A stretch of 64,000 nucleotides of DNA, from the NCBI GenBank assembly GCA_032622095.1, contig CP136066.1, forward strand, positions 104,739,319 to 104,803,318, written 5' to 3'. Origin of the DNA: Siphonodentalium dalli (lineage: Eukaryota > Mollusca > Scaphopoda > Gadilida > Siphonodentaliidae). The translations under genes and the position numbers were made by a program. The notes beneath the pieces were generated by a model. The model was not told the origin of the DNA. It searched no databases and saw only the letters and a program-made list of their open reading frames with translations. Shown piece after piece: positions 1-64,000 of this stretch. Numbering within the stretch: the stretch's first letter is position 1; every line of letters starts with the position of its first letter.

Positions 1-207
1 TTATATATTAATTCAGATTTTAGATCCTTGAACTTTGTTCCTGTGTACGGCGTATCGGTATACGACATCTAACCATAGACGGCATTGTGATATTGGCGGG
101 GGGGGGGTATCGTATTTCCGGGTATGTTAACTAAGTGAGTTTTCGAATTGGTGAAGAGATGATTTCCATGACACTCAAGTTGATTGGTGTTGACTCGTGT
201 GTACATG

Positions 208-3040
208 TTATACATGTAAAGCCTTTTCTAAAAGGAACCAGTTTTTCGAAAATTCTTCTTGTTTCGATTGGCATCGTGCGGTATACTTCTCACAATGGTA
301 TCTATAATTCAACTCTTTGAGGAAAATATTTAGCGATAAGTTAATTGGCTTGAATTTAGTCCTGTATATGTATTGTTTAATTAGGAGCCATAGCATGTTA
401 GTTGTAAAGTTCGGATCCGTTGGTGAAGAGCCGAGAATCATTGTCATTTGTTGGGGACAGAGATCAATGCTGTTAATTTTACCCCAATCGCTGAGTTCCT
501 TTATGAATTCCTGAACGTGGACGCAATTCCAAAATATGTGGGAGATGTCTTCTGTCTCGCTTTTACATCTGTCACATTTATCATCTTGTCGTAAAGTGGA
601 CATTTTGAGAAACTTATTAGTTGATAATATTCGTGAATTTATTCGGAATTATAGCCATTGCAGCTTTGTGTCCGGCGTCGTGAGAAAAGTCTATCCAGTT
701 TACACCAATTAATTATTTTGTCGGGAAATAACACTTGCCATTTTCTGCGTGCAACAGTAGAAGTTGGAATGTCGATTAAAATTTTATAAACGTCTTGTCC
801 TCCTCGACAGTTTTTAAGCAATTTAATGAAATTATTTGGTAAAAGGGGGGGGGTGACTATTCGAGTTATAGGCTGTTCAAATTTGTTTGCAAGTAATTTT
901 ATCTGGTGTTGGATGTTATTAAGAGTGGTGAAGTTTGTGTGTATGTTATAGACCCTTCGTAAATCGTCTCGTGTAAGAAAACAACCATTATTGTCCAGCA
1001 TATCGTTTAAAAAGATAACCCCCTTTTCTCGCCAGGAGGTGAAATTTATTACTTTTCCGTACTGCTTTATATTTGGGTTATTCCATAACGTACATGTTGA
1101 TATTTGGCGATTTTTTCTATCTTTCTCTGGAAATTTTGTAAATGCCATCAGGACATCATGCCAAAAAAGATTGGTTAATTTCTTTGCCTGTTTTTCTATG
1201 TAAGGATAGTCATAAGTAAGGAACATAGGGTCATCAAATAAAGGTATATACTATTAATGGAGTCCACTTGGCACTTTTTGTCACGAGGCGCCTAATCCAA
1301 GTTATTTTCATGGACATCATAAAATGGTTTACATCAACCATTTTTAATCCGCCATTCTTATATAATCCTGACATATAACTTTGCGTTTGACTCTATCACG
1401 CTTGGAGTTCCAAAGAAAATTAAAGAGCGTTCTGTCAAGATTTTTCATAAAAGCATTACCGGGATTTGGGAGAGCTACAAAAAGATGTGTTAATTTTGGG
1501 AGTATTAGTGATTTTATCACAGTTATTCGACCAATGGGTGTAAGTAACCGGTATCAAACGTTTGACTTCGGCAAGTTTTCTATCATAATTTATATTCATT
1601 TTCTCAAGGTTGGTATCAAAGTGTATTCCAAGGAGATTGAAAGTGCTATCAAATTTTAGTCCAAGGTCTGGGCACATAATATCTGTACGTTCCGTGTAAG
1701 ATCCAATCCACGACGCCTGACGCTTGCTGGGGTTAATTTTCAGGCCTGAATAATCTGCAAATAAGTTTAAAACAGTATATATATACTTCCCTAAGACTTT
1801 CTTCGCTGCCGTCTAAGAAGAGCGTCGTGTCGTCTGCATACCGTGTACTTTTGTATTCTAAATTGCCGAGGTTGATACCTTTAATGCGGTCATTAGATTT
1901 TATCATAATAGCTAAGATTTCCGCGCATATCAAAAAAATATACGGCGAGACTGGGTCACCCTGTCGACAGCCACGATGTAGTTTGAAACTCTGAGATATA
2001 TGTCCATTTATTAAAATAGATGAGTTGATATTCGTATAAAATATTGAAATCCACCTTTTCATGTCTTCTCCAAAATTAAAAAGGTTAAGGCATTTATGTA
2101 TAAATTTCCATGATACTGAATCAAAGGCCTTTTCAAAGTCTAGGAGGAGCAGTACGTAGCCCTAGTTTAGCAGCCAATGTTGTCTTGTGAATAAGATCAT
2201 ATGTAAGTCTAGTATTGTCTCCAATGTAGCGATCTTTTAAGAATCCCGTTTGATCCTCACTTATTATATCTGGTAGGACACGTTTTAATCTTTCAGCTAT
2301 ACACGATGAATTGAAGCTAATTTGTAAGATATATTCAAGAGTGAAATTGGTCGCCAGTTTTTCAGTTGATGTCTTTCCCTGTCTCGTTATCAAAAGCTTC
2401 ATAGAGTGATTCACATAGAATTTGGCCTAAGTCAATCCAGAAAAATTTCCAAAACTCATATGGGTATCCATCTAGTCCGCTGCATTTATCATTTTGTGGT
2501 CGTTTCAATGCACGCGTCAGTTCAGTTTGAGTTATTGGCCCTTCTATACTGTTAGCAGTGTCGTGTTACAATACCGTATGGTCTTTTTCAAGAATAGCAT
2601 GAATATCAGATTTGTTTGTATTTTTTAATGCAGATAAATTTTCGTAAAAACTTCCAGCTTCGTGCATTATGTCTGATCGATTGTCAATGTTTTTCCCGGT
2701 GGAGTCGGTGAGGTTACATAGAGTTTCCGATATAGAATTGCGTTTTTCAAGATTGAAGAAATATTTTGTTGGTTTTTCACCTTGTTCAATCCATTTGGCT
2801 CTTGATATTACCATTACCCCCCTCGTGTCTTCTTTTCTTATTTCATAAAGGTCAGTGTCAATCTTTTGTATTTTATCCAGTAATTCGCCTTTATTTTCTG
2901 TATCTAAGTCATTGTTATCTATTTCAATTTCGAGCAATATTTTAGATCTATTCAGTTCATTTTCTTTCATCTTTCGTTCTTTCTTTCGTTTCGACGCAAA
3001 ATGTATGGTCTCGCCTCTAATATCGAGCAAAAGAGTATCT
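208..3040 (-). mobile_element. Tx1/L1-like LINE, 5'-truncated, decayed ORF2
   Basis: The minus strand reads through the post-endonuclease and reverse-transcriptase part of a non-LTR retrotransposon. In order from 3030 downward I see a linker with AKWIEQGEKPTKYFF (near 2790-2750), RLKRVLPDIISEDQTGF and RYIGDN (near 2290-2220), LLLDFEKAFDSVSW (near 2155-2110), RGCRQGDPVSPYIF (near 1975-1930), YADDTTLF (near 1845-1820) and a Cys/His-rich C-terminus CDRCK...HIFWNC (near 580-520). The GCRQGDPxSPYxF and YADDTTLF motifs are typical of the Tx1/L1 group. The endonuclease half is missing, and the coding match ends at about 3040, just before the satellite array. The frame changes several times (open pieces 2566-3030, 2133-2414, 1733-2062, 1456-1677, 639-1226, 208-603), so the copy is dead. 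The 3' end below 208 is not defined. Confidence 0.9.
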
Positions 3041-3105
3041 AAAAATAAACATTTACTTGTTTTACATGTAACTTGCGGTTTATTCGACTTATCGGTATAT
3101 AGTTT

Positions 3106-5332
3106 ACTAGCCGATGAGCCCGACCTTGTCCGGGCTATTCAAAAACCAAATTTCAAGTCGATAGCTCTACCCAGCCCGACGTTGTCCGGGCTATTCAAAA
3201 ACGAAATTTCAGCCCGACGTTATCCGGGCTATTCATCCGGCTATTCAAAAACCAAATTTCAAGTCGATAGCTCTACCCGTTTCCGAGATCTGGTCAGCGC
3301 ATGCGCGAAGCTGGCATCGCACGGGCTCGGAGACCCGATAAAATTCGTATCCGGGGCAAGATACATTCACATACCAAATTTCAAGTCGATAGATCCACCG
3401 TTTCCAAGATCTCGTCTGCGCATGCGCGAAGCTGTCCTCGCACGGGCTCGGCGACCCGATAAAATTCGTATCCGGGGCAAGATACATTCACATACCAAAT
3501 TTCAAGTCGATAGCTCAACCCGTTTCCTAGATCTCGTCTGCGCATGCGCGAAACGGGCGCCGCACGGGCTCGCCAATACGACGTTGACGACCAAGTTTCG
3601 TCCCGATCGGTCGAGAATCGTAGATTTGTATAAATGACAGACAGACATACAAACACACAGAGGTCTTCAAAATATATATGAGACTAGCCGATGAGCCCGA
3701 CGTTGTCCGGGCTATTCAAAAACCAAATTTCAAGTCGATAGCTCTACCCGTTTCCGAGATCTGGTCTGCGCATGCGCGAAGCTGGCGTCGCATGGGCTCG
3801 GCGACCCGATAAAATTCATATCCGGGGCAAGATACATTCACATACCAAATTTCAAGTCGATAGCTCCACCCGTTTCCGAGATCTCGTCTGCGCATGCGCG
3901 AAGCTGGCGTCGCACGGGCTCGGCGACCCGATAAAATTCGTATCCGGGGCAAGATACATTCACATACAAAATTTCAAGTCGATAGCTCCACCCGTTTCCG
4001 AGATATCGTCTGCGCATGCGCGAAGCTGGCGTCGCACGGGCTCGGCGACCCGATAAAATTCGTATCCGGGGCAAGATACATTCACATAGCAAATTTCAAG
4101 TCGATAGCTCCACCCGTTTCTGAGATCTGGTCTGCGCATGCGCGAAACGGGCGCCGCACGGGCTCGCCAATACGACAACGTTCACCGCCTGGTAAAACTA
4201 CTCACACGTACCAAGTTTCGTCCCGATCGGTCGAGAATCGTAGATTTGTATAAATGACAGACAGACAGACAAACAAACAAACAAACAGAGGTCTTCAAAA
4301 TATATATGAGACTAGCCGATGAGCCCGACGTTGTCCGGGCTATACAAAAACCAAATTTCAAGTCGTTAGCTCCACCCGTTTCCGAGATCTGGTCTGCGTG
4401 AAGCTGGCGTCACACGGGCTCGGCGACCCGATAAAATTCGTATCCGGGGCAAGATACATTCACATAGCAAATTTCAAGTCGATAGCTCCACCCGTTTCTG
4501 AGATCTCGTCTGCGCATGCGCGAAGTTGGCGTCATATGGGCTCGGCGACCCGATAAAATTCGTATCCGGGGCAAGATACATTCACATGGCAAATTTCAAG
4601 TCGATAGCTCCACCCGTTTCCGAGATCTCGTCTGCGCATGCGCGAAGCTGGCATCGCACGGGCTCGGCGACCCGATAAAATTCGTATCCGGGGCAAGATG
4701 CATTCACATAGCAAATTTCAAGTCGATAGCTCCACCCGTTTCCGAGATCTCGTCTGCGCATGCGCGAAGCGGGCGCCGCACGGGCTCGCCAATACGACAA
4801 CGTCCACCGCCTGGTCAAACTACACACACGTACCAAGTTTCGTCCCGATCGGTCGAGAATCGTAGATTTGTATCAATGACAGACAAACAGACAAACAGAC
4901 AGAGGTCTTCAAAATATATATGAGACTAGCCGATGAGCCCGACGTTGTCCGGGCTATTCAAAAACCAAATTTGAAGTCGATAGCTCCACCCGTTTCCGAG
5001 ATCTGGTCTGCACATGCGCGAAGCTGGCGTCGCACGGGCTCGGCGACCCGATAAAATTCGTATCCGGGGCAAGATACATTCACATACCATATTTCAAGTC
5101 GATGGCTCCACCCGTTTCCGAGATCTGGTCTGCGCATGCGCGAAGCGGGCGCAGCACGGGCTCGGCGACCCGATAAAATTCGTATCCGGGGCAAGATACA
5201 TTCACATAGCAAATTTCAAGTCGATAGCTCCACCCGTTTCTAGATCTCGTCTGCGCATGCGCGAATCGGGCGCCACACGGGCTCGCCAATACGACAACGA
5301 CCACCGCCTGGACAAACTACACACACGTACCA
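3106..5332 (+). repeat. Higher-order satellite: ~122-bp units in ~580-630-bp blocks
   Basis: Four blocks start with ACTAGCCGATGAGCCCGAC (about 3106, 3684, 4312, 4924). The first three end with a tail containing TCGGTCGAGAATCGTAG, an ACAGACAG run and GGTCTTCAAAATATATATGA. Each block holds three or four ~122-bp subunits; ATACATTCACAT recurs at 121-123-bp spacing. Each subunit carries GATAAAATTCGTATCCGGGG and TCTGCGCATGCGCGAAG. Block 1 begins with a short degenerate stretch (3160-3240), and block 4 is cut by the inserted element at 5333. Because the repeat has few stops, many 60-135-codon ORFs appear on both strands. They repeat with the unit and are not genes. The ACAG tail and TATATA end resemble a class of short elements common in lophotrochozoan genomes. 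Confidence 0.92.
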
Positions 5333-5767
5333 AAGTGGTATTTTTAGGCGCACCTTTATTGCGATATTGAGCGTACTTAATTTAGAAAAACGCGTGATTA
5401 TAGCACAATACCAAAAATATGTCGTGCTTATTATTACAATATTGAACGCAAAATATTGCGATACAGACCCGATAGTGTTATATTTATATTAGATAAATAC
5501 TGTGCATATATTGTACATATAGCATTTACAACTATAATTATTTACACATCTAAAACATTGTCTCTATTTATACAATAAACAATATAGAAGAATCAATAAT
5601 TTGATTTAAATGTCACAATTTTGAGCGCAAGATGTCGTAATATTAAGCGCAAAATATTGAGATATTAAGCACATAATAATATCACAAGCGACATGCTTAT
5701 AAGCGTTTCCACTTGCAATATTATTGCGATATTGGGCGCAAAAATAGCGCGCTTAATATACCACTTC
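5333..5767. mobile_element. ~435-bp inverted-repeat element (MITE) inserted in satellite tail
   Basis: The ends are inverted copies. The left end reads AAGTGGTATTTTTAGGCGC then TTATTGCGATATTGAGCG. The right end, read in reverse, gives AAGTGGTATATTAAGCGCGC and later CAATATCGCAATAATATTGC. The interior is AT-rich with repeated GCGCAAAATATTG words and no ORF. The satellite tail next to it stops exactly where the element starts: the usual CGTACCAAGTTTCGTCCC is broken after CGTACCAA. The satellite does not resume on the right, so I could not define a target-site duplication. Confidence 0.65.
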
Positions 5768-7202
5768 TTTTGACTGGTACTGTATATATCAATAACAGCT
5801 AGTTGGGATTGGAACCTTCAAGACAACATCAGATCCCATAATAACTGTGTGCAATGACTTGGCGACGATGTTCTCCTGTAGTCGCACATTTTCTATAAAA
5901 TTTTAAAGCATGATGTATCAAACTATATACTGGTATCACAACACTTAGTATCAATATCAGTGAGTCAGCCAAAGATAGTTTGATAAGAACATCCAACCAA
6001 TAGTGTACTCCCGGTAAATTGTCGTAATAACTTGACGATAACATGGCGAATGATGACAATGTCTCATATCCACACGTTTCAATGAAAATTGATGAACACG
6101 GGATGAATTGATGTAATTGTAAAGTTGGAATTGTAGATATGTGATCATCCATCATTGTGCGACATCAGTTCATTGTTTACGGTGTTGTTGTTGACATTGT
6201 TAATTACACTGGTGCGCACAGTACATGTATATCCTCTCTTGTAAATGTCATTGCATGTGCTTTGATACAATCAGATTCTGATCACTGTCAACTGATTTCC
6301 AACATTCTAATAGTAATAGCTGCTCGTTGAGTCGTTGTTGTTATTATTGTCACTATTGGTTGACATCGAAGCTCGTGTTAATTGTACCTGTATCCTCTTG
6401 TGTCAGTAAATGTGCCAGTGTTTTGATACTAAGTCACAACACAGCACTGAGTCGAATGAAGTCAGACCATGGATCATGCCATGATTGGCATGAATCGATT
6501 GACATGAATCTCTGCTCTCGAATTTAGTGGAAATTGTCAATGATTAAGCCGATTTTCCCATAATTTAAACTTGTCCGGTTATCAAAGGAACCGAAATCAG
6601 ACCGTCTTTACATCTGTCCACAATCGAAAAGGTAACAGTTTCCCAAAAAAACAATAGTTTACGATCAAATATGCATTGCTAAAGAAATATGGCGAAGAAA
6701 TGAGCTGTGCTAAAGCGGAAACTTAACCCCGGAATGAGATTAACGTTCAGTACTCTTGATAATTCGTACGGATCCGCATAACACATAATGAATGCCGGAT
6801 AAATAATATATATTAAATATATTAAATATCAGCAGAGTAAGATTCAGTCATACTGTATGGAGTAATTGCCGTATATAATATGGTCGCCGATAAATTTACT
6901 ATTGAATTTTGACGGCATCACGAAAATATTTAATTTAGACAATTTTCATGGGCACATAAAATAATGGTATGGGACCGTCAAACTGATGAAACGGCATGGG
7001 GGCCGTCGATTATGACGGCCTGAAACCGTCGAACCGACAGTAATTTCTAACTGTATGTTCGCTGATGACAAGTCGTGATATCTTCTAAAAGATACCGGTA
7101 TTATTGGGGTCCACTGCTAACGCGTTTACACAGTACCACAACCACAAGGACCGGTTCACAGGGGGTGGGGCCATTTGATATATATTTTCAACGAATAATA
7201 TA
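5768..7202. other. No gene recognised; AT-rich intergenic DNA
   Basis: I see no convincing coding exon or known repeat here. Around 6990-7045 there is a cluster of GACGGCC/GGCCGTC words in both orientations, a possible decayed hairpin element. Short open frames at 5829-6155 (minus) and 6327-6527 (plus) have no recognisable domain. Confidence 0.4.
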
Positions 7203-7309
7203 TAGAGAGTAACCAGTTGGTCGCGAGAATTACGTTAAATAATTCTCGAGAGGTGAGATGGTTGGGTGAATTATTTAACGTAATTCTCGGAACTAATTGA
7301 TTACTCTAT
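7203..7309. repeat. Short hairpin element, ~43-bp arms
   Basis: The left arm (7203-7245) contains GAGAATTACGTTAAATAATT, and the right arm (7268-7309) contains its reverse complement. Outer parts AGAGTAACCAGTTGG and CTAATTGATTACTCT also pair. The loop is about 22 bp. It looks like a tiny MITE or foldback element. Confidence 0.7.
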
Positions 7310-8166
7310 TTATTACACTTCTGTGTCAATTTGGTTCGCCAATTATGATTAAAACACCCATAATTAATGCATGAACGTCCCGATGCGGAGAAGATCAACC
7401 ATCGAAAATTCAGTCTAGATCAGCAAGCGACATAACGCAATGACGTCACGAGAAATGACATAATTCGCTAGTGACATTACCATGTTTAATTCACGGCGAA
7501 ATTCAATGGAAATCGCGCATAGGGGTGTAATAATAATTGTTTATTCATTTTGCATGGTGATTAAAAATGACAACAATCGTATGTTCGCAGAGACCACCGT
7601 TTACACGCCCGAAGGTTCCCTTACATTGGTGAAAGCGACTACATCAAATGAAGGTCAGATGTAATCCATTCATTTAAATACATGTACTATCATTCATTTG
7701 TTCTACTCCCGAAAATCAACTGCACGGATTTCTCGATCGCGCCAGAAGATTGACAGCCATATACCAACGACATCGAGCATTCGTTCTGTTTAGATAACCA
7801 TGTTAAGCGGACGTGGCCATTTTTGTTCAAATTATATCTGCGTAATTTGGGTGAAAGTATAAGATATGTCGACAGTTGCAGGAAGTATTGATATACAGGC
7901 ATTGGATACTCTTACAAAACTAACCAATACCACCATTTTCACTTTAACAGGTTTCACTTTTCACAAACAAGTGTATTTTTGTCGCACCAGGAATAGACTA
8001 AGGCTCTTTCGATCCAATTGGGACACGCTTTATTAAGTGATGTCTTTCTGTCACATATACATTCCGTATAATATTATTTAACGTATTTATCTATACCTAT
8101 GTTGATGCATCGGTCTATACGGGCAATTGAGTGCGATGAAATCGCTTGTGTCTGCGTTGTCACAGT
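7310..8166. other. No gene recognised
   Basis: AT-rich DNA with short open frames at 7482-7664 (plus) and 7690-7902 (minus). Neither shows a domain or splice context that I recognise. Confidence 0.35.
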
Positions 8167-8170
8167 TTAA

Positions 8171-8787
8171 GCTGCTTTCACATAACTACGTTTAACGAGT
8201 GCGTTTCTGTTACGCACGGCGCCTACACCTTTCACATAATTGCGTTGAACTATTCGTTAACTATCCGTTTAACTCAGGCAATATATTTAGCTCTCTTTAC
8301 TTGTTCAAAATGGATGTAACCTTGTTTGTAGAGTCAATTTCCCAAGCTACCATGTTGCAATTGCTACTACCACTGTAGTATGGTACATGTATACTACCCT
8401 GCATGGTACAACCACGGTAAAGTTATATTTACCATGGTACGGTACTACCATGGTACCATGGACCCGTACAGTGTCACAGTTAATGCCGTTGTAAAGCGTC
8501 TTTTGACATATTAGACTAGAGTATTCTACTATATATGTAGACCAAGTCTTCTCGGACCACAACAGCTTTAGATATTGACTCTTCAAACAAGGTTACATCT
8601 TTCGATGAATCCATTTTGAACAAGCAAATGGAGCTAAATGCATTGCATGGGTGTCAAACGCTTGCGTTAAACGGATGCGTTAAACGGACAGTTAACGGAT
8701 AGTTCAACGCACTTGTGTGAATGGTGTAAGCGCCGTGCGTAACCTAAACGCATGCGTTAAACGCATGTATGCACATGTGAAAGCAGC
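8171..8787. mobile_element. 617-bp TTAA-flanked element with ~170-bp inverted ends
   Basis: The element is bounded by TTAA on both sides (8167-8170 and 8788-8791) and by inverted ends GCTGCTTTCACAT / CATGTGAAAGCAGC. The arms continue inward with related GTTTAACG, GCACGGCGC and CGTTGAACTATTCGTTAACT stretches. They end with a strongly matching block: left 8301-8338, ATGGATGTAACCTTGTTTG; right 8573-8624, its complement. The centre (8378-8465) is a cluster of TACCATGGTA-type palindromes. TTAA targets are used by piggyBac and Kolobok elements, but there is no transposase, so the superfamily is open. A second, partial end (AACGCATTTATGCGAAAGCAGC) follows at 8817-8839. Confidence 0.75.
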
Positions 8788-8934
8788 TTAACGCGTCCGT
8801 AAAACGTATGCGTTAAACGCATTTATGCGAAAGCAGCTTTATTCCATTCTTTGAGCACAAATGTACACTAGCTTAGCATTAACTTCGCGACAGTTAACCT
8901 CTAGAAGGTCAACATTATACCTAAATATTCACAT

Positions 8935-9315
8935 ATGTTCATATTGAACATATTGGATTCTGAAATAAGCCCAGAGTAGCTTATACACGTTATTCTGTTG
9001 AGTGGCACGGGCCGCAGTCAAAACACATCATAACTAGAATGCACTCACTAGAGCTACCTATACTTGCACCCATCACACATTTGGCATGTTTTGTGATGTC
9101 TTGCCACTAACAGAACCACGGGTGCTGGCCCATCGTTTTAGAGATCCGATAATAAATCTAGATATCAAATTTCAGTAAATCCGTCGCTGAAATATTTGTG
9201 TTTTAGGTATATATAGAGCGTAAATTGAGGTTAAATCATGCCAATATGAGTTTATTTCACTCATTAATATAAGCCCGTTATGTAGTTATTTGCACGAGAA
9301 CAGGCTGTGAAACTA
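8935..9315 (+). repeat. Copy of dispersed 'CGTTATTT...GCGGCCGCAGTG' repeat family
   Basis: Contains TCTGAAATAAGCCC, then CGTTATTCTGTTGAGTGGCA and CGGGCCGCAGTCAAAACACAT. This is the same order of words as the copies at 25010-25140, 28405-28590 (inverted), 53935-54305 (inverted) and the longer copies near 18.0, 38.0, 39.6 and 55.5 kb. No ORF. Confidence 0.6.
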
Positions 9316-9440
9316 GAAAACATTAACATGTCTATTAAACATTCTTCAAAGATGTCCGGGGGACACTGGACGAGCTTTTCCCATTTTGTAGAAACACCGG
9401 CTGCTACTGACAACATAATCACACTTCCCTTGGTTGTCAG

Positions 9441-11043
9441 GTGTGAAGAATGACAACTATATCTTCATGCCCAGGGTCATTGCCACCTACAGTTTCTCAT
9501 TACATTTATTTCGAGCAGCTGTCAGAACGAAGAACTGTGCAATCATGGACGCAGCTCCTGTTCTGCATTGTGAACGCGCCAAACTATCAGAGGCCGCTAT
9601 TGAGGGACAAAATGATGATGGCATTTTATGGTCGCTTACTCGCTTAAGCAGGTGAGATTTAAGGCTACAACATGATTGCAGTGTTTAGAAAGCTGCAACG
9701 TGATTTCAGTGTTCACAAAACCATGTTTGAATGGAAATAAAAACCAAAACAATTTAATGTGTTCCAACGTAGCATACAAATACTTCTCACATTACCGGAT
9801 AGCTATGGATAGTTTTTGCAAGTACTGAACGTTAAGATGGGGAGTATAAACATTTATAGACATGGTAATATGTATGGCATCAAAGACATACCAATATAAA
9901 CAATTGTAGAAGTCTACAAGATTTCTGTTGTGGTTGAATATTTCAAGTGCACACAATTAGTTGATTCATCTATAATAGAAAACGAAAGAATTACATGAAC
10001 CATACAATTCCCATACTTATAAATATTAACCAATTGCTGACTGATTCATCAAGCAAAGAACTGATCATCGAGGTAGATATCACCAACAACTAAGATGAAG
10101 ACAGCTTCTTGGACATCGAGTCAGTGATTGAAGAAAAAGTTTTGCCTCTTCTTGAATCTCTTCCCTCAATCACCCGGACATACTCTGGAAACATAGGAAT
10201 GTTGATATATACATGCCGATGGATAGTGCCATTATATTTGTGGTTTAAAGGGTAGCATTTGTGGAAATATATTGTTGTATCGGAAAATCCAAACCTTTGT
10301 TTCTGGCGATGATGCATCCAAGCCAGTCTAATGTTCCACGGAACCAAAGATTGAATTGGAAGATTAGCGGTGACGCACTTCAGTGCATGCACTACCTACC
10401 AGCATATAGCTACCAGTAATGGAAGTATTTCACAGCATATTAATATATTCAGAAACGCATAGCGCGACCAACGACCAAAGACTGAACATGTGCGTACTTG
10501 TAAGGGACAGTACAAAGCGCAACTATCCCTCTCATCAGCGGTTAGAGTTGCATACTTAATTAATTTTCTTCAGTGTGTTATTCCTAATGTGATTATAATC
10601 TGTCTGATTCAATGAAATCCGTTATCAATTTTACCTGCCTTACTTTGTGTACATGCTAAGCCAAATGGATATATTTCAAACCAACATGTGTTATATCTTA
10701 CATACAAAACCGGATGAAGAAATTCACTGCTCGATGCAGGAGCTGAGGAAGTTTTCTCACCTGGAGCCATCTGAAGTAAGAAATCTGACAACGTTGTCCG
10801 ATGTATTTTGAACTCAGATGCCATGAATTTCACCAGATGTCCACCCAGAACATGAATGAGTATTATGAACATTTCAGACCAATTGTCTGAACAGCAACGA
10901 TTGCTAAATGTGAAACCCAAAAGGAAGAACGCAAGGCACGTGAAAAGAAAACAAACGCAGAGCTGGCAAGTTCGAAAAGAGATGTGAGGAGGGAGTCAAA
11001 AATGGAAGAAATCGGATCTCGTTCTCTTTCTAAATGGGATTGA
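9441..11043 (+). other. Unassigned exon-like segments (low confidence)
   Basis: Several pieces have splice-like borders on the plus strand, but I recognise no protein. Segment 9441-9651 follows a pyrimidine tract ending TTGTCAG, stays open in one frame and ends AGCAG before GTGAGA. Segment 10661-10775 follows ...ACATGCTAAG, encodes 38 residues including KPDEEIHCSMQELRKFSHLE, and ends before GTAAGA. A K/E/R-rich open stretch (KEERKAREKKTNAELASS) runs to a TGA at 11041-11043. The phases do not obviously connect. The opposite strand is also open at 10090-10392, with 100 codons. This could be a small multi-exon gene, a decayed one or chance. Confidence 0.25.
10090..10392 (-). other. 100-codon open frame, unassigned
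   Basis: The frame ends ...SSITDSMSKKLSSS-stop and is rich in His, Arg and aromatic residues (IRLAWMHHRQKQRFGF, IHRHVYINIPMFPEYVRV). No domain is recognised. A plus-strand frame overlapping it is also open for 53 codons (containing LDIESVIEEKVLPLLESLP), so strand and reality are undecided. Confidence 0.2.
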
Positions 11044-11224
11044 GATTGAGAATACAGTTGCTTCATACGTTCCGCAACGCCAATAAGAGGGAAAACAAAC
11101 ATCACATGCCACATGGTATCTCTATTGTATCAACGAGAAAAAAGGAACCACTTTATAATAATTGGTATTCGGACGGAAGAATTAAAATGGAAATTGCTTT
11201 TATCCGAATTTATTCAAAACACAT

Positions 11225-11440
11225 TTCGTTAGTGTCGCTGTTACGGGCGCGACGACGACCACCACGCTTCCCCGGGGGCGGAGGTTGGTTCCGTGTTGAC
11301 TTCACCAAGATCACGTCGTCGGCCCCACCGATCCACCACCACGAGCACGCCCCACCACGAGAACTTCCACGTCCCAATCTTCAAGTGCATACGGGATACT
11401 CCCCGTCTCCTATCCAGTGGACGCTGTTGACAGAGTAGAG
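11225..11440. other. GC-rich island with unassigned coding potential
   Basis: About 215 bp of GC-rich, CpG-containing sequence in an otherwise AT-rich region. It is open on both strands: the plus frame has RARRRPPRFPGGGGWF, and one minus frame has NQPPPPGKRGGRRRAR. Arg/Gly/Pro-rich composition can reflect either an RNA-binding tail or simply GC richness. I see no start or splice signals that decide it. Confidence 0.3.
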
Positions 11441-11459
11441 TGGAATTAGGATATAAAAT

Positions 11460-12380
11460 CGAAAACACATAAGATCACTCTAGGCGCTATGTTGTTGTCA
11501 TATTAGATTAAAATTGAACCGTAAGTGTTCTAATGATGATTATGGTGCTATGTTATTCGTAATATACTGGAACAAACAATATGACAGTACTCTACATTCT
11601 ACATTCTGCAATGCTCTTGTGCGACGATGCGACGCCGACTGTTGATCAGAATCAACACGGGTTGTATTCTTGTGTGTCCATATTTGAAAACAACAAATTA
11701 AAAAACAACAAATAGTTACTCGATTCCTTATTTTCATGGATGTCGTCTTTGTGCCAGTCAAATCTAATTACCGCCTTAGAAAAGTTTTGCTATTCAATAT
11801 TTTAATGGGATACTATTTCCACTGGTCTAATACATCTAAATTGAGCAATATTCAATGTGTTGGTTAAATATGTTTTTGTGTTATAGTGACAATAGATATA
11901 TGTGGTCATACTAATTAATTATATTTATTGTTAATGCCACGATAAAGCTTGTCTTTAAAGGCACGGGTGGCGTTCGTTGCAGAAATATTCATATTTGTTC
12001 AAATCGCCATCAACAGAAGGAATATTAAAATATATATAGTTGTGTTCATATGCCAAACATAATCAGCGCGTAAATAGTATATTGTCGTCAAGACGTACGA
12101 TGGTGTACGTAAACAAGAGCCTGTTCGTGTTACAGAGGTTGTGCTTCTGTTTACATAACACATCGCAATTCCATTGGTTAATCACACACAAATGATATAA
12201 ACGCTCTTTATTATTTCCATATCAGGAAAACAGTAACAAATAACGCTCTTTAAGTTTACCATATCCGGATCTAAACTAAAACCATGTAACGTAAGGTTTT
12301 TTTTTTACATAACAAAGGACAAACAATTGACAATAACATACTGTTTATGCCATATTTCTGATTGGTATAAGAACAAGGTT
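11460..12380. other. No gene recognised; LINE 5'-end-like word near 12.2 kb
   Basis: AT-rich DNA. At about 12200-12250 the words CGCTCTTTATTATTTCC and ATATCAGGAAAA resemble the LINE 5' flank found inverted at 51.5 kb and directly at 37.6 kb. This suggests a short decayed fragment. Confidence 0.3.
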
Positions 12381-12921
12381 GTGTAGAACAAAGTACCCCA
12401 TGTGGCCCCGGGGTAGAATACATGTAGGCCTACCGCCCCACTGCGAGGGGTAGGAAACCCCTAATGTGGCACTGTTTGCCGTTAGGTGCATCCCGTGAGG
12501 TATGATGTAGGAGTCCTTGTGTTACTACGGCCACCGTAACACGTGAGGCATCGACCTGCGCTACGACTTAGTTCATGGTCCACTTTGGTCCTACATCTCA
12601 AGACGGCTAGTCACGCCACTCCAGTGTTTCAGATTCAATTTGTGTTATCCGTTGAATTGTTCGTCTGATGTTTGAAGTTCTGTTTTTTTTTTCACGAATT
12701 TTTATGTTCTCTCCTGTCTCTTTTGTGTTCGTCCTGCTGATTGTTGAATCATGTAGTGTTCATGCTTGTCTCCCTGTGTAGAGGTACCGGGAGGCTGCTA
12801 CATACAGTGGCTAAACGGGTCAGCACTTCAGCTATGTACGTCTTTGGCCCGACCAAAATTCGAAGGGTAGTCCGCGGCGGCTGCTGTGCCAGTTGTCGAT
12901 TTCTTTTTATCTGCTTTTTAT

Positions 12922-13608
12922 ATGGCAACTCACAACAAAAAAACACGACCTGATAAGAATGATGACTCACTTAGTTCCAATGATGCTGGGGTATTCCCTT
13001 CGACTCGACTATGAAATGACCCTCTGTATGTGTCATTGACAAGACATATTGCCGGACAATTGAAATATGTCAAACCGATCAGGACCGGGCTAGTGACTGG
13101 CTCTCTCCTGATTGAATGTTGAAAGAAAATTCCTCACAAAACACTGAATAATAGCAGAGCAGTGTTTAGAACCCGTGATATCTCCGATTCTTCTGCGACG
13201 GGGATATTGTGTGAGTTGGCACCACAGTGCGTTACTGATGTTCGCAGATTTTCTAAGACAGTTGATGGACTAACATTTTCTTTGCATAGTTACCTTTTTA
13301 CTTTCAATCGGTGCGAACATACGCCGGCTTTGAACGTTGGATGTGTGAAGATATATTTGACTATTTATGTTCCAAATCCCTTACGATGTTTCCAATGTCA
13401 TGGGTATGATCATGGTCAGGAACATTGTAAAGGTAAGGAAACCATATGTGCACGATGTTCTGTTTCTGGTCATGATCATAAGGAATATTATAAACCAAAA
13501 AAGTGCTCAAACTGTCAAGTTCCACATGCTGCAATTGATCATGCATGTCCCATGTGGGTTTATGAGTTCAAAATTCAACGGTATAAGGCTGAGAAACATC
13601 TATCATAA
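12922..13608 (+). pseudogene. Gag-like LINE ORF1, N-terminal and zinc-knuckle part
   Basis: ATG at 12922 starts MATHNKKTRPDKNDDS. The frame breaks near 13010. The later open part (from 13162) carries NPLRCFQCHGYDHGQEHC, a CX2CX4HX4C knuckle. A second knuckle, ICARCSVSGHDHKEY, has lost its last Cys to Tyr. A third Cys/His block is KCSNCQVPHAAIDHAC, followed by EFKIQRYKAEKHLS. Three closely spaced knuckles followed by an 'IQR...AEKHLSY' helix is the usual layout of ORF1 in jockey/I/Nimb-type LINEs. The protein would coat the element's RNA. A stop follows at about 13608. Confidence 0.8.
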
Positions 13609-13713
13609 TTCGGTGCAAAAAACATCGTTGGACCTCGACTATCAATTTTATCCCAAGCGACACAACTTGGCGTAACTGATTTAACTTGTGTCCCAGAACC
13701 TGTATCACAGGCC

Positions 13714-14115
13714 ATGGACACGTCTACTGACGATGGACCCACTGATCAAAAACAATCCTCTCTGTTGAGCCAGTTACTGAACCAGTCTATTCGTGTTGAT
13801 GCTATTGCTTCACAACAATCCCTGTTGTATCGAAACAAAAATCGCCAACGTTTAGACTCTCAGAAACAGAGGTTCATATTTGAACTATCAAAATTCTATC
13901 AGATGCTTGATGAGAAACGATTAACACTACAAGGCATCAAACAGTATTTGTGGATTGAGGCTGTCGGTTGGTTAAAAGATGACATGCTTCTGCCTCATCC
14001 ACCCGGCAGTTTCATAAAGGTTCATGGGCGATTCATCAAATATTATAAATACCTTATCAATGCAAAATCAGATGGTAAAAGCTACTTTACGTATTTCAAT
14101 ATGCAGACTTGGTAA
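13714..14115 (+). pseudogene. ORF1 C-terminal block, copy 1
   Basis: Open for 133 codons. The conserved part is RLDSQKQRFIFELSKFYQML, DEKRLTLQG, YLWIEAVGWL and IKVHGRFIKYYKYLINAKSD, ending YFNMQTW-stop. Copy 2 has the same block (KRFDSQKERNIFELSKLDHM ... FDVAPW-stop), so it is the real C-terminus of this ORF1 and not read-through. I do not recognise a named domain. It is helical and basic in look. Confidence 0.7.
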
Positions 14116-14639
14116 TTTCGTGTTATTTATTTGCTATTTATTATGCATTCTTGTTCTACTGTTATATGTGTTATAGTATGAATGCACACTAGTCAGTTCT
14201 TGAATTTATATTCCTGACTCCAAGTGAAAACATTCCTTTTATTTGTACATAGCTGATTGTTGTATTCTAATCCACTATCTGATTCAGCTACACATTTGCT
14301 TCGCTCCGGATACCTGATTCTGTTATTGGTTGTGATATGGCCTAGCGGCTAAACGACGTTAATCCTTCAATCAAGCAATCGTGTAGAACAAAGTTAAATG
14401 TCTTTGGCCATGACCAATAATGTATGCCATTTCTATTTCCCTGGAGTGTCTTATCTTGTAAGACTGACCTTGACACTTTTTCTGGGCCATAATGTATTGT
14501 CCCGAGACTGTGATCAACAAGTATCGGCTCCTGAATTTATATTTAAAACAAATAGTTTTGTCATTCTATATTGACATACCTTGGTTATCAATATCATTCA
14601 TTAAATTTGCCACGTGATGATCAGTCTACAATACAAGGA

Positions 14640-15070
14640 ACTCCAATGGCGCTTAACTATATCTCGTGGGTCACTTGATTGGCTCATAGAACAGTTGATA
14701 GCTACGACAAAATCCCAAAGGTTTCACCATACCGAACCTTCCAAGATTTTCTCATATTGGATAGAAAACTAAGTATTCTTCCAGTAAAGTACAGATTAGA
14801 ACAGAGGAAGCTTGTTTTTATAAAGAAAATAATGGATGGAATCCTTCCACGATATATAAATAAAAATGCACTTCTTACTGGCTCAGACTCCTCTTACAAC
14901 CTAAGATCTGGTTGTTTTAGATTAGCACCACCTAACGTTCAGACTAATGGAGGAATCAGCTCTTTCTACACAGGCGCGATCATGCCAAAATAATCCATCC
15001 ATCGTGGAATTCAGTAAAAGGTAAGATATTCAAGAGGATAAAGGACACGGAGGAGTCGGGTTGTCTATTA
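14640..15070 (+). mobile_element. 3' fragment of a different LINE (post-RT region)
   Basis: The plus frame at 14679-14993 reads LPVKYRLEQRKLVFIKKIMD, GILPRYINKNALLTG and SYNLRSGCFRLAPPNVQT. This matches the usual C-terminal region of CR1/Rex/RTE-type ORF2 proteins, where a 'Y-x-LR-S ... P-x-V' stretch precedes the 'WN-LP' motif. WNSVKG follows after a frame change at about 15007. It sits between the two ORF1-only copies, outside the target-site duplication of copy 1, so it is an independent insertion. 5'-truncated and broken. Confidence 0.65.
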
Positions 15071-15321
15071 CTATAGGGTATTCTAAATGTCGGTATACCC
15101 TTGCAACTGAATGCCATGATATCACCATTCACTGTTTATACTGGCAACCTATGTGGTCAGCATGGGCTTTCCAAGTTAAACCACTTCTTGAACACAGTGG
15201 GTGGTGGGATGACATTCGGGGACAAGCAGTATGACTAACAGACATATCTAACACATCATAGGATTGATTATCATTGGTTTTATGTTTCGATTTGGTCATG
15301 TCTTTTACCATCAATATGTGT

Positions 15322-17394
15322 AGCCCCGGTGTGGGCCCGGGGTAGAATATGCCTACCGCCCACTGCGAGGGGTAAGAATCCCATAATGTGGCACCCTATT
15401 TGCCGTGGGGTCCATCCCCATGATGTGTGGTGTAGGAGTACTGGAGGCACTAGGGGCGACCGTATCACGTGCGGCATCGACCTACGGACGCGGCTTAGCT
15501 CATGGTCATCTTTGCTCCTACATCTCTTCAAAACGGGCGATTGAGTTGACTTTTTCTTTCAGATTCATTGCTCGTCTGATGTTTGAAGATTTTTTTTGTT
15601 TTTCACGCATGATGTTTCTGTTCTCTCCTGTCTCTTTCGTGTTAGTCCTGATTATTGTTGAGTGTTGAATCCTGTAGTGTTCACGCCTGTCTCACTGGAG
15701 ATGTACCGATAGGCTGATATATGCAGTGGCTAAACGGGTTACCGCTTCAGCTATGTACCAGTCTTTGGCCTGACCAGAATTTGAAAGGGTAGTCCACGGC
15801 GGCTCCTGTGCTAGTTGTCTAGTTTTTGCTTTTCGTATGGCAACTCAAATAGAAAACAACGTATTTCTTGTAAGAATGATCACACACAAAGTTCCAATGA
15901 TGCTGTGGTATTGCCTAAGTATTTGGTTCTTGGCTTTAACCCAAATGTGAAAATACCTTCTATCTGTCATTGATAAAACGCCTTACTGGACAATTGAAAT
16001 ATGTTAAACCAATCAAGACCGGGCCAATCAGTGGCTCTCTCTTAATTGAATGTTCACAGAAAGTTCAATCTGAAACTCTGCTGCTGTTAACAACTATTGC
16101 ACAGACACCAGTGTTAGTTACTCCTCGCAAGACATTAAATAGTAGCAGAGGAATCAGATATTAAGTCCGTAGATTTACAAAGACTGTCGATGGACTAAAG
16201 GTTCCTCTGAATAGTTATATTCTGACCTTCAACTGGTGCAAACATCCACCGACATTGAATGTTGGATATATGGAGATGGATTTAAGCACATTTGTTTCAA
16301 ACCCATTGCGATGTTTTAAATGTCAGGGGTATGGCCAGGAACATTGTTAAAGTAAAGCCATATGTGCATGATGTTCTATTTCTGGTCATGATCATAAGGA
16401 TTGTACGAATATTAAAAATATTTCAAACTGTCAAAATTCACATACAGCAATTGATCGCTCATGTCCTATTTTGGGACTATGAATTCAATATTCAACGATG
16501 TATAGCTGAGAAGCATATGTCATATATAGATGCAAAGAAAATAGTTGGTCCTCGAGCATCCATTCCACATGTCACATACTCAGCAATCGGGTCTACAAAA
16601 AAGTGTGTTGATGCCAGCACTCAGACACAGAGGCAAACCAAACTCGTCCGCATATCACTAGCAACACAAGTTGAGGCGACTGATATTACTCCTGTTTCAG
16701 AACATGAAGCGCTGGTTGTGGATAGAGCATCTGCCGTTGAGACATTTCCTCCGAAACAATCTATGGATGTTGATCCCATTGTTCCAAAAGAAAAATCGCA
16801 TGTTGCTTCGAAACAAATATCCCCAAAGTCACTCAAACGTTTCGACTCTCAGAAAGAGAGGAACATCTTTGAGCTTTCAAAACTTGACCACATGATTGAT
16901 GAGAAACGTTTAACTCTCAAAGACAAGAAAGGGTATTTGTGGATAGAGTCTGTCGGTTGGGTGAATGATAACATTCTGTCTCACCCAACCATACATCAGC
17001 TTGACGCATTGATAAAGGTTCATGCTCGATTCAACAAATATTATAAATACCTTATCACTGCAAAATCTGATTTTAAAAGCTACTTCACATATTTCGATGT
17101 GGCTCCTTGGTAATTTCGTGTTATTTATTTGCTATTTATTATCTATAATTGTACTACTTTTATACGTTTTATAGTATGATTGCACGCAGTTCTTGAATTT
17201 ATATTCCTGACACCAAGTGGAACATCCCTCTTGTGTGCTTTTAATTGTACATAGCTCATCATCTCATTGTTTTAATTTAATCCACTGTCTGATTTATCTA
17301 CACAGTTGCTTCGCTACGATCCTTTTTTATACCTGATTCTGTTCTTGGTCGTGTTACGGCCTAGCGGTTAAACAACGTTAAACCCTCCATCAAT
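15322..17394 (+). mobile_element. ORF1-only LINE-type retroelement, copy 2
   Basis: Same order as copy 1 on the same strand. The 5' leader has GGGCCCGGGGTAGAATATGC and CACTGCGAGGGGTAAGAA, ORF1 starts with ATGGCAACTCAA at 15837, then come zinc-knuckle and C-terminal blocks, a short 3' UTR and the tail GGCCTAGCGGTTAAACAACG with CCTCCATCAAT. The two copies differ throughout by scattered substitutions and small indels, so they are separate, moderately old insertions and not a recent tandem duplication. CCATCAAT occurs before the 5' end (15308-15315) and at the 3' end, but a clean target-site duplication is not certain. No EN or RT sequence is present. Confidence 0.8.
16292..17113 (+). pseudogene. 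ORF1 of copy 2, longest open part (273 codons)
   Basis: The open frame covers the part after the first knuckle, through EFNIQRCIAEKHMSYIDAKK (near 16480-16540), a Ser/Thr/Pro-rich middle and the C-terminal block KRFDSQKERNIFELSKLDHM ... YFDVAPW-stop. The zinc knuckles are damaged: the first keeps only the second half of the CX2C pattern in this frame, while other frames retain RCFKCQGYG. A stop at 16162 and frame changes lie upstream, so this copy is also non-functional. Confidence 0.7.
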
Positions 17395-17778
17395 TGTGAA
17401 TACATGTATGTAGTGGAGTTCATTCAATCTAACACCGGTATCCTACCCCTTGACAGTTCTATACAACACATGCAGTCAGCATGGGCATAACCAAGCTAAA
17501 CAGCCAGAACAGGTAGGTGTGCATCTTATCTTGTGGATCTGCAAAAGGAATGTCCCATCTAAGTTTTATTCACACTATTTTATACCTGATTCACCAGAGT
17601 AGGAAGTTCCGAACGTGTTGTGTGTTTATTTCGTGTGACTGGTTGGCACCGGGGACCATAATGGAAAGGGCCTCGGCCTGCTTATTATGTTATCCCTGAT
17701 AACATTCAGTCACATCAGTCACTCGACTGATATTTTATATTCAGCGCTCTTACTTTTACACATCACAGATTTAAATGA

Positions 17779-17856
17779 GATTGTGATATATATCACAATA
17801 TAACATTATGATATATATCACAATATAATTATGATATATATCACAATATAACATTT
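17779..17856. repeat. Short tandem repeat of a palindromic unit, ~3 copies
   Basis: Three copies of TGATATATATCACAATATAA (~24-28 bp each). Each unit contains TTGTGATATATATCACAA, an 18-bp palindrome. Confidence 0.8.
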
Positions 17857-17875
17857 AGAAACCGATTTTGCGCAT

Positions 17876-18290
17876 TTTATGTCCTCTCGCAAATACGCAC
17901 ATAATCGACCTATACTGTGATACAGGTAATAATGTGCTTATTTGATTCTGAAATATGCAGATAATGGAGTCATAGCCGTTATTTCGTTTTATGGCGCAGC
18001 CACAGTGAAAACACATATTACACCCCTGAAATAGGTAATAATGTGCATATCTGATTCGGAAATAGCACAGAATGGAGTGAAATCACACATTACACACCTA
18101 AAAGTCGTGGGTTGGCTTATTTGTGTCATTGTCGGCACACGATCTGCATAGAATCGCCTCATTATGAGTCGAAAATGTGACTAAAATTCTCTCATTTTCA
18201 GCACAATATCGACTCAAAATGAGGGCAATTCTAAGCTGATTATCTACCTAAATCAAGTTATTTATAAGCAGATAATGTGCGGGGTTTCTA
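17876..18290 (+). repeat. Dispersed repeat family, long form, copy A
   Basis: Begins with CGCAAATACGCACATAATCG, carries the GCCGTTATTTCGTTTTATGG core, and ends with paired words ATCGCCTCATTATGAGTCGA ... AAAATGAGGGCAATTCTAAG ... ATAAGCAGATAATGTGCGG. The right half is self-complementary and could fold. A part of the left half is duplicated (about 17930-18010 and 18030-18090). Copies B, C and D are at 37840-38140, 39452-39800 and 55318-55655. Confidence 0.7.
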
Positions 18291-20386
18291 CACAGTTTAT
18301 ATACGCATGTTATACTATTTTATGTAACATTGCACTGTCAACACGCATATGAATGTTATCAAAAATAAAAGCTAATCTAATCCAAATTTAAACGGGTACT
18401 ATATTTTCAGACACAACAAGCGGTATTTATTGTTTCTTAGCAAGCTGCAGTATACATTGCAGGTTAAACGAATTGATTGGGGATATTATTATTAGGGAGG
18501 TGGAAGAAAGCAGATTTTCATACGTTTATAATATTTCTTCATAAATATGTTGAAAACATTGCTCACCGTGAATCACCGTTGTGTTAGTGAGGTGATGTTG
18601 TAACTTTGTGTATATCTATCTATATTATGGTGTCCTTAATTCTCATCTGTAAAGACAGAGCACTGATGAAATACACAAATCTAATGTTTAATGAGGCATG
18701 TTTTATGCTTAAAGTTCAGAAAATATCGGACTCGAAGCGTACAAATGCATACAAATTCAACTTTCTAATATAGTGTTTGAAATTCCCGCCATGACGAAGA
18801 AACTGCATTATTGTTCATATGTTTATTGTACAATACCAGCAGTGAGTGTTTTAATCTTTAAAATACAGTTAGTTGCAGCCAATGAAATTGCAGCTAAAAG
18901 CACAGGTATGTCGCAAAAGCATTAAATAAATGGCCACGAGCTTTCTTTTCTCCAAAAGCTGAGAGAAAATCAGAAATTCACCGAACCTCCCCTGCGGTCG
19001 GGAACACTGTACATATATGATTGAGCTGCTATACAATGTACAATATATCAGAGAGCAAACGGTAAGCCCCGGCTCACATAAACGCAATAAACGCAAGCCG
19101 TTTCCAGTTTGACCACTGTTTGCGTTTCGAATCATATTCATGTTCAGTTACAGTTATTATGCATAGTCAACAGCAAAGGATGATATTGGTCAACTGAGTA
19201 TGTTTGATCTCACTATAGCGAATTGCCGGCCGAGGCAGACAATCAACAGAGAAGGGTAATATCTCCCATCCGATATTGTTCACATAAAACGTACTGCTTG
19301 TACGTGTTTTATACCAGGAAATTATTGACAATCTACATATATATTCCACTCATGGGATATTCTGGTCGCCATATATCGACGTCCAAAAGAGTCAGTACTA
19401 TAACTTTTTGAGTTTGAATTGACGCCCAAATATTTAAAGATTGCCCTTGACACTAAATATCGTTTATGTATCGTTACACTACTGGCAATGATATTTAACA
19501 TAACCCTAGATTGTGTTCATGTTCATTATCGTTCAAAATTACTTCAGCGAATAAAAATCTGAATAAACACTGTATATGATTGTTAAGAATATGCTTTCAC
19601 CTACGCCCGTGCACGATATGGGGAAGGATGGGATAGAAAAATGCATCAACATTTCCGGGTAACTCACCAACTCCAATCTCTCTCTCTCTCTCTCTCTCGC
19701 TCGCTCTCGCTCTCTCCCCCTCTCCCTCCCCCTCCCCCTCCCCCCCTCCCCCCTATGATTGTATTTGTGTGCATGCTTTCCGATTGTCAATTTTCAAATA
19801 CATATAATTCGAATACTGGAATCATATCTCTCTCTCACTCTCTCTCTCTCATGTGTTATTTAACTACTTATTACACTTGTCGTCGTGTGAGAACTAAAGT
19901 GTTCTATCGCCATGTTTTCATGTTTGTGGGAAATCGAGTTGAAAGTTTTACCCCCCCCCCCCGGTTCACATGTTCTAATTCTGTTTTGGAGGACATGTAC
20001 TTGACATCAGCAGCCATATTTGGGCTTCGGGAAAACTACAAGACGTGTGCCTATTATATTATATATTGATTTACACTGGTTTACACTCAATACTGTCAAC
20101 AAGTAGCGTCTAAATATAACATCTTAATATAACATTCGTAATTACGAAAGAGCCTTCCTAAGATATGTTTATGATAATTCTCAATTTTTCATCGTATTAT
20201 AGTGAGTGTTCATGTTGGGCCTTAATTCGTGTGTTACGAACGACATTGATTGCAATTACTTTTCATCGGTTACAAGGAACTTGGATTATGATGTGTGTAC
20301 TAATTTAGTGTAAAATTGCAGTAAAATTAGTGCATAAATTTTAATCCAACTCAGAAATAAATAGTTTGCTGTAAGCAATATTTTAT
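18291..20386. other. No gene recognised; (TC)n/(C)n low-complexity tract
   Basis: AT-rich DNA. A TCTC microsatellite passes into CT/C-rich sequence at 19676-19754, and poly-C lies near 19952-19961. The 142-codon frame over 19641-20069 is produced by this low-complexity tract and is not considered a gene. Confidence 0.5.
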
Positions 20387-20574
20387 TCTCAATCATACAT
20401 GATTATACAGTGATACTGTTGATATACAACACATATGAGGGTATGTTTGTCCCATCACAAACACACGCAACCCCCCCCCCCCCCCTCCCCACACACACAC
20501 ACTCTCACACACATATATATATGCCCTAATATGTGTTGTATATCAACAGTATCACTGTATAATCATGTATGATT

Positions 20575-20578
<4 letters not shown>
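20387..20578. repeat. 50-bp perfect inverted repeat around a microsatellite loop
   Basis: Left arm 20387-20436 and right arm 20529-20578 are exact reverse complements over 50 bp (TCTCAATCATACATGATTAT ... ACACATAT). The 92-bp loop is a (C)n run, CACACA and ATATAT tracts. A TA microsatellite starts directly after the right arm. Confidence 0.9.
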
Positions 20579-20605
<27 letters not shown>

Positions 20606-21114
20606 CTATTATATATTTTGGAAGATCTGTCTGTGTGTCTGTGTGTCTGTCTGTGTGTTCGCGATGGACTCGAAAACGGCCCACCCGATTATCACGAGAT
20701 TTCGATGAAACTTGGTATATGGGGATACTTTCGTGTGTGGAGTCGCATAAGCCTATGCGACGTGACATTGACCTTGAAATCGGGTCAATTCAAGGTCAAA
20801 TCGCGAATTTTGATGGGATTTTCACGAAATTTGATACATAGGGTTACTTTTGTCCACCGAGTGTTTTGGACGGGTCAAATCGTGACCCCGACCTGACCTT
20901 GACCTTCAAAATTATCAATTCAAGGTCAAATCGGGTAAAACAGGATGGATTTCGACGGGTACTTTTGTCGGGTACTTTTGTCCGGGCAGTGTTTTGGACG
21001 GGTCAAATCGTTACCCCAACTGACCTTGACCTTCAAAATGGTCAATTCAAGGTCAAAGCCCGGACGAAGTCGGGTCACCTTCTAGTATATATATATATAT
21101 ATATATATATATGA
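20579..21114 (+). repeat. TA-bounded repeat element with internal ~130-bp units
   Basis: Bounded by (TA)n at 20581-20612 and 21084-21112. The sequence starts TTTGGAAGATCTGTCTGTGT and carries repeated ACGGGTCAAATCGTGACC, TGACCTTGACCTTCAAAAT and CAATTCAAGGTCAAATCG words. This is the same general design as the satellite tail at 3.1-5.3 kb (CTGT/ACAG run at one end, TATATA at the other). It is a common mollusc-type short repeat. The open frames through it are repeat-derived. Confidence 0.7.
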
Positions 21115-21282
21115 TTGCTGCTTTATCATTGATACCTAATTGAGTTATGTTTTGTCTGTCATATATAAATGGATATGTATAGCTTCTTGTCTGTCCACCC
21201 TCTCCGTGCATATGGGGTCCGCCCAACAAACCGTTACAGAATACCAGAGTTCTACAGAGTTGTTGTTAATATACCTTTTCTC

Positions 21283-21711
21283 TTATTCTTCCAAAGAAAA
21301 TGTCTTATATGAATGCGCGAATCTTGTTCGTTCGTATAATGTCTTCTTGTATTCTTGAGAAGATATCAATGTTCCGCTCGATTGGCAGCGACTGTGATCC
21401 TTTAGTAATATCAGAAACACTTGGTCCGTTGCGAAAATCATGAAAGCATAACACTTGTTCATTCGTGCACTTTGTACAACAAAAGAGATATTTAATTTAT
21501 GTTCTCGTTTCGACGGTTTGCAGAGGTAAGTCATTTCTGAGGCTCCGTCAAGTTGTAATTTAGCGAATCTACGGTAATCGCTTTGGAACTTCGGTGCGAC
21601 GATCATTTCGCAAATGTGTGGAACATCAACGCAGGAACCATCTGTTCTTATATAAGTAGGATTTATATTCTCATCCGCGGAATGTAACATAACCGGGCGA
21701 GTAGTAGGCAT
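21283..21711 (-). CDS. Hypothetical 142-codon open frame
   Basis: Starts MPTTRPVMLHSADENINPTY with an adenine at -3 of the ATG (AAAATATGC) and ends KTFSLEE-stop. It has a balanced amino-acid mix, with no low complexity, no signal peptide and no membrane segment. One middle stretch is hydrophobic (CYAFMIFATDQVFLILL). I recognise no family. It overlaps no repeat that I identified. It could be a single-exon gene, a first exon, or a chance frame; one or two frames of this length are expected by chance in a window this AT-rich. No polyadenylation signal is obvious just downstream. Confidence 0.35.
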   Translation of the reverse strand: MPTTRPVMLHSADENINPTYIRTDGSCVDVPHICEMIVAPKFQSDYRRFAKLQLDGASEMTYLCKPSKREHKLNISFVVQSARMNKCYAFMIFATDQVFLILLKDHSRCQSSGTLISSQEYKKTLYERTRFAHSYKTFSLEE

Positions 21712-22199
21712 ATTTTAGTCCTGAACATTATATGTTGCTTTAAACGTGTGAAAGTGGAATTGGTTGGAGCGCCCTTTCACATCTAAATTAAATTTAAATC
21801 GTTAACCAGGTGTTTTCCTCTATACGACGGACCTGTTATTTAGATTATGAAACAAATTATAGAAGATAACTTCCGGACATATTGCCCACGGTGACAAACA
21901 TGTAGTAGTTTCAAATTATTACACAATCGAATGCCATACTCGATCCAATATTGAACCGCATGGAAACACGTTTTACTCTTGAGAAAATATCAATTCTATC
22001 TCGACAGAACAGCTCTCGAAATAATGCTATTTTACAATAAGGTAAATCCTTTAATATCCATGTGTTGTCTGTGATGGCAATAATCAGCTATTGGCCTTTT
22101 GGATGTGAATTTCTCCATAAAACATGTTTCCTGCCGCATGGGGTAATGCCAAAAAACATACGGAATTTAAGACAGTGAAACCAGCAGATTGGCAATATC

Positions 22200-22790
22200 G
22201 CAGATCGCCCAAGAACTGGAAGACTGAGGGTTACAACCGCTAGATCAGATCGTTATTTAACAAACGCTACATTGCGTAGGGTGACGTCCGGGAGTGGTAT
22301 GTATCAGCACCATACATAAGACTAACCTCGTCCCTGTTAATGGGAATCTGAATGTAGGAGCCCAGAACATGTGTGAGACCAACTGAAGAGAGCTGTTTAT
22401 CATCGTGTCAATGAACACACCATGCTCGGTGACATGCACTGTCTGTTGCAGGACGAATGTAGGAGCATTCCAAGTCGTAGAATCGCCCCTTTCATCAATA
22501 GCATCCTATCCCGATGCCAGCAGGTTATCTCGCGACACGGTGGCTACACACAATATTGATTCATTGAATAAAATTTCATTGTTATCTTTTTTTGTCATTT
22601 TTAAAACCTACCCCACTCCCATTCAATCGATGCTCAGTCAGCCGTAACACCACGCACATGGCTGTCTTTCGCATGGATTTGTGAAAAGTTTCATCAAAAT
22701 CCACCCAATATCTCCGAAAATATTACATATTATATTAGGGGGGGGGCTTTCTTTTTTTGATGTGTTTATTTCGTAGTTTTCTCTAACATT
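22200..22790 (+). mobile_element. Tc1/mariner-type transposon remnant
   Basis: The plus frame ending at 22559 reads SIPSRRIAPFINSILSRCQQ VISRHGGYTQY-stop. This is the usual C-terminus of Tc1/IS630-type DDE transposases (IP-x-x-x-I-x-x-x-I-x-S-x-x-RRC-x-x-VI ... GGHTRY). An N-terminal piece RYLTNATLRRVTSGSG lies at about 22251-22298, so most of the catalytic domain has been deleted. Downstream, GTTTCATCAAAATCCACCCA and then a G-run followed by GGCTTTCTTTTTTTGATG (about 22738-22764) look like the terminal region and right end. I did not find the matching left end. Confidence 0.6.
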
Positions 22791-23922
22791 CTTATAAAGA
22801 GTTTCCAATCAAAAGATTTTTCGCGATTAGTGGAGAGGCGAGTTCGAACGATCTCATACTATTTCATCTATTTTCTCTGCCTAAACGAAACCTCTTTGTT
22901 GGAATGTTGCGTCCACCTATATTACTCTGTATTCAGCACTTAATTGTAGCGTTGAGTTAATAAACATTCATTCAAGATCACGCGATTCGTGATTGAATGC
23001 ATGTAGTACTGTAGTACTGGACACATGTTAGGTATTTATAAATGAACCACCGATCGTTGTCTTCGCCACATGGGGTAGTCAAATGGTGATCCGCGTACAT
23101 GCAAATCTTCACTAATAGCCATCACGGGGACAATACTCGTATCATCACATATAATTGTACATGGTCGATATAACTGCATGGTTTTGTGATGCGATAGATA
23201 TGGACGTATATGTATATGTAGTACCGTCAGTCTATTGAAACGAGCCTCCTAATCATCCCTTTTGGATACGAAGAACGGGAAGTTCATGGAACTATAAAGC
23301 TGCTTTCATGTGTACAATGAAAGATGCTTCAAGTGTTTTCCTGGAATATACGATTAGCTGTGGCGTGAAAGACGTATACCACGTGTTATCTAAATAAACA
23401 TTTGGAAAGCTATGCCGTAAGCGTGTGTTATCTGTCGCATCGAAGTAATAGCACGTGTTATTCCAGTAAACACTGATATACAGCTACGGCGTAAACGTTT
23501 GTCATTGATAATTTGAAGCGTGAGTGACGCTGCGCATCCGGAGACTGTATATTGAGCCGATATCTTGGGTTTCTTGTGATGATATAACAGTTCGCGGCTG
23601 TATCAGCGACTATAACATAGGGACTCGTCGATAGAATTAGCAAGTGGACCATCCCACTCTGTATATCTCCATATAAACCGAGCCACTAATGGGAAGCAAA
23701 CAGCGCACGTGAACAAGTGATCGGCGCCTGGTTATCACAGATGTGAATCGATCGATTGTATGTTTATCTCCTGCGAACTTCATAACTTTCCGCTTTCTCG
23801 CTCAACATGTGTGCCATGGCAGCGTGAATATCCATGCGCTCCAACTATGTTGTAATGATTCGTGTATTTCCTTTTGAAGTTGTTTCTACGTATACCGCGT
23901 TGTTTTAACTACTTAACTGATC
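22791..23922. other. No gene recognised; possible globin promoter region at its right end
   Basis: Intergenic DNA leading to the globin start codon. CATATAAA at about 23671-23678 could serve as a TATA-like box about 250 bp upstream of the ATG. This is only a motif match. A short frame at 23458-23652 (minus) is unassigned. Confidence 0.3.
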
Positions 23923-24161
23923 ATGGGCGGAGAGGTGTCTAAATCAAAAAGTGCCAAGAAAAATATAAAGAAACAAAATTCTAGTAGAGTTAAGCAAACG
24001 TATCTTACGCCAAACGCGAACGGGGAAGTTCAGAACGGTTCGAATCGGCCGTCGCCAAATTCTAGACCGGAAATAACTGATCGACAGAAGGAACTAGTTA
24101 AAGAAACATGGGCGATTGTTCAAAAGGACATGAGTAGAATCGGTATTGTTATGTTCATGAA
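23923..24161 (+). CDS. Globin X-like globin, first coding exon (membrane-anchored)
   Basis: This exon encodes a 50-residue extension followed by globin helices A and B: ITDRQKELVKETWAIVQKDM SRIGIVMFMK. The Trp and the GIVMF stretch match globin X closely. By alignment to myoglobin the last residue, Lys, is B12, and the exon ends AA before GTGAGT (24162), so the intron lies after the second base of codon B12. This is the ancient B12.2 globin intron. The start MGGEVSKSKSAKKNIKK has Gly2 and Ser6, fitting an N-myristoylation signal, followed by a Lys-rich patch as in Src-type anchors. ATG context is good (A at -3, G at +4). The haem-binding E7 and F8 histidines would lie on later exons, which I could not find in the remaining 40 kb. 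Globin X proteins are membrane-bound, with proposed redox or signalling roles. I infer the same here. Confidence 0.88.
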
Positions 24162-26759
24162 GTGAGTATTAAACAATATATATATACATCTACATGCGTA
24201 AACCGCATACAGCACTATGGTTCGAACTATATTGGTCTTCGTCAACGAGATTGATAACCATTTGATGCCAGTGTTCATTGTTAGTCCATGGCCTTTTTGA
24301 AATGTTATTTCCGTCGCTCATGATTAAATCTATCTTATAGATCTCAAATGTCCAACGTGACACCAAATTCGTCAAAGTGTCCTGAGTTAATTTCAGCTTA
24401 CCAGGCAATAGAAAAATACTTACAATAACTATCACATGTATGGCACAGTCAACGCGAAATCCACAAAAGGATCCATCAGTTTTAATTTGAAAATGAACAC
24501 AAAAGATCATAAGTGCATGCATGACCCAGACATGATATTTATTATCTGCCGCGTTTGTAGGTGAAAGCAATGATACTCTACCACAGGCGATCATTTGAGT
24601 GATTTCCAGCCTGTTCTCGCGAAAATCAGCACGTCATGGGCTTATTTTAGATTTTTTTTCAGGTTGATAATCGGCCCAAAATCGCCTCATTCGAGTCGAT
24701 ATAAGTGACAATTTGACAATTTGACGTCGCAACTGGTTCTCATAACCTCCCCAACTCCGAATGACGTCGTGTGCGGGGCCGTTGACGTTATGACCATTTT
24801 CTATTGGAACCATATAACGGGAACTAGCGGAAACAGGTTCCCGAAATCAGGCCCCCTCCGGGAGCCTTTATTCAGCGTCGGATGAGCCTGCCGCCCATGC
24901 ACAAAGAGGCCCGCCGCCCCTTTGTACGTTAGGGGCCTGTGGAAGAGTGATCCTACAATTTTATATATATTGATAATATTATTATCCTACTTCAATATAT
25001 CATTCGGCAAATAGTTCATATTGGCCCCAATATTGACATTGGTTCATATTGGACTTATTTGGTTCTGATATAAGACCATAGTGGCCTTGTACCCGTTATA
25101 ATGTTGGATGGCGCGGGCCACGGAGAAAACACATCTATAAAGAGCGTACATAACATTTAAATCAAAATTTTGAAAAACTAACGGCGTTATAAACTTCGCC
25201 AGTGTACCCCTGGTCACCACACAAAAAATTGGTTGGAATCGGACCAGCAGTCGGGGAGAAAAAATCTGGACGACAGATTCTACTCTTTTATATATATAGA
25301 TATTAGATGTTAACCTTAACACTGATTCCGTATAATGGCTTTTATCAGTCACAATCCTGGAACATCATACATTGTTTCAAACATCGAGATACAACGATTC
25401 TGATGTACTAATTTCTTAGTTCAGGTTATGAATAATGAGCAACCCCTAGTATGCTGAAGTAAGTCCGCACTCAGTACGGACGTATGGCATACAGCGTGAA
25501 AATTTATGTCCGTACTGAGTACTGACTTATAGCAGCCACGAGATTAAGCTAACAAACTAACTAGACATAATTTGAGCCTATGTATTTATAATAACTGTTT
25601 ATAGATAAATAAATAGTTCAATTGTTTACCATCACATATCGGCACATATCCGAAGTTATAAAGTAGAACTTTTTCTTTTCATTGCGCTGGTCAATTGCTG
25701 ATTCCGCGCTTTTTGTGTAACCAATGCCGGAAGTCACGCGATTTTTTCTCGAAAAAAGTGGTGTGCTAGAAAATTTCATCGACATGGTATACTGTAAATT
25801 ATGTGTGATGCCATAAAGACTCCCACCGCCCGTAACCTAGTAAAAGTCCCGAGATCGGCGTTATAACTTGTAGATTTGTCGTTGGCAAGCAAAGGATGTC
25901 AATAAAAAGCTCTGCTTATATAATATCAGTATTGTGTTCATGCATTCATAAATGTTTGTGGTATGCGATACAGACAGCGAGTTCCTGATCCGACTGGTTA
26001 ACGTTTACGTAACACAAGCTGTTAACAAGGGATACCACGAGAACCAAAACCTCGAAAATGATCGTAGATGCACTGTCATGAAACGCATGAGGATATTATC
26101 GTCGGCTTTTTCCTATAGCGAGTGCGGGTCAAGATAAATACAGCCTAGACTTGACAATAAACGCGATTTACTGACATAATCTTATAAAAGGGTTTAGTTA
26201 CTAAAGGCACAGGAATTTAAGTTGTCCCAGAGGTGTCAATTGTTTTCACTCTCGCAAACTCAGATCCTCGAATCTGGGAATGTGACTTATTTTATGACAC
26301 CATTTTGCATATATATCAAACTATACATCATTTCTGAACTGTAGTTAATTATAGATTTTAAAATTTAAAGTGGGAAAAAGCGATATGATTTGAGCAGAAC
26401 AATATCTCTAAAAACGAAATTAAATAACACGCAGTTGAATAATTATAAAAAAAAATTCAAAGCATGAAATCTTGTGATCAAAACATTCGTTGGTTTACTA
26501 GCTTAAAACGATTGACATTGGCAGGAAAAAACTTTGTTTGGAAAACCAGGAAGTCTCTTTTTCAAAGAAATGATCAAATTCATTGATCGCTATATTTTTT
26601 TCTGGAAAATTGTTAAATTAGTTGTGTGGTCTAGCTTTGTTTGAAGTAGTAATTTGGTGTAAACATATAAAGACATACAGAATATGTAACAGCAACGTGT
26701 TAGAAATTGTCGGAATACTTTGGAATATTGCAAATTATGCTTAATTAAGGTCATATCCG
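24162..26759. other. Globin intron 1 (start) with repeat fragments
   Basis: Begins with a consensus donor GTGAGTATT. It contains a fragment of the dispersed family at 24615-24712 (AAAATCGCCTCATTCGAGTCG), a second at 25010-25140 (CCGTTATAATGTTGGATGGC), and a hairpin at 25453-25535 (arms with CTCAGTACGGAC / GTCCGTACTGAG). No next globin exon with the expected 'LF-x-x-x-P' start was seen. The minus frame at 24190-24594 has no recognisable domain. Confidence 0.5.
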
Positions 26760-26771
26760 TTATTATTGTGT

Positions 26772-27089
26772 AATTGATTTATTTATTTATTTATTGGAGT
26801 TTAATGTCGTTTTCAGCAACTAATGCCATATGACGACATTTTCCAGTTTTAGTGGTGGAGGAAATCCGCACACTTACGGCTAATCTAACAGTGATTTCAA
26901 TGGCTGATAAGCTCGTCGATCATGTGCGGCAAACCACCGGCCATCGGCGAGTAACTGGCAACTCCACCAGTTAACGATTTCGAATTACAAAGTCCACGAT
27001 GGAAACATGGGATTTGAACCCTTATCTCCAACGTTGGAGGGCAATCGGCTTGGAGTTGTACCCCTTGCCGACTGGGCCACCGAAGCCCC
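26772..27089 (-). mobile_element. tRNA-derived SINE
   Basis: Read on the minus strand, the head begins AGGGGCTTCGGTGGCCCAGT, with an A box TGGCCCAGTCGG and a B box GGGTTCAAATCCC (pol III promoter). A central region has GGCCGGTGGTTTGCCGC and CCTCCACCACTAAAACTGG. The 3' end is AACGACATTAAACTCCAATA followed by an AAAT repeat tail. The sequences just outside, TTATTATTGTGT (26760-26771) and TTATTATCGCGT (27090-27101), agree at 10 of 12 positions and fit a target-site duplication aged by C-to-T change. The body is about 318 bp. The tail would be recognised by a LINE partner; its 'GACATTAAACTCC' resembles tails of mollusc LINEs. Confidence 0.85.
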
Positions 27090-27101
27090 TTATTATCGCG
27101 T

Positions 27102-29200
27102 GACCACGGTCATCGGGATGTTAAATTTATAGTATCCGCTGCGGGTTGACTGTCATATGGATTAGTTCATGTGGTATATGATTTTGTTGATATACTATTA
27201 AGGCAATATGTTTGCGTATGGGTTTAAAATGTGTACATTTTCAGTCTAAATTATACGTTATCTTCTTTCCCGTCCTGTCAGACCATGTTATAATTATAGA
27301 TAGCGTGCCTGATCACCAAGATTAGTATAATTACCTGAATAGATCAAGTGGTATTCTCGTGGTAAACATGTGGTTCCGATTATAGGTCAATTGCAATTTG
27401 AGGTCCCCTGATCCGTAATGTGTGCGTGCCAGTCGCACATAGAAACCTTATGTAATTTGAAAACCAAAGGATGGGTTCGATTTTTAGAAAGGGCATATGT
27501 TGCGTGAAACCGATAACGTTCTCCGATTCAAATTGGTGTGTCAAATCAGACATGTCATTGATAATATCCAGGCAACGGTCCCGCACCGATCGACCTTGGT
27601 CGATGTACAACGCGAAGATGTTCAATGATAATTACGTTGCATTCATAAGACACCCATCAATCTTAAAGTTTTCGTCAAGTGCGTGCTATATCGCGTTCTT
27701 TCTGTGGAATTCTCTCAATCAGTTCGTGATTTACCATTTGCGTGTGGCAGATGTAGCTCCGCCGGAATATCGCCACTGACAACACGCCATGCCTGCTGTA
27801 AATCATGAGCTAAATCTCCGCACCACCTTGGACATTTTGCTGTCAAAAATATAATCGCGTACACTTCGATGAACGTTCGTTGTCCATAAACTATAGAACT
27901 CGGCGACCAACCAGATTTAAATGTATACGAGTTAATTTGCGGGATGTTAATGGTATGTTATGATAAAGCGCTCTAATGTGACGTAGATATTTCTTATGTA
28001 TACATCAATCTCTTCAAGAAATGAGGTGGAACCTTCATATAAATAAATCCATTGGAAATATAGAGCATTTAGCTAGTGCAAAGTTCAAACATTGGTTTCG
28101 AATCGATGACAAATATTAGTAGAGCAATTTGGTACATATCCTGCTTGTGGTTTCCTACAAAAGTGACCGTAAACCAAAGAAGGTAGCCCTGCTAGATCTC
28201 AACATTAACTTTCAGTATTTTTCAAGGGGTTCATATGCAGAGCGACTATTTTAAACAAATAGTGTTGTGCTCAAAACATCACATAATTTCGACTTCGAAA
28301 TATCTGTCTTCCTGGACACATAAGCTAAATATGAATATATTTGGAGTTCGAAATAGATTAGATATGAAAATATTTCAAAACTAAATAAGTCCATTATGGT
28401 ACTATTCGAGCAATAGGTTATATACAAGCCTGTGTATCGTGGTAATGTGTGTTCACCGCGGCCCGTGTCTTTCAACGGAATAACCGGTACAAGTCCACTA
28501 TGGGCTTTTTATTCAAAATCAGTCCAATATGAACCCACGTGAATAGGTAGGTTCAATATGAACCTATTGTCATGATAATATGTTGAATTATCACCGAGAT
28601 CACCCTCATTAATTAACCCTTCCATTCAATGACAGGAGCTCCCTAATTTTTTTCGAAAACTCTGTGTCAATGTATTCCCTTAGATATGTGGGTCTCCCAT
28701 ATGAATCCTCGCATATATAAGAGAATACCAATATTGGCCTAACAGTATTTACTTTGACCTTGTAAGCCAGTGCATTATCTTATAAATGCTAGGCTCCCTA
28801 TTTGAGACTCGCGTATATAAGATAATGCACTGGTCCATGATATGCTATGCTGCACCAGCGCATATCCCTTCATGAAAGGGTTAATGTAAATCTCCCCAGT
28901 TGTCAGTCGAGGTAAGTCTGAACACATTATATTGAATGAAAAATATGTAATACCCCATTGTCTGTAATAACCGCTTGAATACACGATACGCCACCGCCAT
29001 TCAAATATCGACACATATCATGCATGATTTGTTGGCAATATGTTCAGGCATTCAGATATAAGATTGTTTGCAATTCATTGTTATTAAATGTTAAAACACG
29101 TTGTAGTACATATTCTGCTTGTGGGAAGGGGTGGTCATCTATGTTTCAAGAATGTATCCTCCAATGCACAAAAGTTTGTACTCTGATATGCAAATAATAT
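27102..29200. other. No gene recognised; two repeat fragments
   Basis: AT-rich DNA. An inverted copy of the dispersed core lies at 28405-28590 (GTTCACCGCGGCCCGTGTCT, CAACGGAATAACCGG). A family word pair GCCAGTGCATTATCTTATAA / TATATAAGATAATGCACTGG at 28770-28833 forms an imperfect hairpin and recurs near 44.36 and 44.67 kb. Frames at 27380-27779 on both strands are unassigned. Confidence 0.4.
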
Positions 29201-29202
29201 AT

Positions 29203-29720
29203 GTTTAAATCAAAGGTGGGTGTTGGAATTAACTAAAGGTACTCAATCCGATCAGACGGTCCCCATATCATCAAGTTACAACAACATTTCTTCAAAATAC
29301 GCTTTTGTTATCAGAATCGATTAATTACAACAAAATAATGCTAACCGCTGTCAACTATGGTATAACATTTCCCAAAATGTTTTCTTTATCAACATGTTGT
29401 TCAACGAAATATCGTATCGTCTCCCGTTTTATCACTTCGTATCAAGAAATTTGGCCGCATTACCACTTGATTTTAGAGTTATCCATCTTCACCCGCAATT
29501 TTGTCCGAGACCATCGGGTTGAAGGCTCTTTTCTGGGCCACAAATAATTACACATTTCGAGAAATAACAAATTTCAAAATTCGATATCTGATCACTCGGA
29601 GCTTTGATGTGTGGGTTCCTCGACTCGAATCAAATATTTTTCACCCCCGAAGCCAAAGAAATAGTCGTTCGGGAGCGTTAATTCGGATTATTCATCTTTA
29701 AATCAAAGGTGAGTGTTGGA
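29203..29720 (+). repeat. Repeat related to the nested hairpin element at 31.2-31.7 kb
   Basis: TTTAAATCAAAGGTGGGTGT (29204) and TTTAAATCAAAGGTGAGTGT (29697) bound the segment. The right half shares GGGTTCCTCGACTCGAATCA, ACATTTCGAGAAATAACAAA and GAAGCCAAAGAAATAGT with 31490-31610. No ORF of note. Confidence 0.65.
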
Positions 29721-30179
29721 AAACATGATCACATAAGTGCCACTTCAATGGAGCTTGCTCTGTGATAAACTCCGCAAATGTCATAACTGATACAATTGCC
29801 ACGAAGTAGCAAAGAAGTCATCCTCTTATTGATACTTTATTTATCCTGTCTGAACTACACATCACATAAATAATACGCCGATCAGTAATCATCTGGATAT
29901 CCGGAAAATAGAGCGCTCTCAAGGGTTCTGAACACACTTAATAAATCGAGCCTTTGTGCAAATTGTACGTCTGGTCCGAGTAGAGGCTAAGTTCATGATA
30001 AATCGAAGCGCCATGTACGTCAGCCAAGTTGTCCCATGAGTGGGCAACGAAATGCCAAGGTTCCATATAAAAGAAAACAAAGATTTCACTCGCGTGTTAC
30101 ATTTGTTTTGTCATTGGAATGTTTTCGCACTGGGCGAAAGGTACGGAAGCACAGTAGCGCCACAAATAAAATAATAATT

Positions 30180-30372
30180 ACGGCGTTTAAACGCCCTATT
30201 ACGGCGTTTAAACGCCCTAATACGGCGTTTAAACGCCCTAATTACGGCGTTTAAACACCCTAATTACGGCGTTTAAACGCCCTATTACGGCGTTTAAACG
30301 CCCTAATACGGCGTTTAAACGCCCTAATTACGGCGTTTAAACGCCCTAATTACGGCGTTTAAACGCCCTAAT
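30180..30372. repeat. Left subterminal array of GGCGTTTAAACGCC palindromes (9 units)
   Basis: Nine ~20-22-bp units, each centred on the 14-bp perfect palindrome GGCGTTTAAACGCC with CTAATTA or CTATTA spacers. One unit has a C-to-A style change (AAACACCC). Confidence 0.95.
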
Positions 30373-30450
30373 GCGACATATGTGGAATGACTAGTGGACC
30401 TTCGGACTGAACCTTCGGACTACTGAACCCTACCCGATCAATGTCTGAAC

Positions 30451-30543
30451 AGAATGAGGTCCCCTAGCAGAGGGTGAATTTGGTGATGCTAGCCGCTATG
30501 CGGGTATTATCTCTAAATTCACCCTCTGGGCACCTCATTCTGC
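30451..30543. repeat. Hairpin inside the left terminal repeat
   Basis: GAATGAGGTCCCC...GAGGGTGAATTTGGTG pairs with TCTAAATTCACCCTC...GCACCTCATTCTGC. The same hairpin is present in the right arm (33617-33710), and single arms recur at 62620-62660, 62985-63025 and 63197-63262. Confidence 0.75.
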
Positions 30544-30715
30544 AAATGTCAGGCACCTTATTTCCGGGCTTGATACCACCACTGGTATATGCGTTGGTTT
30601 GGGTGCAATGTGTCTAACCGTGAAACATGTGGTCCCCTGCTATAAGCATATACCCTTCGCTATGTGCATGTTCGACTACATGGGGGAGTTTTGAGTGCAT
30701 TCTAGTTCATTTTGG

Positions 30716-30851
30716 ATTTTCGGAGAATCGGGCCTTCAGAGAATCGGGCCTTCGGAGTTATGGGCTTTCGGAGAATCGGGCTTTCGGAGAATCGGGCCTT
30801 CGGAATTATGGGGTTTCGGAGAATCGGGCCTTCGGAGTTATGGGCTTTCCA
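30716..30851. repeat. ~16-bp minisatellite in the left terminal repeat
   Basis: About eight units alternate between TTTCGGAGAATCGGGCC and TTCGGAGTTATGGGC. The mirror copy is in the right arm at 33305-33440. The repetitive peptide frames (FGESGLRSYGLSENRAFGES) are by-products. Confidence 0.9.
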
Positions 30852-31158
30852 GGGCTGGCATTCTCAGAAATCCGGGCGGGCTAAGACCAGCCCTCCTCAA
30901 TCGGCCTAGGTGGGCTATAGCCCTCCTCAGTGATGATGTCATAGCATGGACATTTTAGCCAACTACAGCGAAATCACATTCACGACAATGGAAATAGTCA
31001 TTATCTGAACTAAACTGCGTTAATACATTTTACAAAGGCAGCCATTCCAAAATGTACTTCACCCCATAGACTTTACCCACCCGAATAAAGGCCATCGGTT
31101 ATAGGGTGACAGAGCCAGAAACATTAATCGTGAGTCACTACTCATATAATGCAGTGGT

Positions 31159-31700
31159 CTTGTTATTGTGTTTGATGCACCAACTAATGGCTAAAATGTA
31201 GACAGTCATTTAATCTTATTAATGGTTCTCAATCTGATTAAGCACCCCTAAATTACTATTTCTTTGACTTCGGGTGTAAAAAATAATTGATTCGAGTCGA
31301 CGAACCTACCCATCAACGCTCAGAGTGATCAGATATCAACTTTTGAAGTTGTTTTACATCTATTGTTTGTGGCACAGAACACGCCGTCAAAAGGATGATC
31401 TCAGTCAAAATTGCGTTAGTATTACCATTTATTTTTAGTTATCCACCTTCGTCCGTTTGAATAAGTGTTTCTGTGGCAATTATCAGTACACATCTCGAGA
31501 AAATTACAAACTTCAAAAATCAATATCTCATCACTCTGAGCTTTGATGGATGGGTTCCTCGACTCGAATCAAATATGTTTTACCCCTGAAGCCAAAGAAA
31601 TAGTAATTTAGGGGTGCTTAATCGGATTGAGTACCATTAATAAGATTAAATGACTGTCTACATTTTAGCCATTAGTTGGTGCATCAAACACAACAAGCCG
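31159..31700. mobile_element. Nested hairpin element in the transposon core
   Basis: About 115-bp inverted ends: GTGTTTGATGCACCAACTAA TGGCTAAAATG at the left pairs with CATTTTAGCCATTAGTTGGT GCATCAAACAC at the right. They continue through CAGTCATTTAATCTTATTAA and AAGCACCCCTAAATTACTAT. The centre holds a CGAGAAAATTACAAACTTC segment shared with 29203-29720. No ORF. Its left edge coincides with the inner edge of the outer left arm. Confidence 0.75.
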
Positions 31701-31716
31701 CCGGAGACGGCGGTAT

Positions 31717-32986
31717 CCCCCGCCGAAATGTGCAGTTGGGGAAGTGCATTCTCAATAAAGTTTACGTTCTCAGTACGTGGTAAATAAGAGGTGGGATTTT
31801 GTCAAAAAGGCTCGCGAACTCATTTTAGGTACTAGTCATGGGAACAAATATACCAAAACTCTTTTAAATCCGTTGATATAAATTTTGAGCAAAATTTAAA
31901 ATATATATATATTTGATCAAATATACCTCAATATCTCCATAACCATGCATAAATATTCTTAGAATGACATTTTACTTCTTGACAGCCCATATCACATGGT
32001 GGTCTGTGTACAGAACTGGAAAAGCATGTGTGTCCATTTTAATATTAGAGAGAAGTAGGTCGAGTGTTCCTTCAAGTATATGTGTCGGCTGCACAACAGA
32101 TTGATGTATTTTGAAGACACATATTTCTCCTGATGGATGTTGAAATTGAAATCACCAGTGCAGATTATTGTAACAAATTTTAAAAAGTCCAATAACTCTG
32201 CTTAAAATAACCGGCCGGACCTGGTTTGCGAACTCATTCTAGATACAGGTCATGTGAACTCATTTACCGAATATCTCTGAAATCCATTGAGATTTGTGGA
32301 AATGAGCCCTGTGACGTCGTCCATTTGCACACACAAAAATAAACGATGTCCAATAACTCTGCTTAAAATATCCTGCCGGACCTGGTTTTCGAACTCGTTC
32401 TAGATACTGATCATGTGCACACAAATAACAAAAATCTTTGAAATCCGTTGACATTTGTGGAAATGAGCCCTGTGACGTTGTCTATGTGCTATTTGGTAAA
32501 TAATAAACAAAGTCCAATAGCTCCGGTAAAAATAACCGGCCGGACCTGGCATGCGAATTCATTCTAGGTAATGGTCAGGTGAACTCATATACCAAATATC
32601 TTTGAAATCCATAGAGATTTGTGGAAATGAGCCCTGTGACGTCGTCTATATGCTATTTGGTAAATTCAACAAAAATAATAAACAGAGTCCAATAACTCTG
32701 GCAAAAATATCCTGCCGGACCTGGCTTGAGAATGCATTCTAGGTAACGGTCAGGTGAAAACTCATATACCAAATATCTTTGAAATCCGTAGACATTTGTT
32801 CAAGTTCTGACTCGATCAAATTCGGGACAGACGGACGGACGGACGTACTGGTCAGAGTATAGTTGTGGGGTGACCGCACTGGTCAGATAATACTTGTGGG
32901 TTGCGATCTTTTGTTTGAGTAATTTGTGGGGTGCAACCCACAACTGACGATTTTTTAAAGAGCGTATTTTTAAATTTGGCGGGGGA
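31717..32986. repeat. Core tandem repeats (~160-175 bp) with GACGGACGG tail
   Basis: Starts TATCCCCCGCCGAAAT and ends (inverted) with ATTTGGCGGGGGATAATA, so it may be an element in its own right. Inside, four to five units share GAACTCATTCTAGGTA, CTTTGAAATCCGTTGA, GAGATTTGTGGAAATGAGCC and CAATAACTCTG...ACCGGCCGGACCTGG. A GACAGACGGACGGACGGAC run at 32828-32846 precedes a block (32850-32965) that is an inverted copy of 43328-43460. Confidence 0.7.
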
Positions 32987-33784
32987 TAATAACAAGAGCA
33001 CTGCATTGTATGAGTAGTGACTCACGATTAATGTTTCTGACTCTATCACGCTATAACCGATGGCCTTTATTCGGGTAGGTAAAGTCTATGGGGTGAGGTA
33101 CATTTTGGAATGGCTCCCTTTGTAAAATGTATTAACGCAGTTTAGTTCAGATAATGACTATTTCCATTGTCGTGAATGTGATTTCGCTGTAGTTGGCTAA
33201 AATGTCCATGCTATGACATCATTCACTGAGGAGGGCTATAGCCCACCTAGGCTGATTGAGGAGGGCTGGTCTTAGCCCGCCCGGATTTCTGAGAATGCCA
33301 GCCCTGGAAAGCCCATAACTCCGAAGGCCCGATTCTCCGAAACCCCATAATTCCGAAGGCCCGATTCTCCGAAAGCCCGATTCTCCGAAAGCCCATAACT
33401 CCGAAGGTCCGATTCTCCGAAGGCCCGATTCTCCGAAAATCCAAAATGAACTAGAATGCACTCAAAACACCCCCATGTAGTCGAACATGCACATAGCGAA
33501 GGGTATATGCTTATAGCAGGGGACCACATGTTTCACGGTTAGACACATTGCACCCAAACCAACGCATATACCAGTGGTGGTATCAAGCCCGGAAATAAGG
33601 TGCCTGACATTTGCAGAATGAGGTCCCCAGAGGGTGAATTTAGAGATATTACCCCGCATAGCGGCTAGCATCACCAAATTCACCCTTTGCTAGGGGACCT
33701 CATTCTGTTCAGACATTGATCGGGTAGGGTTCAGTAGTCCGAAGGTTCAGTCCGGAGGTTCACTAGTCATTCCATATATGTCGC

Positions 33785-33915
33785 ATTAGGGCGTTTAAAC
33801 GCCGTAATTAGGGCGTTTAAACGCCGTATTAGGGCGTTTAAACGCCGTAATAGGGCGTTTAAACGCCGTAATAGGGCGTTTAAACGTCGTAATTAGGGCG
33901 TTTAAACGCCCTAAT
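33785..33915. repeat. Right subterminal array of GGCGTTTAAACGCC palindromes (6 units)
   Basis: Mirror of the left array but with only six units. One unit is altered to GGCGTTTAAACGTCG. The copy-number difference (6 against 9) is the clearest divergence between the two arms. Confidence 0.93.
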
Positions 33916-33956
33916 TATTATTTTATTTGTGGCGCTACAGTGCTTCCGTAGAAAGG

Positions 33957-35037
33957 ATAACGCTTTCTATATTTAATAGTCATTGACGAGTGGTTCATTT
34001 AGCCATTATTCAGATACTAAGCTCACCAAACAACCATATTGTTATTTGAACATTTCCTACCAAACATGAATCCTTCTGCACTTGTATTATCTTATCTGTC
34101 TGTCGTCTGCTTTTATTATTTGACATCCCTAAAATAAGCAATAGATCATTCCAAAGTATACTTTTAGAGCTGAATGGGAGAATCCATTCCGTATAGAAAG
34201 GGTTAAGTAGAGATGGTTTACACAAGAAATATAGATCAGTAACAGTCTGCATATAAGTAATTTTACTTGTCCAAAATGTGACAAAAACGAGCAATTATTA
34301 TGTTTAACTCTTAAAGATGGTCTATCTCTTTGTAAACATGTGCTATATAGTTACCGGGGTATAAAGATGGTCTATATCTTTGTAAACATGTGCTATATAG
34401 TTACCGGGGTTTAAAGATGGTCTATCTCTTTGTAAACATGTGCTATATAGTTACCGGGGTATACAATATTATACATGGATCGAAGATCCCTGTCCGGAAA
34501 TGCTTCTATCGATTAATATTGATTATCTTTCGAATATTTTCTGGTCTAAAACGTGTGGTTGTTTAGGTAACGAACAATGGTGATTACTGTTAATAGAGAC
34601 CAGAAATGTTAATGTGTAATGTTGTCACAAATAAACGTTAGACTCATTATCACCTATAGGTATGGAATTAAACAATAAAAACATCTGGGACATTTGACAT
34701 TCTAATCGTAACTAGGGGAACACCCTAATGATCTTTATCACTATATGGTGTCGTCTGCATGGTCTGTTATAAAAATAGAGTGTCCCATGTAATCATTTCA
34801 TTATATAATAAAATATTCGAAATAACATAAAATATTAATTGATAGTGGAAGCGTTTCCGGACAGGGGTCTTCAATTCATATTTATTATTTTATACCCACG
34901 AAACTATTGTTAAATGAAGAGATAATCCATCTTTGAACAATAGTGGTAATACATCGCTTTCAAATCCCCATAAGCCTATACATTCTCCGGGTGTAAAACA
35001 ATACATCACAATGGCATACAGCTGATTTGGTAAAACC
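33957..35037. other. No gene; repeat fragment and 50-bp minisatellite
   Basis: The stretch 34130-34215 shares ATTCCAAAGTATACTTTTAG-like and GTATAGAAAGGGTTAA words with 60200-60285. A tandem repeat follows at 34311-34460. The rest is AT-rich with no recognised exon. Confidence 0.45.
34311..34460. repeat. Minisatellite, 3 units of 50 bp
   Basis: Three near-identical units, each TTAAAGATGGTCTATCTCTT ... ATATAGTTACCGGGG (starts 34311, 34361, 34411). The units differ at only a few positions, so the expansion is young. Confidence 0.95.
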
Positions 35038-35859
35038 TTAAATCGAGAGACCCTATAAAAGCCCAACTGGGCGGCCCAGCTGGGCGATTTTGACAAAAAT
35101 AGTATAAAAGCCCAGCTGGGCGGTATTAGAGTAAACTCCAAATTAAAGGATATTTTTGACGCAATACTGATTGGTTATTACTTTTGGACAACTAATATAT
35201 CTATTTCTTTGCGAATATCCCGAAAACTTGCCATCAGAAAGCTTTCGGAGCGAATATTGCAGACCGAAGCATCGCCGGATGACCGAAGTAAATTTTCGCT
35301 TATTTTCACTCAGTTTTCGCACATTTTTGGCTATTTTCTAATTATATACATCAATACAAGGATGTTTACATGTTTTAACACAACAAGTGACCATTTATTT
35401 AAATACGTACTAAAGGGTTTTTCTAAGTACATCTTTTAAAACGAGTTTTGAGACGATATCTATCGAATAACGTGGAACCGCCCAGCTGGGCACTTTCGAT
35501 AAATATTGTCTTCCCAGATTTTTGCATATTTCTACAATTTTACACCAATTCTGGTGCGCCCTGGAGTACAAACATAACAAATGGTCATATTTTGTTGCAC
35601 ACGCCAACGTTTTCTTCAAATTTAAATCATTTTAAACGAGTATTTACATGATTTTGATGAGTGTTCGTCCAACCGGGCTTACGAAATATTATGATCAACG
35701 TTTTTTAACGATTTCTTCATTTTCACACCAACTCGAGTGCATCCGTGTGTTCAGAAATAACAAATAACCACATATTATTTGTAAATGCCGAGAGTTTGTT
35801 AATTTGGATCATTTAGAACCAGTATTTAAACGATTTTCGAACTCTCACTGAACCTCCCA

Positions 35860-35940
35860 GCTGAGCGGTTACGAACAGCCTGACTGGGCGGTTACGAACG
35901 TGACTGGGCGGGTACGAACCTGGCTGGGCGGTTACGAACT
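35860..35940. repeat. Tandem CTGGGCGGTTACGAAC units inside the MULE-like element
   Basis: Four units of ~20 bp (CAGCTGAGCGGTTACGAAC, GACTGGGCGGTTACGAAC, GACTGGGCGGGTACGAAC, GGCTGGGCGGTTACGAAC). They are related to the terminal AGCTGGGCG word. Confidence 0.85.
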
Positions 35941-36472
35941 ATCATGCTAACTAATGCTTAAAAAATAATTTTACTTGTGTGTATGAACCGTGCCATTATA
36001 TCCTTTACACAGAACCTTGCACATTGAGGATTTTGGTATCATAAATAAATTGTGGCTTACCTTAAATTTTCTTGACGGGTATAATTATCCAATATGACAT
36101 TAAAATCCGGCTATGGTTATACACACAACGAACGATATTTAGATGGTGAACAATACATTATATATTTGGAGTGTTTGCGGGGGCTAACCCCGGGATGGTC
36201 GAATAGACCTAGAGGTCTATTCCTTCACCCCTCATGTTTTTTGCCTTTATTTAAAATCATGAAAAAAAGAGCATTTTTATACATTCATACAATTATTTCT
36301 TTTATGTTTCTTCTTTCTTGGTGGCTTCTCTCCTGAAGATGAAGGAGACGGAGTTGGTTTCTGTCTTAGTTGGTATTGCTGTTACTGTTGTTCGTTAATT
36401 TTTTCCCACTTTGCAGCTTCTGCCAGCGCTGCGTCTGCTTTCTTCTGTAGATTGTCTAGCAGTTCACATGCT

Positions 36473-37078
36473 TCATCGTCGGTTGGAGCAGGGGTGGTCG
36501 TTCCGGCCCCTCTTCGATGAAAACGGGGGACACCGGAGGTCGCGGTGTCGGCGGGTTGTAATCATCCGCTGCATCTGGATCCGGTGGTATAGAGGTGGTA
36601 GTGTCTCCCTGAATACCACAAAGTCGGCGACAGGGACGGCCGGGGTGACATCGACGTCCCTGTCGTTCCCGCTGATGGTGGATTCAGGTACATCCACTGC
36701 AGAGGCTGTCTGGATGCCATCAGTCGGCCTCTGAGATGTTGTGTCAGTGGATGTAGACCCGGGATGATGGTCCTGTCCAGGGGTAGGAACCAGGTGGGAG
36801 GTAGCTGGTCGTCTCTCAGCCTTCCTCGATATCCACCTGGCCCTTCTTTCAGCATCCCTGTGACGGTGTCCCGGGTCTTTCTTCTTCTTCTTCCTCATCT
36901 CGGTCTGGGTAGGCCCTCCTCCGGTGTTCTTGGCTGGGCCGCAGCTGGTAGAGGGTGCGACCTCAAACTCCAGGGCCACATCCACCCGACCCGTATGTGC
37001 ATGGATATTCCAACGCACACAATGGGCCGAGTGGAAACCACTCACTGAATGTAGCACCTGGCTGGGGACAAAAGCCAT
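36473..37078 (-). other. GC-rich open frame carried by the MULE-like element
   Basis: The frame is open to 37201, but its upstream part is just translated terminal repeat. Met at 37076-37078 (MAFVPSQVLHSVSGFHSAHC) is the first sensible start inside the element. It encodes about 200 residues. A lysine run and basic helix (RKKKKKDPGHRHRDAERRAR) near residues 80-100 is followed by a Ser/Thr/Pro-rich tail with DRDVDVTPAVPV. I recognise no family. The basic block suggests nucleic-acid binding (inference). A separate minus-strand open piece with ACELLDNLQKKADAALAEAA lies at about 36390-36470 in another frame. AATAAA on the minus strand at 36246-36251 could end a transcript. It may be a captured host gene fragment or the element's own accessory gene. 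Confidence 0.5.
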
Positions 37079-37528
37079 AATCCAGCCAGGTCTAACAAAA
37101 TCGCCCAGCTGGGCTTTTATAGGGTCTCTTAAATCGATTTGGCTTTCGTGAGACGGATGACCACCAATGTCCAATTTCCTTATTGACCGTTTAAGTGTCA
37201 TCTATATTGTCCCGATGCTGAATGTCAGACAGCATCTGTCACGTGACAATTTGTGACAAGTTTTAGAGACATATGTATGTCTTCTATGTGATGAGAGAAA
37301 TTCTTAATTTACTTACGGCACGTCAAATATTGTATACTCCTATATGTGTAGCTGTTAATATTATATGTAGCTGTGTGTCCGCGAAACATCGGTTAAGTAA
37401 CCAATACTCTTCCGCTAAAACGTTTGAAACGGACATGGCTCATTCGAGAATCCAAATTTTGTCTGCGTAATTTGGAAGGAGGTACAAGATAGTTTGACAC
37501 GAAGCCGAAATATTGATAAACTGGTTTC

Positions 37529-37750
37529 ATGTGCTTTGAAAAATACTCGCCATGCATGGTCAGTAATTTTCCAGCTGTTTTAAATTCTTCGCACAGAAGT
37601 GAAACAGACGCTCTTTATTTCTACCATATCAGGAACGCTCTTTTCAGTTCCATGACGTGCACATGGTTGTTGTTTGTTTGTTTTTGGAACCCAAATACCG
37701 TGTTCAAAATTGTATTTATTGATGACTTCGTCGCGTCTTTGTGGGACATA
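37529..37750 (+). mobile_element. 5' fragment of the LINE family at 48-52 kb
   Basis: The plus frame contains YHIRNALFSSMTCTWLL then NPNTVFKIVF, clearly related to the start of the intact LINE ORF (RNALFFSMSCKWLFCVWDPNTVFSCIF). The upstream words TTTCTACCATATCAGGAA match the 5' flank at 51.5 kb. Truncated and without EN/RT. Confidence 0.65.
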
Positions 37751-37839
37751 TAATACCCATAGAAAGGTAGTTCACGTATCTACCAACCTAATGAACCTAT
37801 CTGAAGCAATATGAATTTGTTTTAACGGCTCCGTTATAA

Positions 37840-38140
37840 CCACTCAGGGGTGGATATGTAGGAAGCTGTACATATATAGTGAAATAGATACATAATGTAA
37901 TTATTTGATTATGAAATAAAACACACGTTAAAGAGCGTTCACATGAAAGCTCGTGGGTTGGCTTATATGTGTCATTCTGCGGACATAGTCTGCCCAGAAA
38001 CGCCTCATTTTGAGTCGATAAAGTGACAAAAACGCTCTCATTTTCAGCACATTATCGACTCAAAATGAGGAGATTCTCAGCAGATTATCAAACTAATACA
38101 AGTTCTATTGTAAGCAGATAATGTGCGGATTTTTGGGGCG
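37840..38140 (+). repeat. Dispersed repeat family, copy B
   Basis: Shares CGTGGGTTGGCTTAT, CGCCTCATTTTGAGTCGATA, CATTTTCAGCACATTATCGA and GTAAGCAGATAATGTGCGGA with copy A. The left half is decayed. Confidence 0.7.
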
Positions 38141-39451
38141 AACAGACTGTTGTCTGACACACGTCAAACATTTTGAAATAAGTCTTGTATATCAAAATGA
38201 TCAATATATAATCCTGGGTTTAAGATTGTGAATAAAATATTGTTTACAATAGAGCAATTACAATGTGGACGACGCTATACTGCATGTTAATGTAAAATTT
38301 ACGAAATTAAAAATAGAAGAATTTCAAGGAAATGAGCATGAGAGTTATATCCGTGCTGTAGGCTGTGCAGACTCGTGACGCCCGTGAACTGTTCTGTGCA
38401 TTGTATTCATGGTTTGAATTGGGCATATTGTATGCTGAAGCTGCTCGTGAACATACCTAAACGTGTGACTACCATATATTGGTGTGAAGGGTACTAGAAC
38501 AGGGACCAAATTTAAAATAACTCGGTTTATACGAAAATGAACGTTTTCCAGTATGAAGCTTCTGGCGGTAGTTTTGAATCAATTTATTTATCTCTTCCAA
38601 TGGCTAATTCCGTAAAATTACAAGTATTTTTATAATGTTGAAAATACCATCTTCGATTTATTGATATCGGTGAATGATGGCCAAGAAACATCTCGTATAA
38701 AACAATTGGTTCCAAAACGACGTACATATGGTATGTAAGTTTTTCTCCACTTGAATAATTCATGGGATACTATTAAAATATTGTAAAATAATTGTGTACT
38801 TCTTGGTTTTAAAGTAACTCATCGGATAAGTTATTCACTTCTTTGAACAGCCCATCACGAACAGCATGTTTCCCAGTAAAATATCTGTTGGGGAAATACC
38901 CTCAATGTGATACTTGGCAACGGATCGTAATTATCTTTGAAAACTGCCATTTTGTCTCCGATCAATGATGTATAATTTGACATTGTCGGTGGGACTATTT
39001 TCTAACAGAGACATATTTCAAATATGCAGATAAACTTAGCTGGTGTGTGTATCCAGGCAAATAACTTGCTTGTCCGTGGTTTCTAAGTGTGGCGGGGTAA
39101 TTTACTGGAAAAACTAACTACATATGTGTTAATTCCTCGACCAATAATATGACATGATATGACATAACGGATGAAACGGACATAACGGATGAAACAATGC
39201 TAATGACAAACCAATCTAAATATTGATATTATCGTCTGATACATTGTAAATGTGTAGATGCCCACGAGTGTCACACCATATTTCCACCTCCACCACATCA
39301 TAGTTTCTGCTCGGTTAAAATGTTTTCCACGAAGGGCAGAAAGACCACTCGAAAGACTGTCGTTCGAAACCATCGAGTGTTCGAGATTACCCTGTTCTTC
39401 CACATCGCTAGAAAACGACGAATATGGAGCTAACTACTGATACCGTCTGTT
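38141..39451. other. No gene recognised
   Basis: AT-rich DNA with no convincing ORF. A short degenerate tandem of CATAACGGATGAAAC lies at 39161-39197. Confidence 0.4.
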
Positions 39452-39800
39452 CTCCCGAAAACCAGCACATTATCTGCTTATAATATAACTTGTTTTTTGG
39501 TAGATAATCTGCTTAGAATCGCCTCATTTTGGATCGATAATGTGCTGAAAATGTGAGCGTTTTAGCCACATTATCGACATAATGAGGCGACTCTGAGCAG
39601 AATACGTGGGGACAAAAACAACTCACGTCTGTTCAGGTGTACGCTCTTTAACATGTGTTTTCAGTGCGGCCCGCGTCATAAACGAAATAACAGCTATTAC
39701 TCCATTGTCTGCTTATTTTAAAATCAAACAATCACATTATGTACCTATTTCACATTATAGGTCGATTATGTGCGTATTTGTGCGATGATATGTTGACTGA
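39452..39800 (-). repeat. Dispersed repeat family, copy C
   Basis: Inverted copy: CAGCACATTATCTGCTTATA ... AGAATCGCCTCATTTTGGAT ... CAGTGCGGCCCGCGTC ... GTCGATTATGTGCGTATTTG. Full family order from end to end. Confidence 0.72.
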
Positions 39801-40768
39801 TCAATTCAGCGCTCATTTCAGACTAGTCATCCCCAATTAACTATCAGACAGACAATCAGTTGCCCAGTGATATGCAGTCGTGTCGGTGAAATATCCTAAA
39901 GATAAGACTTGTCAACTGTCTTTCGAAAATATCACATAATTGTGTCTGGGATCAACGATGTGCAATTTGTAGTCCCCCTATGGGATTATCCATTCTTCGC
40001 AACGCGTCAGTCTCGCCTGATTGAATGTCTTTTATCGACTCACATTGGCAACTCCGTCTACATAATTTGTTGTATATGCTCACAATATATAATACCGATT
40101 GTTCAGATACTGTTTTTATCTCTATACATATAACAAAGGAAGACACAATCGAAATACACCAAATAGTATTTCGACAATTGTGCCACAGAATGTCACAAGT
40201 TTACCATTCCCTGTATCCATGGTACCACATTATACCATAGTTGCGTGCAGATACCTTCAACGAACCAAAATCCATGCGCCCATAGAGCAAGCATATTCCT
40301 TATGTCAGATATCAAGATCATCATACTTGATAGTTTAAAATCGATTTGTTGGGGTAATACTTTTGATACATCGTTGTCAGTTACTACTTGTTTATTTGAC
40401 GAGATGTTCATATGTATCACCCATTGTTTTTGGACTTACAAGTATATGATTAAATAAGTCTGATGAAACGCCCTTCATCGTGTGTCGAATCTGCTTTGTT
40501 TTCTTCTGGATCTCGCGCGTGGAAACAAGCAGAACGGGATTGCCCGACACAGGGACAACACGACGCAATAGATCGGGAAACCTGTTCCAGAGAAAACCCG
40601 ACCCACGGAAAACCCGACCCAAATAAATAATAAAATATAACTTATCACAATCTAATTTTCTTGATTGTCGCTCTTTCCATGACTGTATTTCGCCATATGT
40701 ATAGTTTGATTATTCGTTTATTATACAGTTCGTGCTGTTTAGGCACAGTCCTTAGTAATCAATTGATT
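39801..40768. other. No gene recognised
   Basis: AT-rich DNA. 40463-40510 (GAAACGCCCTTCATCGTGTG, GAATCTGCTTTGTTTTCTTC) matches the start of the repeat at 53.29 kb. Several short frames on both strands are unassigned. Confidence 0.35.
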
Positions 40769-42093
40769 AATTATACTAACTAGCAGAGTTTGGAGTTTGG
40801 GTTTGGGAAGATCCCCCGGGAAGATTTGAAAGGGCTGTAAGCCCTCTCCTACAACCCACGGTTGAGTGATATAGTGCCGCTGAAGAGCGTTTGTTGAGTT
40901 TGGTTGTGAGTGTTTCCTAGTCATTCGATGCTTGCATGTGGAGTATGGGTTACATGCCACCCTGGCAGGAAGCAAAGCCCCCCCCCCATTCCAAAAGCGG
41001 ACCAGCGAGAAGACTTACCTTGATTGTAATACGAGTTCTGTTAGTTTAACTTAGTTGATATCTTTTTATTTAGTGGTTTGTTGTAAACTAGTGTCCAAGT
41101 TGGTGCATGCTTGAACTCCGTTGCCTTAGTCTGTTGTATTCAGGGCTTATACTACGGGCTCAACTCTAGGAAGGGTGTGCAATGCCGGCCGGTCGGGGCT
41201 CCCCAACTCTCGGTGGTGCAATGCCCGCCTTACACTCCTGTGTGAGTCTCAGAGCCCGTTGACCTGGATGTGTTGTTGCACAGATGAGGACGCAGCTGAG
41301 GCCAGCCTGTTGGTGATATGTCACTGAAGGTTGGGTACCGAATGTTGTTGCTAGTATTGTGTCTTCGTGTATGTACGGGTGTGGTTGAGAGCATGTGTTT
41401 AAATTTGTATATGTGGTTGTAAGTCAGTTGAGGGAGATTATATTGATAGCTTATACTGCGACCACACAGGCAAACAACTAACAACGCGTAAAGGCAGGCT
41501 CGGAATATTCTTGTGCCAGCCTGTACACATTGTATTAAGTTTTATATTAAAGAGTTAGCAGGTTAGTCATTTTGAAAGAGATAATTACTCAATGGCTTAT
41601 AATACGGCCACCAAAAGGGTATCTATGCCGCCCGAGGACATTCATCAGCGCCCAAGGAGCCATCTAGGGCCGGAGCCCGATACCCTACGTTTTAATATTA
41701 TGTTAGTCTTGTTAGACGGTCGATATTGCGGATATTGCATACATGGGTTAGTACATGCCCAATAGGTTGTTTAAGCTGAGTATTACCAGTGGGTTTTATT
41801 GAGGGCTTGCTTTACTGCAGAGAGGGCGTGGCCATTTCACTGTGATATCCTGTCGATGAGCAGTACGTCTCATCGAGCCCTGTTGAAACATAATTCATAA
41901 TTACATGTCCTCCTGGTGGGGCTGACTCGATAATGTGATGTCTACTTGTATACTTAATTTCCTTTTGATTGAACTGTGTTAGTAACTTGATCGACCTAGC
42001 GTTTTATGAGTTTTATGAGATAAGTCTATTTATTTATGTTGATTGGGAAGTGTTCGTTGAATTGGGGGAGTGATGGCATGACCATTGAGGGGT

Positions 42094-42400
42094 TTATTCC
42101 GGTGAACCAGAACCAACTTCGCGTCGCCGGCCAGCTGCTTTTGTTTTGTCTTTGGTGAGTAATGTTTTCCTAAGTTCTAGTTCGTCGACTAAAGTACTGC
42201 CTTGTAGTCTTATAAGACTGTTTGCGGCTAGTACTTGTAATCTGACGCGGATAGTTGGTATATCGGCTGTATCATGTAACGTTCTGATGGGGGTACGTAT
42301 GTTTTCCTGAAGGGCCATTCTTAATGTTTTATTCTGTATAATTTGGAGTTTGTTGAGTGTGGATTCGGCTTTAACTAAGATTGCAGGTTTGATCTTGTTG
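42094..42400 (-). pseudogene. Jockey-type LINE ORF2 C-terminal remnant
   Basis: From about 42400 downward the frame reads AILVKAESTLNKLQIIQNKT LRMALQENIRTPIRTLHD, then IPTIRVRLQVLAANSLIRL, ending EVGSGSPE-stop at 42094. 'LQ-x-x-QNK-x-LR-x-AL ... TP-x-x-x-LH ... IP-x-I-x-x-RL' is a hallmark of the region after the RT in jockey/LOA-type ORF2. It is in a different frame from the ORF1 remnant. Confidence 0.75.
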
Positions 42401-42824
42401 GCGGTTGGTGTTTTTTCCGAGGAGGTAGGTGGTTTGGCGGGTGGGTTTGTTGTTGTTTGTTGGGTGGTGCTGGGTGCAGAGGTTTTGGCTGTAGCTGTGG
42501 GTTTCGGATGTTTTGAAGATGTTGGTGGTTTGCTGCTATGGTGATTTTAGTGGTTTTGGATTTGTTTGTTTTGGTCTTAGATGTTTGTGTTTTGCATGAT
42601 AGTTCGATCAATTGTTGTGTTAAGGAGTCAGCTCGTTTGGTTGCTTCGATGGTTAGTTGCTGTTGAACTTCGAGTTTTTGTTCTAGTCTGAGTGTGCTCT
42701 CCTTGTTTTCAGCTCGGAGTTTGATCATGTCCTCCTTGTTATCAGCTCGGAGTTGTGCCATTTGATCATGTAGCTTTGAGATGACCTCGGTTAATGAGTC
42801 TTTCGATTGCAATGTGGGATCCAT
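42375..42824 (-). CDS. LINE ORF1 N-terminal remnant with coiled coil
   Basis: MDPTLQSKDSLTEVISKLHD begins a 149-codon frame. Residues ~10-75 form a strong heptad pattern (LHDQMAQLRADNKED, LRAENKESTLRLEQK) with an imperfect duplication of 'LRADNKE/LRAENKE'. Then comes a Gln/Pro/Lys/His-rich tail. Coiled-coil starts are usual in LINE ORF1 proteins that trimerise on RNA. Zinc knuckles or an RNA-recognition domain are absent, having been lost with the deletion. The frame ends QS-stop just where ORF2-derived sequence begins in another frame. Confidence 0.6.
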   Translation of the reverse strand: MDPTLQSKDSLTEVISKLHDQMAQLRADNKEDMIKLRAENKESTLRLEQKLEVQQQLTIEATKRADSLTQQLIELSCKTQTSKTKTNKSKTTKITIAANHQHLQNIRNPQLQPKPLHPAPPNKQQQTHPPNHLPPRKKHQPPTRSNLQS

Positions 42825-43309
42825 GATTGGTTGAAATGAGTGTTTAAGTGATTGAAAATTATGTAGGCGATGGAAAAGTGTCGGAATTGTTAAAAGTTGG
42901 AAAAATATTGGATAAGAGTAGAAGTAAGTGAAAAGGTAATGCTAAATTGCAAAAGAATTGAAAAGATGTCACAATATTGTCCAAAAAGTAAGCCGAAATA
43001 ACAGTGCGAAGATTAAATTGTACTTAACAGCGGGTGTCCGAATAGCATGGGTAACCAGGTAGCCGTATCTAGGCGAGTCGCGCAGTCGTTGATTGCTCTA
43101 TTGTCCGGAGTCGGTAGAGAGCTGTCGAGTGAGCGGTCTGTAATCAGCCAGGTGTTGGTGAATCGAGAATGCTTTGTTTGCAGTATCGGTTGTCCAGAGA
43201 GCTGAGAAATTAGCGACCTGTCACGATGAACGCGGGAGGTCGAATGAATGATATGAATTATACTAACTAAATATTACCTTTAAATTTATAAAGCCTTTTT
43301 AGCTCACTA

Positions 43310-43950
43310 GCTCACCTGAGACGAAGCTCTTTAAAAATACGCTCTTTAAAAAATCGTCAGTTGTGGGTTGCACCCCACAATTTACTCAAACAAAAGATCG
43401 CACCCCACAAGTATTCATGGGTATGTGCAGTCACCCCACAAGTATACTTTGGCCAGTACGTCTGTCCGTCTGTCCGTCAACTTTTTTTAAAACATCTTCT
43501 CCTCTGAAACCATCATACCGAATTGGTTCATATTTGGTGTGGATGTTCCCTAGGTGACTCTCATTCAGATTTGTTCAAATGAGGTCACTGGGTCAAATAG
43601 TTGCGAAGCCAGGGCCATAACTCTATTCCTCCATAGTAATTCTTAGAACGACTTCTTTTACTGAACTATAAGGCGTATGGATTCATATTTGGTGTGGATG
43701 TTCCCTAGTTGACTCAAATTCAGATTTATTATAATGAGGTCACCAGGTTGATTAGTTGAGAAACCAGGGCCATAACTCTATCCCTCTATAGTAATTCTTA
43801 GAATGACTTCTTCTTTTGAACCATTAGACCGATTTAGCTTACATTTGGTATGGAGAGTCCTTGTTTGACTGGGGTTCAGATTTGTTCAAATGGGGTCACT
43901 GGGTCAAATAGGGGCAGAGCCTGGGCCCAGGACATAACTCTTTAAAAAAA
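43310..43950 (+). repeat. Bivalve-type 'CTCACCTGAGACGAAG' repeat with ~160-bp units
   Basis: Starts AGCTCACCTGAGACGAAGCT. It is interrupted or extended by a block (43328-43460) with TCAGTTGTGGGTTGCACCCC and CACCCCACAAGTAT that is an inverted copy of 32850-32965. Then GTCTGTCCGTCTGTCCGTCA leads into three units sharing TTCATATTTGGTGTGGATGT, CAGATTTGTTCAAATGAGGT and GGGCCATAACTCTAT. No coding function. Confidence 0.8.
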
Positions 43951-44329
43951 AAATTTAATCCATGTTTTAAATCCTTGCCCCCTCAACCCCCCCCCCCACC
44001 TCCCCCACCCCCACCACTGAATGTCCATGCCACCCCACACCATATCATTGCAAGGTTCACACCATTAAAAGCCTTACACTTTAGTTATATGACATGCCAG
44101 GAGCTGACCAGCCTTAATTCTCACAGTGCTCACAGCTGTGTGTCCATTCATTATAAAGTAATTAACTTTTATCTCAATATCCACATTTATCAGGCTGGGA
44201 GAGAATGAGGTGTGTGAATGAAATTTAATCCTATGTGTTCACAGCAATCTCAAATACAACTTTAACTGTTTGACAGTTTACACATTTTATAATAGTATTA
44301 GTATTAACCATTTCATTACCAGAGCTATG

Positions 44330-44910
44330 CTGGTACAGCAAAAGACCCTGCACCAGTGTATTCTCCTATATATAAGAGAATACACTGGGGATCAAGGAAA
44401 TATTGTTAGGCCAATTTTGTCAGACATCCAAATAAATCAGACATGTCCTATTCTCGCAGGGATGTCCCCACATATGTTTGGGAAGGGGGGAAATTTCTCA
44501 GATTTGTTCATTGAGATGTAATTTTTTTTCCAAAACCAATTACGTATACTAAAATAAAATGAATATAAAATAATAGACCATTGATCAAGAGAAATGAGCT
44601 CCTAGTTTTAATATTTGTCCAATATTTATTATTTTATAACAAGGTACTAGTATCATGCCCGTGCATTGTCTTATATATATGTGAGTGTCCCATAGGTAGC
44701 CTCACCTAAGAGAATGCACTGGCTCTCAAGGTTAAGGAAATATTGTTAGGCAAATGTAGACAAGCATCCAAATAAATCACAGATGTCCTATTCTTGCAGG
44801 GATGTCCCCATGGGTTGAGGGGGTGGAATTAGCAGATTTGTTAAATAAGATGTAATTTGTTTTCTCAAAATTAATTATTTAGACTAAAATGAATATAAAA
44901 TAGTAAACTA
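44330..44910 (+). repeat. Direct duplication of a ~240-bp repeat unit
   Basis: The stretch 44340-44580 and the stretch 44660-44910 share GGAAATATTGTTAGGC, CATCCAAATAAATCA, GATGTCCTATTCT, GCAGGGATGTCCCCA and ACTAAAATGAATATAAAATA in the same order. Each copy starts with a hairpin-like GTGTATTCTCCTATATATAA GAGAATACAC block, also seen near 28.8 kb. Confidence 0.75.
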
Positions 44911-45235
44911 CTTAATTTTTTAACCCCCCAAATTACATTATATAAAATATATGCCATATTATATACCATTTGAATGAGGAAGCTCCAAAACATTGTATTA
45001 TCAACTTTTCCAGTATAATAAACTGTGGACATGTTGTTTTTATTGAGTTGCCAAAGAGTTTTGTCATCTAGGAGTTTTGTCATCTAGATTGCAGTAAATA
45101 GCAAAATTATTTTCAATGCAGGGGGAATAACTCTATATATTAAAGATGGAGTTCTTCCCCTTCCATTGAAAAGTTTGAATTCTGTTGCATTCTGGGATCC
45201 AAAGGCGGGGGTCATTCTATAATTTCAGTAGTTTT

Positions 45236-45560
45236 TGGCTCACCTGAGACGAAGTCTCCAGTGGAGTTATAGTCATCACTCCTCGTCCGTCCGTCAACAA
45301 TTCTTTAAACTTCTCCTCTGGAACCATAAGACCGTATGGGTTCATATTTGGTGTGGATATTGCCTTGGTGACTCACATTCAGATTTGTTCAAATGAGGTC
45401 ACTGGGTCAAATGTGGGCAGGGACATAACTCCATTTATTTAGCATGGAATGTTCTTGTTTGACTGCAATACAGATATTTTTAATGGGTAACCTGGAAAAA
45501 TAGGGGCCAAGCGAAGGACAGTTTCCTTCTTAATATGCTTCCTTCACAAGGACCATCAGG
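45236..45560 (+). repeat. Second bivalve-type 'CTCACCTGAGACGAAG' repeat
   Basis: GGCTCACCTGAGACGAAGTC is followed by CGTCCGTCCGTCAAC, CTCCTCTGGAACCATAAGAC, TTCATATTTGGTGTGGATAT and CAAATGAGGTCACTGGGTC. One to two units, shorter than the copy at 43.3 kb. Confidence 0.8.
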
Positions 45561-45911
45561 TCTATTTTTTTTTATAAAAAGGTGCTTGTGAGATTGGAAA
45601 TTTCCAACAATTGGGAAAGTTTGAGATGTCAATTGTGTAATTCCAACCTAAGACTTGGGAGTATTGAGCCTAGTCGGGAGGGGACTTGTTGGGGGGGGTG
45701 ATCAGTAGTGTACAGTTGGTAATTTGGCCACATATCCTGTTTAGATCTACTTCTTTTAAAGTGATTATGAAAAGTTCCAACTATTGTGGTCTCCAGAGTC
45801 CCAGTCTTATCAGCCTTTTAGTCTGGTGAGCGACCCCACAGTCATTGACTGTCTTGTTATGATATATGAGAAACCAGTTTGACGACTTGAAGGTTTCCTC
45901 GCCGTTCAATC

Positions 45912-46078
45912 TTGGTGACAATTGTGCTATCCCTGGTGATGTCACAAGTATTTGAAAGGAAGTTGTGTTCTCCTCAGTCATGTCACAGTACCAAAAATAA
46001 ATTCAGATTTGCTCATTGTTTTGTGAGATTCCCCTACAAAAAAACTAACATCACCAGGGATTGCACATGTGTCACCAA
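45912..46078. repeat. Small inverted-repeat element (~167 bp)
   Basis: CTTGGTGACAATTGTGCTAT CCCTGGTGATGT at the left pairs with ACATCACCAGGGATTGCACATGTGTCACCAAG at the right (written here in parts: ACATCACCAGGGATTGCAC, GTGTCACCAAG). A simple MITE-like unit with no ORF. Confidence 0.6.
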
Positions 46079-46369
46079 GTATAAAATATGATGAAACATT
46101 CTGTGTTTTCCGTATTTTATTTATTATAAAAATGATTTATATATTTATATAATAGGTCATGTGTATAGTTGTTACATGTAATTAACGTTATAATCAGTGA
46201 ATCGTAGGACTGTGATTTAATCCGCCATGTAGGCCAAATAAATAACGTTGAACAATTCATTGACGGCCCTGACAAACTCGGGGATGTCAATATGCACCTC
46301 AAACCTATGTTTTCCAGTGGTATTTTGCATTTTATAATATGACTTTTACAATTCGAAGAAAATATGAAG

Positions 46370-46800
46370 ACAAAATGTAACCAGGAAAATCGAGGCAACC
46401 CCACCCTGCGTCGCGTAGTCACGCTTCCGAAACAAGCAATGCTCCCGAAATTGTATAAATTTACCAAATACAGTACATTCGGTATACAATTTGTTAATCG
46501 TGCAATATGTTTAGTGCCAATATTGGGATATTAGCTTTGATTACAATTGTACTTTCTTGGATAAATTTGCCATATCGCTTATTTATTGGATATTTCGAAT
46601 ACATTTATTAGATTAATCTGTATGTCTAGAATGCCCGATACAATATAAATACTTTCGATCAAATTATACTATTGAAAGGATTCCGTCCTCGTATATTTAC
46701 AGCAGAGTCAATGGCTTCGTTCTTTGACGAAAATCATGGATCGAGTTCCATGGTATCAGTTTGTGATAGCCTTTGTTACCCTTGTTTATGCTCATAAGTC
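46370..46800 (+). repeat. Diverged copy of the repeat at 53.2-53.8 kb
   Basis: Shares GTGCCAATATTGGGATATTA-like, CAAATTTGCC-like, CGATCAAATTATACTATTGA AAGGATTCC and TCCATGGTATCAGTT with 53400-53740. Frames here are not considered genes. Confidence 0.65.
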
Positions 46801-47810
46801 GCACCCCTCGTTTTCACTTTATCGCCTCACATATCCTCGTCATAAAATATTTCCCCCATGGGAAGGGCAACTATTCGAAAATTGTCCGTTCGGCACTACC
46901 CCATGCTCGGAATTATCTTTTTCCTATAACCGTAACAAACCGGTGCGTCCCTAGAAACATGCCAGTAATGGCCCATCAATGACAAACAGTCGGCACCTTT
47001 AATGTGACTTAATATTCCTGTCGTAAGACCAAGTTCAGAGATGTGAGACTTGGCAGCTGTTCGCGCCTGTCGTTGGAATCTGCAGCAAAACATATCTGCG
47101 ATCATGAGTGGACAATTAGTCATCGCAGATGGGATTGTTCATTCTCTAACTGTGAAATCGGTGTGGCAGCCTCTCGTATCGAGAACTCATTCCAGAAAAT
47201 TCGTTTAATTTTATCGCAATTCAAGGTTGTTTAGAAATCGTCTAGCCAACGCGAGAAGCCTTATTGATCTCCGTCGCCAAAACCAATTGCGTTTGTGATC
47301 TTTCACTTGGGCCCCGTTATCGTCATTCTAACCTCAGTTCTGTCGGTAGCCATAAAGTATAAGATTTTTCACGAAGGTAATCTTCTATTATTTGAAGTGA
47401 AGTCTCATATAAATGAAATCGATGTGGATTAGTGGTATAAAACGAGACGTATTTATTCGAAAATGTGCTTTAGAGCTATACAAGTGTCTCACGTTGCTAT
47501 CTTGAGCATTATATATATATATCTTTAATTGTCCTCCATATGTGAAGAGTTATTGAATACAGAACATATACACACAGAAACATGGACACAAATATATCAA
47601 CATATATACAAGTACAAGTTTATACAAAACAAAGTTACATCACAAGGAATGGAATAACATACAGTCGCTACTCATTCGTGTATTATGCATTTAGGCACAC
47701 GTACACAAGTCCACCCATACCAACATATGCACCCTCTCTCTCAGTTTCTCCCTTCTCATTCGATCTCTCTCTCTATCTCTATCTCTGTGATATCTCTCCC
47801 TCTTTCTTTT

Positions 47811-47847
<37 letters not shown>

Positions 47848-47995
47848 CTCATGCTCGAGTTTCTGTCGCACACGCATCCACACTCTTTAACATATAAACA
47901 TATTTAAAAGTATTTCAATATGCCTTGTCGAATACAGTCACTTGGAAGCTATATTTATTATATATTGCTCATGTTTAATAAGATGTAATTGTCAA
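46801..47995. other. No gene recognised; (TC)n microsatellite
   Basis: Intergenic DNA with a pure CT microsatellite at 47812-47844 and related imperfect CTCT tracts from 47732. It borders the 3' end of the intact LINE. Short frames at 46896-47234 are unassigned. Confidence 0.5.
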
Positions 47996-50900
47996 TCAAT
48001 TTCTTAACAAGGCCAAGCAATACCATAGCTTGAGACTTGATTTGGCGAAAAAGTGTACTGCAAATGGTAATGAACAATTTCCCATTTCTACTAAAGAAGA
48101 TGGTATATTCCCCAGAAATATGGATAACTGCTTTGCCCCTGTCAACTCGTCCATATACATAAAAGCATCTATTCCGAACGTGTTAATGATATCGTACCAA
48201 ATATTATTCCTTGTATTCGATATGGAAGTGCAGTTTATTATGGTATGTTCTATAATGCATTGATATTGCGTATTACATAGTAGACAAAGCCCGTTATCTT
48301 TATATGCGGTGTGAGCGATAAGTCTAGCAATCATAAGAAATGTAAATTTTTCATCTGGATAAAGCCTGCATGTTTGCCACAGTAACGAGGAATTGAGTTT
48401 GGTTTGTGTAAGTCCATATTGTGCCAGATCACTATTTGATTCAATACTCTTTCTCCACTCAAGTGCATTTATAGTGTTAATCTCAGTTTTTACGATATTC
48501 TTCCAGTATGATTTGGTGGGAAACGTGCTTTCGAGCGTATAGCGTTCTAGGTACTCATATAAGTTATACCTCTTTAGAACTGTAGAAATATCTGCCATGA
48601 AGGATTGTGGGTGAGAAATTCCAAGAATATGACTATGAAGCCGCACTAGGAACACGGATTTAGCGGTCTTATTTGTATTTAGTCTACATAATGTTGCTAG
48701 TAAGCTTAATTTCCTTTTATCAATATAGGATTCAAGCCCACCGCACCCCAGAAGCCCCTGTACGATGCAAGTTCTGGTTTGTTGTGGGAATCCTTGAATA
48801 TGTTTTAGGCAAAATCTATGTGCTCTCTCCGTGTATGCATGAGAAACATTAGATATATTCCAGAACAGTTCACTACCGTACAGAGCCTTAGGGAGGACGA
48901 TGGACTTGTAGATACTGAAACAACTGTATGGGGTGATACCGCCTGCGTATAATCCTGCATTGGTCAGCGATAGATATGTGCCTTTGAGTTTTGTGCAAAT
49001 TTTGTTTGCAAGTTTTGAGTTAAAGCTGAATTTCTCAATAGGGATTCCCAAGTGTGTTCCAGATTCGACTTCATGTATTACACTGTTGCCAAATTGCCAC
49101 GATCTCTGTGATTTAATGAATTCACGTTGCGTTTCGTTGAAAACAATGATGAATGTCTTGGATGAGTTATAAAGGTATCTCCATTTCAAGCTATATTCTA
49201 GACAAATATTATACAAAGTACGTAGGCCTGACTCTGAAAGTGATAGAAGTACCATGTCATCCGCCTGTACTGGCGAAGTGCACTTTATATCATGCATGTG
49301 GAGACCACATAAAGAATTTTCCAACTCGTATATGAGGTCGTCTACATACATCATATAAAATAGAGGTGAGAGGATAGAGCCTTGTCTAGCTCCTTGAAAG
49401 ATGCCAAACCAGTCTGAGAAAGTATTTCTATACCGTACGCAGCATTCGATACCCGTCAGGAGTGCTTTGAAAGTGTGCCATATAATACCATTGAATCCTC
49501 TTTTATGCAATTTGTACAAAAGACCATTTAACCAGACGGAATCAAACGCTTTTGAGACGTCTAGAAAACAGGCGAATAATTTACTGTGCGTCTCTTTAGT
49601 GTAGGAAATGCACTCCTGTAATAAGTACGAAGTTGCCATACAGCTTACTCCGCTCTGAAAACCATGTTGGAGTGGGTTGATGGCTATATTGTTTGGCGTG
49701 TATGATTGCAAGCGCATGAGTATCACTTTTTCATATAGTTTATATAAAGCAGGCATGATTGTAATTGGTCTGTAGCTGTCAAATGCTTGTTTTGACTTTT
49801 TACCGCCTTTATATAGAGATATCATCACTCCTTTCTTGGCATTGTTAGGAACATATGAAAATTCTAACATCTTACTGAAAAGGTGGCACAATTTACAAAC
49901 TATGCACGGTGCGCTATAAACAATGTGTTCATTTGTTATCGAGTCATGTCCCGCTGCTTTATTCCTGTTGAGTTTAGGTATAATATCGGTCAACTCTGAT
50001 TCACTAACTGGACAGCAGAGAATTTTATCAAGGTCGGTATATTTGTCTTTTTTAATAGACGATACATATGAATTAACCGATTTAAGATGATTAGCGTCAA
50101 ACTGCTCATTTTGTAGTGGTATGAATAGGTTTCCATAGTATGATGGCCATGCATTAGATATAGACTGGTTAGTACGGAGAGTTTCACCGTTGTGCACGAA
50201 ATGTGACGGCGATAGCGTGTTACGTTCTCTGCGTTTGTAATTGACCAATCGATAGAATGTATTCTGATCTATTTCTGCGCACTTGTCGATTTCGGCATCA
50301 CGGTCCCGCATAAATTGTTCTGAAATTTTGCGATGTGTACGTCGAAAAGAGCGTTTTGCTTCTTTATAATGGCGATATGAATTTGAACCTTCGTAATGAG
50401 GTTTGCCTTCTGCCAACCAGCATCTGCGACACTCGCGCATATTAAAGTGGGCGGATTTTAACGATTTGTTCCAATATGGTTTAATATGACTACGGAATTT
50501 TGATTTAGGAACAACTTCTGAGGCTGCATTACTGAGAGCAGAAACTAAGGAATTATAATAGTTATCAATCGAAGATACACTATCTATTTCAACAGTAGGG
50601 CAATTTTTACCCACGTTTGTCGCAAACGTACGAGCGAGTGTCGGATTTGAATTCAGAGCTGACCATTTTAATTTTGACGAGCACTGTACATGGGAGGCCT
50701 GAGGCTGAAGTACTTCGTCATTCATACATAATACAATGGGACGATGCGTTGATACGTCGATGCTATCATCTTGTAAAATATCAACTGTTTGTATTTTGTG
50801 GCTCATTGCTTTATGAATAAGGAAATGGTCTATAATTGAACCGGAATCAGGATATGTCGGTGGTACGAAAGTTTTTACCGTGGTAGTTTTGAACGATTTT

Positions 50901-51499
50901 TCAATTGGAGAGCAAACACCTTTGTCCATAAACATATTTGTCAATAGCGTGCCTCTGTAATTTGGGCGAAAGGAATTTACGTTAAAGTCCCCCATAACGA
51001 TTACAGTTCCCAACGAACTATAATAGTCAAATAAATTTGACACTTTCTCAATATACTTTGAGAAAAAATCGTCAGAGTAATTGCTGGAAGGAAGATATAC
51101 TTGGAATATGTAGTAAAATGTCCATTGATTAATGTATAGTTGAATTCCAATAATTCTATCATCTTCAGTGTCGATAATTGATACATTATCATTCCACTGC
51201 TTATGCCAAAAAATAGCTACTCCGGCTTTTGGTCGACCCTTTTTATCAGGAGGGCCGGGTGTTGCGTCACATACAGTGTAGGAGTTATAGTATTGTGATA
51301 TATGGTCCATGAACGATATATTGGATTCCTTCAGCCACATGTCGGTTGCGCTCCAAAAGACACATAATATTATTCGCTTTTGAATTTTTCTCAGTATCGA
51401 AATAGCTCGATAGATGTCTGAACTACCTTTGAAGTAATGAAAAATACAACTGAATACGGTGTTTGGGTCCCAAACACAAAACAGCCATTTGCACGACAT
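47996..51499 (-). CDS. LINE ORF2: AP endonuclease + reverse transcriptase, intact 1167 codons
   Basis: One uninterrupted frame encodes the replication protein of a non-LTR retrotransposon (jockey/CR1 supergroup by motif type). An APE-like endonuclease occupies residues ~55-262 (GDFN 170-173, IDH 223-225, catalytic STHRP 250-254). A basic linker is followed by the RT at ~550-800: GGKKSKQAFDSYRPITIMP, LDVSKAFDSVW (646-656), GARQGSILSP (703-712) and the catalytic QADDMVLL (745-752). The C-terminus has a Cys/His cluster (CLLCNTQYQCIIEHTIINC). It would nick DNA and prime reverse transcription at the nick. The ATG at 51499 is the first in frame. The frame stays open without ATG to about 51617, so the true start is unsure and the first part of the endonuclease looks unusual. 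No ORF1 is seen upstream. The lack of stops over 3.5 kb suggests a young copy. Confidence 0.95.
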   Translation of the reverse strand: MSCKWLFCVWDPNTVFSCIFHYFKGSSDIYRAISILRKIQKRIILCVFWSATDMWLKESNISFMDHISQYYNSYTVCDATPGPPDKKGRPKAGVAIFWHKQWNDNVSIIDTEDDRIIGIQLYINQWTFYYIFQVYLPSSNYSDDFFSKYIEKVSNLFDYYSSLGTVIVMGDFNVNSFRPNYRGTLLTNMFMDKGVCSPIEKSFKTTTVKTFVPPTYPDSGSIIDHFLIHKAMSHKIQTVDILQDDSIDVSTHRPIVLCMNDEVLQPQASHVQCSSKLKWSALNSNPTLARTFATNVGKNCPTVEIDSVSSIDNYYNSLVSALSNAASEVVPKSKFRSHIKPYWNKSLKSAHFNMRECRRCWLAEGKPHYEGSNSYRHYKEAKRSFRRTHRKISEQFMRDRDAEIDKCAEIDQNTFYRLVNYKRRERNTLSPSHFVHNGETLRTNQSISNAWPSYYGNLFIPLQNEQFDANHLKSVNSYVSSIKKDKYTDLDKILCCPVSESELTDIIPKLNRNKAAGHDSITNEHIVYSAPCIVCKLCHLFSKMLEFSYVPNNAKKGVMISLYKGGKKSKQAFDSYRPITIMPALYKLYEKVILMRLQSYTPNNIAINPLQHGFQSGVSCMATSYLLQECISYTKETHSKLFACFLDVSKAFDSVWLNGLLYKLHKRGFNGIIWHTFKALLTGIECCVRYRNTFSDWFGIFQGARQGSILSPLFYMMYVDDLIYELENSLCGLHMHDIKCTSPVQADDMVLLSLSESGLRTLYNICLEYSLKWRYLYNSSKTFIIVFNETQREFIKSQRSWQFGNSVIHEVESGTHLGIPIEKFSFNSKLANKICTKLKGTYLSLTNAGLYAGGITPYSCFSIYKSIVLPKALYGSELFWNISNVSHAYTERAHRFCLKHIQGFPQQTRTCIVQGLLGCGGLESYIDKRKLSLLATLCRLNTNKTAKSVFLVRLHSHILGISHPQSFMADISTVLKRYNLYEYLERYTLESTFPTKSYWKNIVKTEINTINALEWRKSIESNSDLAQYGLTQTKLNSSLLWQTCRLYPDEKFTFLMIARLIAHTAYKDNGLCLLCNTQYQCIIEHTIINCTSISNTRNNIWYDIINTFGIDAFMYMDELTGAKQLSIFLGNIPSSLVEMGNCSLPFAVHFFAKSSLKLWYCLALLRN

Positions 51500-51925
51500 G
51501 GAAAAGAAAAGAGCATTCCGTGTTAGTCTATTCCTGATATGGTAGCAATAAAGAACGTTTGTCTGATTTCTCGAAAAAAGTTGAAAAATGGCTGTGACTT
51601 TGGCAAGTGTTTTTCAGCGAATATGAAGCCGGTATATCAATAGTTAGTTTATTTATCGACCGATCGTATCCGTCGCTCCAAATTACGCAGAACATTGGAG
51701 GCTCGAATAAGCCATGTCCGTTTAACTGTTCGTTCTACCTTGCAGAAGTTTGTATACTGTGTTACTGGATTTTTCAGAATAAAATGGGAAAAGGAAAAAT
51801 GCTCAAACGTGCATGTTATTTGTTCTTATGTGCTTATGGCTTCGACACTTCGCCGCGTTTGCAAGTGTCCACTGCCAAAGCTAGCGCATTTCGTTTTCAT
51901 TCAGCCGCCTTCAAAGCAGAAGAAA
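51500..51925 (-). mobile_element. 5' flank (putative 5' UTR) of the intact LINE
   Basis: CGTGTTAGTCTATTCCTGAT, TGAAAAATGGCTGTGAC, ATGAAGCCGGTATATCAATA and GGAGGCTCGAATAAGCCATG recur in the same order at 56265-56640 and 59270-59560. This shows the segment belongs to the same repeat family as the ORF. Where the 5' end lies is not defined, as no target-site duplication was found. Confidence 0.6.
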
Positions 51926-52069
51926 ATTAAAGTGTCAGTGACTTGGAAAGGGGATACTGTCATACATTACAGTCAATTCACGATAAGGAATGCGGAAAGT
52001 TTACATGTTTATGTAATACCAGAGGTCAACCAGGAGAGCCATATACGAAGTTAGTTTGAGGTCAATTGA

Positions 52070-53095
52070 ATGCAAAATGTTGCAGGGAATGCCGATGTAT
52101 TTAGTCATGCACAGATTAATGTATCTCATCGAAAATCGTTGAAATGAGAAAGCTCCGATCTAGAGATTACCTTTAAAATGGCTGTAAATGTTGCAATAAA
52201 TGCAGGGTGTGACGATGGAATCAAATTTGATAACCAAGATGGCTGGTGGCGGTCATGTTTTTAAAGAATTTCGGAAACATTCGATAGCTCCCATCTGGAG
52301 TTCACAACGAAGATCAATATGAGAATGAGGGGTGTGGCCTGAAGAGTGTCCGAATGATTTAGTCATGCAAAGACTCTGAGATGGCTGCAGCCATGTTGTT
52401 CATCGAACATCGTTCAAATTCGATACCACCCATCTACAGAGATGATCATAAACATGCCTGTACATTTTTGAAAATAATTCTCCAATACATGCGGGCGGCA
52501 TGGTGTGCCGATGGATTTAAATTTTAAATCCAAGATGGCTGCTGGTTTGTACGAATGTCGGGGGAAAAGTGTAAGCTCCCATCTAGAGGTCACCCCGACT
52601 ATCCGTGTGCAGTTTGGTGACAATCGGACGAGGGATGTGGTCTGTAGTGATGTGATGCCCAAGTATTTAGTCATACAAAGAGTAAAATCCAAAATGGCTG
52701 CCGGTGGCCATGTTTTTCAGAAAAAGTTTATATTTCCAATCGAGAGGATATCACGAAGATACGTATGACGGTTGGGAACGATCGGAAGAGGAGTGTGATC
52801 TCTAAATCCAAACATGCCTGTAAATTTTCAAAACATTGCGTCAATAATTGTGGGATGTGGGTTGTGCCGATTGATTCAAATGTGAAATCCAAATGGCGGC
52901 GGGCGGCCTTGTCCTTAAATAAAATTTGTAAAATGGTAAGCTCCTATCTAGAGGTCACCACAAAGATCCATGTGAAGTTTGGTGACGATCGGATGAGGGA
53001 TGTGGCCTGTAGGAATTTGTTGACGGGCGGACGCACACACGCTTACCCATGCTTGGTAATAGCTCAAACATACAAGTATGTATACTTGTCGGGAG
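52070..53095 (+). repeat. Tandem 'CCAAGATGGCTGC' repeat with GACGGGCGGAC tail
   Basis: Four to six diverged ~150-180-bp units share AAATCCAAGATGGCTGC, AAGCTCCCATCTAGAGGTCA, AGTTTGGTGACAATCGGA, GAGGGATGTGGCCTG and TTAGTCATGCAAAGA. It ends TTGACGGGCGGACGCACACA. It is the same design class as the other mollusc-type repeats in the window. The long plus frame over 52765-53406 runs through it and is not a gene. Confidence 0.75.
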
Positions 53096-53229
53096 TTCAT
53101 ATAAAATCGCTGGGCAAAAAACTGTCTTCCTTTCGTTGGTCTATGACACTGATTGCCACCAGCATTCACCCTGATATGATATGCGATGTCATATTTTTCT
53201 CAACGAGAGCACCAAACAACAACCATGGC

Positions 53230-53770
53230 AACTATCTCGTTTGGTCCATCGTTCTGAGTCTTTGTGTGATCAGATATATCTGCTCTAACGCCCTTCATTA
53301 TATGTCAGATCCGCTTAGCGAATGCTTTGTTTTCTTCTCAATCATCGTGGGTGGTGACGAGGAATGTCCCCGCAATGCTATAAATTTAACAAACAAATTG
53401 CATTGATATATGATTTATTACTACGCAATATGGCCAGTGTCAATATTGAGGTAATCGCACTGTCTTGGAACAAATTTGCCCTATCGTATGTTGATATCAT
53501 TAGCTGTTTTGACCTTTGTATAAATTGGTTAGATGAATCTGAATAAGGGAACTCGGCTATAACAGAAGAGCACGGGTGATGTAACTTCATTCAATTTTCC
53601 CGAATCACCGATACAATAGAACATTTTTCGATCAAATTATACTACTGAAAGGATTCCTCGTCTATTTGCAGTGTCAATCGCTTCTTTATTTGATTAGAGT
53701 CACGGATCAAGTCCATGGTATCAGTTCCGGATGCCCTTTTTTCATGTTCAAAGAACGCATGTCTAGTCTC
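53230..53770 (+). repeat. Repeat pair member (with 46.4-46.8 kb)
   Basis: Contains AACGCCCTTCATTATATGTC, GAATGCTTTGTTTTCTTC, GTGTCAATATTGAGGTAATC and CGATCAAATTATACTACTGA. The first part also matches 40463-40510. No coding feature. Confidence 0.6.
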
Positions 53771-53934
53771 CGTCTGGCAGTCTAATCGCATTGATGAATT
53801 ATATCAGCGGTGTTAACAAATGATTGTGGATCGTTTCAGACGAAGTTATACAACTGGACGATTCATTTTGTCCGCCAGCGAACAATGTCTAAGATCAGAT
53901 CATTTCCAATTGAAAATACATTACTGTGGGTCCG

Positions 53935-54305
53935 TGGGTCGATTTAATTTATTATGTGGCATTATTATTATTCGCACATAAGCTCATACAGAACTTAATT
54001 AAAACACATGAAATAAGCCCATATAGGAATCTGAATTAAGCTCTATGTGAACATAAATGGCATACAGTAAAAACAGTGAATATGAGCTTATTTCAATTCG
54101 AAATTAGCCCATATATATAGGCACTATTAATCTACTTTTTTCATCGACACGACGTACTTTATAATGTGTTATCACTGCGGCCGCGCCATTCAACGAAATA
54201 ACGGGTATAAGTCCTATAAGAGCTTATTTCATAATTAAATAAGTTCCATATGAAAATATGTGAATATTTAGGTCCTACTTGAACCTATTTGCGCGAGGAC
54301 ATGTT
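53935..54305 (-). repeat. Dispersed repeat family, short form (inverted)
   Basis: TCACTGCGGCCGCGCCATTC, AACGAAATAACGGGTATAAG and CTATTTGCGCGAGGACATGT match the complement of 8935-9315. Confidence 0.68.
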
Positions 54306-55317
54306 GATTTCAAACTCAATATTTATCGATAAAAAAAAACTCTTGTACACCTCTTCAATTATCGACAGATCTAATGTTAATATGCCCAAATCATTACGAT
54401 TATCGACCCTTTTCCTATGTTTAAAGATAATTGGGAAGCGATTTCGGAGTAGAAAACACACGTGATGCTGGTTTAACCAATCGACTATCAGAATACTCAG
54501 TGCATGATCGCCAAGCAGGTCATGGAGTTCATTTTCATTGCAAACATAATTTGAAATTATTGCTTCAATTTGGAAACTGATTGCATGGTGTCAATAAGAT
54601 GTCTGTATCTAGATAAGATACCCATGCTTTATATTATTGGATTCGTATTTCATAATCCCACACATGACATGACCCACCGATACAGTGAGTGGACATGGGA
54701 CCGACCCTATTGATATCGGTCTAGTGCAATCCCCATAATACTGACCAAGAGTGAATGGTACAGCATACATGTGATTGATGCTGTTTCAGTTGTCTTGACC
54801 GTGACACAACACTTGTCACTGAAAGAATTGTAGTTGATTTGTAATACATGTGTTGCGTGACATACTCCTGTAGCCGCGGAAAAGATCTGTTGTCAAGATA
54901 TAAGTATCAGGTGGTACCTTCCCCGCATCAGACGTTTTTGACGATCTCCAGATATCTGCCACCTCCCTGCGGATGCGAATCTGTCATTACGCTGAATGGT
55001 AGTTCACTCAGCTGTCTGCCCGTGGCAACAGCTACTCTGGAGTTCCATATACTCAGTGGAGTCATTGAGAAGGAGAAGGCGTAAACTGGATATAATGTCT
55101 TAACTATAGCTATTAGTGGACTTCAAAGGTAGATTATATATACTTCAAAATCGCGAAAAAAAATTTGAACAGAAAACATATTCCAAAAATCAAAACTTAA
55201 ATTCAACTTGACTTCCTGCGAAAAGCACAGAACTGAAACATCAATATTTTAAATAAGTACACTCATTGGTTCAAATAGATTACTTTTGGTAGGAAAATGG
55301 TTTTTGCTGTCTGTTCT
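54306..55317. other. No gene recognised; one possible exon-like frame
   Basis: AT-rich DNA. The plus frame at 54848-55084 (78 codons; CCVTYSCSRGKDLLSRYKYQ, Cys-rich) is locally less AT-rich, but I recognise no family and see no clear splice sites. Confidence 0.3.
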
Positions 55318-55655
55318 CTCGAAAACCAGCACATTATCTCCTTATAATAGAACTTGTATTAGGTAGATAATTTGCTTAGTTGAGTCGATATTGTGCTGAA
55401 AATGAAAACATTTTAGACACAATGAGGCGATTCTAAGCAGATTATATGCGGACAATGACACAAATAAGCCAACTCAAGACTTTTCAGGTGTACGTTCTTT
55501 TTAACAGGAGGTTTCACTGTGGCTCGCGCCATAAAACGAAATAACGGGTAAGAGTCCATTATCTGCTTATTTCAGAATCAAATGATCACAATATGTTCAT
55601 ATGTCACATTATAGGTCGGTTATGTGTGTATTTCTGCGAGGATTTGTTGGGTTTT
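55318..55655 (-). repeat. Dispersed repeat family, copy D
   Basis: Inverted copy with CCAGCACATTATCTCC, TGAGTCGATATTGTGCTGAA, CACTGTGGCTCGCGCC, AAACGAAATAACGGGTAAGA and GGTTATGTGTGTATTTCTGC. Confidence 0.72.
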
Positions 55656-55869
55656 TGTCTTGAAAACCAGGAAATAATGTCATTTTACCAAATCGCACTA
55701 TCTGTATATTTTCTGAAAAAAATAAACCAATATTTGCGTTAAGTACTCTAGCTTTTCAATGAATCCGCTAGTTTAAAAATGTAGCTGTGTTTGTGTAAGG
55801 TTGAGTCTTTGAATCATTTGGCATGGCTGTCAATGATGAAGCAAGCCATTTATCCGCCATCTTAAGGGG

Positions 55870-56260
55870 GAGGTCAAGTGACAAAGTTTGACTGGGGATT
55901 TCCATGCTAATGTGGGGAGCAATAGTTACATAGTTGCACATACTTCTGAATGTGACTTGATATGGTATTGGAAACAACAGGTATTTGTCTGGCGGGACCG
56001 CTTGGAACTTGTTCCATTATAAAAATGTTGGTGTATTTATTTTAGAATTTTATATTGATTTTTTCGAATGTAGGTCAAGTGATATAGTTCCAGAAAACAA
56101 TTCTCAAAAATTGTATTTATTGCAAAATTTTATAATTTACCTAGCGCACCTGCCAGTTAAATTATATGCCTGCTTTGGTTCCCGAACAACTGCTTCAAAC
56201 ATAACTTTTGCTCCAGAGATTTGCAAGGAAATCCCCATTCGAAATTGGTCACTTGACCTC
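55870..56260. mobile_element. 391-bp inverted-repeat element (MITE)
   Basis: GAGGTCAAGTGACAAAG ... GGGGATTTCCATGC at the left pairs with GGAAATCCCCATTCGAAATT GGTCACTTGACCTC at the right. AGGTCAAGTGATATAG recurs once inside. No transposase. It abuts a LINE 5' fragment on the right. Confidence 0.7.
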
Positions 56261-56264
56261 TCCA

Positions 56265-56640
56265 GAAAAGAGCGCTCGTTGTTAGTCTATTCCTGATATG
56301 GTAGAAATAGAGAGAATTTGTATCACCTCTGTGCTCAAAATTGAAAACAGCTGGAAAATGGCTGCGGCCATGGACAGTATTTTTTCCAGAGCATATGAGG
56401 CCGGTATATAAATATTATGTGTATTTTTCAACCTATTTTACACCTCCTTCCATATTTCGTAGACATAATTCGGAAGCTCGAATGAGCAATGTCCGTTTAA
56501 GCAATAATTCATGTGTCGGATTCGACAGCAAGCCTGTTTTCTTGTTCATATTAGTCGTTTCCCCTGATGAATTGCCCCATCCCACCACGCTGCAACAGCC
56601 TGTATATAATGACCAGTCTTTGTTAGTGTTTTGATGATAT
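56265..56640 (-). mobile_element. LINE 5' flank fragment, same family as 51.5-51.9 kb
   Basis: GTTAGTCTATTCCTGATATG G, GGAAAATGGCTGCGGCCATG, GAGGCCGGTATATAAATATT and GGAAGCTCGAATGAGCAATG occur in the same order as in the flank of the intact LINE. No ORF2 sequence accompanies it. Confidence 0.65.
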
Positions 56641-58142
56641 CAGTTGGTGGCGAGGACGCGAAAAAAAAGTGACATAATATGCGCGCGTGGTTGGGTGCGG
56701 ATAACGATATGTTATTTCAGTTGCCTTTTATAAACTTAGAATTAGAACTTCCCTGTACAAATGCGAGTCATTCGATCAACATGGATTTCACAATACTGCA
56801 CATGTGACAAATCGCTCCTTCGTGGGCAAATCGAGGTATTGGACTAAGACAATGTTTCAGCATTAGCACTCACCACGTGTACATTTATGACACTCCTGAT
56901 TTTACAGCAGAATCAACTCACAGCTCGATGAAGATTTAACACAATATTATGCCCCACGGACCATGTTCTCTGTAATCATAAACGACGTATAGCTAGACCA
57001 TAATCAGATCACATGAAAAGACGCACGCAGATAGTCTGACATACGGAATACATACGAATGTAAATTGACCACGTGATACCATACCACAACCAATTTATTG
57101 GTGAATGAGCTTGTTTTGTGAAGCATCTTCGCCGCCCCAGGCATCTAAGTCTGCGAACTAAATTCGATACATCGCAATTAATCACATGGAATGCCCTTCG
57201 TATACTTAATTGTGTTGCTGGAATTACTGTTGATGTGATTTGTTCCTAGTTTGTACGGATTCAGCGGCTGTATTGTAATGTCGAACAGGAAAATTTGCAT
57301 GTTGGCTATCTCAAGAATATAAATTCGCAGCAAATTGGGAACGGCATGCTTGTAATCACACTAATTGACCGTGAATATGTAGCATATGCACAGTGACCAT
57401 TCCGCACAATGTTGATATGTACATACACAATTGTCACCTTCGATCTGTAATTTCTGAACATGTGTGTACCAGTAACTGACATTTGGCGATTTTGCGGTTA
57501 AACCCACATATAATGCTCACACAAGTGTGCGTATCGCGATGGAGTAAACTCCGTTACAAACATTGGGTGGCAAGACTATGTATATAGATGGTATTACTGT
57601 TTTGAAAAACACAGTAAGACATTTTGAAAACTTACACTAAATTTACAAGTGTGTTTTGCGATGTATACATCTGTATATTATTGTCATAGCCATGATACAC
57701 ATTGTAAATATACAACGGTCTTTCGTGTGGATTACTCAAGGTGAAAATTAGCGCAGAAACCATAGGAAAAAAAAGAAAACACAAAGTGAACTTACATCGG
57801 TGTTTTGGTGGTAAATACAATAATAATTACCATGGTAAAATGAAACATATCCGTAGTACCAGGCTTGATTTGGTGCTACTTTTATGGAAAATACTATGGT
57901 TATAACCTTCGGTAAATAAGTCATAATGAATTTGCAGCGGTCTTTTTGGGCGATGCAATACTTTGCTTTTATTGAAACAATCACAATGAGAATTATCATG
58001 AACATGTTGTCATACATACAGATATGGCATTCCTCGCATTCTCACATAGATCACTCTTACTGCGCGCACTCTAACTGCGCGCACTCAAAAGTAACACACT
58101 TATATGATATGTATATATACGTGCATGTGTATAGTACAATAG

Positions 58143-58145
<3 letters not shown>
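56641..58145. other. No gene recognised
   Basis: AT-rich DNA with scattered short frames (for example 57748-58017 minus, hydrophobic). No motif or repeat that I can name. Confidence 0.4.
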
Positions 58146-58177
<32 letters not shown>

Positions 58178-58510
58178 GTGACGTTTCGGATATACTCACC
58201 TCTCAACATAGAGTGTATTGTGGAGATATGGTGGCTCATCGGGTTTTTGACGGAGGTGAATATTTTAACAGCATACCCACCGCCAACGCCGCCCGTATCT
58301 TAATGGGACAATTTTTCTATTAATCCCGATGGGTCCATATTTTTATTAACCCTCATGGGACGATATTTTAATTAACAATCAAGGTACAATTTTAATTAAC
58401 CATCATGGGACCATATTTTTTATTAACCCTGATTGGACGATATACTAATTAACCATCATGGGACCATATATTATTTGACCGTGATGTGACCATATTTCAA
58501 TTTACCCTCT
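58146..58510. repeat. (TTA)n microsatellite and ~26-bp minisatellite
   Basis: TTA repeat at 58146-58175. At 58304-58510 there are about eight diverged ~26-bp units of the form GGGACCATATTTTTATTAAC CCTCAT. Confidence 0.85.
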
Positions 58511-59039
58511 GTGTGTGTGACGATACTATGTTACGAAGATCGCAATTTTTTGCCCGATTATTATTCTGCATGGTATTTCATGCGCTACTCAGACCACTAT
58601 TTCAAATGAAATTAGAAAAAAATATCACATATAATCAACTACATAGGCGTTACCTATATACAGATTTTTCACAATCACCACATTAAAGTTGTTATATTGT
58701 ATATATGGGCAAATAATATGATCTTGAGGGCGTTACCATTTCTGACTATGGTTTTCTTGTATTCGGGTGTGTTGTTTGTTCACTCACCGAAAGGCGAGTC
58801 ACAATTAACGCATCGATAAATAATTTTACTATCTAAGTCGGTGGGTGCTTGCTATATATGGTTGACTGTGCCTATCTTAGTCCACGGAATTATTGATCGA
58901 GTTTGTTATTTATAGTTCTTCTATAGTATGTTCCATTGTTAGCTTTAGTGTATCTAGTCCTGTTGCGCCATGGATTGTTGGAATACAGAGGCATTTTACA
59001 CACGTATTGTCTATAGGGCAGATATACACGAATTATTCT

Positions 59040-59560
59040 TTTGTGATACTGATGGGGTGGCGTAATTCTCGCCATCGTATGTTAATACCACTTGGTGATT
59101 TGCGCTCCAAAATACACCTAATAATATTCGCTTTTGAATTGTTTGCTGTGTCGAAATAAACTTGAAAACATTTCTACGAGCGTTATATGTCCCAGAAAGA
59201 CGCATTCAAGTCATACAAAATACAACTTTGAACATGATATTTTGGGTCACAACAAAAACAGCCATTTGCACGCCGTAACATTCCGTGTTAGTGTATTCCT
59301 GATATGTTAGAAATAAAGAGCGTTTGTTTCACTTCTGTGCGAAGAAAACAGTTGGAAAATGGTTGTGACCATGGAAAGTATTTGTTTAGAGCCTATGAAG
59401 CCGGTCTATCAATATTTCGTGTAGTTGTCAACATATCTTATACCTCCTTCCAAATTACGAAGACAGACTTTGGAAGCTCGAATGAACCATGTCCATTTAA
59501 TTTGATAAGCGGCAGTATGACCTCGTCGTTCATGGTGAAGTCTGATCAAATTCACGCTTT
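59040..59560 (-). mobile_element. LINE 5' fragment with start of ORF2
   Basis: The minus frame at 59011-59205 has IQKRILLGVFWSANHQVVLTYD, matching IQKRIILCVFWSATDMWL of the intact LINE. Upstream (59270-59560) the family 5' flank is present (GTGTTAGTGTATTCCTGATA, GAAGCCGGTCTATCAATATT, GGAAGCTCGAATGAACCATG). The fragment ends inside the endonuclease-coding region and has frame damage. Confidence 0.7.
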
Positions 59561-61796
59561 TCATTTACCGGGACTTTTAAAAGTCCTATTACCTTCCCTG
59601 GCATGTATTTTTGTTTCAGTTCAATCAGTTGTACTAAGTTAACCTTTTGTTTAGTAACTGGATTCTCCGATTCAGTTATAAACGGATACAGTGGAATTGT
59701 ATATTATTCCTTTGGAGGGATGTTAAGAATATACATGTACGAGCAGACGACAGTCAGATGAAATGATAGTACAAGTGCAGAATGATTCGCATTCATAGGT
59801 GGGACCTCTTCAGATAATAGGTTCAATGAAAGACCTATATACTATGCCCTAACGGAACTACTCGTCAGTGAGTATTTGGTAAATAATCGGTTAACAGCTC
59901 GGTTACAATCAAGTATAACTCATATTGCACTTAAGATCAAACTAAACTGTTTTTTGTTTGCTTTTGTACAACAGACTTGATTTAAATACCAACGTGAATG
60001 GGTAGTGCTATGACTGATATAATGTTAACCCTTAAATTCTGTATAACGCATCCATGATGAGTAGTTACAGTAGGAAATGTTCAGATAATAAGTTCAATAC
60101 ACGACCGATTGTTGAACCTAGTATCTGAACATTTCAATGCCATAAATAGGACAGCTGTACTTTTATGATCTGTGTTCTGGTTTTTTTCTTTCTGAAACCC
60201 CCTCCAGATGAATAATAGACCATTCCTTTGTATACTCTTTTAAATGAGTGGAATAACCCATTTAGTATAGAAAGGGTTAAACCTCATTGGACACTCTGAG
60301 TTCATGTTTCTGACATTTCGTCGACGTACAGTCAAAACGTCATTAGTCTGTTTTTGTCGAACATTGAATTTACTCTTGAAAACACTTTCACGCTACGGCT
60401 TCAGCTTCTTGAAGAAACTCTGGCAAAAAGTTGTAGAACAACCAATTTTATGTGTGTGATTACTCGCGGTCTATTGTGTCGGCTAGGGATCAAGTTATAG
60501 ATTAAAGTTTAATAGCGTATTTTGCCTCTCTTCAGACATTAATTACAATTTAGAAAAAAAACAGCCAAACTAAAATAAATGAGTTTCATCATCGGACTTG
60601 AGACATCGCGTATCTCGTGTTGCTACGCACTCTGGTTCTTGTTCCCATTGTGTTCGATGACCGACATGGATGTCAAGATAAATTGTGTCTTCAAATGACA
60701 CCACGTTAAACGTAGGCACACCGAAGGCGGGGACCATGTGGATAGCAGTGACGTCGTTTGATCTCTTGTGCGATTTGAATTCTGATCAGCCCGAAGACGG
60801 CAACTAAATTATTTTGTTGGCGGGCGAACATCCGGACCCCTTCTGCTTTGTTATAACTATATGTCTGGCATTCGTATTTCCTGATTACATGTTATTTCCG
60901 GATAAATCTTACAGTACAGCAATACATTTGATTTGGCGTCTGTTCTGCTATGGACTAATTGGCAATATAATGATAGGTGGTTTGAGGATTGAGGAATTTG
61001 TCGACGGATGGCGTGGGTGTGCCTAACGACGTCTTATCGTGATACAATGGCACTGCCCTGTTAACGAATATAATTATACAAATAACAAAAATAACAATAT
61101 AACACAGTCGTTGTCAATTAACAAGTCATGTCGATGTTGGTTCTGATCCCATATCGGTAATGACTGATGATTGGTATTTCGCGCACATGTAAGGCAGTCA
61201 GGTCCCTGTAATTTGCTGAGCTTGTCATTATGGGTCGGAGATTTTTAAAATTGTGTCCAGTGATTTAAACATTTATTTATTTACCAAAATAAAATGGTGA
61301 CGGGGTTGGATGACAAATGCTAGCTGGCCACTTAGATTGCCGTCCTCTCTAAAATAATCTAACACTAAATACAACGTTACAATAGCAGCATGGTAACATT
61401 TCATACATACATATATAAGAAAGCACACAACAACACTTTTGTGTTAGTGCTAGTCCCTCTTTAATCCAAGTATGTGTTATCAGTTTTAATGTGATTATTC
61501 GTCGACATAAGTATTATTTCATATAGCCACTCATTGTGCTTGTTTCTATGATCGACATGAAGGGTTTTGGAAGTGTCGAATTCGTTCAGACATATTTCTT
61601 TTCAGAGCCAGATATGTTGAATGTGTGTTGCGTCCGTGGAAGTGGTGTCTCTTTTAAACTCTTGGACAGCTTTGAAAGTCACATCGTTTTCATTATTCTC
61701 TAGGCCATGGTCTCCAAATGGCAAATTGTTTACTTTTATTGAAAATGCATAGGGCATTCAAAAATAGTGAAATGCATTCTCTTCATGATACTTAGA
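59561..61796. other. No gene recognised; a hairpin and a shared repeat fragment
   Basis: A hairpin at 60075-60146 pairs GAAATGTTCAGATAATAAG with CTAGTATCTGAACATTTC. 60200-60285 shares ATAGAAAGGGTTAA and flanking words with 34130-34215. The open frame at 60814-61026 is hydrophobic (CFVITICLAFVFPDYMLF) and unassigned. Confidence 0.4.
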
Positions 61797-61945
61797 GGTT
61801 ATGACTTGGTTAGTTTGATATCGGTCGAGATAACAGATCAGCCCGAGGTAACTTCATATCAGCGTGAGACCGAAGGTCGAGTACTGGTATGAAGTTACAT
61901 ATGCTGATATATGTCTTGGTCGATGTCAAACTAACCAGGTAATAA
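61797..61945. repeat. Foldback element, ~65-bp arms
   Basis: GACTTGGTTAGTTTGATATC GGTCGAGATA ... GGTAACTTCATATCAGC pairs imperfectly with TATGAAGTTACATATGCTGA ... GGTCGATGTCAAACTAACCAGG. The central loop is GTGAGACCGAAGGTCGAG. Confidence 0.75.
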
Positions 61946-62439
61946 CGCCGTTATTAATTAAAGATCAACTATATGGTAATGCCATTACTATCCAATCCAA
62001 TTTCAGTTCACCGGTGTAAACAAAAGATTGAATTCCTCTACACCTCCGAAGATTGAAGTATCAAATGACCACCGTATACTGAACTATATATGTTATATAA
62101 CACCTAAAATCATTTCTGTTTGTAGCGTATAGTGGGTTGTGGGCGGTTGCGTCCAGTGGCGTAGTTTACTAGTGACATTAAGCTCTGTTCAATCTGTGAA
62201 CGAGTTTTCATAAGGGGTCACGAGTTTATAAAAGTGTACGGATGTACGCACAATGACATACTTCCCTATTAAAACTAATCTCTACAACATTTGATATGCT
62301 AACAATACTGACATCATAGTGGTATAGCCCGGCGACTGCATGAAGCGACACTGAGCGCCAACCATATAACCTTGGTGAACTCGATCTCAAAGAATCAAGT
62401 GCTTGGCTTAATCATTCTTCTCTGAATTCGATGCCATTT

Positions 62440-63270
62440 ACCAAACATCGACTGATGACATGATGTCTTTGTGTTTATCTCGAATAGGCCTCACGGGAAT
62501 ATACCAAATGCCAACACAGCTGTCAAACCCAAAGTGTGGCACTCGGTGGGCTGAATAAAGTATAGATATAAGCACTCTCATCCAAGCCTGCAAATAGTGT
62601 CTGTCATTTCCAAAATGAGGTCCACATAAGGTGAATTTAGTGACGCCATCACGAAAACTCAATGCAGCGCACTCTACGGTATCACTGCGATATAGTACTG
62701 CCACAAGGATGGTACCTTGCGGACCGATACATCTATTTTTTATATATCGTCGGAACTATATTTAGTCACCTATTATCTTATTTTGACCACCAAAAGTTTG
62801 CAATGATGGTAATTATTTCGGTATTGATAAGAACAATATGAACAGAGCCAGACATAGACAATTTTAATCCTAAAACCTAAGAACACGTAAGAAATTTTTA
62901 CCATATGTCCTTATGGCAGTGGTATCTCAGCGGAGCGATGGGAGATAACTCTGCCTGGAGTTTGGCTATCACGTATTGTGGGGTAGCGTCACCAAATTCA
63001 CCCTTTGGGAACCTCATTCTGCTTAAGCTTCAACTGCTATGGGAGTGATCCTAGGATCAGATTATATTTACCCAGTTGAAGTTGATGTTCACCCATTAGT
63101 CACCTTGATATGCATTTTATCTTCTGCAAATTAGGGGATGTAGAAACTTCCCGGAAAGGATAAAGTAACTAAAAACAATGTTAATTTGAGACTACAGAAA
63201 TGAGGTCCCCAGTGGGTAATTTTTGTGATGCTAGCCCGCTGTGGGGACTTCATTCTGCAAATTACTGACG
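62440..63270. repeat. Decayed relative of the 30-34 kb transposon arm
   Basis: CAAGCCTGCAAATAGTGTCT and TTCCAAAATGAGGTCC line up with CAAGCCCGGAAATAAGGTGC and TTGCAGAATGAGGTCC at 33580-33630. GTCACCAAATTCACCCTTTG (62988) and GAAATGAGGTCCCCAGTGGG (63198) are further copies of the hairpin arm. No ORF. Confidence 0.6.
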
Positions 63271-63682
63271 CATTATTTGCAGGCTTACTCTCATCGGGCC
63301 TTCTTCACTATAAGTAAACATACCGTTTCAGTAATGATATTGTAAATTATGATACACGATATTCGTAACTTTAATTTAGAGTGACAATTCTCAAACATAA
63401 AATTAAACCGACTAAATACATGTACACCCAATTCCCATATTGTTGAGGTGAAACCATGTTGATATATTTACACTCAAACATGCATTCGCGTTGTGGAACA
63501 TGAATGCAGGACGTTGTTTGGTCGAAATGACGTCACATGACGTCGCGCGCTGACCCCAACTTGCATCCATTTTAGTGTAGATGCAACTTGCATCACGACA
63601 CGAGAACAACGTTGGACATGGGCGCCCAATGCTCTTCTAATCTTCCAGTGGACTCGGTGGAGTGTAAATATAAGTAATGCCT

Positions 63683-63815
63683 GTTGATTTAGTTGCGTTC
63701 CATAGAGTATGGATGCAAGTTGGTCTGACATTTTTATGTGTGGAACGCTTTTGCGTTCCACACAAAATGTCAGACCAACTTGCATCCATACTCTATGGAA
63801 TGCAAGCAAATCAAC
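63683..63815. repeat. Near-perfect foldback, ~65-bp arms, 4-nt loop
   Basis: Left arm 63683-63748 and right arm 63753-63815 are reverse complements apart from a few differences. The centre is GTGTGGAACGC TTTT GCGTTCCACAC. The arms include GGATGCAAGTTGGTCTGACA. Single copies of the arm word (CCAACTTGCATCCAT) also occur at 63557-63572. Confidence 0.9.
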
Positions 63816-64000
63816 GTCCATTTCTTAAAAATACATGATATATTACATGCACTGAATTCATTGAAATTTATATATGCAATCAACGTCATTTGTTATGGTT
63901 TGATGCATCTGTCGGCATATATAAGTGTTTAATGCCGAATTAGCTACTGTATAATTTCGCAAATTATACTAAGTATGTAGTTCGGCATCAGAAACTACTA

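Follow-up and report, generated by a model that had tools for sequence, protein, structure and literature searches.

The IS3EU superfamily of DNA transposons is little studied. According to the accessible text of one survey, complete IS3EU families always have TA..TA ends and their duplications are usually 6 bp long (PMC10045372), and a fungal set is described, in the portion available, with TAYGG..CCRTA ends and 6-bp duplications (PMC12730594). For two oyster satellites annotated as IS3EU, arrays of the kind reported below are absent from the available text (PMC8268682). The locus presented here shares with IS3EU/GingerRoot, as these excerpts portray it, the TA..TA termini, the 6-bp duplications and the integrase-type DDE transposase of the long relatives; it differs from them by terminal repeats made of palindrome arrays and by long elements of 28-41 kb. 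With the fungal elements that carry TET genes it shares, going by the same kind of extract, the existence of long versions with several genes, in which another gene runs opposite to the transposase. This other gene is an alpha-kinase in the fungal elements, which also carry TET/JBP genes, and a HECT-like gene here. Long, internally repetitive inverted repeats are known from the FB foldback elements, from Galileo (P superfamily) and, in the partial descriptions at hand, from the foldback elements Tetris and Tm1. In Galileo F, the accessible text reports that repeat numbers differ independently between the arms and proposes the repeats as secondary transposase sites (PMC3573991). Galileo F nevertheless belongs to another superfamily, and its repeats measure about 210 bp, as against palindromic units of 21/22 bp in the present case.

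The window, a stretch of 64,000 nucleotides from the scaphopod Siphonodentalium dalli, contains a 3,809-bp element (Table 1) that begins with TACGGAAGCAC at position 30142, ends with GTGCTTCCGTA at position 33950 and is enclosed by the 6-bp duplication GAAAGG. Most of it consists of long, internally repetitive inverted repeats, a foldback-type organization in the sense of a structural class and not of a lineage. Reverse-complementarity amounts to 99% between 30502-30933 and 33223-33654, 97% between 30933-31167 and 32988-33222, and 98% between 30329-30504 and 33653-33828; an inner block (31163-31350 versus 31509-31696) is 91% complementary. Given the extents of these blocks, the arms are about 1.0 kb long, or about 1.2 kb if the inner block is counted. 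In the outer portion of each arm, palindromic units of 21/22 bp follow one another in tandem, nine on the left and six on the right, and the inner portion contains 16-bp tandem repeats. The right arm is broken by the segment 31697-32987. This segment was considered as a nested transposon with the duplication AACAAG; the uninterrupted arm does not match a clean duplication, and we therefore term it an interruption only. Degenerate relatives of the inner inverted repeat exist elsewhere, e.g. at L042:3144-3580. Since the element contains neither a transposase match nor an open frame of 170 aa or more, the window copy is a non-autonomous member of its family. The first-pass annotation had recognized a real DNA transposon with a GAAAGG duplication, composed mostly of near-identical inverted arms of about 1 kb and devoid of transposase. 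All of this holds; its description of the arms lacked the palindrome arrays, which are their more unusual feature.

Table 1. Features of the foldback element in the window (positions in the window).
Feature	Position	Strand	Remark
Left target site duplication GAAAGG	30136..30141	+	identical 6-bp flanks in 22/24 family pairs
Whole element, 3,809 bp, non-autonomous foldback, IS3EU-type	30142..33950	.	
Left terminus TACGG-N12-GCCAC	30142..30163	+	motif common to the ends of a 28-kb related family
Left palindrome array, 9 units of GGCGTTTAAACGCC	30182..30367	+	at most 2 substitutions, 21/22-bp pitch; 40 bp between left end and first palindrome
Left arm without array, with 16-bp tandem repeats (30718-30837)	30372..31167	+	
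Inner inverted repeat	31163..31696	.	188-nt arms, 91%, 158-nt spacer
Interruption of right arm, with 164-bp tandem repeats	31697..32987	.	same junction in 12/15 fetched copies
Right arm without array, with 16-bp tandem repeats (33319-33438)	32988..33784	-	
Right palindrome array, 6 units	33790..33910	-	last palindrome ends 40 bp from right end
Right target site duplication GAAAGG	33951..33956	+	

When the host genome was searched with the 31-bp terminus, tolerating up to 3 mismatches, 84 + 84 = 168 matches were obtained, versus 0 for the reversed control; at least 100 of these places, all those listed, match without a single mismatch. Perfect 6-bp duplications enclose 22 of the 24 end pairs examined, the exceptions being L044 and L055. 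Since two of these 22 pairs repeat two others through segmental duplication, the figure for independent pairs is 20 of 22. The number of matches against the empty control, together with the shared 6-bp flanks, indicates that the terminus is not a chance match. Apart from the segmental duplicates, the sequence flanking the ends differs from copy to copy, so that homology stops at the ends proposed in the first-pass annotation, and the 6-bp duplication that it proposed to look for is present in all but two of the pairs. A search for an empty site of the window insertion found none. The right flank of this insertion is a dispersed repeat that starts near the junction.

The first-pass annotation had suggested seeking longer relatives that share the ends and encode a transposase, and such relatives do exist. 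Two were recognized within the window's own family, one of 39,494 bp (C7:164195858-164235351, duplication AAAGGG) and one of 40,876 bp (C8:155464449-155505324, duplication GTATCA), both of them among the duplication-bearing pairs counted above. These giants have the TACGG..CCGTA ends of the window element as well as its palindrome arrays, and stretches of the window arm follow a giant's left array (L039:1452-1590, 86-92%; 3857-4426, inverted, 91-92%). Close to one of its ends each giant carries a DDE transposase of the rva_4 type, and it also contains a HECT-like gene. In the C7 giant the transposase matches rva_4 with E 6e-27 and rve with only 2e-4 (Pfam scan), and its conserved block starts about 750 bp inside the right end, from which it is separated by a palindrome array and a short stretch; the C8 giant has a 288-aa open frame at the corresponding position. 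A long apparent intron splits the transposase gene of the C7 giant. Transposases of two related families match rva_4 with E 4e-26 and 1e-29, and in an alignment of four transposases D133, D192 and E233 are invariant, as expected of a DDE triad (assigned by eye). Altogether 129 transposase matches were found, 0 of them in the window. With the transposase as query, a profile search of the PDB returned no relative, and of 100 pattern matches for its relatives among IMG/VR viral contigs, 0 were confirmed. Predicted structures were too poor for use (pLDDT 48.9 for the transposase, 35.3 for the HECT-like protein).

We consider that the window copy is probably (roughly 80%) a non-autonomous foldback element that belongs to the IS3EU/GingerRoot superfamily, has amplified recently and is mobilized in trans by the rva_4-type transposase of its 39-41 kb relatives, with the arrays most likely serving as phased dimer sites. 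The transposase of the long relatives, which share the ends, would cleave at TACGG..CCGTA, and the element would be joined to target DNA with a stagger of 6 bp, from which the 6-bp duplications would result. The palindromes, spaced about two helix turns apart, may be bound by a dimeric DNA-binding protein that the element encodes, either the N-terminus of the transposase or another element product, that would gather at both ends. Because the ends, the duplication and the transposase fit IS3EU/GingerRoot, the first-pass annotation was right in its IS3EU lead; its suggestion that the element may be undescribed is tenable for the family at most, the superfamily being already known. One genome would offer a young non-autonomous family of this superfamily together with its likely long partner.

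In the window's family, each 21/22-bp unit contains a 14-bp palindrome, the first of these palindromes lies at offset 40 in all 18 left ends compared, and 391 of 395 steps are 21 or 22 bp long (mean 21.4). A second family, whose transposase is about 55% identical, has a different palindrome and keeps the offset (40 in the one left end and the four right ends seen), the framing and the mean pitch of 21.4 bp (75 steps of 21 and 60 of 22). Two further transposases are adjoined by arrays of other palindromes with a looser geometry. TACGG-like ends precede the third palindrome at a distance of 51 or 37 bp. For the fourth this distance ranges from 28 to 55 bp, and among the 33 matches listed 22 fall within 39-46 bp; its family has steps of 20 or 22 bp and lacks the TA-N-14-N-TA frame, which the three other families have despite unrelated cores. 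Besides the 28-kb element, candidate long members of the other families lie at C3:10.25, C9:175.84 and C5:161.16 Mb. At L066, beside a 53% transposase, no array was present within the flank examined. As for palindrome arrays in IS3EU, we found nothing direct in the accessible parts of the open-access literature searched.

We read the arrays as phased binding sites that would have been re-specified between families. Alternatively, they could be neutral tandem repeats, generated by slippage or unequal exchange, palindromic by accident or through the foldback structure, and bound by no protein. The free variation of unit numbers between the arms of one copy (21/10 in L054, 11/4 in L057, 9/6 in the window) speaks for this explanation, as does the greater variation of the third and fourth families in pitch, frame and distance to the end. 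Among 58 palindrome substitutions inside arrays, 0 were compensated by a mirror change, so that array uniformity may reflect recent amplification of the arrays and not selection; the available text on Galileo (PMC3573991) moreover illustrates that foldback elements of other superfamilies are internally repetitive too. However, neutrality accounts poorly for four families that have related transposases and, next to these, different perfect palindromes of 12-14 bp, rarely expected in a random 21-bp unit, repeated about every 21 bp; for the common framing in three of them; and for the exact 40-bp distance between the end and the first palindrome in both families with transposase-linked ends. We regard neutral arrays as rather unlikely. 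A broader proposal can be made tentatively, at somewhat less than even odds. Phased dimer sites, 4 to 65 palindromes in an array and about two helix turns from one to the next, would mark the ends of a lineage of IS3EU giants. Each family would have adopted a new palindrome without changing the pitch, and in the two best-linked families the frame and the distance to the cut site would have been preserved as well. On such arrays a protein of the element may be loaded, much as on a centromere or on iterons, and the second gene, for a HECT-like ligase, would be conserved and would control host or transposase proteins. At least four families with unrelated arrays beside related transposases would represent a natural experiment in the joint change of a protein and its DNA site, and phased dimer sites would give a concrete reason for the recurrence of long repetitive ends in foldback elements.

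The near-identity of the arms could have been kept by gene conversion within each copy instead of reflecting a single founder that amplified recently. In 25 of 28 pairs, picked by eye among the matches listed, the two ends have the same letter (A or T) at terminal base 12 (chance 5e-5, a value that ignores segmental-duplicate pairs). Two subfamilies, one A-ended and one T-ended, would explain this agreement as well. Two arm segments were compared in 13 copies each, 3 of 16 copies being dropped per segment for want of two opposite hits covering 85%. In segment A the within-copy difference is 1.42% versus 1.59% between copies (permutation p 0.03), but in segment B p is 0.08, and the partner arm of the same copy is the nearest, or jointly so, in only 4/26 and 1/26 arms. 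Gene conversion is not clearly supported by these tests, and we consider it improbable.

Recent amplification of an IS3EU-type element has also to be weighed against other superfamilies. Polinton/Maverick elements are long and multi-genic, with long inverted repeats and AG..CT-like ends. They too make a 6-bp duplication, according to the accessible text of PMC10045372, and a non-autonomous derivative of them could have very long relatives with several genes, as observed. The integrase beside the array nevertheless matches rva_4 far better than rve, and the ends are TACGG..CCGTA. A Pfam scan of 8 open frames from the C7 giant showed no DNA polymerase, packaging ATPase or capsid. We consider such an origin very improbable. 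Dada, the other candidate named in the first-pass annotation, has only the 6-bp duplication in its favor and is hardly credible, as its transposase is of the C/DxxH class in the available text of PMC10045372, while that of the long relatives sharing these ends is of the rva_4 type.

For HECT genes in transposons, the accessible portions of the open-access literature searched contained nothing direct, and as a regular companion of the transposase the HECT-like gene would constitute a new kind of passenger. It is convergent with a transposase at 11 of 24 HECT loci, representing about seven distinct lineages.

The element of the window carries near-identical, reverse-complementary arms (97–99% complementary in the main blocks) and a 6-bp duplication, both as claimed in the first-pass annotation. 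A search of the assembly (2.23 Gb, 9 contigs) with the 31-bp terminus, allowing up to 3 mismatches, gave 84 matches per strand, 168 in total, versus 0 for the reversed control. The 6-bp flanks are identical in 22 of the 24 end pairs examined (the window, 15 fetched regions, two giant relatives of about 40 kb and six pairs from other loci), the exceptions being loci L044 and L055. Two of the 22 are segmental duplicates of two others, and identical flanks are thus found in 20 of 22 independent insertions. The duplications tend to S-W-W-W-W-S: over both strands of all 22 pairs, duplicates included, the outer positions hold G or C 33 times out of 44, and the two central ones A or T 39 times out of 44. 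The right flank of the element is a dispersed repeat, 77–83% identical at the other places listed, and most copies of this repeat start no more than a few bases from where the element is inserted.

The two giants are the longer relatives with the same ends and a transposase for which a search had been proposed. Both have palindrome arrays at each end, with 19 units left and 28 right on contig C7, and 30 right and at least 10 left (451 bases fetched) on contig C8. At the place corresponding to the C7 transposase, the C8 giant has a 288-aa open frame, 99% identical. The C-terminal part of the protein appears as a separate frame about 4.5 kb off, probably a second exon as judged by eye. Gypsy-type frames inside the C7 giant are attributed to a nested retrotransposon. 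In its termini, its duplications and the transposase linked to them, the family matches IS3EU and GingerRoot as described in PMC10045372 and PMC12730594. All IS3EU features tested were found, except a transposase within the window copy, which is therefore a non-autonomous member. By analogy with other non-autonomous elements, the short foldback copies are probably served in trans by the transposase of the giants. The candidacy for IS3EU thus stands. The suggestion of an undescribed family does not apply to the superfamily, which is already known; searches of one open-access library found in print neither the window family itself nor the palindrome-array ends, the 28–41 kb size or the HECT-like companion.

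Features of the element, its relatives and the window
Feature	Location	Strand	Length	Details
Window element	window 30142-33950			GAAAGG on either flank
C7 giant	C7: + end 164195858, - end 164235351		39,494 bp	AAAGGG both flanks
C8 giant	C8:155464449-155505324		40,876 bp	same ends as C7; GTATCA both flanks
rva_4 transposase	inward of right array of C7 giant	-		Pfam E 6e-27
Transposase C-terminal frame	L042:4221-4574 (C7 giant)
HECT-like frame	farther left in giants		661 aa in C8	broken by frame change in C7
Reverse transcriptase, RNase H, integrase frames (Gypsy-type)	L040 260-2863 (C7 giant)
Family 2 member	C4:26576442-26604659		28,218 bp	GTTTTA both flanks; transposase and HECT-like genes
Third array	L061 1-1362 (C3:35.07 Mb)			65 TCCTAATTAGGA units, abutting transposase frame
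Same-flank copies L012/L016 and L014/L011	C8:171.50 and 171.93 Mb
Same-flank copies L021/L028 and L022/L027	C1:144.26 and 144.44 Mb
Same-flank copies L029 and L030	C2:68.21 and 68.15 Mb
Tandem repeat	window 32184-32799			3.7 copies of 164 bp
Dispersed repeat	window 33957-34040
Open frame	window 47996-51613	-	1,205 aa
Tandem repeat array	window 3243-5285			~17 degenerate 122-bp repeats

The palindromes of family 1, to which the window element belongs, follow the unit GGCGTTTAAACGCC, framed TA-N-14-N-TA and perfect in 313/348 cases in the short elements and 86/87 in the giants. The unit-to-unit step is 21 bp in 227 cases and 22 bp in 164, with 4 exceptions, and the first palindrome starts 40 bp from the end in all 18 left ends (window, 15 fetched regions, both giants). 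Family 2, whose transposase is about 55% identical and whose termini are TACGGCGGCCTGGAACCGCCAC, uses the unit CCTGATATATCAGG in the same frame, with 75 steps of 21 bp and 60 of 22; the offset is again 40 at all five ends observed, one left and four right. Common to the extreme ends of both families is TACGG-N12-GCCAC, the putative core sequence for recognition and cleavage. With about two helix turns from one palindrome to the next, the palindromes would sit on the same side of the DNA helix, an arrangement that fits protein dimers lined up in a row. An earlier proposal already placed several transposase sites in the repetitive ends of other transposons (PMC3573991); new here is that related families have wholly different site sequences at a constant pitch. 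Against a binding role stand the absence of any compensating mirror change among 58 substitutions, the free drift in unit number and the looser geometry of third and fourth families.

In the third and fourth families the arrays were seen next to transposases, the element ends lying outside the fetched sequence. The third transposase (58%) is adjoined by TCCTAATTAGGA units at 21 or 22 bp, framed TA-N-14-N-TA but with the outer pair of the 14 unmatched; this array extends past the edge of the locus, and unit orientation flips near its inner end. The fourth (49%) is adjoined by 42 units of TCGTGGCCACGA lacking this frame, with steps of 20 or 22 bp and one of 26. At L066, a locus with a 53% transposase, no palindrome array was found in the flank examined, so the architecture is not universal. 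Gapped-pattern searches for a TACGG end before the third palindrome gave a weak excess, 8 matches versus 4 in the reversed control; in the three end-like matches the distance from the end to the palindrome is 51, 51 and 37 bp. The genome-wide pattern TACGG-N{22,50}-TCGTGGCCACGA gave a strong excess, 463 places versus 3; among the matches listed the palindrome lies 28–55 bp from the end, and 39–46 bp from it in 22/33. Both searches call for a cautious reading. The fixed offset of 40 is therefore shown for families 1 and 2 only. The 463 places represent a more numerous TACGG-ended repeat group, many beginning TACGGTGGCTGGTTTAGGACATGG, and among the elements examined none was seen joining such ends to the fourth transposase.

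Copies of family 1 span 3,262–4,186 bp in 20 of 22 measured cases, the outliers being 329 bp (L052, array only, with arm and interior sequence wholly absent) and 5,057 bp (L055). The interior junction, where the inner inverted repeat adjoins the arm-interrupting sequence, is common to 12/15 fetched regions, and therefore one founder with that interior was amplified; L046 and L049 lack parts of the junction region, probably by deletion. In the window copy, the sequence interrupting the right arm includes a tandem repeat. Arm segments differ by about 1.4–2.4% both within and between copies, and the two arms of one copy are generally not mutually closest relatives; their near-identity therefore more likely reflects youth than ongoing conversion between the arms, which is not clearly supported. 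Terminal base 12 (A or T) matches within 25/28 end pairs, which points to two subfamilies, A- and T-ended. Where a copy occurs twice with identical flanks, in one case inverted, the region around the element was either segmentally duplicated in recent times or duplicated in the assembly.

The HECT-like protein of family 1 itself is under the Pfam cut-off (HECT E 0.066); relatives in two other families pass it (E 6e-7 and 2e-7), and a profile of the three HECT-like proteins matches HECT E3 ligases in PDB (7e-6). Eleven of 24 genomic HECT-like loci lie within 40 kb of a transposase match, all convergent, versus 0.04 expected from a simple uniform estimate. Several are near-identical copies of one another, so about 7 distinct lineages are represented. 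The 45 matches used were the 46 strongest of 129 less one that adjoins another, and 13/24 loci have no neighbour among them.

Elsewhere in the window, the 1,205-aa single open frame reads like a non-LTR retrotransposon protein, with putative endonuclease and reverse transcriptase motifs recognized by eye, and Tandem Repeats Finder detected the array of 122-bp repeats.
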